Origin: Acidobacteriota bacterium
GTDB lineage: Bacteria; Acidobacteriota; Terriglobia; Terriglobales; Acidobacteriaceae
NCBI GenBank assembly: GCA_031296115.1
Contig: JARLGI010000019.1
Coordinates: forward strand, 62,001-126,000
Length of the DNA stretch: 64,000 nucleotides
Direction of reading: 5' to 3'
Every line of letters begins with the position of its first letter. Within the stretch, counting starts at the first letter, position 1. Both the position numbers and the translations under genes were made by a program. Below the pieces are notes generated by a model. It was not told where the DNA came from. It saw only the letters and a list, made by a program, of their open reading frames with translations, and made no database searches. This document shows positions 1 through 64,000 of the stretch, piece after piece.

Positions 1-2
1 TA

Positions 3-212
3 TATTGGGCCATGACCGGACTGCACGCTCTACACATGATCATCGGGGTCGGCCTGGTTTTGTGGATCGTGCTTGCCGGCTTGAGAGGCGCGTTCACGCC
101 GCATTACTACAATCCCGTGGAGAATGTGGGCTTGTACTGGCACTTTGTTGACTTGGTCTGGATTTATCTGTTTCCACTGCTCTATCTCATCAGCAAGAAG
201 CACGGCGGTTAA
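3..212 (+). CDS. Cytochrome c oxidase subunit III, C-terminal part
   Basis: The gene enters from the left edge and only its last 69 codons are visible. The protein reads [15 protein letters not shown] and then hydrophobic segments, which matches the last two helices of the heme-copper oxidase subunit III family. Subunit III is a membrane protein that stabilises the catalytic core of the terminal oxidase. The stop lies 2 nt before the start of subunit IV, so the two are in one operon. The true start is outside the window. Family assignment is firm; the type of oxidase cannot be judged from this fragment. Confidence 0.85.
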
Positions 213-214
213 CC

Positions 215-544
215 ATGGAAAACAACCAGCAGCACGACGAATCGGTAGTAGGACACATCGCCCCGGCCAGCATGTATGTCGCGATCTGGGCGGTCTTAAT
301 GGCGTTTACCGCAATCACGGTGTTCGCCGCCACCATCGAGCTTCACGTGTTCAATATTGTGGTGGCACTGGTCATCGCCACCATCAAGGGCACGCTGGTG
401 GTTCTGTTCTTCATGCATTTACGCTACAGCACCAAGCTGACCATGGTTACGGTAGTGGCTTCCATCTTCTTCCTTTTCATATTGTTCGGACTCACCATGA
501 CCGACTATTTGTCGCGTGGCTGGCTTACCTACCCGGGTCACTGA
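215..544 (+). CDS. Cytochrome c oxidase subunit IV (prokaryotic type)
   Basis: A 109-residue protein with three predicted membrane segments (about residues 20-42, 46-68 and 75-98). It has the features of the small bacterial subunit IV family (CyoD/CtaF-like): a short polar N-terminus, a histidine in the first helix-loop (ELHVFN) and the FFMHLRYS segment. It is an accessory membrane subunit thought to assist assembly of the oxidase. ATG start, 2 nt after subunit III, as usual for cox operons. It is the last gene of the operon, since a strong terminator follows. Confidence 0.85.
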   Translation: MENNQQHDESVVGHIAPASMYVAIWAVLMAFTAITVFAATIELHVFNIVVALVIATIKGTLVVLFFMHLRYSTKLTMVTVVASIFFLFILFGLTMTDYLSRGWLTYPGH

Positions 545-561
545 GCCGTTGTTTCTTGCCG

Positions 562-593
562 GCGCTCCGCTGCGGCGGAGCGCTTTTGTTTTG
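562..593 (+). terminator. Rho-independent terminator of the cytochrome oxidase operon
   Basis: Perfect 9-bp stem GCGCTCCGC/GCGGAGCGC (562-570 and 575-583), loop TGCG, followed directly by TTTTGTTTT. It lies 18 nt after the subunit IV stop. Confidence 0.9.
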
Positions 594-715
594 CCGCGCC
601 GTTGCAGAAAGGTTACACGCCAGCCTCCCTGCAATAGTTTCATCATCCTGTAACAGGTCCGATGTACCTTATTGCTGTGATACCCACACAAGAAGGTTCA
701 TCGCCCACCGTCGGC

Positions 716-721
716 TACAAT
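716..721 (+). promoter_or_regulatory. Likely -10 element giving a leaderless or near-leaderless regulator mRNA
   Basis: TACAAT ends 6 nt before the GTG at 728. A transcript starting 7 nt downstream of the element would begin at the start codon itself. No clear -35 is seen and there is no Shine-Dalgarno before the GTG, which fits a leaderless message. An activator-dependent promoter is possible. Confidence 0.4.
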
Positions 722-727
722 ACAGCC

Positions 728-1423
728 GTGAAGCAAACCATCTTTGCCGTAGAAGACGACGCCGATATTTCGCGGCTGGTGCGTCACCATCTGGAAGGCG
801 CGGGCTACGCTGTGCGCAGCTTTGGAAGCGCCGCCGGTGTGATTACGGAAGCGGAGAGGCAGGCCCCGGCACTCTTTCTCCTGGACATCATGCTTCCCGG
901 CGGCAGCGGTCTTGAGCTCTGCCGCAGGATTCGTCAGAGTACTACTTTGGCGATGGCCCCGGTCATCTTCTTGACCGCGAAGACCAGCGAAGCCGACCGA
1001 GTGACTGGGTTGGACCTGGGCGCCGACGACTACATCCCCAAACCTTTCAGCCCGCGCGAACTGGTGGCCCGGGTGCGCGCCGTGCTGCGTCGCTTCGAGC
1101 GTCCCTTGGCGCCTATGATTGTGAAGGCCGGCGACATCGAGATCGACAGTGGCGGCATGACCCTGATCGTCCGAGAGCAGTTAACCCAGACTACCGCCAC
1201 CGAGTTTCGTCTGCTGGAATATCTGGCACGGCATCCGGGACGCGTTTTCACGCGCGATCAACTGCTCGATGCTGTCTGGCGCGACACCCACTATGTAACT
1301 CCACGCTCGGTGGATGTTTACGTGCGCCGGATTCGTGAGAAAATCGAGGCGAACCCTGACGAGCCCCTTTACCTGAGGACGGTACGCGGTGCTGGCTACC
1401 GCTTCGAGGTTCCCAAGGCGTAA
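728..1423 (+). CDS. PhoB-like response regulator (OmpR family)
   Basis: Two-component response regulator of 231 residues when started at GTG 728, which gives the usual receiver N-terminus (VKQTIFAVEDDADIS). A further-upstream ATG at 662 would add 22 atypical residues. The receiver domain (about 1-120) has the acidic pair Asp10/Asp11, the phospho-acceptor Asp53 in LLDIMLPG, and the KPF motif. A winged-helix DNA-binding domain (about 130-228) ends in the RTVRGAGYRFE motif typical of OmpR/PhoB members. The sensor kinase follows 11 nt downstream and the pst genes come next, so it very likely controls the phosphate-starvation response by binding PHO boxes such as those at 4126 and 5279. Confidence 0.9.
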   Translation: MKQTIFAVEDDADISRLVRHHLEGAGYAVRSFGSAAGVITEAERQAPALFLLDIMLPGGSGLELCRRIRQSTTLAMAPVIFLTAKTSEADRVTGLDLGADDYIPKPFSPRELVARVRAVLRRFERPLAPMIVKAGDIEIDSGGMTLIVREQLTQTTATEFRLLEYLARHPGRVFTRDQLLDAVWRDTHYVTPRSVDVYVRRIREKIEANPDEPLYLRTVRGAGYRFEVPKA

Positions 1424-1434
1424 AAGAGTCTCCT

Positions 1435-3162
1435 GTGAGAAGCCGCATCTTCCTCAAGCTGTTTTTCGCGGCACTGATTATCATCCTGGTGTGCAGTGTC
1501 ACCATGGACGTGCTCATTCGCCGCACATGGGAAGGAACGTTGCGCAGCGAGATCGAGACCTCCCTCCGCCAAAAGACCCTGATGTTCGCTTCCCGTGCGG
1601 AGAGCGCCTCTCCCGCCACCTTAGAGCAGATTGCTAGGGAAGCCTCGCGCGCCGGTGGGGCGCGTGTCACAGTCATTGATTCCACCGGCAAGGTGCTGGC
1701 TGACTCCGAAGCCCAGCCGGAAACGATGGAAAACCACGCTACGCGCCCGGAGTTTGTAGCCGCCTTGGGCGGCCAGGTAGGTAGTTCCACGCGGTTAAGT
1801 CACACGACCGGAGTCGAATTGCTTTATGTAGCGGCGCCGATTCCGGGTGGCGCAGTGCGTATGGCTTATCCGCTCTCGGCCATTCGGGCGGCCAATCGCA
1901 ATATTGACCGCGATCTCCTCGGAAGCTCGCTGGTGGCGGCCCTGACCGCACTCCTGCTGGCCTTTATCGCCACGCAATCCATCGGCCGCCGGCTATTGAG
2001 AATCACCGACTTTGCCGAGCGAGTCGCCACCGGCGACCTCTCGGCACGCATTCAGGAATCCTCCACCGACGAGATTGCGCACGTCGCGGCAGCGCTGGAC
2101 AAGACCGCCCGCAAGCTGGAAGACGGTTTCACCGCTGTGGAAAATGGCCGGCAGACCCTGGAGACGTTGTTGAACTCCATGCAGGAACCGGTGATTGCGG
2201 TGGCGCAGGATGGACGTGTGTTATGGGCGAACCAGCGCATGGAACGTTTGCTACCCAGTGGCATACGCCTGGGAGCACCGCTGGTGCAATCGGTGCGCGA
2301 CCCCGAGATCCTGAGCTCGGTGCAGAGCGCCATCGATACCCGCGACGTGACGGTGGAACGCGCGGCCAAAATCTTCTCCGGACGTATCTTCGATGTAACC
2401 GCCGCGCCGATGCCGGGCGGCGGTGTGGTTGCGGTCTTACACGACCAGACCGAAGTCGAACGCGTCGAGCGAACCCGGCGGGATTTCATCGCCAATGTTT
2501 CCCACGAACTGCGTACGCCGCTTACTTCCATCCAGGGGTACGCGGAAACCCTGTTGGAGAGTAACCATCTGCCGGAGCATGCGCGGGAGTTCGTCGATAT
2601 TATCCGCAAGAATGCGATGCGCATGGCGCGCCTGACCGAGGACCTGCTGGTGCTGGCGCGGGTTGAGTCGGGCGAGCAGAACTTCCATTTCCAGCTGATT
2701 CCTCCCCGGGAGCTACTGGAGGACGCGGTCCAGACCTTTCAAGACCTGGCGGATAGTTGGAATATCGAGCTGTCCATGATCAACACGGCAACCACGGCGG
2801 TGTGGGTGGATCGTGACGCCATCCACCAGGTGTTCTCCAACCTCATCGACAATGCCCTAAAATACGGCAATACCGGCAGAAAAATCCTCATCGGCGCCTG
2901 TGAAACACAAGAGGGCGTGGAGTTTTACGTTCGCGACTTTGGCGATGGTATTCCCAGCGAACACCTGCCAAGGCTCTTCGAGCGTTTTTACCGGGTGGAC
3001 AAGGCGCGTTCCCGGGAGTCGGGCGGTACCGGACTCGGCCTGGCGATCGCCAAGCATGTGGTTCGGGCTCATGGCGGTGCGATCAAAGCGGAGAGCGAGC
3101 TCAATCATGGCTCAACTTTCTACTTCACTCTGCCGCGACAGGATGTGCCAGTCCGGGTTTAG
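1435..3162 (+). CDS. PhoR-like sensor histidine kinase
   Basis: 575 residues, GTG start, directly after the response regulator. Membrane segment at about 7-27, extracytoplasmic region to about 160, second membrane segment at about 162-182, HAMP linker (about 183-235), a PAS-like region (about 245-340), the dimerisation/phospho-acceptor segment with His357 in VSHELRTPLTS, and an ATPase domain with DNALKYG, FGDGIP and GGTGLGLAIAKH boxes. Gene order (regulator, kinase, PhoU-like protein, pst) supports control of phosphate uptake. Unlike enterobacterial PhoR it keeps a substantial periplasmic domain, as in the Bacillus-type PhoR, so it may also sense an external signal. The signal cannot be deduced. 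Confidence 0.9.
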   Translation: MRSRIFLKLFFAALIIILVCSVTMDVLIRRTWEGTLRSEIETSLRQKTLMFASRAESASPATLEQIAREASRAGGARVTVIDSTGKVLADSEAQPETMENHATRPEFVAALGGQVGSSTRLSHTTGVELLYVAAPIPGGAVRMAYPLSAIRAANRNIDRDLLGSSLVAALTALLLAFIATQSIGRRLLRITDFAERVATGDLSARIQESSTDEIAHVAAALDKTARKLEDGFTAVENGRQTLETLLNSMQEPVIAVAQDGRVLWANQRMERLLPSGIRLGAPLVQSVRDPEILSSVQSAIDTRDVTVERAAKIFSGRIFDVTAAPMPGGGVVAVLHDQTEVERVERTRRDFIANVSHELRTPLTSIQGYAETLLESNHLPEHAREFVDIIRKNAMRMARLTEDLLVLARVESGEQNFHFQLIPPRELLEDAVQTFQDLADSWNIELSMINTATTAVWVDRDAIHQVFSNLIDNALKYGNTGRKILIGACETQEGVEFYVRDFGDGIPSEHLPRLFERFYRVDKARSRESGGTGLGLAIAKHVVRAHGGAIKAESELNHGSTFYFTLPRQDVPVRV

Positions 3163-3335
3163 CGGAGACTACTGCTGGAATTTCGCCGACAAAACTTTTA
3201 CCTCCATTTCATCGACGATTAACATCCCCCGTTTATCCTTCAGTTAACTTCATGCAACGAACTTTTGTGTCGGTTCAATGCGAACGGCGCAAACACGGTA
3301 GTGTCGGTGGACATCCTAAGTCTTATGAGACCTCA

Positions 3336-4064
3336 ATGAGCGCGGCCGACGCTGTACCTCTCAATCCCGGGCAGATCAAGGCGGAACTACAGCAACAAAC
3401 GCTGCAAGCCTGCCACGTAGCGCGCACTGCCGCAGGCATTGTCGCTGAGGGCATCGCTACCGGCGTCCCATCTCTCCTGGAGGGCGTTCGCGAGCGCGAA
3501 AAAGAACTCGATGCCCTGGACCGCTGCATCGACCAGGGCGTGACCGCGATCATCACAAAAGTCGACGAAGAACAGGCCTGCGAACTGCTGGCCAGCTTGA
3601 AGTTCATCATTGACCTCGAGCGGATTGGCGATCTGCTGCTCAATTGTGCCACCCGCGCCGCCACCGTCGGCAGTCGCATTGAGGTGCAGGACATTCGCGA
3701 CTTAACGGTCATGGCCTCGCGTCTGGAGAAGATGCTGGGCGATGTACATGACGCTTTCAGCCAGCGCGACCTTAACCGCGCCCTGGCCGTGCTGCGCTCC
3801 GACGCCGAACTCGATCGCCTGCGCAATCTCATCTTCCTGAGACATCTCGAAAACCACGACGGAGCACCCCGCCAGGAAAGCTTCCACGTGCTGTTTATGA
3901 CGCAGTCGCTGGAACGGGCGGGTGACCACGCGAAGAATCTGGCCGAAGAAATCTGCCACTTGGTCAGCGGCCACAGCGTCCGTCACGTTCTCCGCGCGTA
4001 CGACAAGCCGGTGGAACAAATGTTTATCGAGGACCTCCGGCGGCGCCAACAGAACGTGAAATAG
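3336..4064 (+). CDS. PhoU-domain protein (first of two)
   Basis: A helical protein of 242 residues with two PhoU-type three-helix repeats. The signature metal-binding segments appear as LKFIIDLERIGDLLLN and TQSLERAGDHAKNLAE. PhoU proteins are cytoplasmic negative regulators that couple the Pst transporter to the PhoR kinase. ATG 3336 is preferred over the ATG at 3252 because the intervening 28 residues show no PhoU similarity. It sits between the kinase and pstS, while a second, better-matching PhoU is at the usual place after pstB. Having two copies in one regulon suggests division of labour, but what this copy binds is unknown. Confidence 0.8.
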   Translation: MSAADAVPLNPGQIKAELQQQTLQACHVARTAAGIVAEGIATGVPSLLEGVREREKELDALDRCIDQGVTAIITKVDEEQACELLASLKFIIDLERIGDLLLNCATRAATVGSRIEVQDIRDLTVMASRLEKMLGDVHDAFSQRDLNRALAVLRSDAELDRLRNLIFLRHLENHDGAPRQESFHVLFMTQSLERAGDHAKNLAEEICHLVSGHSVRHVLRAYDKPVEQMFIEDLRRRQQNVK

Positions 4065-4125
4065 CTTGGTCCCTCATGGGTTTTGAAAAGATAAGCTCAG
4101 CCCTTCTTTATCCGAAATTCATTCC

Positions 4126-4147
4126 TATGTAACCGGACTGTAACAAT
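4126..4147 (+). promoter_or_regulatory. PHO-box-like direct repeat upstream of pstS
   Basis: Two TGTAAC hexamers at 4128 and 4139, exactly 11 nt apart (CTATGTAACCG then GACTGTAACAA). An 11-nt direct-repeat period is the known geometry of PhoB/PhoP binding sites. The site lies 57 nt upstream of the pstS start. Assignment is by pattern and context only. Confidence 0.6.
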
Positions 4148-4203
4148 CCGAAGGTAAAACCTTGGAGGAACTCATTTCTGGCCATATCTTAGGAGGAAAC
4201 TTC

Positions 4204-5214
4204 GTGAACCGTGCTCTCAGGCTGTTCATATGCATCGCTGTGCTCGCGACCTGCGCGTTTGCGCAGACAACACTGAACGGCGCCGGCGCCACCTTCCCCT
4301 ACCCGATTTACTCCAAGTGGTTCAACGAGTACCACAATCTACATTCCGACATTCAGATCAATTACCAGTCCATTGGCAGCGGCGGCGGTATTCGCCAGGT
4401 GCAGGCGGGAACCGTGGATTTTGGCGCTACCGACGGCCCCATGTCCGATGAGCAGATCTCGCAATCCAAGGTCAAGGTACTGCACGTTCCGGCGGTGCTG
4501 GGCGCGGTCGTTCCGGCCTACAACATTCCCGGAGTAAACGCGGAAGTGAAATTCACTCCCGACGTGCTGGCTGATATTTTCCTCGGCAAAATCACCAGTT
4601 GGAACGACGCCCGCATCGCCAAAGCCAATCCTGGCGTGAATTTCCCGAACCAGACCATCACCGTCGTACATCGTTCCGACGGCAGCGGTACCACTTACAT
4701 TTTCACCGACTACCTGTCGAAAGTAAGCCCGGACTGGCAGAACGTGGTAGGAAAGGGCACTTCAGTGAAGTGGCCCATCGGCTTGGGCGGCAAGGGCAAC
4801 GAAGGCGTTGCAGGGTCGATTCGGCAGCTGCCTGGCTCCGTCGGGTACATCGAGTTGATCTACGCGCTGCAGAACAAGATCCCCTTCGGCATCGTGCAGA
4901 ATTCCTCCAAGAACTTCATTAAGGCCAGCCTGGACAGCACCACGGCCGCAGCCGTTGGAGTCAAGGTGCCGGACGACTTCCGTGTGTCCATCACCAATCC
5001 TCCGGGTAAGAACGCCTACCCCATCGCCAGCTTTACCTGGCTGCTGGTTCCAACCAATCCGGCGGATGCCAAGAAGGGCAAGATCCTGAAGGACTTCCTG
5101 TTCTGGATGCTGGATTCAGGCCAAGGTATGGTGGAAGCGCTTTCCTATGCTCCACTTCCGAAGGAAGTCATGGAGAAGGAAAAGGCCGCCATCGCGAAGA
5201 TGGTGAAACCGTAA
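4204..5214 (+). CDS. pstS: Phosphate-binding protein PstS
   Basis: Periplasmic phosphate-binding lipoprotein-type protein of the high-affinity Pst transporter, 336 residues. GTG 4204 is chosen because AGGAGGAAA ends 5 nt before it and it starts a clean signal peptide (VNRALRLFICIAVLATCAFA) cleaved before QTTLNGAGATFPYPIY. No lipobox cysteine is present, so it is a soluble secreted form. Phosphate-contact motifs are visible: GAGATFPYPIYSKW, SIGSGGGIRQ, FGATDGPM and HRSDGSGTTYIFTDYL. An in-frame TTG at 4162 would give an implausible N-terminus. It is first in the pstSCAB-phoU operon and preceded by a PHO-box-like repeat. Confidence 0.95.
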   Translation: MNRALRLFICIAVLATCAFAQTTLNGAGATFPYPIYSKWFNEYHNLHSDIQINYQSIGSGGGIRQVQAGTVDFGATDGPMSDEQISQSKVKVLHVPAVLGAVVPAYNIPGVNAEVKFTPDVLADIFLGKITSWNDARIAKANPGVNFPNQTITVVHRSDGSGTTYIFTDYLSKVSPDWQNVVGKGTSVKWPIGLGGKGNEGVAGSIRQLPGSVGYIELIYALQNKIPFGIVQNSSKNFIKASLDSTTAAAVGVKVPDDFRVSITNPPGKNAYPIASFTWLLVPTNPADAKKGKILKDFLFWMLDSGQGMVEALSYAPLPKEVMEKEKAAIAKMVKP

Positions 5215-5231
5215 CGCCTTGACTCAAATGA

Positions 5232-5261
5232 GCCAACTCTCTCTCGTAAGGGGGAGTTGGC
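5232..5261 (+). other. Hairpin between pstS and pstC
   Basis: Perfect 8-bp stem GCCAACTC/GAGTTGGC (5232-5239 and 5254-5261), extendable by G-U pairs, 18 nt after the pstS stop, without a T-tract. It could stabilise the 3' end of pstS mRNA so that the binding protein is made in excess over the channel, as is common in binding-protein operons. Confidence 0.5.
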
Positions 5262-5278
5262 ATCCGTACAATCTCACT

Positions 5279-5299
5279 TCTGTAACTGTTCTGTAACAC
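5279..5299 (+). promoter_or_regulatory. PHO-box-like direct repeat upstream of pstC
   Basis: TTCTGTAACTG followed by TTCTGTAACAC, an 11-nt-phased duplication with TGTAAC at 5281 and 5292. It has the same half-site and spacing as the pstS copy. It suggests a second PhoB-controlled start for pstCAB-phoU. It ends at the base before the first pstC ATG, so the true pstC start may be further downstream. Confidence 0.6.
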
Positions 5300-6376
5300 A
5301 TGCCTGATAACGTCGACCCCATGAATCCGCCCGAACCGCTTGGAAAGCTACAAAGATCTGTCACGGCGATGCCTCCGCTGGCTCAGATGGACCAAACCAG
5401 GAAGCCCGGGCAGGGTTCGGCGGTGCTCCAGAAGATCCGTAGTTCCCAACCCCGCAGCAGCCGGATTCCAGATGCGACCTTTCGTGTGCTTATCGCTCTG
5501 ACCGCGGTTTCGGTGTTTGTAGTTGTCCTCCTGGTAGTTTGGGAGCTGATCGACAAGTCCAGGCTCTCGCTTCACCAGTTCGGAATCAGCTTCTTCTACG
5601 GCCACGACTGGGACCCGGTTAACGGCAATTTCGGAGCCATGCCGTTTATCTACGGCACTCTGGTTTCCTCGTTCCTGGCTTTGCTGCTTTCCGTGCCGCT
5701 GTCGATTGGCGTGGCCGTGTACATCACGGAGATGTGTCCCATTCGTTTGCGGGCCATACTTTCGTTCCTGGTGGAGCTGCTGGCAGCTATACCCAGCGTT
5801 ATCTATGGCTTGTGGGGCATCTTTGTGCTGGCTCCTCTGCTGCGCGAGTACGTGGAACCGTTTCTGGCCCGGACACTCGGCTGGACCGGCTTTTTCACCG
5901 GCCCGATGTATGGGCTAGGTATGCTGGCCGCGGGCATCATCATGGCCATCATGGTCGTCCCGGTGATCGCCTCCATTACCCGAGAGGTGATGACGGCAGT
6001 CCCGCAGAACCAGCGCGAGGCGGTGCTGGCGCTGGGAGCCACGCGCTGGGAGATGATCCGCATGGGGGTATTGCGGAACGCGCGCATTGGCATCGTCGGC
6101 GGCATTATCCTCGGACTGGGACGCGCGCTGGGCGAGACCATGGCAGTAACCATGGTGATCGGCAACCGCCCGGAAGTGGCCAAGTCGCTGTTCGCACCCG
6201 GGTACACCATGGCCAGCGTCATCGCCAACGAGTTCACCGAAGCCACCGGCGATCTGTATCTGAGCGCCCTGGTGGAAATCGGACTGGCGCTGTTCATCGT
6301 GACCCTTATTGTCAATGCCTTAGCACGGTTGCTGGTGTGGAGCATCACCGGCGGAACTCCGAGGGCCAGTGCCTGA
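5300..6376 (+). CDS. pstC: Phosphate ABC transporter permease PstC
   Basis: Inner-membrane channel subunit of the Pst transporter, 358 residues from the first ATG. An unusually long polar N-terminus (about residues 1-58) precedes the first helix (RVLIALTAVSVFVVVLLVVW). Six membrane segments follow, and the ATPase-contact loop reads TAVPQNQREAVLALGATRWE with the usual EAA-type glycine (ALGATRWEM). Alternative ATGs in frame lie at 5321, 5369 and 5387. The adjoining PHO box makes one of these more likely, because a promoter using that box would start transcription inside the first codons. It overlaps pstA by 8 nt. Confidence 0.93.
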   Translation: MPDNVDPMNPPEPLGKLQRSVTAMPPLAQMDQTRKPGQGSAVLQKIRSSQPRSSRIPDATFRVLIALTAVSVFVVVLLVVWELIDKSRLSLHQFGISFFYGHDWDPVNGNFGAMPFIYGTLVSSFLALLLSVPLSIGVAVYITEMCPIRLRAILSFLVELLAAIPSVIYGLWGIFVLAPLLREYVEPFLARTLGWTGFFTGPMYGLGMLAAGIIMAIMVVPVIASITREVMTAVPQNQREAVLALGATRWEMIRMGVLRNARIGIVGGIILGLGRALGETMAVTMVIGNRPEVAKSLFAPGYTMASVIANEFTEATGDLYLSALVEIGLALFIVTLIVNALARLLVWSITGGTPRASA

Positions 6377-7247
6377 TCCGTCCGCACAAACCGGGTCAAC
6401 GTCAGTTAGCTTGTGGCGTCGTGTCACCAATCAGGGCGCGACGATATTCGCCGTCGTGACTGCGATTGTGGTAATCCTTCCCCTGCTCGCCATCTTCGCC
6501 TACCTGGTTTTCAAGGGAATTGGCTCCGTGAATATAGCCTTCCTCACCCAGACCCCGAAACCTCCGGGTGAGACCGGCGGAGGCATGGCCAACGCCATCG
6601 TCGGCACCGGACTGATCTTGTTGGTTGCCAGCGCGATAGGGCTGCCTTTGGGCATCGGCGCCGGCATTTATCTGGCGGAATACGGCCGCAACCGCTTCGG
6701 CGACGTGATCCGCTTCACCGCGGACGTGTTGAACGGCGTGCCCTCGATCGTGATCGGCATTGCCGCCTATTCCCTGGTGGTGGTTCCGCAGAAGCACTTC
6801 TCGGCATTCTCCGGAGGCGTTGCGCTGGGCATCATGATGATTCCCACCGTCGCGCGAGCGACCGAAGAAATGTTGTTGATGGTGCCCAATGTGGTGCGCG
6901 AAGCAGCCTACGGACTCGGCATTCCCAAGTGGCGCACCACGCTTTCCATCTCGCTGCGTACCGCCTCGGCCGGCGTGATTACCGGCTGCATGCTGGCTTT
7001 CGCCCGCGTCGCCGGTGAAACGGCCCCGCTGCTGTTCACTGCTTTCGGAAACCAGTTCTGGAATTTGAAATTGAACCAGCCGACCGCTGCCCTGTCGTTG
7101 CAGGTGTTTACCTACGCGATCTCGCCCTATGACGACTGGCACAAGCAGGCCTGGGCCGGAGCGCTGATCCTGATCGTCTTGATCGTGGGTGCGGTGGCCG
7201 CCGTTCGTATCAGTACCAGCCGGGGCAAATTGAAGGGAGTCGGGTAG
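6369..7247 (+). CDS. pstA: Phosphate ABC transporter permease PstA
   Basis: Second channel subunit, 292 residues, six membrane segments. The EAA loop reads [15 protein letters not shown], and [15 protein letters not shown] is the segment conserved in PstA. The GTG start overlaps the pstC end, which implies translational coupling. PstA and PstC form the heterodimeric channel energised by PstB. Confidence 0.93.
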
Positions 7248-7252
7248 CTCGT

Positions 7253-8014
7253 ATGGGTGTAGGAATTGAAGTGCGTGGACTGAACGCCTGGTATGGCAAG
7301 AATCTGTCGCTGAAGTCCATCGACATGACTGTGCAGGCCAATCACGTCACTGCCGTGATTGGGCCTTCGGGCTGCGGCAAGAGCACTTTCGTCCGTTGCC
7401 TGAATCGCATGCACGAGACCATCCCGGAAGCCCACGCCGAAGGCCTGGTCAAGGTCGGCGAGATGGATGTTTACGGCAGCGGCTCGGACCCGGTGGAGGT
7501 GCGGCGGCGCATCGGTATGGTTTTCCAGAAGCCGAACCCGTTTCCCACGATGTCGGTTTACGGCAACGTGGCGGCGGGCTTGAAGTTGAACGGCTTGCGC
7601 AACCGTAAGCAGATGGACGAACTGGTGGAGCGCTCGCTGAAACTGGCCGCACTGTGGGACGAGGTAAAGGACGACCTGCACAAGAAGTCCGGAGCAAGCC
7701 TCTCCGGAGGACAACAGCAGCGACTGTGTATTGCGCGTTCGCTCGCGGTCGAGCCCGAAGTGCTGTTGATGGATGAACCGGCATCGGCGCTCGATCCCAT
7801 CTCGACCAGCAAGATTGAAGAACTCATCTTCCAGTTGAAACAGCACTATACGGTCGTGATTGTTACCCACAATATGCAGCAGGCCGCGCGCGTGGCCGAA
7901 TTTACCGGCTTTTTCCTCATGGGCAGCCTCATCGAGTACGACAAGACCGAGAAGATCTTTACCGCTCCCGCTGATAAGCGGACGGAAGACTACATCACAG
8001 GCAGGTTTGGATAA
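7253..8014 (+). CDS. pstB: Phosphate ABC transporter ATP-binding protein PstB
   Basis: ATPase of the Pst transporter, 253 residues. Walker A is GPSGCGKST, the Q-loop is [10 protein letters not shown], the signature is LSGGQQQRL and Walker B is [13 protein letters not shown], followed by a switch histidine in VTHNMQQA. The NRMHE segment after Walker A is typical of PstB. Start 5 nt after pstA; the stop overlaps the phoU start by one base (TAATG). Confidence 0.96.
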
Positions 8015-8682
8015 TGCGAAGCCGCTTTCAGCAGGGACTGGACGAACTGAAAGAAAAGCTCTTGAAGATGGGCGGTCTCGCCGAACAGGCCATCGACCGC
8101 GCCACCGAAGCCTATCGCACCCGCGACAGCAAGTTCTGCCAGATGGTGCTGACGGGCGAAAACGCCATCAACGACGCCGAGCGGGAAATCGATGAGCTGG
8201 CGCTGGATCTGCTCGCCATGCAGCAGCCCATGGCCATCGACCTGCGATTCATCCTCGCGGTGCTGAAGATCAATGCCGACCTGGAGCGCGTGGGCGATCA
8301 GGCGGTCAACATCGCCCAGCGGGTGCTCGACCTTATCAGTGAGCCGGAACTGTCCCTGCCGGTTGACATTCCGCGCATGGCCGACAGCGTCAGCACCATG
8401 GTGCAGCGCGCGCTGGAGTCCTTCCTCGATGGCCGCGCCGAGGTGGCCGAGGCAGTCCTGCAGATGGACGGCATCATCGATCGCATGAAGGATGAGGCGT
8501 TCGTAATTCTCGTGCGGAGGATGCACGACGACCCGCAATGTACGCGCCAGGCGCTCAACGTCCTGCTGATCGCGCGCGCCCTGGAACGCATCGCCGACCA
8601 CGCCACCAATATCGCGGAGGACGTCATCTTCTGGGTGCGTGGCGCCGACGTGCGCCACGGAGGCGCTCACTTTCGCGAATAG
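8014..8682 (+). CDS. phoU: Phosphate signalling regulator PhoU
   Basis: 222-residue PhoU with two three-helix bundles. Metal-cluster segments are LKINADLERVGDQAVNIAQ and ARALERIADHATNIAED. The position directly after pstB with an overlapping start/stop is the standard arrangement. It links Pst transport activity to the PhoR kinase and restrains it in high phosphate. It is the last gene of the operon; no strong terminator was found directly after it. Confidence 0.94.
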   Translation: MRSRFQQGLDELKEKLLKMGGLAEQAIDRATEAYRTRDSKFCQMVLTGENAINDAEREIDELALDLLAMQQPMAIDLRFILAVLKINADLERVGDQAVNIAQRVLDLISEPELSLPVDIPRMADSVSTMVQRALESFLDGRAEVAEAVLQMDGIIDRMKDEAFVILVRRMHDDPQCTRQALNVLLIARALERIADHATNIAEDVIFWVRGADVRHGGAHFRE

Positions 8683-8763
8683 CATTTCCCGCACTTCGTA
8701 AGCGAACCCCGAGAGAGCCAATCTGCGTGCCTCGCAAACTCCGAGTTGTGCCTCCCCTGACGC

Positions 8764-8799
8764 ACAAAAAACCAGCCAGTCGTTACGAGCACTGGCTGG
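8764..8799 (-). terminator. Possible Rho-independent terminator on the minus strand
   Basis: Perfect 9-bp inverted repeat CCAGCCAGT/ACTGGCTGG (8772-8780 and 8791-8799). On the minus strand it is followed by TTTTTTG, the form of an intrinsic terminator. No minus-strand gene ends here, so it may belong to an unannotated transcript or be a relic of the decayed insertion sequence at 8893-9036. Confidence 0.45.
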
Positions 8800-8892
8800 G
8801 AGGAACAGCATGAGGAAACGCTCAATCAGGAGGTCGCACCGCTTCTCACAGCCTTCATCGGCGATCGGTGGCAATCCTTGAGCCTTTTTTAG

Positions 8893-9036
8893 TCTAGAAA
8901 GCTGAAACAACGGTTGCGCGGCGTGAAGGCCCGCGTGCTGGAACAGCTCGGACCCGCCATCACCGACGCCTTGCCTGCGATCAAGGCTCACAATGCACGA
9001 GCGTTCTTCCGCCACTGCGGTTATGGGATACAGTAA
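8893..9036 (+). pseudogene. Remnant of an IS630-type transposase C-terminus
   Basis: One frame reads KLKQRLRGVKAR, then an alanine-rich helix, then NARAFFRHCGYG and a stop. This resembles the C-terminal tail of IS630-family transposases (FSxLKxLLR ... NYFRHAGY). The upstream DDE region is missing and the frame is interrupted just before 8893, so only a scar remains. The rest of the 8683-9294 spacer shows no gene; it also has a small CCCCTTTAGGGG hairpin near 9147. Confidence 0.45.
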
Positions 9037-9294
9037 CTATGAAAATGCTCTAGCGGACCTTGACCACCCCGTCTTCCAACCGCTAAGGCGTTCAACCCGA
9101 AATCTTTCGCCTGGCATAACCGGTTTACCCGTAAGTTAGCACCCCCTTTAGGGGATGTTCGGCATTGCGGCAAAGTGCTACTTCTGTAAGCTCTGGGGCA
9201 ATCCGGCGAAGCACGCGGAAGCGCAAACCAGGGACAAGTGGCGGCCGAACGAACGCGAGTCTGGTAAAGTTCGACCGCCGGGACGAGTTTGGGG

Positions 9295-9621
9295 ATGAAA
9301 AAGAAGCCGGGTTCCGATCGCGAAGCCTACCGCCGTCAAGCTGAAATCTGCAAAGCGTTCGCCAATCCCACCCGCCTTCACGTCATTGACCTGTTGAGCC
9401 GCGGTGGCCGCTGGTCCTCCGAACTGCAAGCTGGGGTGGGCATCTCCAAGGCGAACCTGTCGCAGCACTTGTCGATTCTCAAATCCGCCGGCGTTGTCTC
9501 CACTCACCGCGAAGGCAAGCAATTACGCTGTGGACTCTCCATGCCCGCAGTAAAGCGGGCCACCGCCCTGCTGCGCAGCATGATGAACTCCCAGCAGCGA
9601 CGAACCCGCCGCCGGCGGTGA
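9295..9621 (+). CDS. ArsR-family transcriptional regulator
   Basis: Small winged-helix repressor of 108 residues. The helix-turn-helix reads SSELQAGVGISKANLSQHLS and is followed by the wing ILKSAGVVSTHREGKQL, diagnostic of the ArsR/SmtB fold. No paired cysteines for arsenic or heavy-metal sensing (such as CxC) are present, so it is probably not a metal sensor. ATG 9295 has GGGG just upstream; a TTG two codons earlier is an alternative. The fatty-acyl fusion gene starts 51 nt downstream on the same strand and is the likely regulated partner. The C-terminus is very arginine-rich. Confidence 0.8.
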   Translation: MKKKPGSDREAYRRQAEICKAFANPTRLHVIDLLSRGGRWSSELQAGVGISKANLSQHLSILKSAGVVSTHREGKQLRCGLSMPAVKRATALLRSMMNSQQRRTRRRR

Positions 9622-9671
9622 CCGCGCTACCTGCCGTCTGCATTACCCTCGAACAGTTAAACTGAAACCAG

Positions 9672-12194
9672 ATGGCGCGCACCACCATCCTGGAGTACCT
9701 CGACGACTTTCGCCGCCACTCGCGAGAGGTGGCCTACGTCCAGCATCGCGGCTATCGCATGCAGCGGTGGACCTACGGCGAGGTGCTGGCCAACGCCAAT
9801 CGGTTCGCACGTGAACTGGAGGCGCGCGGCATCGGCCAGGGCAACAAGGTGCTAATCTGGGGCGAGAACTGCGCCGAGTGGGTGGTGGCGTTCTTCGGAT
9901 GCCTGCTGCGCGGCGCTGTCGTGGTTCCCATCGACAAGATTGCCACTCCTGACTTCGCCCAGCGCGTCGCGCAACAGGTAGACGCCAAACTCAGCGTCAG
10001 CTCGCACGAGAACCGCGTCCCCGGCTTGGACTCGTTCCCGCTGGAAACCCTGTGCGAAGAAATCTCGGCGCGCTCCGATATTGCCATCAAACCTCCTCCG
10101 CTGACTCGTGGCGACGTCGTGCAGATTGTCTTCACCTCCGGTACCACGGCCGAACCGCGTGGCGTCGTCATCACGCACGGCAACATCCTCGCGAACCTGG
10201 ATCCGCTGGAGCGCGAGATTGCTCCCTATCTGCGTTACGAGCGCATCTTCCATCCCCTGCGCTTCTTGAACCTGTTACCCCTCAGCCACGTCTTCGGCCA
10301 GTTCCTCGGGATCTTCCTGCCGCAACTGCTGGCCGCAACGGTTCTCTTCCAGGACACGCTCAACCCGGCCGAAACCATGAACATCATCAAGCGGGAGCGG
10401 GTGTCGGTCGTGGTCGCCGTTCCCCGCCTGATGGAATCGCTGAAGGACAAGGTCCTGCGTGATATAGAAGCCGCGGGCAAACTGCAATGGTTCCAGCAGC
10501 AATTCGCGGCGGCCAAGGAGGGGCATTTTGTGGCGCGCTGGTGGCGCTTCCGCCGAATCCACAATCAGTTCGGATGGAAGTTCTGGGCCTTCATCTCCGG
10601 CGGCGCGGCACTCGACGCCGAGACCGAAGAATTCTGGCGCCGCCTCAGCTTTGTCGTCATTCAAGGCTACGGGTTGACGGAGACCACCTCTCTCATCTCG
10701 CTCAATCATCCCTTCCGCACCGGCAAGCGCTCCATCGGCAAGGTGCTCGAAGGCCGCGAAATGAAGCTGGACGAAACCGGCGAGATCCTGGTGCGCGGCG
10801 CCAATGTCGCTGCCGGATACTGGCAAGGCAAGGAACTGAAGCCGGTACTCGATGAGGAAGGGTGGTTTCGCACCGGCGACCTCGGCGAACTCGACGCCGA
10901 AGGCAATCTCTATTTCAAGGGCCGCAAGAAGAACGTCATCGTCACGCGCGAAGGGATGAATATTTATCCCGACGATCTGGAGGCGGCGCTGCGCCGCCAG
11001 CCCGAAGTCCGCGACTGCGTGGTTGTCGGCCTTGAGCAGGGCGGTAATGCCGAGCCGTGCGCGGTGCTGATTTTGCGCGACTCAGCCGACCCGGCCACCG
11101 TCGTTTCGACCGCCAACCAGCAACTGGCAGAATTCCAGCAGATGCGCCGGTGGCTGATCTGGCCCGAGCAGGACTTCCCCCGCACCCCCACGCAGAAGCC
11201 GAAAACCGCAGTCATTCAGCAGGCCGTGCAGCAGCACTTCGCTTCTGGGGACGGAGCGCCCGCGATCGCACAAAGCGACCTGGGCGAATTAATCACGCGG
11301 ATTACCGGACGCAGCGCCGGCTCGCTCCCACCCGAAGCGCGGCTCGATGGTGACTTGAACCTGAGTTCCATGGACCGGGTTGAGCTGATGAGCGCGCTGG
11401 AAGACCGCTACCAAGTCGATCTGAACGAAGCGAACTTCACCCAGGTACGCACCGTCGGCGACCTCGAACGTCTGTTGCACCAGCCGCAGCAGGCCCCGCA
11501 CTGCGGCTATCGCTACCCGCGTTGGACCCAGCGCCGGCCCGTCACCTGGATCCGCAACTTCATCTATTACCTGCTCACCTGGCCGGCGACGATGATCATG
11601 GCCCATCCCAAAATTGTGGGCCGCGAGAACCTTGAAGGTCTCGCCGGGCCCCTGCTCATCACGTGCAATCACATCACCTACATTGACCTCGGCTTTGTTT
11701 TGATCGCGCTGCCGCCGCGGCTGCGCAGCAGGCTGGCGGTCGGCATGTGGGGCGAGATGCTGTGGGAGATGTGGCGACCGCCAAATTCGTGGAGCGTCTT
11801 TCGCCGCTGGTGGTATCAGGCCGGCTATTGGCTGGCGGTGGCGCTGTTCAACGTCTTCCCGCTGCCCCAGCAGTCGGGCGTGCGCGAGAGTTTCGCCTAC
11901 GCCGGTGAGTCGGCCGACCGCGGTTACAGCGTACTCGTATTTCCGGAAGGCCGGCGCACCGATGATGGGAAACCCTCGCCATTTCGTTCAGGAGCCGGTA
12001 TGTTAGCGGCGCGGCTCGACATCCCAGTTGTACCCATGCGGATCGACGGCCTATTCGACATGGCGCGAGCAGGTCACAAAATCGCGCGTCCGGGACAACT
12101 TACCGTCACCATCGGCAAGCCGATGAGATTCCCGCCCGGAACTCCTCCGGAAGAGATCACCAACCAACTGGAGCACGTCACCTGGAGTTTGTGA
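9672..12194 (+). CDS. Fused AMP-dependent acyl ligase, acyl carrier domain and PlsC acyltransferase
   Basis: 840 residues with three domains. An adenylate-forming domain (about 1-525) has VFTSGTTAEPRGVV, GYGLTETT, TGDLGELDAEG and KGRKKNVIVTREGMNIYP. An acyl-carrier-like domain (about 545-612) has the phosphopantetheine site in LNLSSMDRVEL. A PlsC-type acyltransferase (about 640-835) has NHITYIDLG with the HX4D catalytic pair near residue 666 and FPEGRRTDDG near 757. The order suggests a self-contained machine that activates a fatty acid, holds it on the built-in carrier and transfers it to a lysophospholipid. E. coli Aas joins acyltransferase and ligase in the opposite order and needs free ACP. 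The substrate is inferred only. Confidence 0.85.
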   Translation: MARTTILEYLDDFRRHSREVAYVQHRGYRMQRWTYGEVLANANRFARELEARGIGQGNKVLIWGENCAEWVVAFFGCLLRGAVVVPIDKIATPDFAQRVAQQVDAKLSVSSHENRVPGLDSFPLETLCEEISARSDIAIKPPPLTRGDVVQIVFTSGTTAEPRGVVITHGNILANLDPLEREIAPYLRYERIFHPLRFLNLLPLSHVFGQFLGIFLPQLLAATVLFQDTLNPAETMNIIKRERVSVVVAVPRLMESLKDKVLRDIEAAGKLQWFQQQFAAAKEGHFVARWWRFRRIHNQFGWKFWAFISGGAALDAETEEFWRRLSFVVIQGYGLTETTSLISLNHPFRTGKRSIGKVLEGREMKLDETGEILVRGANVAAGYWQGKELKPVLDEEGWFRTGDLGELDAEGNLYFKGRKKNVIVTREGMNIYPDDLEAALRRQPEVRDCVVVGLEQGGNAEPCAVLILRDSADPATVVSTANQQLAEFQQMRRWLIWPEQDFPRTPTQKPKTAVIQQAVQQHFASGDGAPAIAQSDLGELITRITGRSAGSLPPEARLDGDLNLSSMDRVELMSALEDRYQVDLNEANFTQVRTVGDLERLLHQPQQAPHCGYRYPRWTQRRPVTWIRNFIYYLLTWPATMIMAHPKIVGRENLEGLAGPLLITCNHITYIDLGFVLIALPPRLRSRLAVGMWGEMLWEMWRPPNSWSVFRRWWYQAGYWLAVALFNVFPLPQQSGVRESFAYAGESADRGYSVLVFPEGRRTDDGKPSPFRSGAGMLAARLDIPVVPMRIDGLFDMARAGHKIARPGQLTVTIGKPMRFPPGTPPEEITNQLEHVTWSL

Positions 12195-12303
12195 CGCCCG
12201 TCATAGCTTGAACTACCCCTAAGCTGGTTGAATGGTATGTTTGTCGTTCGGAAGATCGACGCTGTCTGATCGACGGCGCGGCCTTCACTGCCGGAGGCGG
12301 GCG

Positions 12304-12846
12304 ATGCACGATGCAGTCCTGAAACTTTGGCCCGAGATCGAATGGATCCAATCGCCTGCGCTGCGCCAGCAGGTCACGAAGACCTGGCAGCGGGCGCTGG
12401 AGTTGAGCCCGCTCACGCCCGACGACCTCAACCGCATTCCGTTCACGCTGCTGGTGCCCAACTGCCCGACGACCTTCATGGAGCACAAGCGCTGCGTGGT
12501 GCACATCGCGCGCAAGGCCGCCGAAAGTATGACCGAGTTCATGGGCCGCGCTCTGCCCATAGACATGGACACCGTCATCGCGGGCGCCATCCTGGCCGAC
12601 GTGGGCAAGCTGCTGGAATACGAGAACGTGGACGGCAAGACTCGCCAGAGCAAGCGCGGCGAATTGCTGCGCCATCCCTTCACCGGAGTGGCGCTGGCCA
12701 TAGAGTGCGGTGTGCCCGACGCTGTCTGTCACATCATTGCGGCGCACGCTGCCGAAGGTGACCTGGTGAAACGCACCACCGAGGCCTACATCGTGCACCA
12801 CGCCGATTTTATGGCGTACCTGCCGTTCAAGAACCTGGGGAAGTAG
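12304..12846 (+). CDS. HD-domain-like protein with altered HD motif
   Basis: 180 residues when started at ATG 12304; an upstream ATG at 12232 adds an arginine-rich, unlikely N-terminus. The layout is that of HD-superfamily metal phosphohydrolases: a first histidine in MEHKRCVVHIA, then the motif expected to read HD(V/I)GK, then RHPFTG, CHIIAAHAAEGD and VHHADF. The central motif is ILADVGKLLEY, so the metal-binding histidine of the HD doublet is alanine while the aspartate is kept. It may have changed metal use or be non-catalytic. No operon partner is obvious; the next gene starts 226 nt downstream. Confidence 0.6.
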   Translation: MHDAVLKLWPEIEWIQSPALRQQVTKTWQRALELSPLTPDDLNRIPFTLLVPNCPTTFMEHKRCVVHIARKAAESMTEFMGRALPIDMDTVIAGAILADVGKLLEYENVDGKTRQSKRGELLRHPFTGVALAIECGVPDAVCHIIAAHAAEGDLVKRTTEAYIVHHADFMAYLPFKNLGK

Positions 12847-12974
12847 GAGGGAATAGGTCAAATCACGTTTCGCGGACAAGCCGCCCTGTGGACGTATGTC
12901 GCAAGAGAACTTGATTTTGTCAACGGAGCATAAACGACCAGGGAACAGCCGCGCAGCGGGGGAATTGCTGTTAG

Positions 12975-12992
12975 CCAGGGCGTAAGCCCTGG
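12975..12992. repeat. Family A palindrome
   Basis: CCAGGGCGTAAGCCCTGG, one of the short GC-rich palindromes scattered in this window, in the spacer before the PrpD-family gene. Confidence 0.6.
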
Positions 12993-13072
12993 GTAAGTCG
13001 ATAAATTGAACCAGAGTCCCGTGGGGGCGGCACAGATTTCTACCGTTGAGGAACCTCAGGAGGAATTCGTCT

Positions 13073-14485
13073 TTGTCAACAACAACCGCGCCAGCCCAGA
13101 CGAGAGCGGGAACCAAACCAACCATCACAGCAACCATGTCGCAATGGGCCGCGGGCGTGAGGTTTGACCACATCCCTCCAGACGCCATCTACCAGGCCAA
13201 GCGCTTCCTGCTCGACAGCATCGGTTGTGCACTGGGTGGGTACCAGCAGCACGACGTAGTGATTGCGCTGGAAGTGCTGAACGAGATTGCCGGCGCAGGC
13301 AAGGCCACCGTCATCGGCAGCGGCGCGCAGATGGACGCGGTCTCGGCCTCGCTCGCGAACGCGCTGATGATCCGCTGCATGGATTACAACGACATCTACT
13401 GGAAGCAGGACCCGTCGCATCCGTCCGACATTTTCCCGGCCGCCATCGCCTGCTGCGAGCGCGCCGGAAGCGACGGCCGCGAACTGATCGTGGGCCTGGT
13501 GCTCGGCCACGAGTTCGAAATGCGGCTATGCGAGGCTGCTTTCCCCGGTATCCGGGAGCGCGGCTGGCATCACGCCACGCTGACAGCGTTCGTGTCCCCC
13601 ATTGTGGCAGGCCGCATGTTGCACTTTGCGGGGGAGCAGATTCAGCACGCCATCGGAATCAGCGCCAGCGCCCGCTGCACCCTCGGGGCAGTGACGGCCG
13701 GCAAGCTCACCATGATGAAGAACACCGTCGATCCGCTGGCGACCCAAAGCGGAGTACTTGCGGCGCTCATGGCTGAAAAAGGCTACACCGGCCCCGAGCA
13801 CGTGATCGACGGCAAGGAAGGCCTGACGCATTGCTTTGGGCCGGAATGGAAGCTGGACCTGCTTACCGACGGGCTGGGTGATTCCTGGCGTATCACACAA
13901 TGTGGGATGAAGGCCTTTCCCACGGAGGCGCTGACTCACACCCCAATCTCTGCTGTGCTTGCGCTGGTCAAGGACAACGACCTGCAGCCCCACCAGATCG
14001 CAAAGGTGCACATCCGCACCACGGCGCGCGGCGCTGATATTCTCAGCGATCCCAGCAAGTACGATCCGCGCACCAAGGAAACTGCCGACCATTCCCTGCC
14101 TTACGTCATCGCCGCCGCCATCGCCGAACGGCAGGTCACGCCGCTGCAATTCACGCCGGCGAAGATCATGGATCCTGTTATCCGCGAGCAGTTGCGCAAA
14201 GTGCAGGTGGTCGCCGATCCTGACATCGAGAAAGTCTTTCCCGCGCTGCAGCGGGTGATTGTCCGCATTCATACCGTCGATGGCCGCGAATTCAGCACGC
14301 AACTCGACTATCCTAAGGGCGACCCGCGCAACCCGCTGACGGACAAGGAAATCGAGGAGAAGTTCGAGGCTCTGGCCGAGCCGGTCATGTCGCGCGAGGC
14401 CCGCCGCCGCGCCATCGACGCCATCTGGAACCTGGAAAAGCAGGCCAGCGTGACCGAACTGATGCGGCTGTTTCGCGTGACGTAG
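13073..14485 (+). CDS. MmgE/PrpD-family dehydratase
   Basis: 470 residues. TTG 13073 is chosen because AGGAGGA (13059-13065) lies 7 nt before it; another TTG at 13046 lacks a ribosome site. The family includes 2-methylcitrate dehydratase (PrpD) and related enzymes that remove water from hydroxy-tricarboxylates. Visible family blocks are FLLDSIGCALGG, DYNDIYWKQDPSHPSDIFPA, VLGHEFEMRL, WHHATLTAF and CGMKAFPTEALTHTP. It heads a run of genes encoding tricarboxylate enzymes (aconitase-like, isocitrate-dehydrogenase-like, citrate-lyase-like), so its substrate is probably citrate, 2-methylcitrate or a related acid. The exact one cannot be read from sequence. Confidence 0.85.
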   Translation: MSTTTAPAQTRAGTKPTITATMSQWAAGVRFDHIPPDAIYQAKRFLLDSIGCALGGYQQHDVVIALEVLNEIAGAGKATVIGSGAQMDAVSASLANALMIRCMDYNDIYWKQDPSHPSDIFPAAIACCERAGSDGRELIVGLVLGHEFEMRLCEAAFPGIRERGWHHATLTAFVSPIVAGRMLHFAGEQIQHAIGISASARCTLGAVTAGKLTMMKNTVDPLATQSGVLAALMAEKGYTGPEHVIDGKEGLTHCFGPEWKLDLLTDGLGDSWRITQCGMKAFPTEALTHTPISAVLALVKDNDLQPHQIAKVHIRTTARGADILSDPSKYDPRTKETADHSLPYVIAAAIAERQVTPLQFTPAKIMDPVIREQLRKVQVVADPDIEKVFPALQRVIVRIHTVDGREFSTQLDYPKGDPRNPLTDKEIEEKFEALAEPVMSREARRRAIDAIWNLEKQASVTELMRLFRVT

Positions 14486-14510
14486 AGCGTCTTGGGTGCT
14501 GGGGGTGGAG

Positions 14511-14663
14511 CGGCGCTTTAGGTAGAGCGGCGCTTTAGCGCCGCGTCAAGCGCCTGGTTAGGATGGAGTGGGCTTTAGCCCGCGGCACAGATTCTGAAGG
14601 GGCGCACCTTTAGGTGCGCCGTTGAGTTCCCTCTTTTCCGAGCGGGCTTCAGCCCGCGACACA
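14511..14663. repeat. Cluster of family A palindromes
   Basis: The spacer between the PrpD and aconitase-like genes is almost entirely repeats: CGGCGCTTTAGCGCCG, GGGCTTTAGCCC, GGCGCACCTTTAGGTGCGCC and GCGGGCTTCAGCCCGC, each a self-complementary arm around a CTTTAG/CTTCAG-type core. Two of them recur inside the downstream coding sequence at 16016 and 16062. Confidence 0.8.
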
Positions 14664-14674
14664 AAGGAAGCGGT

Positions 14675-16708
14675 ATGCCACAGACCGTCGTTGAGAAAAT
14701 CGCCCAGGCCCACATGACCGAAGGGCCTGACCGCCCGCTGCGCGCCGGCGACTTCCTTTCCATCCGCCCCTTCCACGTGATGACGCACGACAACACCTCG
14801 GCGGTGATGAAGAAGTTCAAAGCCATCGGCGCCAGCAAGGTCTTCGATCCCGCGCAGCCGGTAATCACCGCCGACCACGACATCCAAAACAGGGAGGAGT
14901 CGAACCTGGCGAAGTATCGCAGCATGGAGGCCTTCGCGCGCGCGCAAGGCATCGACTTTTACCCGCCCGGTACCGGCATCGGCCACCAGATCATGGTGGA
15001 ACAGGGCTACGTGCAGCCCGGCACCTTCGTCGTCGCCTCCGATTCGCACTCCAACATGTACGGCGCGCTGGGCGCGATCGGCACGCCAGTGGTGCGCACC
15101 GACGCGGCCGCCATCTGGGCGACCGGCGAATTCTGGTGGCAAATTCCGCGCACCGTGCAGGTCGTCCTCGAAGGCCGGCTTGCTCCCGGCACGACGGGCA
15201 AGGACGTCATCATCACGCTCTGCGGGCTGTACAACGACGAAGTACTGAACGCCGCCGTGGAATTCACCGGCTCTGGCGGGGCTTCGCTCACCATGGATGC
15301 CCGTCTCAGCATCGCCAATATGTCAACCGAGTGGGGCGCGCTGGTCGGCTGGTTCCCGGTCGATGAAATTACACTGGCGTACCTCGAAGCCCGTGATTGC
15401 GAACTGCGTGTGCAACGCATCACGCGAATCCCCGACGAGAAACTTCAGGAGTGGCGTACAAATCCGACAGCTCCCGACCAGGACGCGGTGTATGCCGGTC
15501 GCATCGTCCTGAATCTCGCGGAGGTCACGCCTCACGTCTCCGGCCCGGATACGGTGCAGGTAATGCAATCGATCGCCGAGATCGCGAAGAAGAAGGTCGC
15601 AATCCAGAAAGCATACCTGGTCTCCTGCGTGAATTCGCGGCTGGAAGACCTGGAAGCCGCGGCGAAAGTCCTGCGGGGCAAGAAAGTCGCCTCGGGCGTG
15701 ACGTTCTATCTCGCCGCGGCCAGCCGCGCGGTGCAGGAGGCGGCTGAGAAGCGCGGTGTCTGGCAAGCCTTGCTGGACGCCGGCGCGCAGCCGCTGCCAT
15801 CGGGCTGTGGGCCGTGCATCGGCCTGGGCGCCGGGCTGCTGGAGGCCGGCGAAGTCGGCATCTCGGCCACCAACCGCAATTTCAAGGGACGCATGGGCTC
15901 GCGCGACGCGCAGTGCTATCTCGGCAGCCCCATGGTGGTCGCGGCGTCGGCGGTCGCGGGCTACATCTGCGGGCCTGCTGAACGGCTTGCTGAAACAGGT
16001 GATGTTCCGGTAGAACGGCGCTTTAGCGCCGCGTCCAAGCCGTCCGCTTATCTTGTCCAGAGCGGGCTTCAGCCCGCGAAACATTTCGAATTGTTTGCGG
16101 CGACGTCTGCCCCAGCGGAGAAGGTTGCCATCCTGCCAGGCTTTCCGCAAAAGGTGACAGGCCGCCTCATCTTTCTGCCGCAGGACAATCTGAACACCGA
16201 CGGCATCTTCGGCAAGGACTACACTTACCGCGAAGACATGACGCCGGAGATGATGGCGCACGTGGTCATGGAGAATTACGATCCCCAGTTTGCTGCGAAC
16301 ACCCACGCAGGCGATGTCGTAGTCGGCGGCTTCAACTTCGGCACTGGTTCCAGCCGCGAGCAAGCGGTGACCGCGCTGAAATACAAAGGCATTCCTCTGG
16401 TCATCGCGGGCAGCTTCTCGCAGACGTATTTGCGCAACGCATTTAACAATGGCTTCCTGTGCATCGAGACGCCGGAGCTAGTGAACCGTCTGCGCGCGCG
16501 GTTCGCCCAAGCGGTCGCGCGCAAGGAGAAAACCATCATTCCGGGCGACGACATCGAGGTTGACTTTGCCGCTAGCACCATTCGCTATGCAGGCGAGGCG
16601 TTCACCTTTCCAGCACTGGGTACCGTGCCGCAATCGCTGGTGATTGCAGGTGGCGTGGAGAACTTAGTGAGCGTGAAATTGGGACTCATAGGAGTCAGGG
16701 CAACATGA
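14675..16708 (+). CDS. Homoaconitase-like hydro-lyase (aconitase superfamily)
   Basis: 677 residues combining the large iron-sulfur part and the swivelling domain in one chain, as in fungal homoaconitase and aconitase A. The three [4Fe-4S] ligands are Cys318 (LVSCVNSRLED), Cys378 and Cys381 (SGCGPCIGLG). Substrate-binding blocks include ASDSHSNMYGALGAIGTPV, NRNFKGRMGSRDAQCYLGSP and NFGTGSSREQAVTALK. The NRNFKGRMGS and GFNFGTGSSREQA blocks resemble Lys4-type homoaconitases more than housekeeping aconitases, so the substrate could be citrate, homocitrate or methylcitrate. Residues about 446-472, in the linker between the two parts, are encoded by two family A palindromes. ATG 14675 has AAAGGAAG upstream. 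The end overlaps the next gene by 4 nt. Confidence 0.88.
   Translation: MPQTVVEKIAQAHMTEGPDRPLRAGDFLSIRPFHVMTHDNTSAVMKKFKAIGASKVFDPAQPVITADHDIQNREESNLAKYRSMEAFARAQGIDFYPPGTGIGHQIMVEQGYVQPGTFVVASDSHSNMYGALGAIGTPVVRTDAAAIWATGEFWWQIPRTVQVVLEGRLAPGTTGKDVIITLCGLYNDEVLNAAVEFTGSGGASLTMDARLSIANMSTEWGALVGWFPVDEITLAYLEARDCELRVQRITRIPDEKLQEWRTNPTAPDQDAVYAGRIVLNLAEVTPHVSGPDTVQVMQSIAEIAKKKVAIQKAYLVSCVNSRLEDLEAAAKVLRGKKVASGVTFYLAAASRAVQEAAEKRGVWQALLDAGAQPLPSGCGPCIGLGAGLLEAGEVGISATNRNFKGRMGSRDAQCYLGSPMVVAASAVAGYICGPAERLAETGDVPVERRFSAASKPSAYLVQSGLQPAKHFELFAATSAPAEKVAILPGFPQKVTGRLIFLPQDNLNTDGIFGKDYTYREDMTPEMMAHVVMENYDPQFAANTHAGDVVVGGFNFGTGSSREQAVTALKYKGIPLVIAGSFSQTYLRNAFNNGFLCIETPELVNRLRARFAQAVARKEKTIIPGDDIEVDFAASTIRYAGEAFTFPALGTVPQSLVIAGGVENLVSVKLGLIGVRAT
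16010..16087 (+). repeat. Family A palindromes inserted in frame inside a coding sequence
   Basis: CGGCGCTTTAGCGCCG (16016-16031) and GCGGGCTTCAGCCCGC (16062-16077) lie inside the homoaconitase-like gene and match the copies in the spacer at 14511-14663. They are translated as part of the inter-domain linker (VERRFSAASKPS onward), and the frame stays open through to the conserved swivel domain. Confidence 0.85.
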
Positions 16709-17692
16709 ATAAACAACTTGGCACTCTGAGAAAGCTTGACCCTAGACAGTTTAGGACTGACGGGGCACGTGACCTCGCCCCTTGGCTCGCGATGACTACC
16801 AATTTATCTCTGCTTGGTGATGAAATTGGATTGCCTGGTCTGGAGATTGTCGGTCCAGAGCATCCAGTCGGAGATTTTAGGGCGGACATCGTCGCCCGCG
16901 CTACCGGTTCAAACGACCTGGTAATAATCGAAAACCAACTTGAGAGAACCGATCATGATCACCTTGGCAAACTGCTCACATGCGCATCGGGTTTAAATGC
17001 CAAGTATGTTGTTTGGCTGTCTCCGGAAATAAGAGACGAACATCGCCGTGCGCTCGATTGGCTAAATGAGGTGACCTTACCTTCAATCGCATTTTTCGGA
17101 GTCAAGTTGGAACTGCTTCAGATTGATGGTTCGTTCCCCGCGCCGCTCTTCACCCTTGATTGCAAGCCGAACACATGGGCGAAACGAGTAAAAGCCAGCA
17201 TCGAAGAAGGAGAGGTTACAGAGCTTGAACTGCGACAATTTGAGTTCTGGTCGGGATTTGTGGATTTCTGCAGATCGCAAAACAGCTTTTTGAAGTTACC
17301 CAAACCACAGTATCGATATTGGTATGACATAGCAGTGGGGAACGCCTCTTACTGCATTTCACTAACGGCAATTACTACTAAGGAAAAGATTTTTTGTGCA
17401 ATCTACATCGATGCGGGAAGCCAAGCCGGGTCGAAGGCTGGATTCGATTCTCTACTGGCTGAACGTGCCGCAATCGAATCCACACTCGGGCCGTTGGACT
17501 GGCAACGGCTCGATGACAAGCGAGCTTGTCGTATCGTCCAATCCCGAACGGGCAACATCGGACTTACAAATAGTTGGCCGGGGCTATTTGCCCTGGCTAA
17601 AGGAGAGAGCGGGATCCTTTCATCGCGTCTTCTCTCCCCTTATTCGAAAGATAGAACTCCCGGAACCGGCCCTGGACAACGACACACAGTAG
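16705..17692 (+). pseudogene. DUF4268 / PD-(D/E)XK nuclease-like gene with a frameshift
   Basis: The N-terminal half has GDFRADIVA followed by VIIENQLERTDHDHLGKLL, the pattern of the PD-(D/E)XK-like family fused to DUF4268. The second half (from about residue 180) fits DUF4268. Near 17591 an extra C (GCCCTGG for an expected GCCTGG) shifts the frame. The in-register continuation (LPWLKERAGSFHRVF) runs in the next frame and stops at 17692, 10 nt before the dehydrogenase; the shifted frame runs on to 17724. The start overlaps the upstream stop by ATGA. Base use is more AT-rich than its neighbours, suggesting transfer. A defence-type nuclease within a metabolic operon is odd. A sequencing error would restore the gene. 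Confidence 0.7.
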
Positions 17693-17702
17693 GGGACTTT
17701 TC

Positions 17703-18914
17703 ATGCCAAAACATACCGTCGTAACCATGCCGGGAGACGGCATCGGCAATCAGGTCCTGCCCGAGGCGATCCACGTTCTCGACGCCGTCGGCTTTGAAGC
17801 CAACTACGTGCACGCCGACATCGGCTGGGAGTGCTGGATCAAAGAAGGCAATGCGCTGCCCGAACGCACCATCGAGCTGCTGCGCCAGCACAAGGTCGGC
17901 CTCTTCGGGGCGATCACCTCGAAGCCCAAGAAGGAAGCGGAGGCGGAACTCAGCCCGGCGCTCAAGGGCAAAGGCCACCAGTACTTCAGCCCCATCGTGT
18001 CGATGCGGCAGATCTTCAACCTCGACGTCTGCATTCGGCCATGCCTGTCGTTCCCCGGCAATCCGCTGAACTTCATCCGCAAGAAGCCCAGCGGCGGTTT
18101 CGAAGAGCCGGGGGTGGATGCTGTCATCTTCCGCCAGAACACTGAAGGACTCTACGCCGGCGTCGAATGGACGAACCCGCCCGAGACGGTGCGCCAGGCG
18201 CTCAGCCTGCATCCCAAGTTCAAACCATTCGGCAAGGTTAGGGGCGAAGACCTCGCGATATCGGTGCGAATCATCACGCGTCCAGCGGCCCAGAGCATCT
18301 GCGAAGCCGCTTTCCAGCATGCCCGCAAGTTTGGCTACAAGTCGGTCACCATCTGCGAGAAGCCCAACGTGCTGCGCGAGACTTCAGGCATGATGGAGGA
18401 GGTCGCCAAAGAAGTGCAGAAGCGCTACAGCGACATTCCGCTCTGGTCCACCAACATTGACGCGCAAACCATGTGGCTCACGAAGAATCCCGAAGACTAC
18501 GGCGTGATTGTGGCGAGCAACTTGTTTGGTGACGTCATCAGCGACGCGTTTGCCGGACTGGTTGGCGGGCTGGGGTTTGCCGCTTCGGGTAACATCGGGC
18601 AGGAAGTCGCGGTCTTTGAACCGACGCACGGTTCGGCGCCCAAGTATGCCGAACTCAATCCGCCGATCGTCAACCCGATCGCGATGATCCTGTCGGCGGC
18701 CATGATGCTCGACTACATCGGCGAAACCGAGAAGTCGCTGAAAGTACGCGACGCCATTGCGGCGGTCGTGGCTGAGGGCAGGGTGCGCACCTATGACATG
18801 CTGCGCATCTCCGGCGGAGCGAAGTCACTGGCGCAGGGAGCAGCTTCGACCACGCAGATGACCGATGCCATCCTGGCGAAGCTGGGGGTTCGGGTGGAGG
18901 CCGCGGCCGGGTAG
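17703..18914 (+). CDS. Isocitrate/isopropylmalate-type NAD(P) decarboxylating dehydrogenase
   Basis: 403 residues of the beta-hydroxyacid oxidative decarboxylase family. Visible blocks are MPGDGIGNQVLPEA, VIFRQNTEGLYAGVEW, the catalytic lysine near residue 220 in ICEKPNVLRETSG, the metal aspartates in NLFGDVISDAFAGLVGG, and EPTHGSAPKYA. The last block is closer to isocitrate than isopropylmalate dehydrogenases. The substrate loop reads FSPIVSMRQIFNLD; where E. coli isocitrate dehydrogenase has Ser113-Leu-Asn115 this has Ser-Pro-Ile, so specificity may differ. Neighbours suggest it decarboxylates the product of the aconitase-like enzyme. The ATG is just after the broken nuclease gene. Confidence 0.85.
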   Translation: MPKHTVVTMPGDGIGNQVLPEAIHVLDAVGFEANYVHADIGWECWIKEGNALPERTIELLRQHKVGLFGAITSKPKKEAEAELSPALKGKGHQYFSPIVSMRQIFNLDVCIRPCLSFPGNPLNFIRKKPSGGFEEPGVDAVIFRQNTEGLYAGVEWTNPPETVRQALSLHPKFKPFGKVRGEDLAISVRIITRPAAQSICEAAFQHARKFGYKSVTICEKPNVLRETSGMMEEVAKEVQKRYSDIPLWSTNIDAQTMWLTKNPEDYGVIVASNLFGDVISDAFAGLVGGLGFAASGNIGQEVAVFEPTHGSAPKYAELNPPIVNPIAMILSAAMMLDYIGETEKSLKVRDAIAAVVAEGRVRTYDMLRISGGAKSLAQGAASTTQMTDAILAKLGVRVEAAAG

Positions 18915-18936
18915 AGTTGGCTCGGGTGGTGGAAGT

Positions 18937-19140
18937 GCCGGGCTTTAGCCCGGCGACTCAGAGACGAAATCGACCGGGGCTTCAGCTCCAGCTGCAAGAT
19001 CCAGGGCTGGAAGCCCCTGGATGAGCAGGCGAAGCATTCACCGGGCTAAAGCCCGGTGCTTCCACCGGAAAAACGGCCATGGTAGAGCTGGCCTTCAGGC
19101 CAGCTTCCAGCCAGCATAATGAAGCAGGGGCTTTAGCCCC
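18937..19140. repeat. Cluster of family A palindromes
   Basis: The spacer contains GCCGGGCTTTAGCCCGGC, a CCGGGCTAAAGCCCGG copy, GCTGGCCTTCAGGCCAGC and GGGGCTTTAGCCCC. It holds no gene. The last palindrome abuts the ribosome site of the CitDE gene. Confidence 0.8.
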
Positions 19141-19152
19141 GGAGGTTTTGCT

Positions 19153-20385
19153 TTGACGGTTGCGGCAGCACCAACCAGATTACGACGTGCCGAGGCTGGC
19201 CGCGCAGGCGCCGACGTGCGCTCCGACCTGCATGTCACGTTCGAAGAACGCTCCAGCGGCGGTGTTGAGATCAACCTGCAATCCCGTGTCGCGCTCTACT
19301 ACGGCGACGCCATCCGGCAGCACGTCCGCACTGTTCTTCTAGCGCTAGGCATCCAACACGCCGCTGTCGAGATCGTGGACGAAGGCGCGTTGCCCTTCGT
19401 GATCGCCGCGCGTATCGAAGCGGCGGTTCGGCGTGCGGGACTGGCACAAGGGAAGTCTGCGCTGCCCCAAGCGCTGCCGTTGCCTGCTCCGTCGGCGCGT
19501 GATCGCCTGCGCCGCTCGCGGCTCTACCTGCCGGGCAATGAGCCCAAATACTTCATCAATGCCGGGCTGCACACGCCCGATGCGATCATTCTGGATCTCG
19601 AAGACTCCGTCCATCATGCCGAGAAAGACGCCGCCCGCCTGCTGGTACGCAACGCCCTGCGGGGCGTGGATTTCGGTGCAGCCGAACGCATGGTGCGCAT
19701 CAACCAGTTGCCGCTCGGCCTGCAGGACCTGGAAGAAATCATTCCCCAGTCGCCCGACCTCATCCTCATTCCGAAGGTCGAGGCCGCCGAACAGATCAAG
19801 CAGGTGGACGCGGCCGTCGCCTCGATCGCCAAGAAGTCCGGCGTCACCCGCCCCATCTGGCTGATGCCAATCTTGGAGTCCGCGCTCGGCATCGAGAACA
19901 CCTTCGCGATCGCGATGGCCTCCGAGCGCATTGCAGGAATCACGATCGGTCTGGAGGACTACACTGCCGACCTCGGCGTGGTGAAGACGCCGGGTGGCAG
20001 TGAGTCTCTCTTCGCTCGCGCGCGGGTGGTGAATGCCGCCCACGCAGCGCACGTGCAGTCCATCGATTCGGTGTACGGCGACGTCGCCGATTCTGACGGC
20101 CTGCTGCGCTGGGGCGAGGCCTCGCGCGCCATGGGCTTCGAGGGCATGGGATGTCTCCATCCCGCGCAGATCGAAATCATCCACCGCGCATTCGCACCGT
20201 CGTCGCTCGAACTAGAGAAGGCTCTGACGATTGTTGCCGCCTACGAAGATGCGCAGGCACGAGGGCTGGGCGTGGTAAGCCTCGGCTCCAAGATGATTGA
20301 CGCGCCGGTGGTACAGCGCGCCTTGAAGCTAGTGGCGCGGGCGAAGCAAATGGGGCTGGTCACCGACCCGCTTGAAGCAGGCTAG
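19153..20385 (+). CDS. Citrate lyase beta subunit (CitE) with N-terminal CitD-like domain
   Basis: 410 residues, TTG start preceded by GGAGG. Residues about 20-97 match the citrate lyase acyl-carrier (gamma, CitD) subunit: ADVRSDLHVTF, EINLQSRVALYYGDAIR and DEGALPFVIAARIEAAVRRA. Residues about 120-400 are CitE: RSRLYLPGNEP, ILDLEDSVHHAEKDAARLLV, MVRINQLP, GLEDYTADLG, GCLHPAQI and GLGVVSLGSKMIDAPVV. CitE cleaves the citryl thioester to oxaloacetate and an acetyl thioester. In E. coli CitD the prosthetic group is on Ser14 (LESGDV); the aligned segment here is RAGADV with Gly19/Ala20 and no serine before Ser24. The fused carrier is therefore probably not modified, and free CoA may be used. Confidence 0.9.
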   Translation: MTVAAAPTRLRRAEAGRAGADVRSDLHVTFEERSSGGVEINLQSRVALYYGDAIRQHVRTVLLALGIQHAAVEIVDEGALPFVIAARIEAAVRRAGLAQGKSALPQALPLPAPSARDRLRRSRLYLPGNEPKYFINAGLHTPDAIILDLEDSVHHAEKDAARLLVRNALRGVDFGAAERMVRINQLPLGLQDLEEIIPQSPDLILIPKVEAAEQIKQVDAAVASIAKKSGVTRPIWLMPILESALGIENTFAIAMASERIAGITIGLEDYTADLGVVKTPGGSESLFARARVVNAAHAAHVQSIDSVYGDVADSDGLLRWGEASRAMGFEGMGCLHPAQIEIIHRAFAPSSLELEKALTIVAAYEDAQARGLGVVSLGSKMIDAPVVQRALKLVARAKQMGLVTDPLEAG

Positions 20386-20387
20386 CA

Positions 20388-20535
20388 ATGGGTGGAGTAG
20401 CCTTTAGGCGTACATGGACCGCCTCGATACCGACTCGCGCTTTAGCGCCTGAGGTCTGGTTTTCACCTCAGCGGCTAAAGCCGATCTTTGCTAAAGGTCG
20501 CAAATTGCATCGCTGAAGCGATGCTCCACCCTCAG
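20388..20535. repeat. Composite family A repeat
   Basis: Contains GCGCTTTAGCGCCTGAGGT, a spacer, then CACCTCAGCGGCTAAAGCC, and a terminal copy near ATCGCTGAAGCGATGC. The CCTGAGGT/ACCTCAG arms face each other, so two small palindromes are joined into a larger hairpin-like unit. The same design appears near 27172 and 41570. Confidence 0.7.
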
Positions 20536-20571
20536 ACAAGAAAGAGAGTCTGATCAAACTCGGAAACAGTC

Positions 20572-22182
20572 ATGAGTACATCAACTATGGCAACCGACCT
20601 CGTCACCAATGCCGTCGGCCGCCGCGTGCCGACCACCGTCAACGGCCAGGAGCAGACGCCTTACATTGGTGTCGACGGCCATCGTCCCTCGGGCAACAAG
20701 GCCGGGCCGCCCATCCGCAGTAACGCCGACTACCCCGCCAATGGCGATAAGCGCGTACCCGATCTGGAAACCGCCTTGCGCTTGTGCGGGCTGCGCGATG
20801 GCATGACGATCAGCAGCCATCATCATCTGCGCAACGGAGATCGCGTCGCGCTCACCGCGCTACAGACCGCCGCGCGCATGGGCGCGAAAGACCTGGTCTG
20901 GTTTCCCAGCGCGTCGTTCCCTTGCCATGAGCCGGTCATCGACCTGATGAAGTCCGGTGCCGTCCATCACATTGAAGGCAGCATGAACGGCCCGCTCGGC
21001 GACTACTGCTCGCACGGTCACATGCGCGGACTGGGCGTGCTGCGCTCGCATGGCGGACGCTGGCAGGCGGTGCAGGATGGCGAAGTGCGCATCGACATCG
21101 TAGTCATCGCCGCTCCGACCGCCGACTTTTTCGGTAACGCCGACGGTTCGCACGGCAAGTCGGCCTGCGGCTCGCTGGGCTTCGCCCTCGCCGACTCGGT
21201 TTATGCCGGCCGCGTCATCGTGGTCACCGACAACCTCGTTCCCTTCCCCTGCGTGCCGTGGCAAATTCAGGGCAACAACGTGGACTTCATCGTAGAAGTC
21301 GATTCCATCGGCGATCCGGAGAAGATCGTCAGCGGCACAACCCAGATCACGCGCAGCCCCGATCGCCTGCGGATTTCACATCTGGTGGCTCGCTTCCTGC
21401 GCGATAGCGGCATCATGCGTGACGGATTCTCCTTCCAGGCTGGCGCCGGCGGCATTGCGCTGGCTTTCGTGGATTACCTCGCACGCATGATGAAGGAAGC
21501 CAACGTGAAAGCCAGCTTCGTGCGCGGCGGCTCCACCAAGTACCTGGTCGACCTGCTGAACGAGGGCCTCATCGGCTACATTCTCGACGGCCAGACCTTC
21601 GACCTCGATGCGGTGCATTCCATCGCCAGCGATCCCCGTCACGTGGCGACCAGTCCGTTCACTTCGTATAATTTCCACGGCAAGGGGAATTTCGCTTCCA
21701 TCGTGGACTCCGCTGTCCTAGGCGCGACCGAAGTGGACGTGAATTTCAACGCCAACGTCGTCACTCACTCCGACGGCCGCCTGCTGCACGGCATTGGCGG
21801 CTGGCAGAACTGCCTGTTCGCGGGGTGCACCATTCTCGCGGTGCCTTCGTTCCGCGACCGCATCCCGGTCATCGTCGACGAAGTCACCACCATCACCGGC
21901 CCGGGCGAATTGGTTGACGTCATCGCCACCGAGCGCGGCATCGCCATCAATCCCAAGCGGCAAGACCTGCTCGACGCGGTCAAAGGCAAGGGCCTGCCGA
22001 TCCGCACCATCCAGGAGATCAAGGCGGAAGTCGAGAAAATCTGCGGCGGTACGCCAGCCAAGCCGCGGCTGCTCGATCGCCCTGTCGCCGTGGTGAAGTG
22101 GGTGGACGGAACGGTGCTCGACACCGTCTGGCAGGTGGTGGACGACAATCCCTACGCCCCGAAGGTCAGCGGAGGCGAGTGA
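20572..22182 (+). CDS. citF: Citrate lyase alpha subunit (citrate CoA/ACP-transferase)
   Basis: 536 residues matching CitF through almost the whole length: GLRDGMTISSHHHLRNGD, EGSMNGPLGDY, LRSHGGRWQAVQDGE, DFFGNADGSHGKSACGSLG, GGIALAFVDYL, VRGGSTKYLVDLLNEGLI, DGRLLHGIGGWQN and VDEVTTITGPGELVDV. CitF moves the acyl carrier from acetyl to citrate, forming the citryl thioester that CitE cleaves. It lies 186 nt after the CitD-CitE fusion. No citC, citG or citX gene is seen in the window, which fits a system that does not use the phosphoribosyl-dephospho-CoA prosthetic group. An alternative substrate such as citramalate or methylcitrate is possible. Confidence 0.9.
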   Translation: MSTSTMATDLVTNAVGRRVPTTVNGQEQTPYIGVDGHRPSGNKAGPPIRSNADYPANGDKRVPDLETALRLCGLRDGMTISSHHHLRNGDRVALTALQTAARMGAKDLVWFPSASFPCHEPVIDLMKSGAVHHIEGSMNGPLGDYCSHGHMRGLGVLRSHGGRWQAVQDGEVRIDIVVIAAPTADFFGNADGSHGKSACGSLGFALADSVYAGRVIVVTDNLVPFPCVPWQIQGNNVDFIVEVDSIGDPEKIVSGTTQITRSPDRLRISHLVARFLRDSGIMRDGFSFQAGAGGIALAFVDYLARMMKEANVKASFVRGGSTKYLVDLLNEGLIGYILDGQTFDLDAVHSIASDPRHVATSPFTSYNFHGKGNFASIVDSAVLGATEVDVNFNANVVTHSDGRLLHGIGGWQNCLFAGCTILAVPSFRDRIPVIVDEVTTITGPGELVDVIATERGIAINPKRQDLLDAVKGKGLPIRTIQEIKAEVEKICGGTPAKPRLLDRPVAVVKWVDGTVLDTVWQVVDDNPYAPKVSGGE

Positions 22183-22240
22183 TGCAGGCACCGCGGTCCA
22201 GCAAGATCGCGGGCATTCGCGCAGGGCAAGAGCGTGCGAC

Positions 22241-22597
22241 TCAGTCCGCCGGAACCAGCCGCGGCTGCGGCCAGCCGGCATCTTTGAGTTGTGCTTGGCG
22301 CGGTCCGCAGGTTAAGCTTCCGATCAACTCCGGTGCATGGTCGTCGTCGCGCCTGAAAATGTAAGCGCGAATCTTGTAGCAAATCCCGCCGGATTCGCCA
22401 AGCTTGTCCCCGGCGAGATCCTCGGGCAAGACCACCGACACGGAGACGTCCGGTATCTGCACATTCGGAGCGTTGAACACCCAAGTTTGGGATGACGCAT
22501 CGGGCGTCGCCGCAGGCTGAGAAGGCTTGGTCGCCGCCGAAAGCGATGCGACCATCCATAGCGCAAATCCTAGAAGGCCAATTCCACGCATAGACAA
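22241..22597 (-). CDS. Secreted protein of unknown function
   Basis: 118 residues with a classical signal peptide (RGIGLLGFALWMVASLSA) and probable cleavage before ATKPS. The mature part is acidic and beta-rich (TWVFNAPNVQIPDVSVSVVL) with two cysteines (GGICYKIRAY and SLTCGPRQ) that could form a disulfide. Starts at 22597 or 22591 are both possible; an AGGAGGGC run lies just upstream. Convergent with citF. No family recognised. Confidence 0.65.
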   Translation of the reverse strand: MSMRGIGLLGFALWMVASLSAATKPSQPAATPDASSQTWVFNAPNVQIPDVSVSVVLPEDLAGDKLGESGGICYKIRAYIFRRDDDHAPELIGSLTCGPRQAQLKDAGWPQPRLVPAD

Positions 22598-22670
22598 GCC
22601 CTCCTGCGACGGATGATAGCACCGTTGCCGAGGCGTGGCACAACAAGTGGGACGAACCGCATCGCTGGCC

Positions 22671-22830
22671 GGTTCCTGCCTCTCGCGCTACGACGAAAGC
22701 GGCAGAACGGTACTCCTATCAGGGGATTGTTGCGCCCCGATGCGCGGTAGCACGATACATTCAAGCAGATGCAATGAATCCGACCGCGGCGTACGAAACC
22801 GTATCCGCGGTGAAGCGAGGCAGGAGTACC
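22671..22830 (+). ncRNA. Candidate structured RNA with 6S-like architecture
   Basis: A 9-bp perfect closing stem TCCTGCCTC/GAGGCAGGA (22674-22682 and 22817-22825) encloses about 135 nt. Inside are a roughly paired apical arm (GGATTGTTGC near 22724 with GCAATGAATCC near 22771) and, on the 3' side, a strong small hairpin (CCGCGG, TACG, loop, CGTA, CCGCGG; 22784-22810). A closing stem, a large central bubble with a 3'-side hairpin and an apical arm is the plan of 6S RNA. An intrinsic terminator lies about 50 nt downstream and no coding gene explains it. The sequence match to known 6S was not tested. The strand is set by the terminator. Confidence 0.4.
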
Positions 22831-22878
22831 TTCCTTATACCCACATCCTGCGGCCGGATTCGCAAGCAGACACAGGCA

Positions 22879-22917
22879 GGCCCAGCGGACACACTCCCCG
22901 CTGGGCCTTTCTTTGTT
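22879..22917 (+). terminator. Strong Rho-independent terminator
   Basis: Perfect 10-bp stem GGCCCAGCGG/CCGCTGGGCC (22879-22888 and 22898-22907), 9-nt loop, then TTTCTTTGTT. The nearest upstream plus-strand gene (citF) ends about 700 nt away, so this more likely ends the candidate RNA at 22671-22830. Confidence 0.85.
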
Positions 22918-23050
22918 AATTCCGCAGGTAATAGCGCTTGGCGGCGGCTGTCCGCAACCCACCAACATCACATCTTCCCGGGCAGCGATTGTGTTCTAAT
23001 GCTGTCGGGCAGGATTTTGGCCTCGGTCGCGAATGACCCGGGAGGACCTG

Positions 23051-23353
23051 ATGGACGAACGCGATTTTTACGACGAGAAGCAGGAAAACCGCAAGGCGAC
23101 CTTGAACTGCCCACACTGCCATCAGTCCGCCGAATACGACCTGGGATGGTTCGTTCGCACCAAGAAGCGGCAACTACCGGGCCGCGCCGATGAGCGCGAC
23201 CGCGCCAAGTTTGCCAAGGCCCGCTCCTACATGGTCCGCCGCGACGATCTCGTCGCCTGCAAGAACATCCGCTGCCGCAAGCGTTTCGAGGTTTCCGGCG
23301 TGCAGTCGGTCGCCTTCCTGGATGAGCAGGTCCCGGTCGAACGCAAGCAGTAA
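23051..23353 (+). CDS. Small zinc-ribbon protein
   Basis: 100 residues, ATG 23051 with GGGAGGA 6 nt upstream. Two cysteine pairs, LNCPHCHQS near the N-terminus and ACKNIRCRKRFEV near the C-terminus, form a split zinc ribbon. The middle is very basic (TKKRQLPGRADERDRAKFAK), which suggests a nucleic-acid-associated role. The specific function is unknown. A SpoIIE-type phosphatase gene follows 58 nt downstream. Confidence 0.7.
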   Translation: MDERDFYDEKQENRKATLNCPHCHQSAEYDLGWFVRTKKRQLPGRADERDRAKFAKARSYMVRRDDLVACKNIRCRKRFEVSGVQSVAFLDEQVPVERKQ

Positions 23354-23411
23354 CGGCGGATAACCGCGCTGACTGCGATCGGCGCCAACATCTATAATCC
23401 CTTCAGCCGCC

Positions 23412-24611
23412 ATGAGTTCCAGCGCTCAACGCATAGCTCCGCCGCCTCCGCCCCCGCCGCGTTGTCCCTACCCCGGCCGCCGCGAGCCGTTTATGGTGAA
23501 GGTGAAACGCTTCTGGCGGCGCGTCTCCGACGGCATGGAGCTCAATCAGCTCTGGCAGCAGTTCCGCGCCGATACCCGCACCAGCTACCTTTTGTACTCG
23601 CACGAAATTGATGCCACCCGGACCCCCGGCGTCGGCAAAGGCAAGCACTTCCTCCACGTCGCCAACCAGTTCTTCTGGGCCATCATGGAGAAACTCACAC
23701 CGGCCCGCCGCGTCCTGCTGCTGGTTGCGCTTGTGATGGTCTTCCTGCCCGGCGGCGAAGCCACCTGGAACACGGGCAACAACAACTCTCACTTCAGTAT
23801 CGACACCCACTTCTGGGGCGGTCTGCTGATGCTCCTGCTCCTGCTCCTGGAAGTGACCGACCGCGTAGTCATGAAGCGCGATTTGCAGATCGCCAAGGAG
23901 ATCCAGGCGTGGCTCCTGCCCGCCGCTCCGCCAGCGGTGCCGGGTTTGGCGATTGCCTTCGCCACTCGTCCCGCCAACACCGTCGCAGGTGATTACTATG
24001 ACGTCTTCCCTCGACCCAGTTCGGGTGCTCCTGGCGGGAAATTTCTGATTGCGATCGCCGATGTCGCCGGCAAGAGCATCCCCGCGGCCATGCTGATGGC
24101 CACCTTTCAAGCCAGCTTGAAGACCCTCAGCAACACGGCTGGCTCGCTGACCGACCTGGTCAGCCGCATGAACCAGTACGCCTGCTCCAACAGCCAGAAC
24201 GGACGGCGCTTCACCACCACATTCCTCGCGGAATACGACCCCACCAACCGCTCGCTGACCTACGTCAACGCCGGGCACAACGCACCCATGCTGCGCCGCC
24301 AGTCGGGAGCCATCGAGCGCCTGGAAGCCGGAGGCGTGCCGCTGGGCATTCTGGAGAACGCGCCTTACGAGTCGCAGACCGTCACCCTGCAACCGGGCGA
24401 TTGGCTGGTGATTTTCACCGATGGCGTAGTCGAAGCCGAGAATGAGCTCGCCGAGGAGTACGGCGAAATCCGCTTGCAGGTCATGCTGAACGCTTACATC
24501 GCGTACGAACCCCAGGCACTGCTGACCACCATCATGACCGACCTCGACCGCTTCGTCGGCAACGCCCCTCAGCACGACGACGTGACGCTCATGCTGCTGC
24601 GCGCCAGGTAG
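23412..24611 (+). CDS. SpoIIE/RsbU-type protein serine phosphatase with membrane anchor
   Basis: 399 residues. The N-terminal 90 residues are cytosolic, then there are two membrane segments (about 100-116 and 137-152), then the PP2C-like SpoIIE domain (about 160-399) with metal-binding motifs VAGDYYDVFP, IADVAGKSIPAA, YVNAGHNAPML, GVPLGIL, FTDGVVEAEN and QHDDVTLMLL. Such phosphatases act on anti-sigma-factor antagonists (STAS proteins) in partner-switching systems. A SpoIIAA-like protein is at 39468-39923 but not adjacent. No sensor domain is recognised beyond the membrane part. Confidence 0.85.
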   Translation: MSSSAQRIAPPPPPPPRCPYPGRREPFMVKVKRFWRRVSDGMELNQLWQQFRADTRTSYLLYSHEIDATRTPGVGKGKHFLHVANQFFWAIMEKLTPARRVLLLVALVMVFLPGGEATWNTGNNNSHFSIDTHFWGGLLMLLLLLLEVTDRVVMKRDLQIAKEIQAWLLPAAPPAVPGLAIAFATRPANTVAGDYYDVFPRPSSGAPGGKFLIAIADVAGKSIPAAMLMATFQASLKTLSNTAGSLTDLVSRMNQYACSNSQNGRRFTTTFLAEYDPTNRSLTYVNAGHNAPMLRRQSGAIERLEAGGVPLGILENAPYESQTVTLQPGDWLVIFTDGVVEAENELAEEYGEIRLQVMLNAYIAYEPQALLTTIMTDLDRFVGNAPQHDDVTLMLLRAR

Positions 24612-24639
24612 AAGCTTGTCTCGCAAGTGGTCCTGAAAG

Positions 24640-24750
24640 GGCGCAAGCGGTTTTGAAAGAGCATAACTGGTTTTGAAAGGGCACGGCTTCAGCCGTGCCG
24701 CACAAGATTCCCTTTATTACCCGGCTTTAGCCCCTGAGGTGACTCATTTT
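24640..24750. repeat. Family A palindromes with GGTTTTGAAAGGGC flank
   Basis: Repeated GTTTTGAAAG(A/G)GC phrases lead into GGCACGGCTTCAGCCGTGCC, then GGGCTTTAGCCC followed by CTGAGGTG. The same flank and palindrome occur in inverted pairs at 41513-41684. Confidence 0.7.
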
Positions 24751-24809
24751 GAGCTTTTCCGGCATTTATCAAACGGCTTGACGAGTTCTAGAGCGAAGTC
24801 GCTTAAGAC

Positions 24810-25225
24810 TGGATCATCTCGGTATTCTACCGCCCGCGTGAACCGCTGGGTTACACCCTTAAAGCGTCTCCAGTTTGTCAGAAGTATCCGGAGGCCAAAT
24901 CGCAGATGATTTCCGACAACGGGCCGCAGTTCAGCGCTCGCGACTTCAAAGAGTTTATTCGTATCTCCGGTATGACGCACGTTCGCACCTCGCCGTTTTA
25001 TCCGCAGTCGAACGGAAAAATCGAATGCTGGCACCAATCGCTGAAACAGGAATGTATCCGGCCGCTGACACCCTTGACGCTGGACGATGCCCGGCGCTTG
25101 ATTCAAACCTATGTGGAGCGTTACAACGCGGTGCGTCTGCACAGCGCGATCGGCTATGTGACCCCGCAGGACATGCTGCTGGGGCGCCAAGCCGAAATCC
25201 CCGCCCCGCAGGGGCGGAATCTACA
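24810..25225 (+). mobile_element. Truncated IS3-family insertion sequence
   Basis: The 3' part of an IS3-type element: the C-terminal half of OrfB plus the right end. The end reads GGGGCGGAATCTACA, finishing in the CA dinucleotide typical of IS3 termini at 25225. No left end, OrfA or DDE start is present. The adjoining sequence is the 3' end of a minus-strand Mrr-type nuclease gene, which the element appears to have truncated. Confidence 0.65.
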
Positions 25226-25229
25226 CTAA
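24810..25229 (+). pseudogene. IS3-type transposase OrfB, C-terminal fragment
   Basis: From about 24810 one frame reads WIISVFYRPREPLGY and then KYPEAKSQMISDNGPQF, SGMTHVRTSPFYPQSNGK and HSAIGYVTPQDMLLGR. This carries the second catalytic Asp (SDNGPQ) and the final Glu region (SNGKIE) of the rve/DDE core. The frame has a stop codon immediately upstream and the first catalytic Asp is missing, so it is not functional. Confidence 0.8.
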
Positions 25230-25886
25230 CGGAGAACGCCCGTTCTCCATTTCACGCTGAGCCAAGACACAGCAGAGTTCCCCACACTTGAGGTGTACCG
25301 CTCAACCTGAATAACAACCTTTCGGTTTCCTTTGGAGGCAATCAGGTCTGCACCTTGGTCGCCAGTCGTTGGTGTTCCGCTCACATGCCATCCACACCGC
25401 TGGAATATTCGGGCCACGTAGCTCTCAAACTCTGTACCGGAAAGCGAGTTAATCTCTTTTAGCGTCCTGACTTTGTTCTTCTGTAGTTCGTGATATTCAG
25501 TGAATAGCTGCCTCAATCGCAAAAGGACCCGTCTCCATGGCGCGTAGGCCAGTGGTACGGGTTCCTTGTTGGCATAGTATGTGGCGACTGAATTTCCTTC
25601 ACGGGTTGCGAGCTTTCTCATGCACTCATCGAGCTCCTTCCCAAGCAAGTGCATTCGCTCATCACCGTAATCGTCAAGGACGGAGACCTTGCGCTCTGGC
25701 GATCTCAAGGAACGTGTTAACCACATCACTGTGTCGATCAAGAATCTGCTGGCCTGTAACAGCAATTTTTCTCTGTTGCTCTTCTTTGACGCGCTGCTGT
25801 TTGACTTCGTTCGCCTTCTGTACGCAGGAGTCGTGCTCATCCTTAAACCATCCCGCATTTTGATTGCAATATTTACAAATACCCAT
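25226..25886 (-). pseudogene. Mrr-type restriction endonuclease, broken
   Basis: ATG 25886 has the strong site GGAGGAGGGG and opens with a zinc-knuckle-like MGICKYCNQNAGWFKDEHD and a coiled coil. Near 25690 the frame shifts: FLEIARA must continue as ERKVSVLDDYGDE in another frame. The second part carries the Mrr catalytic domain (LSGTEFESYVARIFQRCGW, TGDQGADLIA). Two further defects are seen. The motif usually VQCKRY reads IQVERY, so the catalytic lysine is glutamate. The protein ends soon after VGNSAV, where the IS3 element begins. It is a decayed defence gene. Confidence 0.7.
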
Positions 25887-26380
25887 CCCCTCCTCCTGCG
25901 GACAGAAAACCGGCCACCACCAATACGCCCTTTCGGGCGTAGAAGCCACTCGGTGAAAGCGAGGTGTCGTTGCGGCCGGGTGCGAGATCACCGTATCGCA
26001 AGGAGAGGTTGTTGTGTCTTCGCAGGTCGCACCCAGTGTGCGAAGCGGAGGGGGGTTCTTTGACAAGTCATGTCCGCGATCAGGACACAGGAGAGCCAGT
26101 GTCACTTCTTTGTTAACTGTGCGGTGACTGGCAGTTCCACAAACCTCCCGTATTTCCTCACAGTAACTCAAATGGAATCAATATGATAGCGTAAGTCATT
26201 TGTTTTGTTGCTCTCACCAACGAAACCGAGCTAAACATCTGATTCACCAAGAGTTCGGTAAGGCGGGGGGAGTACAAGGGCTATGGCTGCTTTCCGGTCT
26301 CGATGGTTCGCAAATGCTTCCCCGATGGCAACCAACAGAAAGTTAGTATCTGGTTAACAGACTCACCGCCGACTTGCCCT

Positions 26381-27020
26381 ATGACAGAATGGAAAGCGAT
26401 GCCATCGCACCGCTGGGATGTGGTCATCTTCGACTACGGACGTGTCCTGAGTCTGCCGCCATCGCATGCCGACCTGCAGGAATTCGCAGCGCTGGTGGGC
26501 GTCACCGAGCCGCCGTTTTTCGAGATCTACTCCGCCACTCGTCACGAATACGACTGCGGACTGACGGACTTTCGGCAGCACTGGCAAGCCTTCTCCGATG
26601 CCGCCGGCGTGCAGCTTTTGCCGGAGCAGGTCGAGCGCATCGCCGACATGGAGACCCGCATGTGGCTGAAGGTGGACGAACAAGCGCTGTCCCTGGCGCG
26701 AGATCAAGGCCCGGGGTGTGCGCATCGCCATTCTCTCCAACATGCCGCACGACCTGCTGGCCTATGTTCGCCGGGAATTCAGTTGGCTGGACGAGTTCGA
26801 AGTCAAGATATGGTCTTGCGAGCTGGGGGTTGTGAAGCCGAATCCCGAGATTTACCGCGTGTGTCTCAGAGCTCTCGCCTGCGAGCCGCAACGCACGCTC
26901 TTCTTCGATGACCGGCTGAATAACGTCGAAGCGGCACGCGACCTTGGCATGGAAGCCCACCTGTTTGAGTCGGTGGAGCAGGCGCGGGCCATCGTGGATA
27001 AGGGACTCGTTGGAAAATGA
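26381..27020 (+). pseudogene. HAD-superfamily hydrolase with a frameshift
   Basis: The first frame gives WDVVIFDYGRVLSLPP (motif I region, reading DYG where DxD is usual) through WLKVDEQALSLAR. The second frame gives EIKARGVRIAILSNMPHD (motif II), LGVVKPNPEIYR (motif III lysine) and LFFDDRLNNVEAA (motif IV), ending at 27020. Joining them needs two extra bases at about 26700, where GCGCGAG would be GCGCGCGAG, a slip in a CG dinucleotide run. It may be a true recent mutation or an assembly error. The ATG at 26381 or 26399 is the likely start. Similar to phosphatases of the sugar/nucleotide type; substrate unknown. Confidence 0.7.
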
Positions 27021-27052
27021 GGCTTGCGCTTGCCGTGATCCGTGCGGCAAGT

Positions 27053-27159
27053 GGTGGAGCGAGCCTTCAGGCCCTGCATGCGGTGAATGGTGGAGCAGGA
27101 CTCCAGACCTGCATTTGGTGAATGGTGGCGCAGGCCTTCAGGCCTGCATTTAGGGCAAT
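27053..27159. repeat. Three tandem ~36-nt repeats carrying family A palindromes
   Basis: Units at 27053-27088, 27089-27123 and 27124-27159, each starting GGTGGAGC or GGTGGCGC, containing a CTTCAG-type palindrome (GCAGGCCTTCAGGCCTGC in the third) and ending TGAAT or GCAAT. The copies diverge by several bases. A composite family A unit follows at about 27170-27265 (GCGCTTTAGCGCCTG ... CCTCAGCGGCTGAAGCCG). No gene lies in 27021-27351. Confidence 0.7.
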
Positions 27160-27351
27160 CTATGAAGCTCGCGCTTTAGCGCCTGCGGTAAAGTCCCTTG
27201 TTACCTCAGCGGCTGAAGCCGTTTACAGGCGAGTCTTGAAATGCAGCGCTAAAGCGCTGCTCCACCTGGCTCCATGTAGTTCACTGAATTTTTTGTTGCC
27301 TGAGAAATTAGAAACTGGCAGACTCGAAGGTCCTTAAGTCTTCCGAACCCA

Positions 27352-29262
27352 TTGTCTGCTTTCGCGAATCGAAATAATTTGACTTCAAACATAATTCGCG
27401 ATTCGCCGAAGAGCGGCAAGAAAACCGACGTTTTCAAAGCGCTGCCGGAAATCTGGCAACTCATCCGTCCGCGGCGCGCCTTGCTGGCACTCGGCTTCGG
27501 GTTGATGATCATCAACCGCGTTTCGGGCCTCGTGCTGCCTGCGTCCACGAAATATCTGGTTGACGACGTCATCGGCAAGCGCCATTTCAAACTGCTCTAT
27601 CCGCTCGTTGGGACTGTGCTGGTTGCAACGCTGGTGCAAGGCCTGACCTCGTTTGCGCTGACGCAGACGCTCTCGAAGGCAGCGCAGCGGCTCATCGCTG
27701 AATTACGCCGCCGAGTTCAGGAGCACGTTGGCCGGCTTTCGGTCTCGTATTACGACGCCAACAAAACCGGCACGCTGGTCTCGCGCATCATGAGCGACGT
27801 GGAAGGCGTGCGCAACCTTGTCGGCACTGGACTGGTGGATTTCGTCGGCGGGCTGCTGACCGCGGTCATCGCGTTCGCGGTGCTGATGCGCATCAGTCCG
27901 GTGATGACCGCCATCGCGTTCACCTTTCTGCTGGTCTTCGGCATTGGACTGCGCAAGGCGTTTCGCACCATCCGGCCGATCTTCCGCGAGCGCGCCAAGA
28001 TCAACGCTGAAGTCACCGGCCGTTTGACCGAGTCGCTGGGCGGCGTGCGCGTCGTCAAGGGTTATCACGCGGAAGACCGCGAGCACCGCGTCTTCAGCCT
28101 CGGCGTCGAGCGCCTGTTGCAGAACGTGTTCCGCACGCTGACTGCGACTTCGGTGATGAGCCTGTCGTCTTCAACGCTGATGGGCATCATCGGCGCCATC
28201 GTGATGTTCATGGGCACGCGACAGATCCTTGCCGGTAAGCTGACGCTCGGCGGGTTCTTCACCTACACCATGTTCCTCGGATATCTAGCTGCTCCCCTGT
28301 TCCAGGTCGTTGGCATCGGCACGCAGATCACGGAGGCAATCGCCGGTCTGGAACGCACGCGCGAGGTGCTAAGCGAAACGCCGGAGAATGAAGACCCGAA
28401 GCGGACCGTCACGCTCGGCCAGATTCGCGGCGACGTAGCCTTCGAGGACGTGACCTTTGCTTACGAGCAGAAGAAGACGGTCCTGCACGACATGTCATTC
28501 CACGCGCGGCCCGGAACCGTGACCGCACTGGTTGGATCGTCGGGCTCCGGCAAGTCCACGATGATCGGGCTGATCGCGGCGTTCCATACGCCGAACGAAG
28601 GCAGAATTCTAATTGACTCGGTTGATCTCTCGACGGTGCGCCTCGAGTCCTATCGCACGCAGTTAGGAATGGTTCTGCAGGACTCGTTCCTGTTCGACGG
28701 CACCATTCACGAGAACGTGGCCTTCTCCAAGCCGGATGCGACGGAAGGCGAGATCCTGCGCGCCTGCGCGATCGCGCGTGTGGATGAGTTCGCCGAGAGG
28801 TTCGAGCTGAAGTACGACACCATCATCGGCGAGCGCGGCGTGAAACTCTCCGGCGGCCAGCGCCAGCGGGTTTCCATCGCACGCGCGATCCTCGCCGACC
28901 CGCGCATCCTCATCCTTGATGAGGCGACTTCAAGCCTCGATTCGGAATCGGAGTCGTTGATTCAGGAAGGCCTTTCCTACCTGATGCAAGGGCGCACGAC
29001 CTTCGTGATTGCTCACCGCCTGTCCACGATTCGGCGCGCCGACCAGATCCTGGTGGTCGAAGAAGGCCGCATCGTCGAGCGCGGAAGCCACAAATCGCTG
29101 TACGCGTTGGGCGGCCGTTACTACGAGCTCTACACCAAGCAGCACGGCATTGAGCAGAACCTGTTTCTGGCTCCCGGCGAAGGCGACACCGTGGAAGAAT
29201 CCTCTGAAACCGTTCCCAACGAAGCCGCGGCTGATCCTGATCCTACGACCCTGCTGCGATAG
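27352..29262 (+). CDS. MsbA-like ABC exporter (half transporter)
   Basis: 636 residues with a six-helix transmembrane domain (about 40-320) fused to an ATPase domain (about 350-590). Walker A is GSSGSGKST, the signature is LSGGQRQRVSIARAIL, Walker B is ILILDEATSSLDSES and the H-loop is VIAHRLSTI. Such homodimeric exporters flip lipids or export drugs or peptides from the inner membrane. The start given is TTG 27352; a further TTG lies at 27379, and no strong ribosome site separates them. The C-terminal tail of about 40 residues is acidic. CopC/CopD genes follow but no functional link is evident. Confidence 0.85.
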   Translation: MSAFANRNNLTSNIIRDSPKSGKKTDVFKALPEIWQLIRPRRALLALGFGLMIINRVSGLVLPASTKYLVDDVIGKRHFKLLYPLVGTVLVATLVQGLTSFALTQTLSKAAQRLIAELRRRVQEHVGRLSVSYYDANKTGTLVSRIMSDVEGVRNLVGTGLVDFVGGLLTAVIAFAVLMRISPVMTAIAFTFLLVFGIGLRKAFRTIRPIFRERAKINAEVTGRLTESLGGVRVVKGYHAEDREHRVFSLGVERLLQNVFRTLTATSVMSLSSSTLMGIIGAIVMFMGTRQILAGKLTLGGFFTYTMFLGYLAAPLFQVVGIGTQITEAIAGLERTREVLSETPENEDPKRTVTLGQIRGDVAFEDVTFAYEQKKTVLHDMSFHARPGTVTALVGSSGSGKSTMIGLIAAFHTPNEGRILIDSVDLSTVRLESYRTQLGMVLQDSFLFDGTIHENVAFSKPDATEGEILRACAIARVDEFAERFELKYDTIIGERGVKLSGGQRQRVSIARAILADPRILILDEATSSLDSESESLIQEGLSYLMQGRTTFVIAHRLSTIRRADQILVVEEGRIVERGSHKSLYALGGRYYELYTKQHGIEQNLFLAPGEGDTVEESSETVPNEAAADPDPTTLLR

Positions 29263-29423
29263 GGTTGCGGACCGACCTCATATTCCGTTTGCTGTCTCGT
29301 CGGGCTGCACATCAGCCGGCGCAACCCAGCGTCTTGAGTGCCACAGCGCGAAATAGTATCCTTCAACTTACCGTATGCAATCCTGATTTGGCGCGGTGTC
29401 CGTTGCACCGCGAAGGAGATAGG

Positions 29424-29795
29424 TTGCGCCGCTGGCATCATCGTTCCTGGACTTGGCTCTTGCTGGCGCTCCTTTGTGTGAGTGTCATGTCTCGCTCCGC
29501 GTGGGCGCACGCCATCCTGATGGAATCGACCCCCAAGCTGAATTCCACGGTGAAAGGGCCTGACGTTCCGATCACCTTGCGCTTCAATGTTCGCGTCGAC
29601 GGCAGCCGTTCGCGCCTGCAGCTGCTTGCTCCAGATGGCTCGTTACAGACGCTGCCGATTACCAAGCAGGCATCACCGGCAATCCTGCAATCACAGGCGG
29701 ATGGCTTAAAGCCCGGCGCTTACCAGTTGCAATGGCACGTGCTGGCCTCCGACGGCCACATGAGCAGCGGCAAGGTCGCATTTACGGTTAACTAG
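29424..29795 (+). CDS. CopC-domain copper-binding protein
   Basis: Periplasmic CopC-like beta-barrel of 123 residues. TTG 29424 is chosen because AAGGAG lies just upstream and the product starts with a signal peptide ending SRSAWA, so the mature protein begins HAILMESTP. An N-terminal histidine is the copper ligand of CopC proteins. A second conserved histidine region is WHVLASDGHMSSG near the C-terminus. It is 8 nt upstream of a CopD-family gene, the normal CopC-CopD pairing for copper handling across the inner membrane. Confidence 0.85.
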   Translation: MRRWHHRSWTWLLLALLCVSVMSRSAWAHAILMESTPKLNSTVKGPDVPITLRFNVRVDGSRSRLQLLAPDGSLQTLPITKQASPAILQSQADGLKPGAYQLQWHVLASDGHMSSGKVAFTVN

Positions 29796-29803
29796 CAATC
29801 CCG

Positions 29804-31438
29804 ATGCTCAAGCTTGTCGATATCTTCGGGTACCTGTCGGTCATCCTGCGCGCCGGGACCTTGGTTGGCCAGTCACTGGTGCTGGGCGGACTTTTCTTCC
29901 TCCTATGGATTGCCCGCTCCAGCCCCGAACTTCCCGTTACCGCCATTGAGAAAGTGCAGTCCTCGACGCGGCGCATGCTTCGCTTTGCTGCCATCGGTCT
30001 GGCCGTCGTCCAGGTCTTCTATCTCTACGTCAATTCAGCGGTCCTGATGGTTACCGCCGAGATTGGCTTCAACGGTGTCGTCGGGGCGAGCTTCTTCATC
30101 GCGGGAAGCATCATCTTCGTGGCGGCGGTCTTCGTCGCGGCGTTTGCGCCGCGGCAGACGAAGTCAGCGCCCTATGCGTTGGTGACCTTGACAGCGCTGC
30201 TTCTGGCCGCTTCGGTAATGACCAATCACGCCGCTGCCCGCATCGACGGCCGCGTACCGCTCATCGTGCTGACCACCTTGCACGAGTTGGCCACCGGATT
30301 CTGGATTGGCGGGCTGCCGTTCCTATTGCTGGGACTGGTGGTTTCGCGGGACCGTCCCACGCAGTGGTACATTACGCAGCGGTTCTCGCGCCTGGCGCTG
30401 ATTAGCGTCGCACTGCTGGTGATTAGCGGCTTTGCCATGAGCCTGTCGTATATCGGCTCTCCGCCCGCCATTTACGGGACGGCGTACGGCGTGATGGTGT
30501 CCGCCAAGGTGCTCATGCTGGGCGCGCTGCTGGCCATTGGCGGGGTCAACTTCCTGCTGCTGCGGAAATACAAAGCGGACGAGGTGATGCCCCGTTTGCG
30601 CCGCCTGGTGGAAGCCGAGGTCGGCATCGGAATTACCATCGTTCTCACCGCTGCTTCTCTTACCTCGCAGCCGCCGGCCGTCGACCAACCCAACGACATC
30701 GTCACCGCCCATCAGGTCGCCGAGCGCATGAAACCGGCGTGGCCTCGCCTGGGAATTACCGTCCTCGCGAAGAGTTCCACCAACTCGCCGGAATCCTTCG
30801 TCGCGACCCAAGATCCGACGAAAGCTGCTCCTGTTTCCATAGACGGCGTGCCTCTGAGTTCCAACCAGCTGGCCAACATCGGCGAGTCGGAGATCAACCA
30901 TCACTGGATGGGAGTCATCGTGCTCGCGATGGGTCTTCTCGCGCTGCTGGCCAAGACGGGAAAGGCCAAGTGGGCGGAGTATTGGCCGCTGCTTCTCATC
31001 GGCATCGCTGTCTTCGTCATTGTGCGCGCCGACACCGAAGCGTGGCCGCTGGGGCCGCAAAGTTTCTGGGCAACCTGCCTGCGGCCTGAAGACTTTCAGC
31101 ATCGCCTCGCTGCGTTAGTGTGCGTCGGGTTTGCTGTCTTTGAGCTGCGGGTCCGTCGGCGAAAGTTGGACAACCAGCCCGGCGCTTTGGTTTTTCCGCT
31201 TATGTGCGCTCTGGGAGGCGCGGTTTTGCTGACCCATTCGCACGGTCTCGCTAACGTCAAAGAAGAGCTGCTGGCCGAGTTGAGCCACGTGCCCATGGGA
31301 ATTCTCGCGGTCTTCGCTGGATGGTCCCGCTGGCTCGAGCTCCGTCTGCCCTCGAAGGACCGGACCATTCCTGCGTGGACGTGGCCTGTGTGCTTTGTGC
31401 TGATTGGGTCAGTGCTGCTCAACTACCGGGAGATGTGA
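29804..31438 (+). CDS. CopD-family membrane protein with long C-terminal membrane extension
   Basis: 544 residues, about 14 hydrophobic segments. The first 270 residues match the CopD family (ASVMTNHAAARIDGRV, LHELATGFWIGGLPFLLLG, FSRLALISVALLVISG), thought to pass copper from CopC into the cytoplasm. After a polar loop (about 290-360) a second membrane part begins with INHHWMGVIVLAMGLLALL. It contains ADTEAWPLGPQSFW and HSHGLANVKEELLAELSH, histidine-rich segments that could bind metal. The extension roughly doubles the usual length. The ATG is 8 nt after copC. Confidence 0.8.
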   Translation: MLKLVDIFGYLSVILRAGTLVGQSLVLGGLFFLLWIARSSPELPVTAIEKVQSSTRRMLRFAAIGLAVVQVFYLYVNSAVLMVTAEIGFNGVVGASFFIAGSIIFVAAVFVAAFAPRQTKSAPYALVTLTALLLAASVMTNHAAARIDGRVPLIVLTTLHELATGFWIGGLPFLLLGLVVSRDRPTQWYITQRFSRLALISVALLVISGFAMSLSYIGSPPAIYGTAYGVMVSAKVLMLGALLAIGGVNFLLLRKYKADEVMPRLRRLVEAEVGIGITIVLTAASLTSQPPAVDQPNDIVTAHQVAERMKPAWPRLGITVLAKSSTNSPESFVATQDPTKAAPVSIDGVPLSSNQLANIGESEINHHWMGVIVLAMGLLALLAKTGKAKWAEYWPLLLIGIAVFVIVRADTEAWPLGPQSFWATCLRPEDFQHRLAALVCVGFAVFELRVRRRKLDNQPGALVFPLMCALGGAVLLTHSHGLANVKEELLAELSHVPMGILAVFAGWSRWLELRLPSKDRTIPAWTWPVCFVLIGSVLLNYREM

Positions 31439-31463
31439 CCGTGGAGACGAGAATTCAGGAATC

Positions 31464-31508
31464 TGGAGCCGACGATCGGACTTGAACCGATGACCTGCCG
31501 ATTACGAA
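31464..31508 (-). tRNA. 3' fragment of tRNA-Thr(CGT), likely attachment-site scar
   Basis: Read on the minus strand this is the anticodon loop TTCGTAA (anticodon CGT), the 3' anticodon stem, variable loop, T-arm with GGTTCAAGTCC, the acceptor strand CGTCGGC, and T-CCA. Everything 5' of the anticodon loop is missing: the preceding bases do not pair with the TCGGC stem. A cut exactly in the anticodon loop is the hallmark of an integrase crossover inside a tRNA gene. The intact gene is not in the window. Confidence 0.8.
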
Positions 31509-32408
31509 ATGGCCCGGCTTTGCGCATGTTGTTGAGAAGTATAGTGGGCTCAGGGGTCTAAAACGACGTTTTGGAGTGTCTCGGGGCACTCTGAGGGGAT
31601 GTTTCTGCAGCACTTGTGCAGCACCATTCGCCTTTTCTTCGGAGGGGGAAAAATCGGCTCCTCTGCAAAATCGGCTCACTTCGCCGAACGCCAAGAATCT
31701 TAAACAACCGCCAAAATCCGACCCTCAATAAATGCCCGATCTCCAGTGCATGCTCTTGTTGTGCGAGTCGCGCGACCGATCGAGACGTCGCTTGCCTTGC
31801 GATGACCTTTCACCCCATTTGGCCCGCCAAGCAGGTTAGGCGGCAACCAACGCCGGGACATCGCCGCAGTAAAACCGTCATAAACAGCGCAATTCGCTAC
31901 CAAACTGAACGGGTCGGATCGAAGAGCCGAAGAGCTGATTCCTGGGAGATCAGCCCTTCACATCGGACGAACGTTGTTGTTGTGCCGAAATCTCCGGCCC
32001 TGATTGGGCGGATCACTTCTTTCAACAGCCGCAGTTAGAGAGTCGATCTTACAACCCTCCGGTCAAACAGCCGGATAGACAAGCCGTTCGTTGGGTCTAA
32101 GGCATAGTAGAACCGCCAAGGGTATAAGAACCGCCAGACTGGGGTCTTGTCTCGCCGGTGTGTTGCCGAACTCGATAAAGGCCACTCCCGAGTAGGTCGA
32201 CAACCTTTTTGGCTCCGCGATGCGCCACGCCCTGAAGATTTTCGTCGCTCGTGCTGCTTCAACTCACAAACCTCGACGTTCGGCTCGAGATGACATCCGG
32301 TCATTGGGCGCGAAGATGTCGCATTCGCCGCCACGTGCAGGCCTCTCAATCGGCGACCGCATTCTTCCTAAGGACTTACAGACGCAGTCGGTAAGGTTTC
32401 TTGCCCGG
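31509..32408. other. Spacer without recognised genes, probable island remnant
   Basis: About 900 nt between the tRNA fragment and a toxin gene. No reading frame resembles a known family and several short frames overlap without ribosome sites. By tRNA-fragment orientation, the integrated element would have extended into this side, so this is probably decayed element DNA. Confidence 0.4.
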
Positions 32409-32828
32409 TCAGCGTACGTCTGGCAGAATCCGGAACGCGCGTTTACGAGCAGATCGATACACCGAAAAATCGCGCCTGTCGAGGGTAAAGATCGTGTCGA
32501 TACCCTCTCGATCCGCCAAATAGACCAGCGCTGCATCGGCGAGTTGCGGCTGGATGTCCTCATACCTCTTCATTATTTCGGCGATTGCTTTGGCTTCGGA
32601 GCCCGCCAAAGGAAGCAGGACAAGGAAATCCTCGCCGATGCTGCTCAGAAGTTGCTGGGTAGCACCTCGATAAGTACGAAGAAGCCAAACAGCTTCCGTG
32701 ATTACAGGCCAGCAGGAAAGCAGGGGTCCCGGGAGAGTCCGAAGCACGTTCACACAAATCTCGTGGTGCTGATCTGCGCTGGAAAGGATGGCGACCAGTG
32801 GGCCGGTGCCCACGAGTACCCGCCTCAT
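32409..32828 (-). CDS. PIN-domain (VapC-like) toxin with altered first aspartate
   Basis: 139 residues. PIN-domain RNases cleave RNA with three or four conserved acidic residues. The N-terminus reads VLVGTGPLVAIL where the family has VLVDTGPLVALL, so the first catalytic Asp (residue 7) is Gly through one base change (GGC for GAC). Later acidic sites are present (ITEAVWLL, LADAALVYLADREG, FTLDRRDFSVY). The start overlaps the antitoxin stop (ATGA). The protein may be an inactivated toxin, or may act without that residue. Confidence 0.75.
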   Translation of the reverse strand: MRRVLVGTGPLVAILSSADQHHEICVNVLRTLPGPLLSCWPVITEAVWLLRTYRGATQQLLSSIGEDFLVLLPLAGSEAKAIAEIMKRYEDIQPQLADAALVYLADREGIDTIFTLDRRDFSVYRSARKRAFRILPDVR

Positions 32829-33079
32829 TTGGGGTTCCCGAAATTCTCAAAGTGATGCCGACTAGTGCTGAGGTCCTTAGGGGCGCGCCGCAAACAGCCA
32901 ATCAAACCCGCTTCTTCGGCTAGGTCGTACGCCGAGCGTTCGTTGCTTGTCTTCACAAGATAAGTCTCCAGGGCCTCCCGGACCACCTCAGATTCCGACT
33001 TTCCCTTCATCAAAGACCGTCGTCTAAGGAGTTGTCCAAGCGTGTTGGGAATCCGAATCGAAATGCGCTCCAAGGCCAT
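32825..33079 (-). CDS. Ribbon-helix-helix antitoxin
   Basis: 84 residues from ATG 33079 (a GTG at 33094 is possible). MALERISIRIPNTLGQLLRR followed by SESEVVREALETYL is the RHH/CopG fold used for DNA binding and autorepression. The C-terminal half (AYDLAEEAGLIGC) would wrap around the toxin. It overlaps the PIN gene by 4 nt, the normal order for vapBC-type operons. Confidence 0.75.
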   Translation of the reverse strand: MALERISIRIPNTLGQLLRRRSLMKGKSESEVVREALETYLVKTSNERSAYDLAEEAGLIGCLRRAPKDLSTSRHHFENFGNPK

Positions 33080-33247
33080 CGCGGGTATCCTCACAATCTT
33101 TCAGCGTCAGACATCATAGCACATTTGTCCGACAGAATTCAAAGGAGAGGCGGAAACTGACTAAGAGACTGGCAGTTGCCGGAATACGCTCCTATCGGCT
33201 ATCCTTAAGGTTTACCCAGCCAATCAGGCAGTTTTCTGGAGCAATTA

Positions 33248-33436
33248 ATGGCACAAGTTTGTGAAGTTTGCGGCAAGAAGCCGCGTTCGGGCAACAACAT
33301 CAGTCACGCGCACAACGTGACCAAGCGGCGCTGGAACATCAATCTGCGTCCGGTCCACGCCAAGACCGCCGCCGGCAACAAGCGCATGCGCGTCTGCACC
33401 TCCTGCCTGCGCAGCGGCAAGGTAGTTAAAGCTTAA
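33248..33436 (+). CDS. rpmB: Ribosomal protein L28
   Basis: 62 residues, [20 protein letters not shown] onward, the standard L28 N-terminus with the CxxC zinc half-site plus the later CTSCLRSG pair, so this is the zinc-binding (C+) form. Part of the 50S subunit. Monocistronic here: an intrinsic terminator follows 26 nt after the stop. Confidence 0.95.
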
Positions 33437-33462
33437 CAATTCGGTCTGCTTACGGATTCTGG

Positions 33463-33490
33463 CCTCCCGAAGCCGGGAGGGTTTTGTTTG
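33463..33490 (+). terminator. Rho-independent terminator of rpmB
   Basis: Stem CCTCCCG/CGGGAGG (33463-33469 and 33474-33480), loop AAGC, then GTTTTGTTTG. Also faces the convergent PAP2 gene. Confidence 0.8.
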
Positions 33491-33491
33491 G

Positions 33492-34367
33492 CTAGAGGGC
33501 TTTGGCGTCACCCTGAGCGACGAGTCGAGGGATCTTTCCTTGCTCGGGGACATAAAGGCCTATAACAATACCCAACAGCGCTCCGGCGGCCACATCGCTG
33601 GCGTAATGATATCCGTCGTAGACCGCGCCCACGCACATCAGCAGGATCGGGACCAGCAACCACGGTGCGACCTTCGGCAGGAAGCGATAGGCAAACATCA
33701 GCACCACAAAGGCCAGCATGATGTGTGCGCTGGGAAAGGCGTTTCCATGTACGCCGCCGCGGTTCTGGATGAAATGGACCGCGGCTTGAAACGGTCCGCC
33801 GTGCGCGGTTGCGATCTGTTGCACTCCGAGACGGTTCGCGGGACTCTGCGTCGGAAACAGGAGATAGGTCGTGTAGCAGAAGACATAACCGATGCTGAGC
33901 GCGTCCGTCAGTGTGCGGAAGGCGCCCGCGAAACGCGGCCGCTCGCGCAACGCCCAGAACAGTCCTCCGACAACGGGGTAAAGCGGATAGAAGGCGAAGT
34001 AGCCGAACTCCAGGAACTCGACCAGCCACCATGCGAAATGCTCATGCATCCACACGATGGGCGGGACCGCGAAGAGCAGCGACTCGAAGGCGATCAGGTC
34101 GGCATTCTGCCAGCCGCCTCGAATCGCCAGCGATAGAAACGACACCTCTTCGAATACGCTGATGAAGAAGATTGCGGGCAGCCAGTCATGCGCGAACTCC
34201 CAACCGCGACTGTCGCCCTTCTTGCGCGCAAACATAACGAGCAGGACGATCGCGCACAGGTTCCAAATGACGTAGGTGGTCCAGTGCTCGACCTGTTGAT
34301 ATCGCACACACACCAGCAGCGTCAGGGCGACGTGGACACCGACGTAGACGCGATCGGTGAGGTTCAT
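33492..34367 (-). CDS. PAP2-superfamily membrane phosphatase/transferase
   Basis: 291 residues with about eight membrane segments. The PAP2 catalytic motifs are GNAFPSAHIML (SxxH histidine) and YDGYHYASDVAAG (HxxxD). A phosphate-binding arginine may lie in FIQNRGG. This layout, with late motifs in a polytopic protein, resembles AUR1/inositol-phosphoceramide-synthase-like and undecaprenyl-diphosphate-phosphatase-like proteins, so it probably acts on a lipid phosphate at the outer face of the inner membrane. The gene starts 3 nt downstream of the DUF218 gene stop, so the two are co-transcribed. Confidence 0.8.
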   Translation of the reverse strand: MNLTDRVYVGVHVALTLLVCVRYQQVEHWTTYVIWNLCAIVLLVMFARKKGDSRGWEFAHDWLPAIFFISVFEEVSFLSLAIRGGWQNADLIAFESLLFAVPPIVWMHEHFAWWLVEFLEFGYFAFYPLYPVVGGLFWALRERPRFAGAFRTLTDALSIGYVFCYTTYLLFPTQSPANRLGVQQIATAHGGPFQAAVHFIQNRGGVHGNAFPSAHIMLAFVVLMFAYRFLPKVAPWLLVPILLMCVGAVYDGYHYASDVAAGALLGIVIGLYVPEQGKIPRLVAQGDAKAL

Positions 34368-34370
34368 TGC

Positions 34371-35459
34371 TTAGGCTGCGCTGGTTCGCCCGAGAGTTAG
34401 AGAAATCACGCGGGCGAAATCAGCATCCGGCCCCGTATTCGACGGGGGATGTGCGAAGAACCACCACACCATAAAAGCTTGAAAGGCAAGCATGAGAAGG
34501 GCCAGCACGATCAGCATCAGGCGAAACCCGCGCAAGAAGTCCCAGCGGTTGTCCCAAACTGTCCAAAACCAGCGGGGACGATCCCGCAACAGTTTGCGCA
34601 TCCAAAACCAGTGTGGCGGATGCCTTTCGCAGTTCAGCGAGAAACCGGGCTGCTGAAAATAGTCCTCGATCCGAATAAGCAAGGTCCTCGCCTGCCCGGC
34701 ATACTTTGCCGCCCGGTAGTACATGAGGTAGAAGAACGCAATAAAGACCAGGGACAGTAAGAACGCTGCGCCGTTTATGTCACCCAGGCCGACTTTGCCG
34801 GGATCAATCGTATAAGGGAAGGCAAATGACAGCAGCATTCCCGAGACGAACAAATAGGATAGGAAGTCGTAATGCTTGTGCTCCCGCGATGCATTCTGGT
34901 ACAAGGCAGTAGGGAATCGGCTTCCTTTGGGCAGAGTGCCATAAAGTGGAAGTTCAACCCACCCTTTCTTCAGCTGGCGTAACTTGCGCTTCTCCGAAGC
35001 CCTTTTGTCGGGATGAGCAGCATCATCGTCGCACGCAGCAAAGTCGCGGATGAAATCGGGGAACAATCTCTCGCAGAGATACTTCACCCGTGGCATGTGA
35101 AAACTAGAGGTCACGAAAGTGACGCGCCTGGCCCCGTGGTCCACCGCCACTTTGCGAGCGAACAGAACGTCCTCCAGCGTGCCGCAACTGTTGGTATAGG
35201 GCAGGATTTGCTTTGCGGGTACTCCCAGCCGTTCAAGCTCCTCTCTGAGGAGCTCCCCGTGCGGACGATTGGTGGTGTTGAAATGCGCGCCAAAGCCACC
35301 GGTGGGCAGGACTAGACTGGCGGGAAACAGCTTGGCAAGGGCGGCTGCTCTCTCACAGCGTTCCCTGGCAATCGGCTTCAGCCCGTTTCCGTCATTCTCA
35401 TTTCCAAAAAGAACGATGAGATCGGGAGCTAACAGGTCGCTGTCCGCAGTATCAGTCAT
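34371..35459 (-). CDS. DUF218 (YdcF-like) protein with C-terminal membrane helices
   Basis: 362 residues. The N-terminal half is a DUF218/YdcF fold: LIVLFGNENDGNG, RERCERAAALAKLF, LVLPTGGFGAHFNTTNRPHG, NSCGTLEDVLFARKVA and RVTFVTSSFHMPRV. The C-terminal half has membrane segments at about 209-230, 235-256 and 315-335. DUF218 proteins are linked to envelope polysaccharide and vancomycin sensitivity, biochemistry unclear. Pairing with a PAP2-type enzyme suggests envelope lipid-linked sugar metabolism, which is inference. Confidence 0.75.
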   Translation of the reverse strand: MTDTADSDLLAPDLIVLFGNENDGNGLKPIARERCERAAALAKLFPASLVLPTGGFGAHFNTTNRPHGELLREELERLGVPAKQILPYTNSCGTLEDVLFARKVAVDHGARRVTFVTSSFHMPRVKYLCERLFPDFIRDFAACDDDAAHPDKRASEKRKLRQLKKGWVELPLYGTLPKGSRFPTALYQNASREHKHYDFLSYLFVSGMLLSFAFPYTIDPGKVGLGDINGAAFLLSLVFIAFFYLMYYRAAKYAGQARTLLIRIEDYFQQPGFSLNCERHPPHWFWMRKLLRDRPRWFWTVWDNRWDFLRGFRLMLIVLALLMLAFQAFMVWWFFAHPPSNTGPDADFARVISLTLGRTSAA

Positions 35460-35534
35460 CGACCTTCAGTGTACGACGGCTGTCCACGTCAAGATATCGG
35501 CGTCTCATGGAGATCCCTCGCGGTATGACAGCTT

Positions 35535-35915
35535 TCAGTCGGCCAGCGCGATGACGTCAATTTCGACCAGCACATCTTTCGGCAGCCGCGCGACCTCTAC
35601 CGTGGAACGCGCGGGCGGCGCTTGCGTGAAATAGCGGCCATAGACTTCGTTCATGGCAGCGAAGTCGGACATGTTCTTCAGGAAGACCGTGGTCTTCACC
35701 ACCTGGCCGAGCGAGCTGCCCGCGGCCTTTAGAACTTCGGCAAGGTTCTGCAGCACACGCTCGGTCTGCGCCGCCACGTCGCCCTCAATGAGTTGCTGTG
35801 TTGCCGGATCGAGCGGAATCTGTCCGGAGAGAAATACCATTCCGTTAGCTTTAATGGCCTGCGAATACGGTCCGATAGCTTTCGGCCCGTCGCTGGTGGC
35901 GATCACTTCGCGCAT
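35535..35915 (-). CDS. ridA: RidA-family enamine/imine deaminase
   Basis: 126 residues, ATG 35915 with AGGAGG just upstream. Family signatures: AIGPYSQAIKANGMVFLSGQ, TERVLQNLAEVLKAAG, VVKTTVFLKNMSDFAAMN, and the active-site arginine in PPARSTVEVARLP. RidA hydrolyses reactive 2-aminoacrylate made by PLP enzymes. It lies downstream of the glutamate-semialdehyde dehydrogenase but is separated from it by a terminator. Confidence 0.92.
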   Translation of the reverse strand: MREVIATSDGPKAIGPYSQAIKANGMVFLSGQIPLDPATQQLIEGDVAAQTERVLQNLAEVLKAAGSSLGQVVKTTVFLKNMSDFAAMNEVYGRYFTQAPPARSTVEVARLPKDVLVEIDVIALAD

Positions 35916-35993
35916 GATTCCTCCTGAACGTGTTTCAGGATGAGTGCACCTGATTCTCGCATACCAGCCTTGCGCAATTCGCCTGCTCCGCAA

Positions 35994-36024
35994 CAAAAAA
36001 CGGCCGGAGATCTCTCTCCGGCCG
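35994..36024 (-). terminator. Rho-independent terminator downstream of pruA
   Basis: Perfect 10-bp stem CGGCCGGAGA/TCTCCGGCCG (36001-36010 and 36015-36024), 4-nt loop, and on the minus strand a TTTTTTG run. It lies 22 nt after the dehydrogenase stop. Confidence 0.9.
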
Positions 36025-36045
36025 CGTCGTTTCACACCTTCGCAA

Positions 36046-37653
36046 CTATCGCGCGATTTTCTCTCCGATGGACTTCGCCTGGGTGAACAGGAACAGGTAA
36101 TCGGGGCCGCCCGCCTTCGAGTCCGTGCCCGACATGTTGAAGCCGCCGAAGGGATGGGCGCCCACCATCGCGCCCGTGCACTTGCGATTGATGTACAGGT
36201 TGCCCACGTGGAACTGCTCCTTGGCAGCGGCAATCCTGTCCTCCGACGTGGTATAGAGTGCGCCGGTGAGGCCGAACTCGGTGTTGTTTGCGATGGCCAG
36301 GCCGTCTTCGAAGCCGCGTGACTTGATGACCGCCAGCACTGGGCCAAAGATCTCCTGCTGCGAGATGGTCGCCATGGGATCGACGTCGGCAATCACGGTG
36401 GGCTGGATGAAGTAGCCGTCGCCGAGTTCGGTCACGCGGGCGCCGCCGGTAATCAGCCGGCCGCCTTCCGCGATGCCTTTCTCGATGTAGCCCAGGATCG
36501 ACTTCATTGACTTCTCATTGACCACCGGGCCCATGTTCGGGTTCTGCGTGGGATCGCCGACCGTAATCTTCTCTACGCGCTCGCGCAGCCGCTGCACGAA
36601 GCGGTCGTAGATGCGCTCGTCCACGATGGCGCGCGAACAAGCCGAGCACTTCTGCCCGCTGAAACCGAACGCCGCAGAGGCGACACCTTCGATCGCCGCA
36701 TCGAAATCGGCATCGGCGTCCACCACGATGGAGTCCTTGCCGCCCATCTCCAGCACGGTGCGCTTGATCCAGATCTGGCCAGGCTGCTGTGCCGCCGCGC
36801 GCTGGTTGATGTGCAGGCCCACTTCCTTCGAGCCGGTGAACGCGATGTAACGCGTCTTGGGATGCTCGACCACGGCGTTACCAAAGCTGCCGCCCTTGCC
36901 GGGACAGAAGTTGGCCACGCCGTCGGGCAGGCCGGCTTCTTCCAGGATCTCGAAGAACTTGGCGGCGATGGTCGGCGAGTCGCTCGAGGGCTTCAGGATG
37001 ACGGTGTTGCCGCACACGATGGAGGCCAGCGTCATGCCGCCCATGATGGCGCCGGGGAAGTTCCACGGCGGAATCACCACGCCGACGCCCAGCGGAATGT
37101 AGCGGAGGTGGTCGCGCTCACCGGGCAGCTGCACCGGTGGCTCGGCCTTCGACAGGCGAATCGCTTCCAGCGCATAGAAGTCGCAGAAGTCGATGAGCTC
37201 GGCGATGTCGCCATCGGCCTCAGCCCAGTTCTTGCCCACTTCGAAGACCATCCACGCCATCAGCTCATACTTGCGCTCGCGCATCAGCGCGCTGACGCGG
37301 AACAACAGGCCGGTGCGCTCTTCGACCGGCGCGTACTTCCACGTCTCGAAGGCCTTCAGCGCCGCCTGCATCGCGGGCTCAACTTCACTGGCGCCCGCGG
37401 CCTGGTGAATGCCGACAATCTCCGACGGCTTGGCCGGGTTCAGCGAGTTGGTCTTCTCCGCCGTCTTCAGACGGCGTCCACCGATGACCAGGTCGTATTC
37501 GCGGCCCAGCTCGCTGCGGACCTTTTCGATCGCCGCCTTCATGCGGCGCGCGTTCTCGGGATTGGTGAAGTCAACCGAAGGCTCGTTCTTGAATTGCGTG
37601 GGAACGGAAACGTCTTTCATGCCTTCGCGGGTGGGTGCAAGCGTAGTAGCCAT
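36046..37653 (-). CDS. pruA: L-glutamate gamma-semialdehyde (P5C) dehydrogenase
   Basis: 535 residues from ATG 37653, with GAGAGGA upstream. Aldehyde dehydrogenase fold: PPWNFPGAIMGGMTLASIV, FTGSKEVGLHIN, the general base Glu in VLEMGGKDSIVV, the catalytic Cys in GFSGQKCSACSRAI, and EIFGPVLAVI. The long N-terminal arm (FKNEPSVDFTNPENARRMKA) and the C-terminal GFNMSGTDSKAGGPDYL are typical of the proline/arginine catabolic P5C dehydrogenases (RocA/PruA type), which oxidise glutamate semialdehyde to glutamate. No proline dehydrogenase gene is next to it here. Confidence 0.92.
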   Translation of the reverse strand: MATTLAPTREGMKDVSVPTQFKNEPSVDFTNPENARRMKAAIEKVRSELGREYDLVIGGRRLKTAEKTNSLNPAKPSEIVGIHQAAGASEVEPAMQAALKAFETWKYAPVEERTGLLFRVSALMRERKYELMAWMVFEVGKNWAEADGDIAELIDFCDFYALEAIRLSKAEPPVQLPGERDHLRYIPLGVGVVIPPWNFPGAIMGGMTLASIVCGNTVILKPSSDSPTIAAKFFEILEEAGLPDGVANFCPGKGGSFGNAVVEHPKTRYIAFTGSKEVGLHINQRAAAQQPGQIWIKRTVLEMGGKDSIVVDADADFDAAIEGVASAAFGFSGQKCSACSRAIVDERIYDRFVQRLRERVEKITVGDPTQNPNMGPVVNEKSMKSILGYIEKGIAEGGRLITGGARVTELGDGYFIQPTVIADVDPMATISQQEIFGPVLAVIKSRGFEDGLAIANNTEFGLTGALYTTSEDRIAAAKEQFHVGNLYINRKCTGAMVGAHPFGGFNMSGTDSKAGGPDYLFLFTQAKSIGEKIAR

Positions 37654-37844
37654 AAACAAGTCCTCTCAGGGGGTACGGATATGATGGGCAGGCGAGGCTG
37701 CTCACTACTAGATGCTGTGTGCCCCAGCGGGATGCGGAGAGCGCACGCAAACTGGTCATTTTACACCCCAGGGAGGAGGGTGCTGTCTGGCGGCTAGAAA
37801 TTCGCCTCAGCGGCATTACAAGCAGGGGCCGCTAAGGCGGGCCC

Positions 37845-38769
37845 TCATGCCTTCTGAATCGCGTACGGGGGGTCGAATTCGGAAACTCCCGCCCGGCGGC
37901 CCGTAATCCAGCGCAGCATGCAAACCGTCCTCGGGTCCGTCAGGCTGCCGAAGGTATTCACCGCCACCTCAAGCAATGGATGATTGACGGTGTTCCTAAA
38001 ATAGTCGATGTCGGGTTCCAGATAAGACACAATTCACACCGTTGATCTCCAGTCGGTCGTTTTCGTGGAAGGTGAACTGGACATTGGCCTCACCAAACTC
38101 GATTTCCTTGTAGCTGCTGGTCGCTCCGGGATGAAGAACGAAAGGCGCGTCCGCAAATTTCGGATGCGGTTGCTGCTTCGCCTGCTTGATCTGCTCTTTT
38201 AACTCCGGATCCGCCCAGACGAAAAACCGGTCTTGCTCCATGGCGAACGGGCCCTCCCGGTCCCAAACGACTCGCTTTAGGTAATCGAGCGGGGTTCGTT
38301 GCGGAAGTTGGATCTGCGACATAGCTGTTGTGATGTTCAAAAGACAGGCGAGAATCAACCCTCCGTCATCCTCCAGAATGTCGCCGTACCGCTGGGCCGC
38401 CGCTTCGTCACTGGAAGCGCCATCGCCCAGCAATGCGTTCAGACCGGGACGCGAGGTGCCCAGGGCCGTCCAGGTGGCGTCGGCAAAATTGAGATAGTTC
38501 GACTTCGGAATGAGCATCAGATCGACAATCTGATCCACATTGGCCGCAAGTACTACCGGCTGGAAACCGGCATCTTTGTAACCGTCGGCGGAGGCCAGGA
38601 AGGTGTCGTCGTCGCCGAAATTGTTGAACAAAGGCAACCCGGTAAAAAACACACTGGACCGGTCGTGGAACTCACGACTCCACGTCTTCTGATTGCCATC
38701 AATCACCGTGATGAGGAGCTTGGACTCATCAGACTAGAGCTGGCGCGTTCCATCGAACACATTGACCAT
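37845..38769 (-). pseudogene. Unknown protein gene, broken by a stop codon and a frameshift
   Basis: A frame starting MVNVFDGTRQL at 38769 hits an in-frame TAG at 38736-38734, then continues SDESKLLITVIDGNQKTW and stays open to about 38025, where ENDRLEINGV must shift frame to continue LEPDIDYFRNTVNHPLLEVA, ending at 37845. The product has the feel of a soluble or phage/host cytosolic protein of about 300 residues; no family was recognised. Two independent lesions argue for real decay rather than a sequencing error. Confidence 0.6.
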
Positions 38770-39467
38770 TCGCGCGACCGCCGTCGCCTTGTCGTGGGGT
38801 TGCCATAAGAATTCCTTTCAGCCAAGGCCTCTCGGATCTATCGCGCGACCGCTGTCAACGGACCGCGCCGACAGCCACCTAAACTACCATACTCTTGTTA
38901 CATGCTCATCCACTCCGGGTGGTAGTCCTTCCAGATGCCGCTCCCGCGTGACGGGATTCGCGCGCAGCGTCCAACCTCCGATGATAATCCCGCCCGGCCG
39001 CCTTGTCTTTCGGCTGATTCACCACATTCACATCCACTGCGGTGAAGGCTCCCAACCGACAGCAGTTGTTATGCGCCGACCTCGTTGCCACGCCGATTGG
39101 CTCCGGCCGGATGGTACCTCCGAGGTAACTACCCTCCTTTTCCCAGGCGCACGTGGCACCAATAACTTACAAAAGCTCGACCGCCAAGCTAAGCATAACA
39201 AAAGAGTTAGAGATAAGCGCAACAATCTTCGAGGCTTAAGTTGAACATTCGGTTCGGTCCGCGATGAAGGGACACACGCCAAGCGAGCCGATCACGTGGA
39301 CTACATCAAAAGCAGATCCCTCGATTTCGTTCAGTCGCTCTCGCGACCTCACTTCACTCGGGATGACAGTGCAGAAGTAACCGGCGTCGGCGGGAACTAG
39401 TCCCATGTACTCGGCGCTGTAGTAACGCCACAGTATTAACAGAGTGCCATCACTAACGACGTACCAT
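38770..39467. other. Spacer with a gene-tail duplicate and a degenerate family B repeat
   Basis: No complete gene seen in about 700 nt. It contains the duplicate of a STAS-gene tail at 38898-38940 and a degenerate family B unit around 39307-39373 (GATCCCTCGATTTCG ... CTCGGGATGACAG). A more AT-rich patch lies at about 39165-39240. Confidence 0.5.
38898..38940 (-). repeat. Duplicate of the 3' end of the STAS-like gene
   Basis: 34 nt (38907-38940) are identical to 39477-39510. Both encode the tail GIWKDYHPEWM on the minus strand and both then reach a stop (MSM-stop here, MDL-stop in the intact gene). Upstream of the tail no further similarity was found, so this is the end of a deleted paralogue. 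Confidence 0.7.
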
Positions 39468-39923
39468 CTACAGGTCCATCCACTCCGGGTGGTAGTCCTT
39501 CCAGATGCCGGTGCCGGCGGAGATTTGCTGGATAGGCTCGTCTTCGGCGTGCTTGGAGGTGCGCACCCACTCCCACGCGCGCAGAGTCTGCGACTCGTCG
39601 AAGTAGCGGGTCTCGGCCTGGAGCACGGCCGCGCCCGCGGTGAAGATCGCGACCATCTCTTCCCACTTGCTGGCGCCCACGACCGCCATGCGCGCGATGT
39701 GGTCGGTGTGTTTTTGGAGGAAGCGCATCTCGTCCCAGCGGGCGGCCAGCTCGGCGCCCTTCATGGCGGAGAGGTCGGCGAGGATGCTGATAGGCTTATG
39801 CTTGCGCTCGGCAATCAGGAATTCAATTTGCGGCTCGAAATGCTTCAGGTCTTCGTCGGTCATCTTGCCGGTGACCTTGAAGCCGAGGACTCCCCCCGAA
39901 CTCTCTCGCAGGCGTTCAATCAT
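39468..39923 (-). CDS. STAS/SpoIIAA-like protein
   Basis: 151 residues from ATG 39923. The pattern SSGGVLGFKVTGKMTDEDLK, then SILADLSAMKGAELAARWDEM, then IARMAVVGASKWEEM, resembles the SpoIIAA-like (STAS-fold) family often found alone in soil bacteria, whose members bind lipids or regulate transport. The serine phosphorylated in true SpoIIAA is not evident, so an anti-sigma role is unproven. No operon partner. Confidence 0.7.
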   Translation of the reverse strand: MIERLRESSGGVLGFKVTGKMTDEDLKHFEPQIEFLIAERKHKPISILADLSAMKGAELAARWDEMRFLQKHTDHIARMAVVGASKWEEMVAIFTAGAAVLQAETRYFDESQTLRAWEWVRTSKHAEDEPIQQISAGTGIWKDYHPEWMDL

Positions 39924-40448
39924 TGCTGTGCGCTCCTCAATCAGCTGTAAGACGGATGTCCAGTATAAGGGAAGGTCCGCGAACGTGTCGCCGCGGCCAC
40001 GTTTGCGGCATCGTCGTCGGTCGTCTCCCGTTGTATGCTGTTTCTGAGGTTGCCGGGATGCCCGCTTCGCCACCGCGCGACACGTCCCACATTCGCCGAC
40101 CACTGTGGGCCAAAGAAGGCGGCCCGTGGAAGATCATCGCCTATGAGTTGACGGCGCTGTAGGGGATACCGGGACCTGCACCCTGGCAAATCCCGGGTTT
40201 TTGACGACGGTTATCGCGTGAGCAATCCAACGCGTAAGTTGTTGATTTCAGGGCTCAGCGGGAAAGGGTGTTACGCAGAACGCGAAAGCGCGGCCACGAA
40301 TCTCTATTGATCCTTAACCCAATTGAATCGAAACTGATTCGCGTCCTCCGCGCAATCCGGTACGGGATGCTTCTCCCTGTTTGACACGCCCCGCGGAGCT
40401 GCTACTCTAAACTCTGCGCCTTCGGCCATCGAGGAACATCCAACTACC
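39924..40448. other. Intergenic region without recognised features
   Basis: About 525 nt between divergent genes. Short overlapping frames only, none with a ribosome site or family resemblance. The segment should hold the promoters for both flanking genes, but no clear -35/-10 pair could be singled out. Confidence 0.5.
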
Positions 40449-41435
40449 ATGCGGTCTTTGCGTCACTATCTGCGTTTTTTGGCAGCCGTCCAACTGTTGC
40501 CCGTTCTGGAGAGCGGGGAGCCGGAAACCCTGGTCGGCGGCCAGGCTGTGCTGGAGGGCGTAATGATGCGGTCGCCGCACGCCTGGGGCATCTGCGTGCG
40601 CCGGCCCGATGGCACGCTGGCGACGCACTCCGAGCCGCTCGACCGCCCCTCCGACACCCACAAGTGGATGGGCTGGCCCATCATCCGGGGCTGCATGACG
40701 CTGGGTTACGCGATGGGATTGGGATTTCGCGCGCTGCGCTACTCGGCCAACATCGCCATGGACTCGCTGACCGCCGAGGACGAAAAGAAGGTGGAAGTTC
40801 CGGGATGGGCGCTGGCCATCAATGTGGCGCTTTCGCTCGGCTTCTTTATCTTTATGTATAAGTTCGTGCCACTGGTGGCAGCCACCAAGCTGAAGAACGT
40901 CTATCCCGCGTTCGGCAACCAGATTCTGTTCAACGTGGTGGACGGCGTCATCCGCATCGCGCTGTTCCTGCTGTTCATCTGGGGCATCTCGCGCTGGCCC
41001 GACATTCACCGCGTCTTCCAGTATCACGGCGCCGAGCACAAAACGGTTTTCGCTTTCGAGTCGCACGATCCGCTGACCGTCCCCAACGCGCAGTCGTATT
41101 CCACCTTCCATCCGCGCTGCGGAACCAGCTTCCTGATGACGGTGATGCTGATCGCGATGGTGATTTACATGCTGATCCCGGCGACGACCTTCTGGGCGCG
41201 CTTCGCCTTCCGGATCGCGCTGCTGCCGGTGATTGCCGGCGTCTCGTACGAGTTGATTCGCTTCGCCGCCAAGCACGGCTCGTCGCTGTTCGCCGTGCTG
41301 ACCAAGCCTGGACTGTGGCTGCAGCGCATCACCACTCAGCCTCCGGCGGACGACCAGGTCGAGACCGCCATCGCCGCCCTGAACGGGGCGATGGAACTGG
41401 AAAAACAGCGCGGCGGCGAACTGGTGATTGCCTAG
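40449..41435 (+). CDS. DUF1385 membrane protein
   Basis: 328 residues. The DUF1385 signature is clear: VGGQAVLEGVMMRSPHAWG near the N-terminus, VFQYHGAEHKTVFAFES in the middle, and STFHPRCGTSFLM. About five membrane segments. The YHGAEHK and HPRCGTS motifs suggest a metal or catalytic site, but the function of the family is not established. Upstream of prfA, a pairing also seen in Firmicutes and other phyla (near rpmE/prfA/prmC). Confidence 0.85.
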   Translation: MRSLRHYLRFLAAVQLLPVLESGEPETLVGGQAVLEGVMMRSPHAWGICVRRPDGTLATHSEPLDRPSDTHKWMGWPIIRGCMTLGYAMGLGFRALRYSANIAMDSLTAEDEKKVEVPGWALAINVALSLGFFIFMYKFVPLVAATKLKNVYPAFGNQILFNVVDGVIRIALFLLFIWGISRWPDIHRVFQYHGAEHKTVFAFESHDPLTVPNAQSYSTFHPRCGTSFLMTVMLIAMVIYMLIPATTFWARFAFRIALLPVIAGVSYELIRFAAKHGSSLFAVLTKPGLWLQRITTQPPADDQVETAIAALNGAMELEKQRGGELVIA

Positions 41436-41512
41436 CGGCCCCCGCCGCGAACGAACTATCATAATCATCACGAAATAGAGCATGCTTGGCTGCATCATCT
41501 TGAATCGTCTTG

Positions 41513-41684
41513 GCTGTTTTGAAACGGCACGGCTTTAGCCGTGCCATCAGGAACTGCTGGAGACTTGGGCTTTAGCCCCTGAGGAAATGCGAATGAGAAA
41601 AGCGAATTCCCTCAGCGGCTAAAGCCGTCCGAAAAAATCAAGCTTGCGGCACGGCTGAAGCCGTCCCCTTTCAAAACAGGCAAT
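41513..41684. repeat. Long inverted composite of family A palindromes
   Basis: CTGTTTTGAAACGGCACGGC starts the unit and GCACGGCTGAAGCCGTCCCC then TTTCAAAACAG closes it, so the outer ends are inverted copies. Inside are GGGCTTTAGCCCCTGAGG and CCTCAGCGGCTAAAGCCG. The whole could fold into a cruciform of about 170 nt between DUF1385 and prfA. Confidence 0.75.
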
Positions 41685-41750
41685 CGGAGCGGTAGCATTT
41701 CCGTACAATGATGTTTCGCGCCGTTTTGAACGCCGCCGGTGTTGGTACTC

Positions 41751-42830
41751 ATGTTTGAACGCCTGGAACAAATCGAAGCCAAGTACGAGGAACTGAATAA
41801 GGCCCTGTCCTCGCCCGACATCGTCTCCGACTCGCAGCGCTACCAGAAGACCGCGAAGGCGCACAGCGAAGTTGCGCCCATCGTCGAGAAGTATCGCGAG
41901 TTCAAGGATCTGACCCGCGGCATCGCCGAGAGCAAGGCCATGCTGGCCGACGAGACCGACGCCGACATGCGCGCCTACGCGCAGGACGAGTTGACGCACC
42001 TCGAAGCGCGCCTGGTCACGGTCGAGGAAGACCTGAAGGTCTTGCTGCTGCCCAAAGACCCCAACGACGAGAAGAACATCATCCTGGAAATCCGCGCCGG
42101 CACCGGCGGCGACGAAGCCACCTTGTTCGCGGCGGAGATCTTCCGCATGTACTCGCGCTACGCCGAGACGCAGCGCTGGAAGGTGGAAGTGCTCTCGACG
42201 TCGGAGTCCACGGTTGGCGGGCTGAAGGAAGTCATCGCCATCATCGAAGGCCAGGGCGTGTACTCGCGGCTGAAGTACGAGAGCGGCGTACATCGCGTCC
42301 AGCGCGTGCCGCAGACGGAAACCCAGGGCCGCGTGCACACCTCGGCGGTAACCGTCGCAGTGCTGCCCGAAGCCGAAGACGTGGACATCAAGATCGAAGC
42401 CAAGGACATCCGCATTGATACCTTCTGCTCCTCCGGCCCCGGCGGACAATCGGTGAACACCACCTACTCCGCGGTGCGCATCACGCACCTGCCGACCAAC
42501 ACGGTCGGGAGCTGCCAGGACGAGAAGTCGCAGATCAAGAACCGCGAGAAAGGCATGCGGGTGCTGCGCGCCCGTCTCTACGAGATGGAGCAGCAGAAGC
42601 AGCAGGAAGCGCTGGCCAAGGAGCGCAAGGCCATGGTCGGCTCGGGCGACCGCAGCGAAAAGATCCGCACCTACAACTTCCCGCAAAACCGCGTTACAGA
42701 CCATCGCATCGGCTTCACCGCACACCAGTTGCCCGAGTTCATGGACGGCCGCCTGCAGCCTATGATCGACGCGCTGATTACGCACTTCCAGGCGGAAAAG
42801 CTGAAGCAGGAGTCGGAAGTCGCGGTCTGA
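41751..42830 (+). CDS. prfA: Peptide chain release factor 1
   Basis: 359 residues, ATG 41751. The GGQ motif for peptidyl-tRNA hydrolysis is in [19 protein letters not shown]. The anticodon-like tripeptide region reads [14 protein letters not shown], giving the P-x-T form of RF1 rather than the SPF of RF2. Terminates at UAA/UAG. A TACAAT element at 41703 is a likely -10, giving a leader of about 35 nt. No prmC methyltransferase gene follows, unlike many genomes. Confidence 0.95.
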
Positions 42831-42941
42831 TTGATTGTGCGGCGCCGCTCATGCGCGGTGTCGTGCCCGAGGTCAACGACGTCACGTTGATGTGTGATTT
42901 GCGGCCTCACGCCTTTCCCCTTCAAGCAATAAACTGCAAAC

Positions 42942-43394
42942 ATGGCGAAAGTGGTTGCGGACAAATCGTCCGCCATTCTTCCGAACGCCTTCCTCGGGAA
43001 GTCCAAAGTTCCTACCGACGACGACTTAGCTGCGGCCTTGGGAACTGCGAAGCCGCTCTGGGAGCAGCTTCTGTCCGAGCTTGCCAGCCAACACCGGCTG
43101 ATCGTGCGGGAATGGCATTCGCACTCGCTGAAAGCCGGATGGTCGCTGCGCATGAAGCGCCGCGAACGCAACATCGTGTACCTGTCGCCGTCGTGCGGCG
43201 CCTTTATGGCGTCGTTCGCGTTGGGTCAGAAGGCGGTGGAGGCGGCTCGCGCCAGCGGACTTCCCTCGAGCGTGCTGAAGATTATCGCCACGGCGAAGAA
43301 ATACGCGGAAGGCACCGCGGTGCGCATCGAGGTGAGAACGGCGGCGGATGTCGACGTCGTGGTGAAGTTGGCGGGGATCAAGCTGGACAACTAG
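42942..43394 (+). CDS. DUF3788-like protein
   Basis: 150 residues. The central part reads LIVREWHSHSLKAGWSLRMK and RRERNIVYLSPSCGAFMASF, the pattern of DUF3788 proteins, small cytosolic proteins of unknown function. It begins 111 nt after prfA and may be read from its own promoter. Nothing in the sequence points to a catalytic site. Confidence 0.65.
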   Translation: MAKVVADKSSAILPNAFLGKSKVPTDDDLAAALGTAKPLWEQLLSELASQHRLIVREWHSHSLKAGWSLRMKRRERNIVYLSPSCGAFMASFALGQKAVEAARASGLPSSVLKIIATAKKYAEGTAVRIEVRTAADVDVVVKLAGIKLDN

Positions 43395-43405
43395 ATTCGC
43401 GCAAG

Positions 43406-43860
43406 ATAGGGGTCCTTCGACTCCTCGCCGCGCTCGTCGCTCAGGATGACATTGGTTGTCATCACGTGGGAGCGAGGGATCTGCTTTTCGCCCTTCCCAG
43501 GGCCGCCCGCTTGTCCCAAGCCCGCGGCCACGTTTACGCTGAGCGCCGGTTTTGCGCGAGGCGTGTGGCCAGGGCGGAACAGCTCTTAGCCCACCGTGAA
43601 GCGACGCGGAACGGTGGGTGGGCGCCCCAAGCATCCTTCTGAGCCCCTTCAGGGGCGGCATTGAATTCACGGAAGCGATAGGGGTCCTTCGACTCCTCGC
43701 TATGCGCGTCGCTCGGGATGACAAATCACAAGGAAGGATTTGTCCATCAGGGTGACAGCACAAAACAACAGCAGGTCCCTCCACTCGGGCTGAAGCCCTC
43801 GGTCGGGATGACAAATCATAAAGAGGCGCGCGTCGCTCAGGATTACAGCATCAAGATAGA
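43406..43860. repeat. Group of family B repeats
   Basis: Clear units at 43406-43450 and 43677-43722 (GGGGTCCTTCGACTCCTCGC ... GCTC(A/G)GGATGACA), and degenerate ones at about 43767-43855. Together with 49401, 48725 and 50659 these form one dispersed family. The 43395-43946 spacer has no other recognised content. Confidence 0.8.
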
Positions 43861-43946
43861 TCCGGAGTGATTCGGTTCAGATAGATCGGAATCGGTCAGC
43901 CTGAATGCTGGCGGCTGATTGCCGACGGCTGATGCTGCCGGCCGCC

Positions 43947-44999
43947 CTACTGGTACGTCACCCGCCGTTCGCCCTTGACGATGCGCCCGATGGTGTAGCC
44001 CTTCTCGCTGCAGCGCTCCAGGATGAGCTGGGCCTTCTTGAACTTCTTGGCCGGCACCACCAGCACCATGCCAATGCCCATGTTGAAGGTGCGCAGCATC
44101 TCTTCCGGCGGCACGTTGCCGATCTTCTGCATGTGCTCGAAGATGGGCAGCGTCGGCCAGGAATGGATCTCGATGATGGCGCTCGTGCCTTTGGGCAGCA
44201 CCCGCGGCAGGTTCTCCGTGATGCCGCCGCCGGTGATGTGGGCCATGGCGGAAACGGCCTCGGCGTCAATCATGCGGCGCACGATGGGCCAATAGCTCTT
44301 GTGGGTGCGCATCAGCTCAGTTCCGAGCTTGCCCTTGATCTCGTTGACGTAGGAATCCGGCGTGTAGCGCGCCACCTCGAAGAACAGCTTGCGGGCCAGC
44401 GAGTAGCCGTTGGTATGCAGCCCGGTTGAAGGCAGCCCGATAAGCACGTCGCCCGCCTGCACGTCTTTACCGGTAATAATCCGGCTGCGATCAACCGCGC
44501 CCACGATGAAGCCGGCCAAGTCGTACTCGCCGTTGCTGTAGAAGCCCGGCATCTCGGCGGTCTCGCCGCCGATGAGTGCACAGCCGTTCTGCTTGCAGGC
44601 GTCGGCGATGCCTACAATCACCTTCTCGATGACTTCCGGCTGCAAGCGGCCGGTGGCGAAGTAGTCCATGAAGAACATGGGCGCGGCGCCCTGCACGGCA
44701 ATGTCGTTGACGCAGTGGTTCACCAGATCGGCGCCGATGGTGTGGTGCAGCTTCATCTCGAACGCCAGCTTCAGCTTGGTACCCACGCCGTCCACGCTGG
44801 ATACCAGCACCGGGTCCGGATATTTCTTCTTGTCGATGGAGAACAGCCCGCCGAAACCGCCGATGTCGCTCAGGACACCGCGGTTGAAGGTCTTATGGGC
44901 CAGGTACTTGATGCGCTGCTTGGTGCGGTTGGCGCGCTCGATGTCCACGCCGGAGTCGGCGTAGGTGATAGTGCGGGGCTCGGTCGTCTGTTGTGCCAA
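43947..44999 (-). CDS. purM: Phosphoribosylformylglycinamidine cyclo-ligase
   Basis: 350 residues if started at TTG 44999 (LAQQTTEPRTITYADSGVD); an ATG at 45065 adds a cysteine-rich extension and sits on a TACAAT promoter element, so it is less likely. PurM signatures: VSSVDGVGTKLKLAFEM, DLVNHCVNDIAVQGAAPMFF, DYFATGRL, ALIGGETAEMPGFY, GLPSTGLHTNGYSLAR and HITGGGITENLPRVLP. It makes aminoimidazole ribonucleotide from FGAM with ATP in purine synthesis. It stands alone here; no other pur gene is near. Confidence 0.93.
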   Translation of the reverse strand: MAQQTTEPRTITYADSGVDIERANRTKQRIKYLAHKTFNRGVLSDIGGFGGLFSIDKKKYPDPVLVSSVDGVGTKLKLAFEMKLHHTIGADLVNHCVNDIAVQGAAPMFFMDYFATGRLQPEVIEKVIVGIADACKQNGCALIGGETAEMPGFYSNGEYDLAGFIVGAVDRSRIITGKDVQAGDVLIGLPSTGLHTNGYSLARKLFFEVARYTPDSYVNEIKGKLGTELMRTHKSYWPIVRRMIDAEAVSAMAHITGGGITENLPRVLPKGTSAIIEIHSWPTLPIFEHMQKIGNVPPEEMLRTFNMGIGMVLVVPAKKFKKAQLILERCSEKGYTIGRIVKGERRVTYQ

Positions 45000-45240
45000 A
45001 GGTGGAGTCCGTCCAGAGGGCGCGTCACCGCAAGATTGTTTGCGCGGAAAACAGCATTGTACCATCCTGCGATTTGGACGGCCGGGGAGGCAGCTTTCAC
45101 TACCGAGAAGCGGAGGCAGAGATAAGGCTTAAGAGCTTCGGGCCCTGATCTGCACGGATGAACACGGTAGCCTTGGGCTCTAGTCTGCCTGGTAAGACCG
45201 ATCCGTGGAAATCCGTGGTCTGGTTCTCATTCGTCGTAGC

Positions 45241-45447
45241 TCATGCAGCGAAACATAAATGGTCTTCCGCCAGTTCGGCTTCGCCGTCGTGTACAGCGCT
45301 GCAATCGGGGTTCACGACGTCGTGGAGCTTCCTCTCGTCGAGCCAGACAGCCTTCAGCGGAGTCTGACTGTCGCTGGTTTTGATCCAGATGCGCGAAAGC
45401 TTGGGAAAGAAGGTCACAAGGTTGTTGATTCTGGTGGTGTAGAGCAT
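45241..45447 (-). CDS. Small protein of unknown function
   Basis: 68 residues, ATG 45447 with a perfect AGGAGG 4 nt upstream (45452-45457). MLYTTRINNLVTFFPKLSRI, then KAVWLDERKLHDVV; hydrophilic, with two cysteines, no signal peptide. The strong ribosome site is the main support. No family recognised. The rest of the 45000-45905 spacer shows no gene. Confidence 0.5.
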   Translation of the reverse strand: MLYTTRINNLVTFFPKLSRIWIKTSDSQTPLKAVWLDERKLHDVVNPDCSAVHDGEAELAEDHLCFAA

Positions 45448-45905
45448 GGTTCCTCCTCGGAATGCGCACGGCCGCGCGGCTTTGGAGGGTGATCCTGGAA
45501 GATTGGCAGGATTCACTCGCCCGGTTCACGTTGCACTTCGTGAACGGACAAGCGATGCGGAACTCAGGCGTGCATGGCGGGACGGTTCACGGAGCCGGAA
45601 ATTGTCAGCCCCGGACTAGTCAGAGGCTCGGTGCATTGGTCACATTTCATAAATAGCCAAGTTGATTGGCAACACCACTTTAGACGCTCTCAGGCCGATT
45701 TGGTTCCAGAAAATGGAAGAAGAATTTCACCACAGCGGTACGGAGAGAATCCCGGGCACGAGAGCGAAGCCGACCGTTGCCGGCGAATGATAGCGCATTG
45801 CTAATTGGTGAATGTTTGTGAGCCCCGTCACTGGCCGATGTGACCTTCCAGTTCCATCGACCCAGCCCGCGAGACTAGACTGGGACTTCCTACCTTGGAG
45901 GTCTC

Positions 45906-48671
45906 ATGTCTACCATTTCCGCTACCAAAGGTCCGGTCGGCAAGCCGACAATTAAAGCTGATCCGTCGTCGGATGTTTACCGGTCGTCCGAAAGCCATCC
46001 TCTCGATCCGCTGTTTATGCCGAAGAGCGTTGCCGTGATTGGCGCCTCCGAGCGCGCTGGTAGCGTGGGACGTTCCGTGCTCTGGAACTTGCTGAGTAGC
46101 CCCTTCGGCGGCACGGTTTTTCCGGTGAACGCCAAGCGCCCCAATGTGCTCGGCATCAAGGCGTATCCCAGCATTCGCGACCTGCCCGACAAGGTTGACC
46201 TGGTCGTGGTGGTCACGCCGGCCGACACCGTCCCCGACATCATTGCGGAGTCGGTGGAACTTGGCATTCCCGCCGCCATCGTCATCTCGGCCGGCTTCAA
46301 GGAGTTCGGCGAGCACGGCAAGGAACTGGAACGGCAGATCGCGCAGACGATCCGCGGCAAGATGCGGCTCATCGGTCCCAACTGCCTGGGCGTGATGAAC
46401 CCGGTGCGCGGCCTGAACGCAACTTTCGCGCACAGCATGGCGCGGCCGGGCAACGTGGCGTTCATCAGCCAGAGCGGGGCGCTGTGCACCGCCGTGCTGG
46501 ACTGGAGCTTGCGCGAGAATGTCGGCTTCAGCGCCTTCGTCTCCATCGGCTCCATGCTCGACGTCAACTGGGGCGATCTGGTGGACTACTTCGGCAGCGA
46601 TCCCCGGACCAACAGCATTGTCATTTATATGGAGTCCATCGGCGACGCGCGCTCGTTCCTGTCGGCGGCGCGCGAAGTATCGCTGAATAAGCCGGTCATC
46701 GTGATTAAGGCGGGCCGCACCGCTGAAGCTGCTAAGGCCGCCGCATCGCATACCGGCGCACTCACCGGCAGCGATGAAGTGCTGGACGCGGCCTTCCGCC
46801 GCAGTGGCGTGCTGCGGGTGAACAGCATCGCCGACATCTTCTTTATGTCCGACATTCTGGCCAAGCAGCCGCGACCGCGCGGCAAGCGGCTCTGTATCCT
46901 GACCAACGCTGGCGGCCCCGGCGTGCTGGCGACCGACGCCCTTGTTGCGGGCGGAGGCGAGTTGGCCGAGTTGTCGGAAGATACAATGAAGGCCTTCGAC
47001 GCCTTCCTGCCGGCACAGTGGAGCCACAACAACCCGGTGGACATCCTGGGCGATGCCGAACCCGAGCGCTATGCCAAGTCGCTGGAGATTGCCGCCAAGG
47101 ACCCCAGCATCGACGGCATGCTGGTGGTGCTGACGCCGCAGGACATGACCAATCCCACGCAGATTGCGGAGAAGCTGAAACCCTACGCCAAAGGGCTGGG
47201 CAAGCCCGTGCTGGCGAGCTGGATGGGCGGTGCGGAAGTCGCGGCCGGTGAGAACATCCTGAACCAGGCCGGCATCCCCACCTTCCAATTTCCCGACAGC
47301 GCGGTACGCGCGTTCAACTACATGTGGCGCTACTCCTACAATCTGAAGGGAATCTACGAGACGCCGACGCTTCCGCAGCACGCGGATGCCGCCTTGCAGC
47401 GCGGCAAAGCCGAGCGCATCATCCGCGACGCCCGCGCGTCGGGCCACACCATCCTCACCGAGTACGAGTCGAAGCAGCTGCTCAAGGCCTACGACATCCC
47501 CACCGTCGAGACCCGCGTTGCCGTGACCGAGCAGGAAGCGCTGCAGGCCGCGGAGGAGATCGGCTACCCCACCGTTCTCAAGCTGTACTCGCTGACCATC
47601 ACGCACAAAACCGACGTCGGCGGCGTGCAGTTGAATCTGCGCGATGCCGCGGCGGTGAAGACCGCGTTCCACGCTATCAAACAGGGCGTGACGGAGAAGG
47701 CCGGCACCGAGCACTTCCAGGGCGTCACGGTGCAGCCCATGGTGAAGCTGGAAGGCTATGAGCTGATTGTCGGCAGCAGTCTGGATTCGCAGTTCGGCCC
47801 CGTGCTCCTGTTCGGAACCGGCGGCCAGCTCGTCGAGGTCTTCAAAGACCGCGCGCTGGCGCTCCCGCCGCTGAATTCGACACTCGCACTGCGGCTGATG
47901 GAGCAGACGCGAATCTTCCGCGCGCTGAAAGGCGTTCGCGGCCGCAAGCCGGTAGACCTGAAGGCGCTGGAAGATTTGCTGGTGCGTTTCAGCCAGCTGG
48001 TCGTCGAGCAGCCGTGGATCAAGGAGATTGACATCAACCCGCTGCTGGCGTCGCCGGACCGTCTGCTGGCGCTGGATGCGCGCGTGGTCGTGCACGGGCC
48101 GGAGATGAAAGAAGAGGACCTGCCGGAGCCGGCGATCAGGCCGTATCCCATCCACTTGGAAAACGAGTGGACGATGAAGGACGGGAACCGGGTCACTATC
48201 CGCCCAATCCGTCCCGAGGACGAGCCGGCGCTCATCGAGTTCCACAAGAAGCTGTCGGAGCGCAGCGTTTACCTGCGCTACTTCCAGCCGCTGAAGCTCA
48301 CGCAGCGCACCGCCCACGAGCGGCTCACTCGCATCTGCTTCATTGACTACAACCGCGAGATGGCGCTGGTGGCCGAGCGCAGAGTCGATGGCGGCCAAAG
48401 CGAAATTCTTGCGGTGGGCCGCCTCAGCAAGCTGCATGGACGTGACGAAGCGGAGATGGCGGCGGTTGCCATCGATGCCGCGCAGCACAAGGGGCTGGGC
48501 ACCGAGCTGTATCGCCGGCTCATCCAGATTGCTCGCGACGAGAAGCTGAAGATGGTGGTGTCCAACATGCTGCCGGAGAACCGCGAGATGCGCGCGCTGT
48601 GCGTGAAGCACGGCTTCAAGCTGATGTCCAGCCTGGAGGACAACATGATCCGGGCGGAGCTGGAGTTGTAG
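45906..48671 (+). CDS. ADP-forming acyl-CoA synthetase fused to a GNAT domain (Pat-like)
   Basis: 921 residues. The order is: CoA-binding domain (about 35-130, [20 protein letters not shown]), succinyl-CoA-ligase-like domain (about 150-330), ATP-grasp (about 480-735, [20 protein letters not shown]), and GNAT acetyltransferase (about 760-921, [16 protein letters not shown]). The same order occurs in Pat/YfiQ lysine acetyltransferases. In those the ligase part is regulatory, but here His282 lies in [11 protein letters not shown], the position of the phosphorylated histidine of active acetyl-CoA synthetases. It may therefore make acetyl-CoA with ATP and also acetylate proteins. TTGGAGG ribosome site before ATG. 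Confidence 0.85.
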
Positions 48672-48724
48672 GCTCGTTTTCACCACGGAGCACGGAGAAG
48701 AGAAGGCCGCCGACCTTTTGCGTC

Positions 48725-48842
48725 TGTCATCCTGAGCGCAGTAAGGCCGCGCGGCGGCCGCACGAAGCCGAAGGACCCCTATAGCTTCCCGTCACTATAG
48801 GGGTCCTTCGACTCCTCGCTGCGCTCGTCGCTCAGGATGACA
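48725..48842. repeat. Inverted pair of family B units
   Basis: TGTCATCCTGAGCG at the left end and CGTCGCTCAGGATGACA at the right end are complementary, and the inner parts GAAGGACCCCTATAG and CTATAGGGGTCCTTC also match. The whole 118-nt unit could form a hairpin. It lacks any gene and resembles a miniature inverted-repeat element. Confidence 0.8.
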
Positions 48843-48946
48843 GAATTGTGAAGAAGGGTTTAATTGTCATGATGAGCGAAGCCAGGGTCCCTGGCGAGCG
48901 CCTTCGCCGGGCTGACATTTCCGCGCATCCCAAGTAATCTCAAAGC

Positions 48947-49351
48947 ATGGCCAAACCCGTACCCATCGGCACGCGCGGCGAAGTAGAAAAGCAAGTCGAG
49001 TTCAAGAACACGCTCACGGCGTGGAAGCCGGAGCTGCCGCCCGTGTTGTCCAGTCCCAACATGATTGGCTGGATGGAAGCCGCCGCGTTCGAGGCGCTGC
49101 TGCCCTTCTGCGAAGGCGACGAGGTCAGCGTCGGCACGGCAATCAACATCGTGCATCGCGCGGCAACCGGGGTCGGCGCGACCGTGAAGTGCGAGGCGGT
49201 GCTGGAGGAGTTCGATGGTCGCTTCTACACGTTTCGCGTCACCGCCCAGGCCGACGGCGAAATGCTGGGTCACGGAACCATCCAGCGCGCCATCGTCAGC
49301 AAGGGCAGGTTCGAAGCACGGCGGCGGGCCAAGCAGGCCGCGAAACCGTAA
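48947..49351 (+). CDS. FlK-like thioesterase (hotdog fold)
   Basis: 134 residues. The pattern SPNMIGWMEAAAFEALLPF, then VGTAINIVHRAATGVG, then AQADGEMLGHGTIQRAIV, fits the small hotdog thioesterase family that includes fluoroacetyl-CoA thioesterase FlK. The Glu of WMEAA and the His of VHRAA are at the expected catalytic places. The physiological acyl-CoA is unknown. ATG 48947; a TAATCT element ends 7 nt before it, so the message may be leaderless. Confidence 0.7.
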   Translation: MAKPVPIGTRGEVEKQVEFKNTLTAWKPELPPVLSSPNMIGWMEAAAFEALLPFCEGDEVSVGTAINIVHRAATGVGATVKCEAVLEEFDGRFYTFRVTAQADGEMLGHGTIQRAIVSKGRFEARRRAKQAAKP

Positions 49352-49400
49352 GCGGGGCACGCCGCAGCCTGCGGGAAAGAATAGTCGTCCCCAACGAACC

Positions 49401-49590
49401 GTCATGCTGAACGAGCGCGGCTGACGTTGGCCGCGCGAGTCGAAGCACCCCTATTCCTGCCCTTAGTCCATACCTCCGATAGGGGTCCTTCGACTCGCGG
49501 CAAATGCGGCCGCTCGCTCAGGATGACAGCATGAAAACAACTGCAGGTCCTTCGACTCCTCGCTTTGCTCGTCGCTCAGGATTACAGATC
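49401..49590. repeat. Inverted pair plus single family B unit
   Basis: GTCATGCTGAACGAGC at 49401 and GCTCGCTCAGGATGACAG near 49528 are inverted partners, with CACCCCTATT/GATAGGGGTC inside. A single unit (TCCTTCGACTCCTCGC) follows at 49544-49586. No gene in 49352-49711. Confidence 0.75.
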
Positions 49591-49711
49591 GAAGAATGCG
49601 CTCCTCGCCCTGGTTTCGTACAAGAAACATCGGCAGCGCAACAGCGGCACGCCATTCCTCCGGATTTTGCGGTAGCCTGAACCCAAGCAGGTGTGGTTCG
49701 CGGAGGAAGGC

Positions 49712-50566
49712 GTGCTGATTCCGCCGGTGGTGTTGCTGGACAGTTTCGTCGCGATGGTGATGTTCTCCATCGGGCTGCGGGTCCGTGGCGGCGATTTGTT
49801 CGCCGTCCTGGGCGACCGACGGCTGCTGGTGCGTACGCTGCTGGTCAACTGCCTCGTCATCCCGGCGATCGGCTTTGTGCTGGTACGCATCTTTCCGCTA
49901 ACGCCCGACGCGCGCATTGGCATCCTGCTGCTGGCCGCCATCCCGGGAACGCCCATCGCCCTGCAATTCACGCGGCGCGCCATGACGCGGCTGGCCTTTG
50001 CCGCCAGCATGACCTTCGTGCTGTCGGTGGTGAGCCTCGCCATGGTGCCGCTGGCCATCGAGATCATGCCGGAGATTGCCGAGCACGACGAGCGGCCACT
50101 CATACTCCTGGTGACGAACATCGTCTTTTATATCGCCCTGCCCCTGGTGCTCGGACTATGGGCGGGACGCAGCATGCCGCGGGTTGCGGGCAAGCTGGCG
50201 CTGCCGCTCGGCATACTGGCCAGTCTCACGTTCGTTTTCCTGATGTGGGAGACCCGCCTGGTACGTCGCGAGGCCTTTCAGACGATTCGCGGCGGCGGAA
50301 GCGTGGCCGCGATGGCGATTCTGCTGCTGCTATCCATGGCGATTGGCTGGATGATCGGCGGGCCGGACAGCGAGTCGCGGCGGGTGGTAGCTACGGCGAC
50401 TAGCATGCGAAGCGTCGTCGTCGTCCTCTATGTGGCGCGCTACTGCTTTCCTGCGACCATGGTCTACATGGTGCCCATCGTGTACCTGTCGTTGATGGTG
50501 CCTACCAACATGGTCTTCCACTTGGCCTACACGGGATGGCACAAGTGGCGGTCGGCGGCGACCTAG
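49712..50566 (+). CDS. BASS-family (bile acid:sodium symporter-like) transporter
   Basis: 284 residues from GTG 49712, which has GGAGGAAG just upstream; a GTG at 49691 is possible. About nine hydrophobic segments. Features of the BASS/arsenite-carrier superfamily include FVAMVMFSIGLRVRGGDLF, the LLLAAIPGTPIALQFTRRAM crossover region and GLWAGRSMPRV. The transported solute cannot be deduced. It stands alone between repeat clusters. Confidence 0.65.
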   Translation: MLIPPVVLLDSFVAMVMFSIGLRVRGGDLFAVLGDRRLLVRTLLVNCLVIPAIGFVLVRIFPLTPDARIGILLLAAIPGTPIALQFTRRAMTRLAFAASMTFVLSVVSLAMVPLAIEIMPEIAEHDERPLILLVTNIVFYIALPLVLGLWAGRSMPRVAGKLALPLGILASLTFVFLMWETRLVRREAFQTIRGGGSVAAMAILLLLSMAIGWMIGGPDSESRRVVATATSMRSVVVVLYVARYCFPATMVYMVPIVYLSLMVPTNMVFHLAYTGWHKWRSAAT

Positions 50567-50658
50567 CAGGTGACCCGCTCATCTGTTGTCGGGTCCTCCG
50601 AGAAGGTCGCCGAATTAGATGCTTGTTATCCGGAGCGATGTACCGTCATTTCTTTGGT

Positions 50659-50817
50659 TGTCATCCTGAGCGAGCGGCCGCATTTGCCGCGAGTCGAAGG
50701 AGCCCTATCGTTACGGGAAGCTACAGGGGTCCTTCGACTTCGTTCGCCAGCTGCGCAGGCTCACTCCGCTCAGGATGACAAATCATAAAGAAGCGCTCGT
50801 CGCTCAGGATCACAAAC
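50659..50817. repeat. Inverted pair of family B units with a partial third
   Basis: TGTCATCCTGAGCGAGCGG at the left and CTCCGCTCAGGATGACA at 50780 are inverted, with GAAGGAGCCCTAT/ACAGGGGTCCTTC inside; a partial unit (GCTCGTCGCTCAGGATCAC) follows. No gene in the spacer 50567-50915. Confidence 0.8.
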
Positions 50818-50901
50818 ATAACGAGGTTCTGCTGACACTGATTGCTAACTGCTGAATGCGAACCTCGCGCGGTACCTATCCTCGGTGTTGAGAATTCCCG
50901 C

Positions 50902-50907
50902 TACAAT
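50902..50907 (+). promoter_or_regulatory. Likely -10 element of tgt, near-leaderless
   Basis: TACAAT lies 8 nt before the tgt ATG and no Shine-Dalgarno is present between them. Transcription would start at or next to the start codon. Confidence 0.4.
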
Positions 50908-50915
50908 CGTCTGCG

Positions 50916-52160
50916 ATGTCTTTCCGCTTCCAGATTGAGGCCCGCGACGGTTTCGCGCGCGGTGGACACTTCGTCACCCCGCACGGCGAGGTGCAGACGC
51001 CGGTGTTCATGCCGGTGGGCACTCTCGGGACGGTCAAGGGCGTGCCGCAGGACACTCTGGAAGAGCTGGGCGTCCAGATCCTGCTGAACAACACCTACCA
51101 TCTCTACCTGCGGCCGGGCGTCGAGATGATCCGCCAGCTTGGCGGCGTGCAAAAGTTCATGTCGTGGGACCATCCCATCCTCACCGACTCCGGCGGATTC
51201 CAGGTATTCAGCCTCAACGATTTGCGCAAGGTGACGGAAGAGGGCGTGGCGTTTCGCTCCCACCTTGACGGCTCGTCGCATTTCTTCAGCCCGGAGAGCG
51301 CCATCGCCGCCGAGATTGGTCTGGGCGCCGACATCATCATGGCCTTCGACGAGTGCACCGAGCATCCGGCGGAATACGCGCGCACCAAGGACTCCATGGA
51401 GATGACGCTGCACTGGGCGGCGCGCAGCAAGAAGCACTTCGAGGAGCATAAGCACCAGGTTCCGTGGTTTTCGCGCGGACTGAAGTCCGCGGGAGATTCT
51501 GATAGCACCCGGAACGGCACGGCTGAAGCGGGTGCCCCACCCTTGTCCGCAGGACAGGGTGGGAAAGAAGAGCGCGAAGGCCAGACGCAGACCCTGTTCG
51601 GCATCGTGCAGGGTGGAATGTTCCCTGATCTGCGGCGCGAGTCGGCGCAGCGGACGGTCGAACTGGACTTCCCGGGCTATGCCATCGGCGGGTTGAGCGT
51701 GGGCGAGCCGCGCCCCATGACCCAGGAGATGGTCAGCCACGCAATCCGCTTTCTGCCGGAGGACAAGCCGCGCTACCTGATGGGCGCGGGCACTCCCGAA
51801 GAGCTGGTGCAGTACGTTGCCCAGGGCGTGGACATGATGGACTGCGTGCTGCCCACGCGGGCGGCGCGGCACGGGCTGCTGTTCACCTCCCAGGGCCGGC
51901 TGACCATCAAGAACGCGCGCTTTGCAACGGATGAAAGACCGCTGGATCCCAACTGCGGGTGCAAGGTCTGCCAGCGCTACTCGCGGGCCTACCTGCGGCA
52001 CCTGTACGCTGCCAACGAATTGCTGGCACAGACGTTAAACACCATTCACAACCTGGCCTATTACCTTGACACCATGCGCCGGGTGCGGCAAGCTATACTA
52101 CTTGGGGAATTCGTGAAGTCCCTGTCTGGTGTCCAGCCGCCACACCTGAGCGTTCCTTGA
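50916..52160 (+). CDS. tgt: Queuine tRNA-ribosyltransferase (tRNA-guanine transglycosylase) with internal insertion
   Basis: 414 residues, against about 375 for typical bacterial Tgt. Catalytic Asp91 is in LTDSGGFQVFSL; the nucleophile aspartate is in VDMMDCVLPTR; Zn ligands are Cys347, Cys349, Cys352 (NCGCKVCQRYSR) and His378 (NTIHNL). It exchanges guanine-34 for preQ1 in GUN tRNAs. Residues about 185-224, between HFEEHKHQ and QTQTLFGIVQGG, have no counterpart in known Tgt. They are encoded by a family A palindrome (51474-51491) and a second hairpin (51537-51563), in frame. Heads the conserved tgt-yajC-secDF neighbourhood. Confidence 0.93.
   Translation: MSFRFQIEARDGFARGGHFVTPHGEVQTPVFMPVGTLGTVKGVPQDTLEELGVQILLNNTYHLYLRPGVEMIRQLGGVQKFMSWDHPILTDSGGFQVFSLNDLRKVTEEGVAFRSHLDGSSHFFSPESAIAAEIGLGADIIMAFDECTEHPAEYARTKDSMEMTLHWAARSKKHFEEHKHQVPWFSRGLKSAGDSDSTRNGTAEAGAPPLSAGQGGKEEREGQTQTLFGIVQGGMFPDLRRESAQRTVELDFPGYAIGGLSVGEPRPMTQEMVSHAIRFLPEDKPRYLMGAGTPEELVQYVAQGVDMMDCVLPTRAARHGLLFTSQGRLTIKNARFATDERPLDPNCGCKVCQRYSRAYLRHLYAANELLAQTLNTIHNLAYYLDTMRRVRQAILLGEFVKSLSGVQPPHLSVP
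51456..51593 (+). repeat. Palindromic repeat inserted in frame inside tgt
   Basis: CGCGGACTGAAGTCCGCG (51474-51491) and CCACCCTTGTCC/GGACAGGGTGG (51537-51563) fall within the extra residues of Tgt. The resulting segment is low in conserved residues (SRGLKSAGDSDS, AEAGAPPLSAGQGGKEER), as expected for translated repeat DNA. Confidence 0.8.
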
Positions 52161-52425
52161 CTGCCACTCGCGGTTTAGGTCTGCCATCCCGGATTCCGGC
52201 AAGCGCGATACGATAAGAAGCCAGGGGCGTTAGCTCTGGCATCGCGCGGTACGCTGACTGACAGGCGCCCATTACTCAGTAGGAAGTAGCCGAACTATTC
52301 CCTCGGTTGAGTGCGGCGTACTGTGTTGTCCCTAGGGGGCTTAGGGAAGAAATTTGCGAAGCTGAGTTCGCGGTCAGCTTTGTCCCGCGGAAGCGGACTC
52401 AAGGGTCCAGGAAAGACGGAGACAA

Positions 52426-52743
52426 ATGTTCGGACTAATAGGTTTATTTGCCCAGGGTCTTGGCGGCGGTTACGCGCCGATCCTGATGATGATTGCGATC
52501 TTTGGAATCTTCTATTTCCTTTTGATCATGCCGCAGCAGCGCCGTCAGAAGAAGTGGCAGGCCATGCTGAAGGAAATCAAGCCCGGCGACAAGGTCATTA
52601 CCAGCGGCGGCCTTACCGGCACAATCATTTCCACCAAAGACGATACGCTCGTCCTGCGCGTCCCGCCGGACAACATCAAGCTTGAAGTGGCCCGCTCCTC
52701 CATCGTGACATTGACGACCGCGGAGGGCACCGAAAAGTCGTAA
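52426..52743 (+). CDS. yajC: Preprotein translocase subunit YajC
   Basis: 105 residues with one N-terminal membrane helix (APILMMIAIFGIFYFLLIM) followed by PQQRRQKKWQAMLKEIKPGD and ITSGGLTGTIIS, the standard YajC signature. It joins SecDF in the inner membrane and aids protein export. About 265 nt after tgt, with no gene between; the gap includes an A-type palindrome-like CCAGGGGCGTTAGCTCTGG. GGAGAC precedes the ATG. Confidence 0.93.
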   Translation: MFGLIGLFAQGLGGGYAPILMMIAIFGIFYFLLIMPQQRRQKKWQAMLKEIKPGDKVITSGGLTGTIISTKDDTLVLRVPPDNIKLEVARSSIVTLTTAEGTEKS

Positions 52744-52760
52744 CAGGGTTGCAGTCTCTC

Positions 52761-54383
52761 ATGAACAAGAATCTTCTCGCCAAAACCGTCCTCATCATTG
52801 TGGTGCTGATCGTTTTTCTGGTCGGCATCTTCGGCATCCCCAGCAGCCCAACCCCGCAGGGGATCTTGGCTGCTCTGCAGAACCGCATTCACCTGGGCCT
52901 TGATCTCAAGGGCGGCACGCACCTGATCCTCCAGGTCCAGGTCAATGACGCCATCAACCTGGACACGGACCGGGCTGTGGACCGCATGAAGGAAGCGCTA
53001 AAGAACGCCAATATCCCCTTCGCGGAGATTTCCAAGCCCGATCCGCAGAACCACCCTGAACTCATCCAGATCAAAGGCGTGCCGCCGGAGCAGGCTTCCG
53101 AGCTGCGGCGCATCGTCAGCGAACGGCTTCCCGAGTACGACTTGACGTCAGGCGCGGAAAACGCCTGGACGCTGGCCATGAAACCATCAGTGGCCAACGA
53201 TACCAAGAAGAAAGCGGTGTCGCAGGCAATCGAGACCATCCGCAACCGCATTGACCAGCTCGGCGTGTCCGAGCCGGTTATCCAGGAGCACGGGTTGGGC
53301 GATTACCAGATCCTAGTGCAGTTGCCCGGCGTGGACGATCCCGCCCGCGTTAAAGAGATCATGCAGTCCACCGCCATGCTGGAAATCCGGCAAGTCATCA
53401 GCGGACCCTATCCCAGCGAGCAGGCGGCGATGCAGGCCAGCGGCGGTGTGCTGCCGGCTGACTCTGTGTTGATGAAGGGCAGCCCGCTGCATCAGCAGAA
53501 CCCGGAGGAAAACCAGGGCGATGTCTACTGGCTGATCAGTCGCACTGCGGCGGTCAGCGGCAACGACCTGCGAACCGCAGATGCCGGCCGTGATGAGAAT
53601 GGGCGTCCCGATGTCAACTTCACCTTGACCGGGGACGGTGGCCGGCGCTTTGCCTCCTTCACCGGCGCCCACGTCGGCGACAAGCTGGGCGTGGTGCTCG
53701 ATAACCGGGTGAAATCGGTGGCCACCATCCAGGAGCAGATTCACGACCAGGGCCGCATCACCGGTTCCTTCTCCGACCAGGAAGTTCATGACCTGGCGCT
53801 GACCCTGCGCTCGGGCGCGTTGCCTGCCGGTATCAAGTATCTGCAAGAGGTGACGGTGGGGCCCTCGCTGGGGGCGGACTCGATTCGCCAGGGCGTGCGG
53901 GCGGCGATCATCGGCATGGTCGCGGTCATGCTCTTCATGCTGTTCTACTATCGCGCAGCCGGAATCAACGCGGACCTTGGGCTGTTCCTCAACCTGGTCA
54001 TCCTGCTCGGCTTCCTCGGCTTCACCGGGGCAACGCTCACTTTGCCGGGAATTGCCGGCGTCATTCTGACGGTCGGCATGGGCGTGGATTCCAACGTGCT
54101 GATTTTTGAGCGCATCCGCGAGGAATTGCGACATGGTAAGACGCCGCCCTCGGCGGTGGACCAGGGCTTCGCGCACGCCTGGGTCACCATCATTGACACC
54201 CACGTGACCACCATCGTCTCCGCCATCATCCTGTTTCTGTTCGGGACCGGTCCGGTGCGTGGATTTGCCGTGACCCTCAGTTTCGGTCTGGCGGCCAACC
54301 TGTTCACTTCGGTCTTCGTCTCGCGCGTGATTTTCGAAGCCATTCTCAACCGCCATCAGCGTGGCGAGGCATTGAGCATCTAA
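52761..54383 (+). CDS. secD: Protein translocase subunit SecD
   Basis: 540 residues from ATG 52761. One N-terminal helix (LLAKTVLIIVVLIVFLVGIF), the RIHLGLDLKGGTHLILQV head of the first periplasmic domain, the large P1 head, then five C-terminal helices with the conserved IGMVAVMLFMLFYYRAAGI and GVDSNVLIFERIREELRHGK. SecD uses the proton gradient to pull exported proteins from SecYEG. Gap of 10 nt to secF. Confidence 0.95.
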   Translation: MNKNLLAKTVLIIVVLIVFLVGIFGIPSSPTPQGILAALQNRIHLGLDLKGGTHLILQVQVNDAINLDTDRAVDRMKEALKNANIPFAEISKPDPQNHPELIQIKGVPPEQASELRRIVSERLPEYDLTSGAENAWTLAMKPSVANDTKKKAVSQAIETIRNRIDQLGVSEPVIQEHGLGDYQILVQLPGVDDPARVKEIMQSTAMLEIRQVISGPYPSEQAAMQASGGVLPADSVLMKGSPLHQQNPEENQGDVYWLISRTAAVSGNDLRTADAGRDENGRPDVNFTLTGDGGRRFASFTGAHVGDKLGVVLDNRVKSVATIQEQIHDQGRITGSFSDQEVHDLALTLRSGALPAGIKYLQEVTVGPSLGADSIRQGVRAAIIGMVAVMLFMLFYYRAAGINADLGLFLNLVILLGFLGFTGATLTLPGIAGVILTVGMGVDSNVLIFERIREELRHGKTPPSAVDQGFAHAWVTIIDTHVTTIVSAIILFLFGTGPVRGFAVTLSFGLAANLFTSVFVSRVIFEAILNRHQRGEALSI

Positions 54384-54393
54384 GGGGCTAGCG

Positions 54394-55611
54394 GTGGAGT
54401 TATTTCGTAATGCCAACATCGATTTCCTGGGGAAGAAGTGGTACTTCCTGGCCTTCTCCCTGATCTTCAGCGTCGCCGGACTGTGTTCCATCTTCTTCTG
54501 GCACGGCATTCCGCTGGGTGTGGAGTTCCGCGGCGGCACGCTGGTTTACGTGAAGTTTGCCCAGGGCCCGGACCTCGATCAGATCCGGACGGCCATGGAC
54601 CACGCCGGTTTGAAGAACCCGCGCATTCAGCGTTTCGGTCCGACCACCGACAATGAAGTGCTGATCGACCTGGGGATGCAGGAAACCAGCGAGGCGGCGC
54701 TCGACAAGGGCAAGAACACCATCATCAACGCCTTGCAGGCGCAGAACCCCAGCAATTCGGGCAAACAGGACCTGAATAACACCGGTGCGGCCAGCCTGGA
54801 GCAGTATATGCTGCAGAAGGACCCGCTGCACCTGGGAACGGACGCCGCGACCCGCTATCATGCCATGGCGCGGCAAATGGAGGATTTCCGCAACAAGGAG
54901 CGCGGGGGCATTCTCACCTCGTTGGATGAGCTGCGCGGCGTAGTGCCGCCTGAGGTACTGAGTGGGCTGCAGCAGGACTTCTACACCTCGAGCTTTGTGG
55001 TGCGTAACGTCGAAATCGTAGGGCCGCAAGTCGGCGGGCAGCTTCGTCACCAGGCCCTGATGGCGACCTTGTATTCGCTGGCCGGCATGCTGGTTTACCT
55101 GTGGTTCCGCTTCGAGCTGATTTATGGCGTGGGCGCGGTTGTGGCCTGCCTGCACGACTCCATCATTACGGTGGGCTTCTTCTCGCTGCTCAACAAGGAA
55201 ATTAGCCTGACGGTGATCGCCGCCATCCTGACCTTGATCGGTTACTCGATGAACGACACGATTGTCGTCTTCGACCGCATCCGCGAAAACATCAAGCTGC
55301 TGCGCCGTGAACCGCTGGCCGACATCGTCAATAAGAGCATCAACCAGACCCTGAGCCGGACGATTCTGACCTCGGGGCTGACGTTTTTGACCGTCCTTTC
55401 CCTCTACATTTTTGGTGGCGAGGTGCTGCGCGGGTTTTCCCTGGCGCTGGTGATCGGGATCATTATTGGTACGTACTCGTCCATCGCGGTGGCGGCCCCT
55501 ATGCTGGTAGCCTACCAGGATTGGCGGGCCAAGCGGGCGGGGCAGGCCGTGGCCCGCAGTATGAGTACGGGCAGTTCCAAGTCGCGGGAAAAGGTCAAAG
55601 TGAAGGCGTAG
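54394..55611 (+). CDS. secF: Protein translocase subunit SecF
   Basis: 405 residues, GTG start with AAGGGG 9 nt before. First helix AFSLIFSVAGLCSIFFWHG, then GVEFRGGTLVYVKF, then the periplasmic domain and five helices with SMNDTIVVFDRIRENIKL and LSRTILTSGLTFLTVLSLY. Longer than E. coli SecF (323): the periplasmic insert (about residues 90-205) contains an extra polar segment. Partner of SecD. Confidence 0.95.
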   Translation: MELFRNANIDFLGKKWYFLAFSLIFSVAGLCSIFFWHGIPLGVEFRGGTLVYVKFAQGPDLDQIRTAMDHAGLKNPRIQRFGPTTDNEVLIDLGMQETSEAALDKGKNTIINALQAQNPSNSGKQDLNNTGAASLEQYMLQKDPLHLGTDAATRYHAMARQMEDFRNKERGGILTSLDELRGVVPPEVLSGLQQDFYTSSFVVRNVEIVGPQVGGQLRHQALMATLYSLAGMLVYLWFRFELIYGVGAVVACLHDSIITVGFFSLLNKEISLTVIAAILTLIGYSMNDTIVVFDRIRENIKLLRREPLADIVNKSINQTLSRTILTSGLTFLTVLSLYIFGGEVLRGFSLALVIGIIIGTYSSIAVAAPMLVAYQDWRAKRAGQAVARSMSTGSSKSREKVKVKA

Positions 55612-55699
55612 GACGCCCGACTTGGACCAGGGATCGCTGTCGGCGGGTGCAGTATTCCATTTCACGTGCCGGGGTGTATACTTCGGTTCGCTGTTCTGG

Positions 55700-55722
55700 A
55701 ACAGCCGGGCCGGGCTGTTTTG
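55700..55722 (+). terminator. Weak terminator-like hairpin after secF
   Basis: Stem AACAGCC/GGCTGTT with a 6-nt loop and a short T run (TTTT broken by GGG). Possibly ends the sec operon before the tonB gene. Confidence 0.35.
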
Positions 55723-55830
55723 GGTTGCTTCCGCAGGCTACAAATTTCGGGCCGACAGTTTCCATTATCTGGGAGCAAAATCCTGAAATCCGGTGTCTAA
55801 GTAATCAAAGCGTTCGACGGAGAACAGGCC

Positions 55831-56565
55831 ATGTTTGAAGACAGCCTTGTGGAATCGGGAGGCCGGCTCAGAAGCAAGCAAAAAGCTACGACCGCCATCT
55901 CGTTCGCGCTGCAGATTGTTTTTATCGGAATTCTAGTGTTGCTGCCGTTGATCTTTACCGAGGCGCTCCCCAAGCAACAGCTTATGACGTTCCTGGTTGC
56001 GCCGCCACCGCCTCCACCTCCGCCTCCGCCGGCCGCGGCCCCAGTCAAGGTCGTGAAGATTCAGAGCGAGTTGGACAACGGGCAGTTGCGCACTCCCACC
56101 GCCATTCCCAAGAAGATCGAGATGATTAAAGAGGACGAGGCCCCGCCGAGCACCGGTGTCGCCGGAGTGGTGGGCGGAGTGCCGGGCGGCGTTCCTGGGG
56201 GCGCGATGGGCGGTGTGCTGGGCAGTGTAATCAGCGGTGTGCCGGCAACTGTGCCCAAGGCAGCCACTCCGCAGCGCGTGCGGGTGTCGCAAGGTGTCTC
56301 GCAAGGACTGCTGATCCACAAAGTTCAGCCCGCCTATCCTCCGCTGGCCCGCCAGGCGCGCATTCAGGGTACGGTCATATTGCAAGCTCTGATCGGCAAA
56401 GATGGCGGCATCCAGAATCTGCATGTGGTAAGCGGGCACCCGATGTTGACAGGCGCCGCGCTGGATGCGGTAAAGCAATGGCGGTACAAGCCTTATTTCC
56501 TTAACGGTGAACCGGTAGAGGTGGAGACCACGATCAACGTGAATTTCACCCTGGCCGGCGGATAG
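55831..56565 (+). CDS. TonB-family energy-transducing protein
   Basis: 244 residues. N-terminal membrane helix (about 25-47, FALQIVFIGILVLLPLIF), a polyproline stretch of ten prolines after LVAPP (about 58-67), a glycine/valine-rich linker with GVPGGVPGGAMGGVLG, and the C-terminal TonB box domain (about 160-242: KVQPAYPPLARQARIQGTV, LHVVSGHPMLTGAALDAVKQ, WRYKPYFLNGEPV). It spans the periplasm and transmits the ExbB/ExbD proton energy to outer-membrane receptors. ExbB and two ExbD genes follow. Confidence 0.9.
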   Translation: MFEDSLVESGGRLRSKQKATTAISFALQIVFIGILVLLPLIFTEALPKQQLMTFLVAPPPPPPPPPPAAAPVKVVKIQSELDNGQLRTPTAIPKKIEMIKEDEAPPSTGVAGVVGGVPGGVPGGAMGGVLGSVISGVPATVPKAATPQRVRVSQGVSQGLLIHKVQPAYPPLARQARIQGTVILQALIGKDGGIQNLHVVSGHPMLTGAALDAVKQWRYKPYFLNGEPVEVETTINVNFTLAGG

Positions 56566-56773
56566 GGCTGGGCTGGATAGCCGTGGTTTCGCATCGTTTT
56601 GAAGACGGCTGCAATCCACGGGATTCCGGCTGGCTTCAGATTTCGAGTTTGTTTCGCTCATTTGGCGATTCAAACTCTGTCGGACGCAGAAGTTCGAATC
56701 ATCAATCGCAGCACCGGTAATTGAAGCATTGGTTCTGCTGTAACCAAAAGTTCCGAGGAGGAAAAGTCTACTC

Positions 56774-57526
56774 ATGTTCCTAGCTAACCTTGCAACCTAC
56801 GCCCTCAGCCACGTACCTTCGGCTGCCGCTTGGATCTTCCAGGAAGCGGCCATAGGTTGGGACCCCGTCTCCCTCTGGCGGCAGATGGGAGTTCTGGCGA
56901 AAATCGTCGTCGTCATTCTCTTCATCATGTCCGGATGGTCCATCGGTGTGATGATCGATCGTGCGATGGCTTACAGCGCCGCCCGCAAGCAATCCCGCTC
57001 CTTCGCTCCCGCCGTTGCCGGCGCGCTGCGCGAAGGCAAAATCGACGAAGCCATCAAGGTCGCGGAGCGCAACAAGAAGAGCCATCTGGCCAAGGTGGTC
57101 GTGGCCGGCCTTCAGGAATTCCGTGCCCATGGCGAGTCGGGCGACATACCCGGCGAGCAGATCGAAGCCTCGCAGCGCGCTCTCGAGCGTGCCGAAGCCA
57201 TCGTTCACGCCGAGTTGAAGCGCGGCCTGGGGGGCTTGGCCACCATCGGTTCCACCGCTCCCTTCGTTGGACTGTTCGGCACCGTGGTCGGCATCTTGAA
57301 CGCCTTTAAGGAGATTTCGAGCCAGAAGGCCACTGGTCTGGGCGCTGTCGCCGGCGGCATTTCGGAAGCGCTGGTGACCACCGCTATCGGACTGTTCGTC
57401 GCGATTCCGGCCGTCATGATGTTCAACTACTTCACCAACAAGGTCGAAGCCTTCGACGTGGAAATGGACAACAGCTCCAGCGAGCTGATTGACTACTTTC
57501 TGAAGCGTCGCCAGGTTCACCGGTAG
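56774..57526 (+). CDS. ExbB/TolQ/MotA-type proton channel protein
   Basis: 250 residues, ATG with CGAGGAGG upstream. Three membrane segments: about 36-60 (VLAKIVVVILFIMSGWSIG), 158-178 and 203-225. The conserved MotA/TolQ/ExbB block is LKRGLGGLATIGSTAPFVGL followed by FGTVVGILNAFKEIS and GGISEALVTTAIGLFVAIPA. Forms the pentameric stator with ExbD that uses the proton gradient. Upstream TonB and downstream ExbD genes support an ExbB role in TonB energisation. Confidence 0.93.
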   Translation: MFLANLATYALSHVPSAAAWIFQEAAIGWDPVSLWRQMGVLAKIVVVILFIMSGWSIGVMIDRAMAYSAARKQSRSFAPAVAGALREGKIDEAIKVAERNKKSHLAKVVVAGLQEFRAHGESGDIPGEQIEASQRALERAEAIVHAELKRGLGGLATIGSTAPFVGLFGTVVGILNAFKEISSQKATGLGAVAGGISEALVTTAIGLFVAIPAVMMFNYFTNKVEAFDVEMDNSSSELIDYFLKRRQVHR

Positions 57527-57586
57527 CTGGCGGTCCGCAGCGCGGGAGGTTCTGCGCTGCCGCCGCCGTGAGGGAGGTTGAACTCA

Positions 57587-58060
57587 ATGGCTCTAGCAAA
57601 ACGCGACGAAGGCTCCAAGGTTAACTCCAACATCAACGTCACTCCCATGGTGGACGTGATGCTGGTGTTGCTGATCGTGTTCATGGTCATCACGCCCATG
57701 TTGCAGCACGGCGTGAGCGTGGACATGGCCAAGGTCAATAGTCCCATCCCTATGCCGGATGCCGACAAGGAAGATTCCCTGCTGGTGGCCGTCATGCGCG
57801 ATGGGCAGATCTTCTTCGGCAGCGATCGTATTAAGGTCGAGGACCTGACCGCCAAGGTGAAAGACCGCCTGGCCAACAAAACAGACAAGCGGGTCTTCAT
57901 CAAGTCCGACGCGCGCGCGAAATACGGCGCGGTGGTGGACGTGGTGGACAATGTCCGCTCGGCCGGGGTCGACGACGTGGGTCTGTTGACCGAGCAGAGG
58001 CAGACCGGCGCACCTAACCAGAAACCGCCGTCCACTGGCGGGGGCGCTGGCGCCCAGTAA
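57587..58060 (+). CDS. ExbD/TolR-type protein (first)
   Basis: 157 residues from ATG 57587, GGGAGG upstream. Single N-terminal helix MVDVMLVLLIVFMVITPML with the proton-carrying aspartate in VDVML, then the periplasmic ExbD domain with ADKEDSLLVAVMRDGQIFFG. The C-terminal tail (TGAPNQKPPSTGGGAGAQ) is flexible. A second ExbD follows 12 nt later. Confidence 0.92.
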   Translation: MALAKRDEGSKVNSNINVTPMVDVMLVLLIVFMVITPMLQHGVSVDMAKVNSPIPMPDADKEDSLLVAVMRDGQIFFGSDRIKVEDLTAKVKDRLANKTDKRVFIKSDARAKYGAVVDVVDNVRSAGVDDVGLLTEQRQTGAPNQKPPSTGGGAGAQ

Positions 58061-58072
58061 CGGGAGTTATTT

Positions 58073-58507
58073 ATGTCTATGGCAATGGGAGGGTCCAGCG
58101 GGCCCTCAGCCGATATCAACGTAACGCCGCTGATTGACGTGTTGCTGGTGCTGCTCATCGTGTTCATGGTGATTACGCCACTCACGCCCAAGGGGCTGGA
58201 TGCGCTGGTTCCGCAGCCGCCCAAAGACAAGTCGCAGCCGCAGAGCAACGATCGCACCATCGTGGTGCAGGTGCTGCGCGGCGGCGGCGACAAACCCGCG
58301 CTCAAGATCAACCAGGACGACGTGACCTGGGAGAACCTGGAAGGCCGTTTGAACGACATCTTCAAGACCCGCGCCGAAAAAGTCATGTTCGTGAAGGCCG
58401 ATCCGGAACTTACCTTCAACGATGTGGCCCAGGTCATCGATGTCGCCCATGCCGCCGGGGTCGATAAGGTCGGACTGATTACGGCCAAAGTCGAGGCCGG
58501 CCAGTAG
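58073..58507 (+). CDS. ExbD/TolR-type protein (second)
   Basis: 144 residues. INVTPLIDVLLVLLIVFMVI carries the key aspartate; the periplasmic part is ExbD-like (VVQVLRGGGDKPALKINQDD). Paired ExbD genes after ExbB are usual in Acidobacteriota and suggest a hetero-oligomeric stator or separate TolR and ExbD roles. Confidence 0.92.
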   Translation: MSMAMGGSSGPSADINVTPLIDVLLVLLIVFMVITPLTPKGLDALVPQPPKDKSQPQSNDRTIVVQVLRGGGDKPALKINQDDVTWENLEGRLNDIFKTRAEKVMFVKADPELTFNDVAQVIDVAHAAGVDKVGLITAKVEAGQ

Positions 58508-58632
58508 TCGCCTGAAACGAGGAACGTGGTTCGGGCAGCAATTCCTCCTTCTGGATGGGCGGGTCGTCGTGCAGTAACGGCCCCGCCCTCCCTCGGAACC
58601 CCGAATACCCGCAACGGAGAGTGATATCAAAC

Positions 58633-59463
58633 ATGAAAACCAGCGGACGGGTACTGACGATACTTGCGGTCGTACTTGCGCTGACCTCGGCGGTCGGTTG
58701 CAGCAAGCTGAGAGCGCGCGACCAGCTTAACAAGGGCGTGCAGTCCTATAAGAACACAAAATACGAAGACGCCATCGAACATTTTAAGAACGCGGTGGAG
58801 CTGGACCCCAGCCTAATCAACGCCCGCCTTTATCTGGCCACTGCCTATGCTCAGCAATACATTCCCGGCGCCGATTCACCGGAGAACAACCGCTTCGCGG
58901 AACAGGCCATTGACGTCTTCAAGCAGGTGCTTGAGCTGCATCCTCCCAAGGAGCAGACGGTACACAGCCTGAAGGGCATCGCGTCGCTGTACTTCAACAT
59001 GAAGAAGTTCACCCAGGCCAAGGACTACTACCAGAAGGTCGCGGAACTCGACCCCAATGATCCCGAGGTCTATTACTCCATCGCCGTGATTGACTGGACC
59101 CAGTCCTACCAGCGGCGCATGGACGAACGCGCCAAACTGGGTCTGAAGCCCACCGACGACCTCAAAGACAAGAAAGACTGTGCGGAGTTGCTGAAGGTCA
59201 TCAAAGACGCCAACCAGCCTGAGGTGCAGGACGGTATCGCCAAGCTGCAGAAGGCGATCGAATTACGGCCTGACTACGATGACGCCATGGCCTACTTGAA
59301 CCTGCTGTACCGCGAAGAGGCTGACCTGCAGTGCGACGATCCGGACGCTCGCAGGACTGACCTGAAGACCGCCGACGACTGGGTGGACAAGACCATGGCC
59401 ACCAAGAAGGCCAAGGCTGAGAAGGCCGGCCCCAGCGGCGTTGTCACCATGGAAAAACAGTAA
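58633..59463 (+). CDS. TPR-repeat lipoprotein
   Basis: 276 residues from ATG 58633 (GGAGAG upstream). Type II signal peptide with lipobox LTSAVGC (Cys near residue 23). TPR-like helical pairs: QLNKGVQSYKNTKYEDAIEH, AVELDPSLINARLYLATAY, LKGIASLYFNMKKFTQAKDY and KVAELDPNDPEVYYSIAVID. Probably a periplasmic scaffold on the outer or inner membrane. Last gene of the tonB-exbB-exbD-exbD run, perhaps aiding the Ton/Tol complex. Confidence 0.85.
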   Translation: MKTSGRVLTILAVVLALTSAVGCSKLRARDQLNKGVQSYKNTKYEDAIEHFKNAVELDPSLINARLYLATAYAQQYIPGADSPENNRFAEQAIDVFKQVLELHPPKEQTVHSLKGIASLYFNMKKFTQAKDYYQKVAELDPNDPEVYYSIAVIDWTQSYQRRMDERAKLGLKPTDDLKDKKDCAELLKVIKDANQPEVQDGIAKLQKAIELRPDYDDAMAYLNLLYREEADLQCDDPDARRTDLKTADDWVDKTMATKKAKAEKAGPSGVVTMEKQ

Positions 59464-59482
59464 CCGGAGCTTACTCGGAACC

Positions 59483-59513
59483 AGAGGCGCCTCTCCGCGG
59501 AGGGGCGTCTCTG
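59483..59513 (+). terminator. Terminator-like hairpin after the TPR lipoprotein gene
   Basis: Near-perfect stem AGAGGCGCCTCTCC/GGAGGGGCGTCTCT with a very short loop, followed by GCTTGCCC rather than a T run. Strong fold, weak tail. Confidence 0.5.
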
Positions 59514-59514
59514 C

Positions 59515-59542
59515 TTGCCCAGAACCGCTGATCTGTTACAAT
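59515..59542 (+). promoter_or_regulatory. Sigma-70-type promoter of the AbrB/PIN pair
   Basis: TTGCCC (59515-59520), 16-nt spacer, TACAAT (59537-59542). Expected transcription start is about 59549, which favours translation from ATG 59578 over ATG 59548. Confidence 0.5.
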
Positions 59543-59577
59543 TCAATATGACTGACATTCAGACAGTCGGGCAAAAT

Positions 59578-59877
59578 ATGGAAACCAGCAAAGTGGGAAA
59601 GCGCGGCGCGGTAGTCGTGCCTGCTCGCCTTCGCCGCAAGTTCGGCATTGAAGAAGGCGGACTGATAGTGGCAGAGGAGCGCCCGGACGGCATCCTGATT
59701 CGTCCCGCTGCCGCTGTGCCGCTGGAAATTTACACGCCTGAGCGGCGTGCTGAGTTCCTGCTGTCCAATGCAGTTGATGACAAGGACTACCAGGCCGCTG
59801 TTGCCGAAGTGAGGAAGCTGGGCATCGACCCCACCAAAATGCCTCACCAAAGACCCCGCAAACTGAAGCGGGCATGA
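59578..59877 (+). CDS. AbrB/SpoVT-type antitoxin
   Basis: 99 residues from ATG 59578. METSKVGKRGAVVVPARLRR followed by KFGIEEGGLIV is the swapped-hairpin AbrB DNA-binding domain. The C-terminal half (YTPERRAEFLLSNAVDDKDY) is likely to bind the toxin. The stop overlaps the PIN gene start by 4 nt. An ATG at 59548 would add 10 residues but sits at the predicted transcription start. Confidence 0.8.
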   Translation: METSKVGKRGAVVVPARLRRKFGIEEGGLIVAEERPDGILIRPAAAVPLEIYTPERRAEFLLSNAVDDKDYQAAVAEVRKLGIDPTKMPHQRPRKLKRA

Positions 59878-60272
59878 TTCGGCATCGCCTGTTTCTCGAT
59901 GCGAACGTGCTGTTCTCCGCCGCTTACCGGCCTGAAGCTGGCATTGCACGTCTCTGGAAATTCAGTCGAGTCGAATTAATGACCTCCGCTTACGCAGCCG
60001 AAGAAGCTCGGGTCAATCTGGCGAGCGAGGACCAACGTAACAGGCTGATTGGGCTTCTACGAAAAGTTCAGGTCATTACTGGCATATCGCCATTGCCGCA
60101 TGGTGTGGAACTCCCGCCCAAAGACCTGCCGATCCTCCGAGGAGCGATCTACTCACAAGCCACGCACCTGCTAACTGGAGATCGGCATGATTTCGGTAAA
60201 CTCTTTGGTCACCGCCTCGCCGGGGTGTTGATCCTCTCTCCGGCAGAATACTTCGACCGATACCTGCCGTGA
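59874..60272 (+). CDS. PIN-domain toxin
   Basis: 132 residues. RLFLDANVLFSAAY carries the intact first catalytic Asp, in contrast to the toxin at 32409. Later acidic residues are in AEEARVNLA and HLLTGDRHDFGKLFG. Probable RNase toxin neutralised by the AbrB-type partner. Start overlaps the antitoxin stop (ATGA). A perfect 10-bp hairpin GCCACGTCAC/GTGACGTGGC lies just downstream (60282-60309) without a T-tract. Confidence 0.8.
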   Translation: MIRHRLFLDANVLFSAAYRPEAGIARLWKFSRVELMTSAYAAEEARVNLASEDQRNRLIGLLRKVQVITGISPLPHGVELPPKDLPILRGAIYSQATHLLTGDRHDFGKLFGHRLAGVLILSPAEYFDRYLP

Positions 60273-60370
60273 CGTCCTGCCGCCACGTCACACGCCCTTG
60301 TGACGTGGCCCCACCCCAGGCGTAATGCATGCAGTAGAATCATGATTTCCGCGCCCTCCGAGGTTTCTCT

Positions 60371-61894
60371 ATGTTCAAGCGAGTTCTGATCGCCAATCGC
60401 GGCGAGATTGCGGTGCGCCTCATCCGCGGCTGCCGCGAGATGGGCATCGAATCGGTGGCGGTCTTTTCCGACGTCGATCGCAAGGCACTGCACGTCCGTA
60501 AGGCCGATCATGCGTTTCACATCGGTCCGGCGACGGCCAGCGAGTCCTATCTCAACTTCGACAAGATCCTCGACGTCGCGCGCCGCAGTAAGGCGGAGGC
60601 CATCCATCCCGGTTACGGCTTTCTCTCGGAGAATGCGCGCTTTGCCCGGGCCTGCGCGGACGCAGGCTTCAAGTTCATCGGCCCGACGCCGGAATCCATG
60701 GAAATGATGGGTTCCAAGACCCGCGCCCGCCAGAACATGAAGCGCGCCGCAATACCGATGGTGCCGGGCTCCGAGCGCGGGCTGGCTTACGAGGCCGCCG
60801 AGAAGCTGGCCGACGAGATCCGCTACCCGGTGATGCTGAAGGCCGCGGCCGGCGGCGGTGGCAAGGGCATGCGCATGGTGAGCACGCGCGAGGAACTGCG
60901 CTCTGCCTACGAGAACGCCAGCAGCGAGGCCCAGCGCGCCTTCGGCGACAGCGAAGTTTACCTCGAGAAGTTCATTGTCAATCCCCGCCACATCGAGATG
61001 CAGATTTTCGGCGACGAGCACGGCAACGCCGTGTACCTCGGGGAACGGGAATGTTCGGTGCAGCGCCGCCACCAGAAGGTGCTGGAGGAATCGCCGTCGC
61101 CCATCGTGGACGCCGACATGCGCCGCCGCATGGGCGAGGTCGCGGTGCGCGTCGCCCAGGCCGCCAACTATCACAATGCCGGCACGGTCGAGTTTCTGGT
61201 GGACGAACAGCGCAATTTCTATTTCCTGGAGATGAACACCCGCTTGCAGGTGGAGCATCCCGTCACCGAACTGGTGACCGGCCTTGATCTGGTGCACCTG
61301 CAGATGAAGGTCGCATCCGGCGAGAAACTACCCTTCCGGCAGGAAGATATCACCTGGCGCGGGCACGCCATCGAGTGCCGCGTTTATGCCGAGGACCCCG
61401 ACAACCAGTATTTCCCATCGCCCGGTCAGATCACGCGGCTGATCTCGCCTTCGGGGCCAGGTATCCGCCGCGACAGCGGCATGTATGAAGGCTGGAACGT
61501 ACCCATCGAGTACGATCCACTGCTGGCCAAGCTGATCGGCTACGGCGAAACCCGGGAGCAGGTGATCGAGCGCCTGCTGCGCGCGCTGCGCGAGTATTTC
61601 GTCGGCGGCATCAAGACCAACATCTCGCTGTTTCGCCGCATCCTGCACGACCCGGAATTCCGCTCCGGAAAACTGGACACCGGCTTTCTCGACCGGCTGC
61701 TGGAAAGGCCGTATCACGAGAGCGATGGACAACATCCCGTGATGGCCGCCATCGGGGCCGCGATCTTCGCGACCTTGGAGCCCAATGGCACGCTGCCCGG
61801 AGTTGCGGCGGGCGCCAATGGCAACGGGGCGGCGGTTGCACCGGTATCCAACTGGCGGCGGAACGCGCGCGCGGAAGCGCTGAGGGAGCGATAA
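60371..61894 (+). CDS. accC: Biotin carboxylase (AccC-type)
   Basis: 507 residues. MFKRVLIANRGEIAVRLIRG, then IHPGYGFLSENARFARACA, the ATP-grasp glycine loop AAAGGGGKGMRMV, FLEMNTRLQVEHPVTEL and ALREYFVGGIKTNISLFRRI. Carboxylates biotin with bicarbonate and ATP. The C-terminal 55 residues, with a glycine/alanine-rich end, extend beyond the 449-residue E. coli AccC. A biotin-carrier gene follows 6 nt after the stop, so this may be the alpha part of an acyl-CoA carboxylase (acetyl, propionyl or methylcrotonyl) rather than the housekeeping AccC. No carboxyltransferase gene is next to it. Confidence 0.9.
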   Translation: MFKRVLIANRGEIAVRLIRGCREMGIESVAVFSDVDRKALHVRKADHAFHIGPATASESYLNFDKILDVARRSKAEAIHPGYGFLSENARFARACADAGFKFIGPTPESMEMMGSKTRARQNMKRAAIPMVPGSERGLAYEAAEKLADEIRYPVMLKAAAGGGGKGMRMVSTREELRSAYENASSEAQRAFGDSEVYLEKFIVNPRHIEMQIFGDEHGNAVYLGERECSVQRRHQKVLEESPSPIVDADMRRRMGEVAVRVAQAANYHNAGTVEFLVDEQRNFYFLEMNTRLQVEHPVTELVTGLDLVHLQMKVASGEKLPFRQEDITWRGHAIECRVYAEDPDNQYFPSPGQITRLISPSGPGIRRDSGMYEGWNVPIEYDPLLAKLIGYGETREQVIERLLRALREYFVGGIKTNISLFRRILHDPEFRSGKLDTGFLDRLLERPYHESDGQHPVMAAIGAAIFATLEPNGTLPGVAAGANGNGAAVAPVSNWRRNARAEALRER

Positions 61895-61900
61895 GCAACC

Positions 61901-62401
61901 ATGACCTACGACGTGGTAGTGGATGGCAGGAAGCATCAGGTCGAACTAGACCGCGGCGACAAGCTCTGGCTGTGCAAAGTCGATGGCAAGCCGATCGAGG
62001 TGGATGCCGCCCTGACGGCGCGTGACGTCCTCTCGCTGCTGGCGGGAGGCAAGGCCTACGAGGTCAAGCGCGAACGCTCGCTGCAGGGCGAGCTGCACAT
62101 GGTCATCGGCAGCGCGCGTTACGCCGTGGATGTGCAGGACCCGCGCTCGCTGCGTACCCGCCGCTCTATCGGTGCCAGCGACGCCGGTCCGCAGAAGCTC
62201 AAGTCTCCCATGCCAGGGAAAATCGTTCGCATCCTGGTCAGCGAAAAAGACGAGGTCAAAGCCGGGCAGGGCATCATCGTCATGGAAGCCATGAAGATGC
62301 AGAACGAGATGAAGTCGCCCAAGGACGGCCGAGTGCAGAAGATCCTGACGGCAGAAGGCGCTGCCGTCAACGCCGGCGACACGCTGGCCATCATCGACTG
62401 A
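61901..62401 (+). CDS. Biotin carboxyl carrier-like protein
   Basis: 166 residues. The C-terminal biotinyl domain (about 98-166) has the biotinylation motif EAMKMQNEMKSP with Lys132, preceded by LKSPMPGKIVRILVSEKDEV. The N-terminal 95 residues resemble the linker seen between biotin carboxylase and carrier in propionyl-type carboxylases. Placed 6 nt after biotin carboxylase; together they correspond to a split alpha chain. Confidence 0.88.
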   Translation: MTYDVVVDGRKHQVELDRGDKLWLCKVDGKPIEVDAALTARDVLSLLAGGKAYEVKRERSLQGELHMVIGSARYAVDVQDPRSLRTRRSIGASDAGPQKLKSPMPGKIVRILVSEKDEVKAGQGIIVMEAMKMQNEMKSPKDGRVQKILTAEGAAVNAGDTLAIID

Positions 62402-62541
62402 CAGCGAAAATCCCAGCCTAGGCTTCCAGGGCCAAACCCCCGTTTAATGAATTGCTCCGCTTCGTCGACCGTCGAGTAAATCGATACGTTCCAAGCAGAT
62501 AGAGAACCATGCCGAAATAACTTGACCTGTGATATGGCGAT

Positions 62542-62553
62542 ATAGTTAACTAT
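62542..62553. promoter_or_regulatory. Perfect 12-bp palindrome in AT-rich spacer
   Basis: ATAGTTAACTAT within an AT-rich stretch about 100 nt before the secreted-protein gene. A possible operator. No match to a named regulator is claimed. Confidence 0.3.
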
Positions 62554-62652
62554 TTTAGTGATGAAAAATGAAGTTCAGTTGAGCTCCTCGATCGGACGAA
62601 ACCTTTGGGCCGTGGGGGCAAAGCAGAAACGAACTTCATGAGGAGAATGGAC

Positions 62653-63246
62653 ATGAAACACCTTCGCTTTGTACTGACCGTTGTTCTTTTGTCGCTCACC
62701 ACCATGGCTTTCGCCCAGCACGACACGCAAGCGCCTGTTGCACAGGCTGATGCGCAAAAGCCCTCTGTGGCTCCGGTGACGTCCGCGGCGCAGAAGTCCT
62801 TCACAACCATAAAAACCCTGGCGGGAGAGTGGGAAGGCCCCGTCACAGTCCCGGAGATGCCGGAGATGTCAGGCGGCAAGCCGATGCACGCTTCGCTGCG
62901 CGTAACCTCACGCGGGAACGTCCTCGTGCACGAGCTCCAGGAAGCGGGAACGCCGTTGGATGCGACAAAGTACGACCATCCGGTCACGATGCTTTACGTG
63001 GACGGAGACCAGCTGACACTGGTTCACTATTGTGACGCCGGGAACCGGCCTCGCATGGTGGGCAAGATGTCGCCCGACGGCAAGACGGTGGAGTTCGAGT
63101 TCAAGGACATCAGCGGGAGCCCGGAGTACCACATGCACCATTCGGTGTTCACCATCATCGATGCCAACCATCACACCGAGGATTGGACGTTCATGATGAA
63201 GGACAAGCCGATCCACGCGCACTTCGATTTCCATAGGACAAACTGA
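62653..63246 (+). CDS. Secreted DUF1579-like protein
   Basis: 197 residues from ATG 62653, with GAGGAGA upstream. Signal peptide MKHLRFVLTVVLLSLTTM ending AFAQ. The mature part has FTTIKTLAGEWEGPVTVP, a lipocalin-like opening, then LRVTSRGNVLVHELQEAG, LVHYCDAGNRPRMVGKM and FEFKDISG, the pattern of DUF1579/heme-binding-like beta-barrel proteins. Histidine-rich end (YHMHHSVF, HHTEDWTFMM). Function unknown, exported. Confidence 0.7.
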   Translation: MKHLRFVLTVVLLSLTTMAFAQHDTQAPVAQADAQKPSVAPVTSAAQKSFTTIKTLAGEWEGPVTVPEMPEMSGGKPMHASLRVTSRGNVLVHELQEAGTPLDATKYDHPVTMLYVDGDQLTLVHYCDAGNRPRMVGKMSPDGKTVEFEFKDISGSPEYHMHHSVFTIIDANHHTEDWTFMMKDKPIHAHFDFHRTN

Positions 63247-63296
63247 CCCGCACTGTATCTCTGGTAAGGTTTGGCAAGGGCTAGCTGGAAAACCTG

Positions 63297-63734
63297 ATGG
63301 ACGGTGATTGGAACGACAGTCAACCGATTTACCGCCAGCTTCGCGACCGCGTGGTGGCGATGATCCTCGACGGCGTGCTTAAGGAGGGCGATCCGCTGCC
63401 CTCGGTACGCAACGTCGCGGCCGAGTATCGGGTCAATCCCCTCACGGTCCTGAAGGGCTACCAACAATTGGTGGATGAGGGGCTAGTTGAGTCCCGGCGA
63501 GGGCGCGGCATGTTCATCAATGCGGGCGCGCGGAGTTTGTTGCTGCGGGGCGAACGGCAGAAGTTTCTGGGAGAAGAGTGGCCGAGGGTCCGCGCGACCA
63601 TTGAGCGGCTCGGCCTGAAGGCGGAAGAACTGCTAGACGGCGCCGGCGGCCGTTCGTATTCTGAAGATGTATCGTCCACAACCGCCGAGTCGGAACCCCA
63701 CGAGTTGGACCCCCCAAAGAAGGAGGAGGACTGA
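63297..63734 (+). CDS. GntR-family regulator, YtrA subfamily
   Basis: 145 residues. Winged-helix GntR domain (about 8-75): PIYRQLRDRVVAMILDGVLK, GDPLPSVRNVAAEYRVNPLT and VLKGYQQLVDEGLVESRRGR. The short C-terminal part without a large ligand domain is typical of the YtrA group, which usually represses an adjacent ABC transporter operon. An ABC ATPase gene begins 4 nt after its stop, in agreement. The polar, acidic tail ends PPKKEED. Confidence 0.9.
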   Translation: MDGDWNDSQPIYRQLRDRVVAMILDGVLKEGDPLPSVRNVAAEYRVNPLTVLKGYQQLVDEGLVESRRGRGMFINAGARSLLLRGERQKFLGEEWPRVRATIERLGLKAEELLDGAGGRSYSEDVSSTTAESEPHELDPPKKEED

Positions 63735-63738
63735 AGCC

Positions 63739-64000
<262 letters not shown>

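Follow-up and report, generated by a model that had tools for sequence, protein, structure and literature searches.

A citrate-lyase-type CitD–CitE fusion with arginine in place of the prosthetic-group serine, probably working with free coenzyme A

The window (the whole stretch of DNA analysed here, 64,000 nucleotides of a soil acidobacterium) carries a gene in which a CitD-like carrier domain is fused to a CitE-like lyase domain. The features of the locus are listed in Table 1. The gene order HD-domain protein, MmgE/PrpD-family protein, aconitase-type enzyme, isocitrate-dehydrogenase-type enzyme, CitDE and CitF is conserved across phyla, as judged from 80 homologous loci. CitF is found in 68 of these loci, and many of the missing operon genes fall at contig ends. 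The aconitase-type enzyme scores 740.6 bits against the homoaconitase model TIGR00139 (cut-off 529.9), and its true substrate is uncertain. The dehydrogenase-type enzyme stays below the cut-off of every specific model. A DUF4268 (PF14088) gene lies at 16705–17724 between the aconitase and dehydrogenase genes. It was detected by tblastn in none of the 80 homologous loci, which suggests that it entered the operon recently.

Table 1. Features of the citDE locus in the window
Feature	Position	Strand	Details and basis
HD-domain protein (HDIG)	12232–12846	+	TIGR00277, 32.1 bits (cut-off 27.6); in 51/80 loci
MmgE/PrpD-family protein, start codon uncertain	13046–14485	+	PF03972/PF19305; in 51/80 loci
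Aconitase/homoaconitase-type enzyme, single chain with both the large and the small domain	14675–16708	+	TIGR00139; in 68/80 loci
Isocitrate/homoisocitrate dehydrogenase-type enzyme	17703–18914	+	PF00180, E = 8.2e-77; in 69/80 loci
CitDE fusion ORF	19153–20385	+	410 residues; TTG start; GGAGG at 19141–19145
CitD-like carrier domain, residues 1–116	19153–19500	+	PF06857, TIGR01608, AlphaFold2 model, MdcC fold match
Arg23-Ser24-Asp25, with Arg in the prosthetic-group serine column	19219–19227	+	Alignments
CitE-like lyase domain, residues 117–410	19501–20385	+	PF03328; conservation in 107 distinct fused proteins
CitF-like transferase (alpha subunit), separate deep CitF clade	20572–22182	+	PF04223, TIGR01584, tree

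A preliminary description of this DNA had proposed an N-terminal CitD-like domain fused to CitE. The fusion is genuine: PF06857 (residues 18–95, E = 2.6e-19) and PF03328 (E = 2.6e-52) are matched within one reading frame, and citF follows. The carrier domain passes the citD model TIGR01608 with 65.2 bits (cut-off 63.5), and the lyase half does not reach the CitE equivalog TIGR01588 (266.9 bits, cut-off 443.4). The whole fusion was modelled by AlphaFold2 with a pLDDT of 94.1 and a pTM of 0.91. Only lyases were listed as matches in the fold search with this full model. Therefore, the carrier domain was modelled alone (pLDDT 93.2, pTM 0.82), and the model was compared with the chains ranked highest by Foldseek. 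The best of the 50 entries listed was the malonate decarboxylase carrier MdcC (5vit_C), with a Z score of 10.7 and an r.m.s. difference of 2.1 Å for 82 residues, and the next entry listed had a Z score of 8.9.

The preliminary description had also set RAGADV of the fused domain against LESGDV of Escherichia coli CitD, and had stated that the site of Ser14 lacks a serine. The attachment column indeed contains no serine. The register, however, misplaces a gap; it is shifted by four residues and pairs Ser14 with a glycine. The alignment made here took in six stand-alone Acidobacteriota CitDs, which read AGTMQSSDL, AGSFESSDI and similar at the attachment site, together with E. coli CitD. Anchored on the next conserved aspartate, S14-G15-D16 of E. 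coli CitD corresponds to R23-S24-D25 of the fused domain, and the equivalent of Ser14 is Arg23. When the profile of the fused domains was aligned with MdcC as deposited in the PDB, the match started at Asp27 of MdcC, opposite Asp25. Thus the modified serine of MdcC, Ser25 (PMC5534430), is opposite Arg23. The structural alignment spans residues 10–96 of the model and 15–97 of chain 5vit_C. This suggests that the loop before the aspartate is about three residues longer in the fused domain than in MdcC, and the equivalence within the loop therefore rests on the aspartate, which is invariant in both groups. As for the earlier statement that the first serine is at residue 24, Ser24 is present, adjoins Arg23 and occurs in most homologues, but not in all of them.

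In a set of 111 distinct fused domains, arginine occupies position 23 in 110 cases and lysine in one; position 24 has 109 serines, one alanine and one glutamate, and position 25 is Asp without exception. Eight of the ten Planctomycetota fused members read R-G-D, and R-A-D was also found in a second species (G262) of the acidobacterial genus with alanine. All told, about 121 distinct fused domains were collected, with Arg or Lys at position 23 in all of them and Ser24 in about 110. Ser24 is replaced in 11 of about 120 homologues, by Gly in the eight planctomycete proteins, by Ala in the one acidobacterial genus and by Glu in one genome; the glutamate variant has a lysine at position 23 (KED), and the others read RAD and RGD. 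A serine in the attachment column was found in none of about 120 distinct fused homologues, against seven of seven canonical CitDs, and its absence is far beyond chance. The near-invariance of Arg23 and Asp25 favours a role at the old attachment site. In 47 diverse members of the carrier domain, the mean column identity is 47%, and D25, D76, G78, A79, A86 and R87 are invariant. Conserved positions occur outside the attachment loop as well. The eight R-G-D proteins (L195–L202) form a natural S24G series that is useful for experiments. In the G262 copy (L186, reverse strand, near 2574–2789), a stop codon in frame separates the CitD-like domain from the CitE-like one; either the assembly is wrong here or the gene is split.

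The prosthetic group of citrate lyase is made by CitG (PF01874) and attached by CitX (PF03802), and CitC is the ligase that re-acetylates the enzyme. These genes were sought by homology searches, which would miss an unrelated modifying system; E. coli and canonical genomes of the same phyla served as positive controls for the CitG and CitX profiles. Where the carrier is canonical (S-S-D or GSGD), CitG is present in eight of eight genomes and CitX in seven of eight, whereas neither gene was found in any of the 67 fused-type genomes. In Acidobacteriota, 43 genomes contain a PF06857 domain, seven with a canonical carrier (six stand-alone S-S-D CitDs and one malonate decarboxylase GSGD carrier) and 36 of the fused type, most of which were typed from sequence and a few (e.g. 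G333) by open-frame length. CitG is present in 7/7 of the former and 0/36 of the latter, and CitX in 6/7 and 0/36; the canonical genome lacking CitX is that with the malonate decarboxylase carrier. The window's own family contributed 18 genomes, of which 13 have the fusion, and no CitG or CitX was found above the cut-off in any of them. The same result was obtained for 11 fused-type genomes reached via their loci, mostly from other phyla (Planctomycetota, Gemmatimonadota, WOR-3, Riflebacteria and Calditrichota). In Planctomycetota, the PF06857 domain occurs in 11 of 391 genomes; the single genome with a stand-alone S-S-D carrier has both CitG and CitX, and the ten with the fusion have neither.

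The contrast for CitG (8/8 against 0/67) corresponds to 1 in C(75,8), or about 6e-11, if the genomes are treated as independent, and relatedness among them inflates this significance. The contrast recurs in two phyla, and also within one acidobacterial family (f14), in which G226 is canonical and G100, G130, G233, G241 and G262 are fused. Most of the genomes are draft assemblies, yet gaps can hardly account for an absence from every one of the 67. The E. coli CitC, CitG and CitX sequences, used as queries, found matches in all six canonical loci but in not one of 99 fused loci; the latter number excludes L174, a piece of 101 bases that does not belong to the fused loci. The CitC family PF08218 gave weak, short nucleotidyltransferase-like matches in the genomes of the relatives, which are probably CoaD; the match in the window's genome scores 15.9 bits. 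These results agree with the preliminary description in that the carrier could not be modified in the known way.

In the lyase half, D148, D151, R182, E242 and D383 are invariant in 107 full-length fused proteins, and E150 and D269 have one exception each. The metal-binding and catalytic roles of these residues were assigned by alignment to malyl-CoA lyase (PMC3832036). The residues expected of the PF03328 superfamily, namely the Mg-binding Glu and Asp, the catalytic Arg and the lid Asp, are all present (E242, D269, R182, D383 and E150/D151). In the same 107 proteins, Arg23 is found in 106, with one Lys, and Asp25 in all. These counts and those of the roughly 121 domains indicate an intact lyase, a retained arginine and a dispensable serine. 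The closest folds to the lyase half, among the matches listed, are free-CoA lyases, although this ranking is weak because no true CitE structure was available (PMC3832036). Characterised CitE-like enzymes other than CitE itself act on free CoA thioesters (PMC3832036). In the loop PGNEPK132, the last residue is Lys or Arg in 65 of 66 fused proteins, whereas seven of seven canonical CitEs have Gly or Ala. This basic residue was considered as proof of free-CoA binding, but it is only suggestive; it is not universal among free-CoA lyases, and Thr is found in 5ugr.

The product of the gene after citDE matches PF04223 with E = 1.5e-127 (426.9 bits), and it falls short of the CitF equivalog TIGR01584 (486.9 bits, cut-off 501.45). 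In the tree, the fused-type CitFs form one group apart from the canonical CitFs, with a support of 100/100 and a branch of 2.05 changes per column; long branches were noted by the program. The fused-type CitFs also show fixed differences in the active region, where H356-C357-D358 of E. coli CitF is replaced by W411-Q412-N413.

Since an arginine occupies the serine column and the cofactor genes are absent, the enzyme probably uses free coenzyme A. We propose a citrate-lyase-type enzyme that no longer depends on a covalent carrier and works with free acetyl-CoA and citryl-CoA, with a probability of roughly 0.7; free-CoA use and citrate as the substrate are both inferred. CitF would catalyse the CoA exchange, converting citrate, or a closely related tricarboxylate, and acetyl-CoA into citryl-CoA and acetate. 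The CitE half would then cleave citryl-CoA to oxaloacetate and acetyl-CoA, and the acetyl-CoA released would prime the next round. As the primer would be ordinary acetyl-CoA, CitG, CitX and CitC would be superfluous, and none of the three is present. What was once the carrier domain stays fused to the lyase under strong selection, and Arg23 would probably hold a phosphate of the bound CoA or dock the domain to CitF. The domain may thus hold CoA non-covalently. A precedent for the use of free CoA is found in the related MdcD–MdcE, which decarboxylates malonyl-CoA in place of the malonyl-carrier (PMC5534430). More tentatively, at a little short of even odds, the fused proteins may constitute a multi-phylum family of free-CoA citrate-lyase-type enzymes, in which the carrier has turned into a non-covalent CoA-binding module and the arginine has replaced the covalent anchor.

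The substrate may not be citrate, because the fused-type CitF clade carries its own residues in the active region. It is possible, though we consider it rather doubtful, that 2-methylcitrate, isocitrate or a homologue is cleaved in a pathway with the MmgE/PrpD, homoaconitase-type and homoisocitrate-dehydrogenase-type neighbours; this would be compatible with free-CoA use. In favour of such a substrate, the neighbouring genes score best on the homoaconitase and homoisocitrate dehydrogenase models, and the window's genome has two ordinary citrate synthases. However, the chemistry of citrate, aconitate and isocitrate explains all the neighbours too, and the failure of the dehydrogenase at the specific cut-offs counts against the other substrates. 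Given the two citrate synthases, the operon may belong to a reductive branch that cleaves citrate, or it may act on another tricarboxylate; a role of the enzyme as a substitute for citrate synthase was rejected for this genome. In two fused-type Acidobacteriota genomes (G076 and G099, 98% and 95% complete), no PF00285 citrate synthase was found, and there citrate may be made by the lyase in reverse or by a Re-citrate synthase.

It is unlikely that the carrier domain is purely structural, positioning the lyase or bridging CitE and CitF, with free CoA bound only on the TIM barrel and CitF. MdcC bridges the transferase and the decarboxylase in malonate decarboxylase (PMC5534430), and the retained carrier fold and the conserved positions outside the loop fit such a role. 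However, a structural domain has no obvious need for a fixed basic residue and an aspartate at the old loop in every homologue from several phyla.

A shift of the attachment site to Ser24, with a CoA-derived group attached by enzymes unrelated to CitG and CitX, was also considered, and we judge it improbable. Ser24 is common, as the counts above show, and with the longer loop it could occupy the place of Ser14 in space. Yet 11 homologues that retain Asp25 and Arg23 (Lys in one) have Gly, Ala or Glu in its place, with the lyase residues conserved throughout, which makes Ser24 an unlikely shifted attachment site. Ser24 was dropped as the main candidate once the RAD, KED and RGD variants appeared. 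The absence of CitG and CitX from the 67 genomes also argues against attachment at Ser24, and no candidate attaching enzyme was recognised within the conserved operon. Although the classical serine is gone, a decaying relic without function is scarcely credible for a domain so strongly conserved across phyla, the loop included.

The classical CitDEF enzyme with CitC, CitX and CitG (E. coli, Klebsiella) shares with the present system the homologous carrier fold, lyase and transferase, the adjacency of citDE and citF and the conserved lyase residues. It differs in that here CitD and CitE are fused, Arg stands for the modified Ser, CitC, CitG and CitX are lacking and CitF belongs to a separate deep clade. 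In its proposed working the fused system resembles citrate lyase, to which it is homologous, yet it lacks what defines the classical system, namely the modified serine, CitG/CitX and CitC. The fused carrier domain has the fold of MdcC from the biotin-independent malonate decarboxylase MdcACDE, but MdcC keeps Ser25 (G-S-G-D), is served by MdcB and MdcG and has other catalytic partners. The free-CoA CitE-like lyases (malyl-CoA lyase, CLYBL and (S)-citramalyl-CoA lyase) resemble the lyase half in sequence and fold, and free CoA thioesters are the proposed common substrates; those with solved structures among the matches span just the lyase half and have no carrier-like domain. Citryl-CoA synthetase and citryl-CoA lyase (Ccs/Ccl) of Hydrogenobacter cleave citrate via free citryl-CoA. 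This system uses ATP, has a lyase of the citrate synthase fold and is not known to be homologous to CitDE–CitF. In the open-access literature searched, neither fusions of this type nor a CoA-dependent citrate lyase were found described.

The dependence of citrate lyase on an unusual, covalently bound cofactor of its own is a textbook example. If the proposal is correct, a multi-phylum family with the carrier fold but with neither the anchor nor the three accessory genes shows how the carrier can be bypassed, and yields a simpler citrate-cleaving enzyme. It would also correct automated annotation, which assigns a holo-ACP citrate lyase to fused-type genomes. As no maturation genes would be needed, the fused enzyme could easily be expressed and tested.

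The palindrome GGCTTTAGCC forms intergenic clusters in the window, with 18 matches at one mismatch or fewer against 3.5 expected. The clusters lie at 18941–19138, 20473 and 41531–41662, and copies are present on both sides of the citDE gene.
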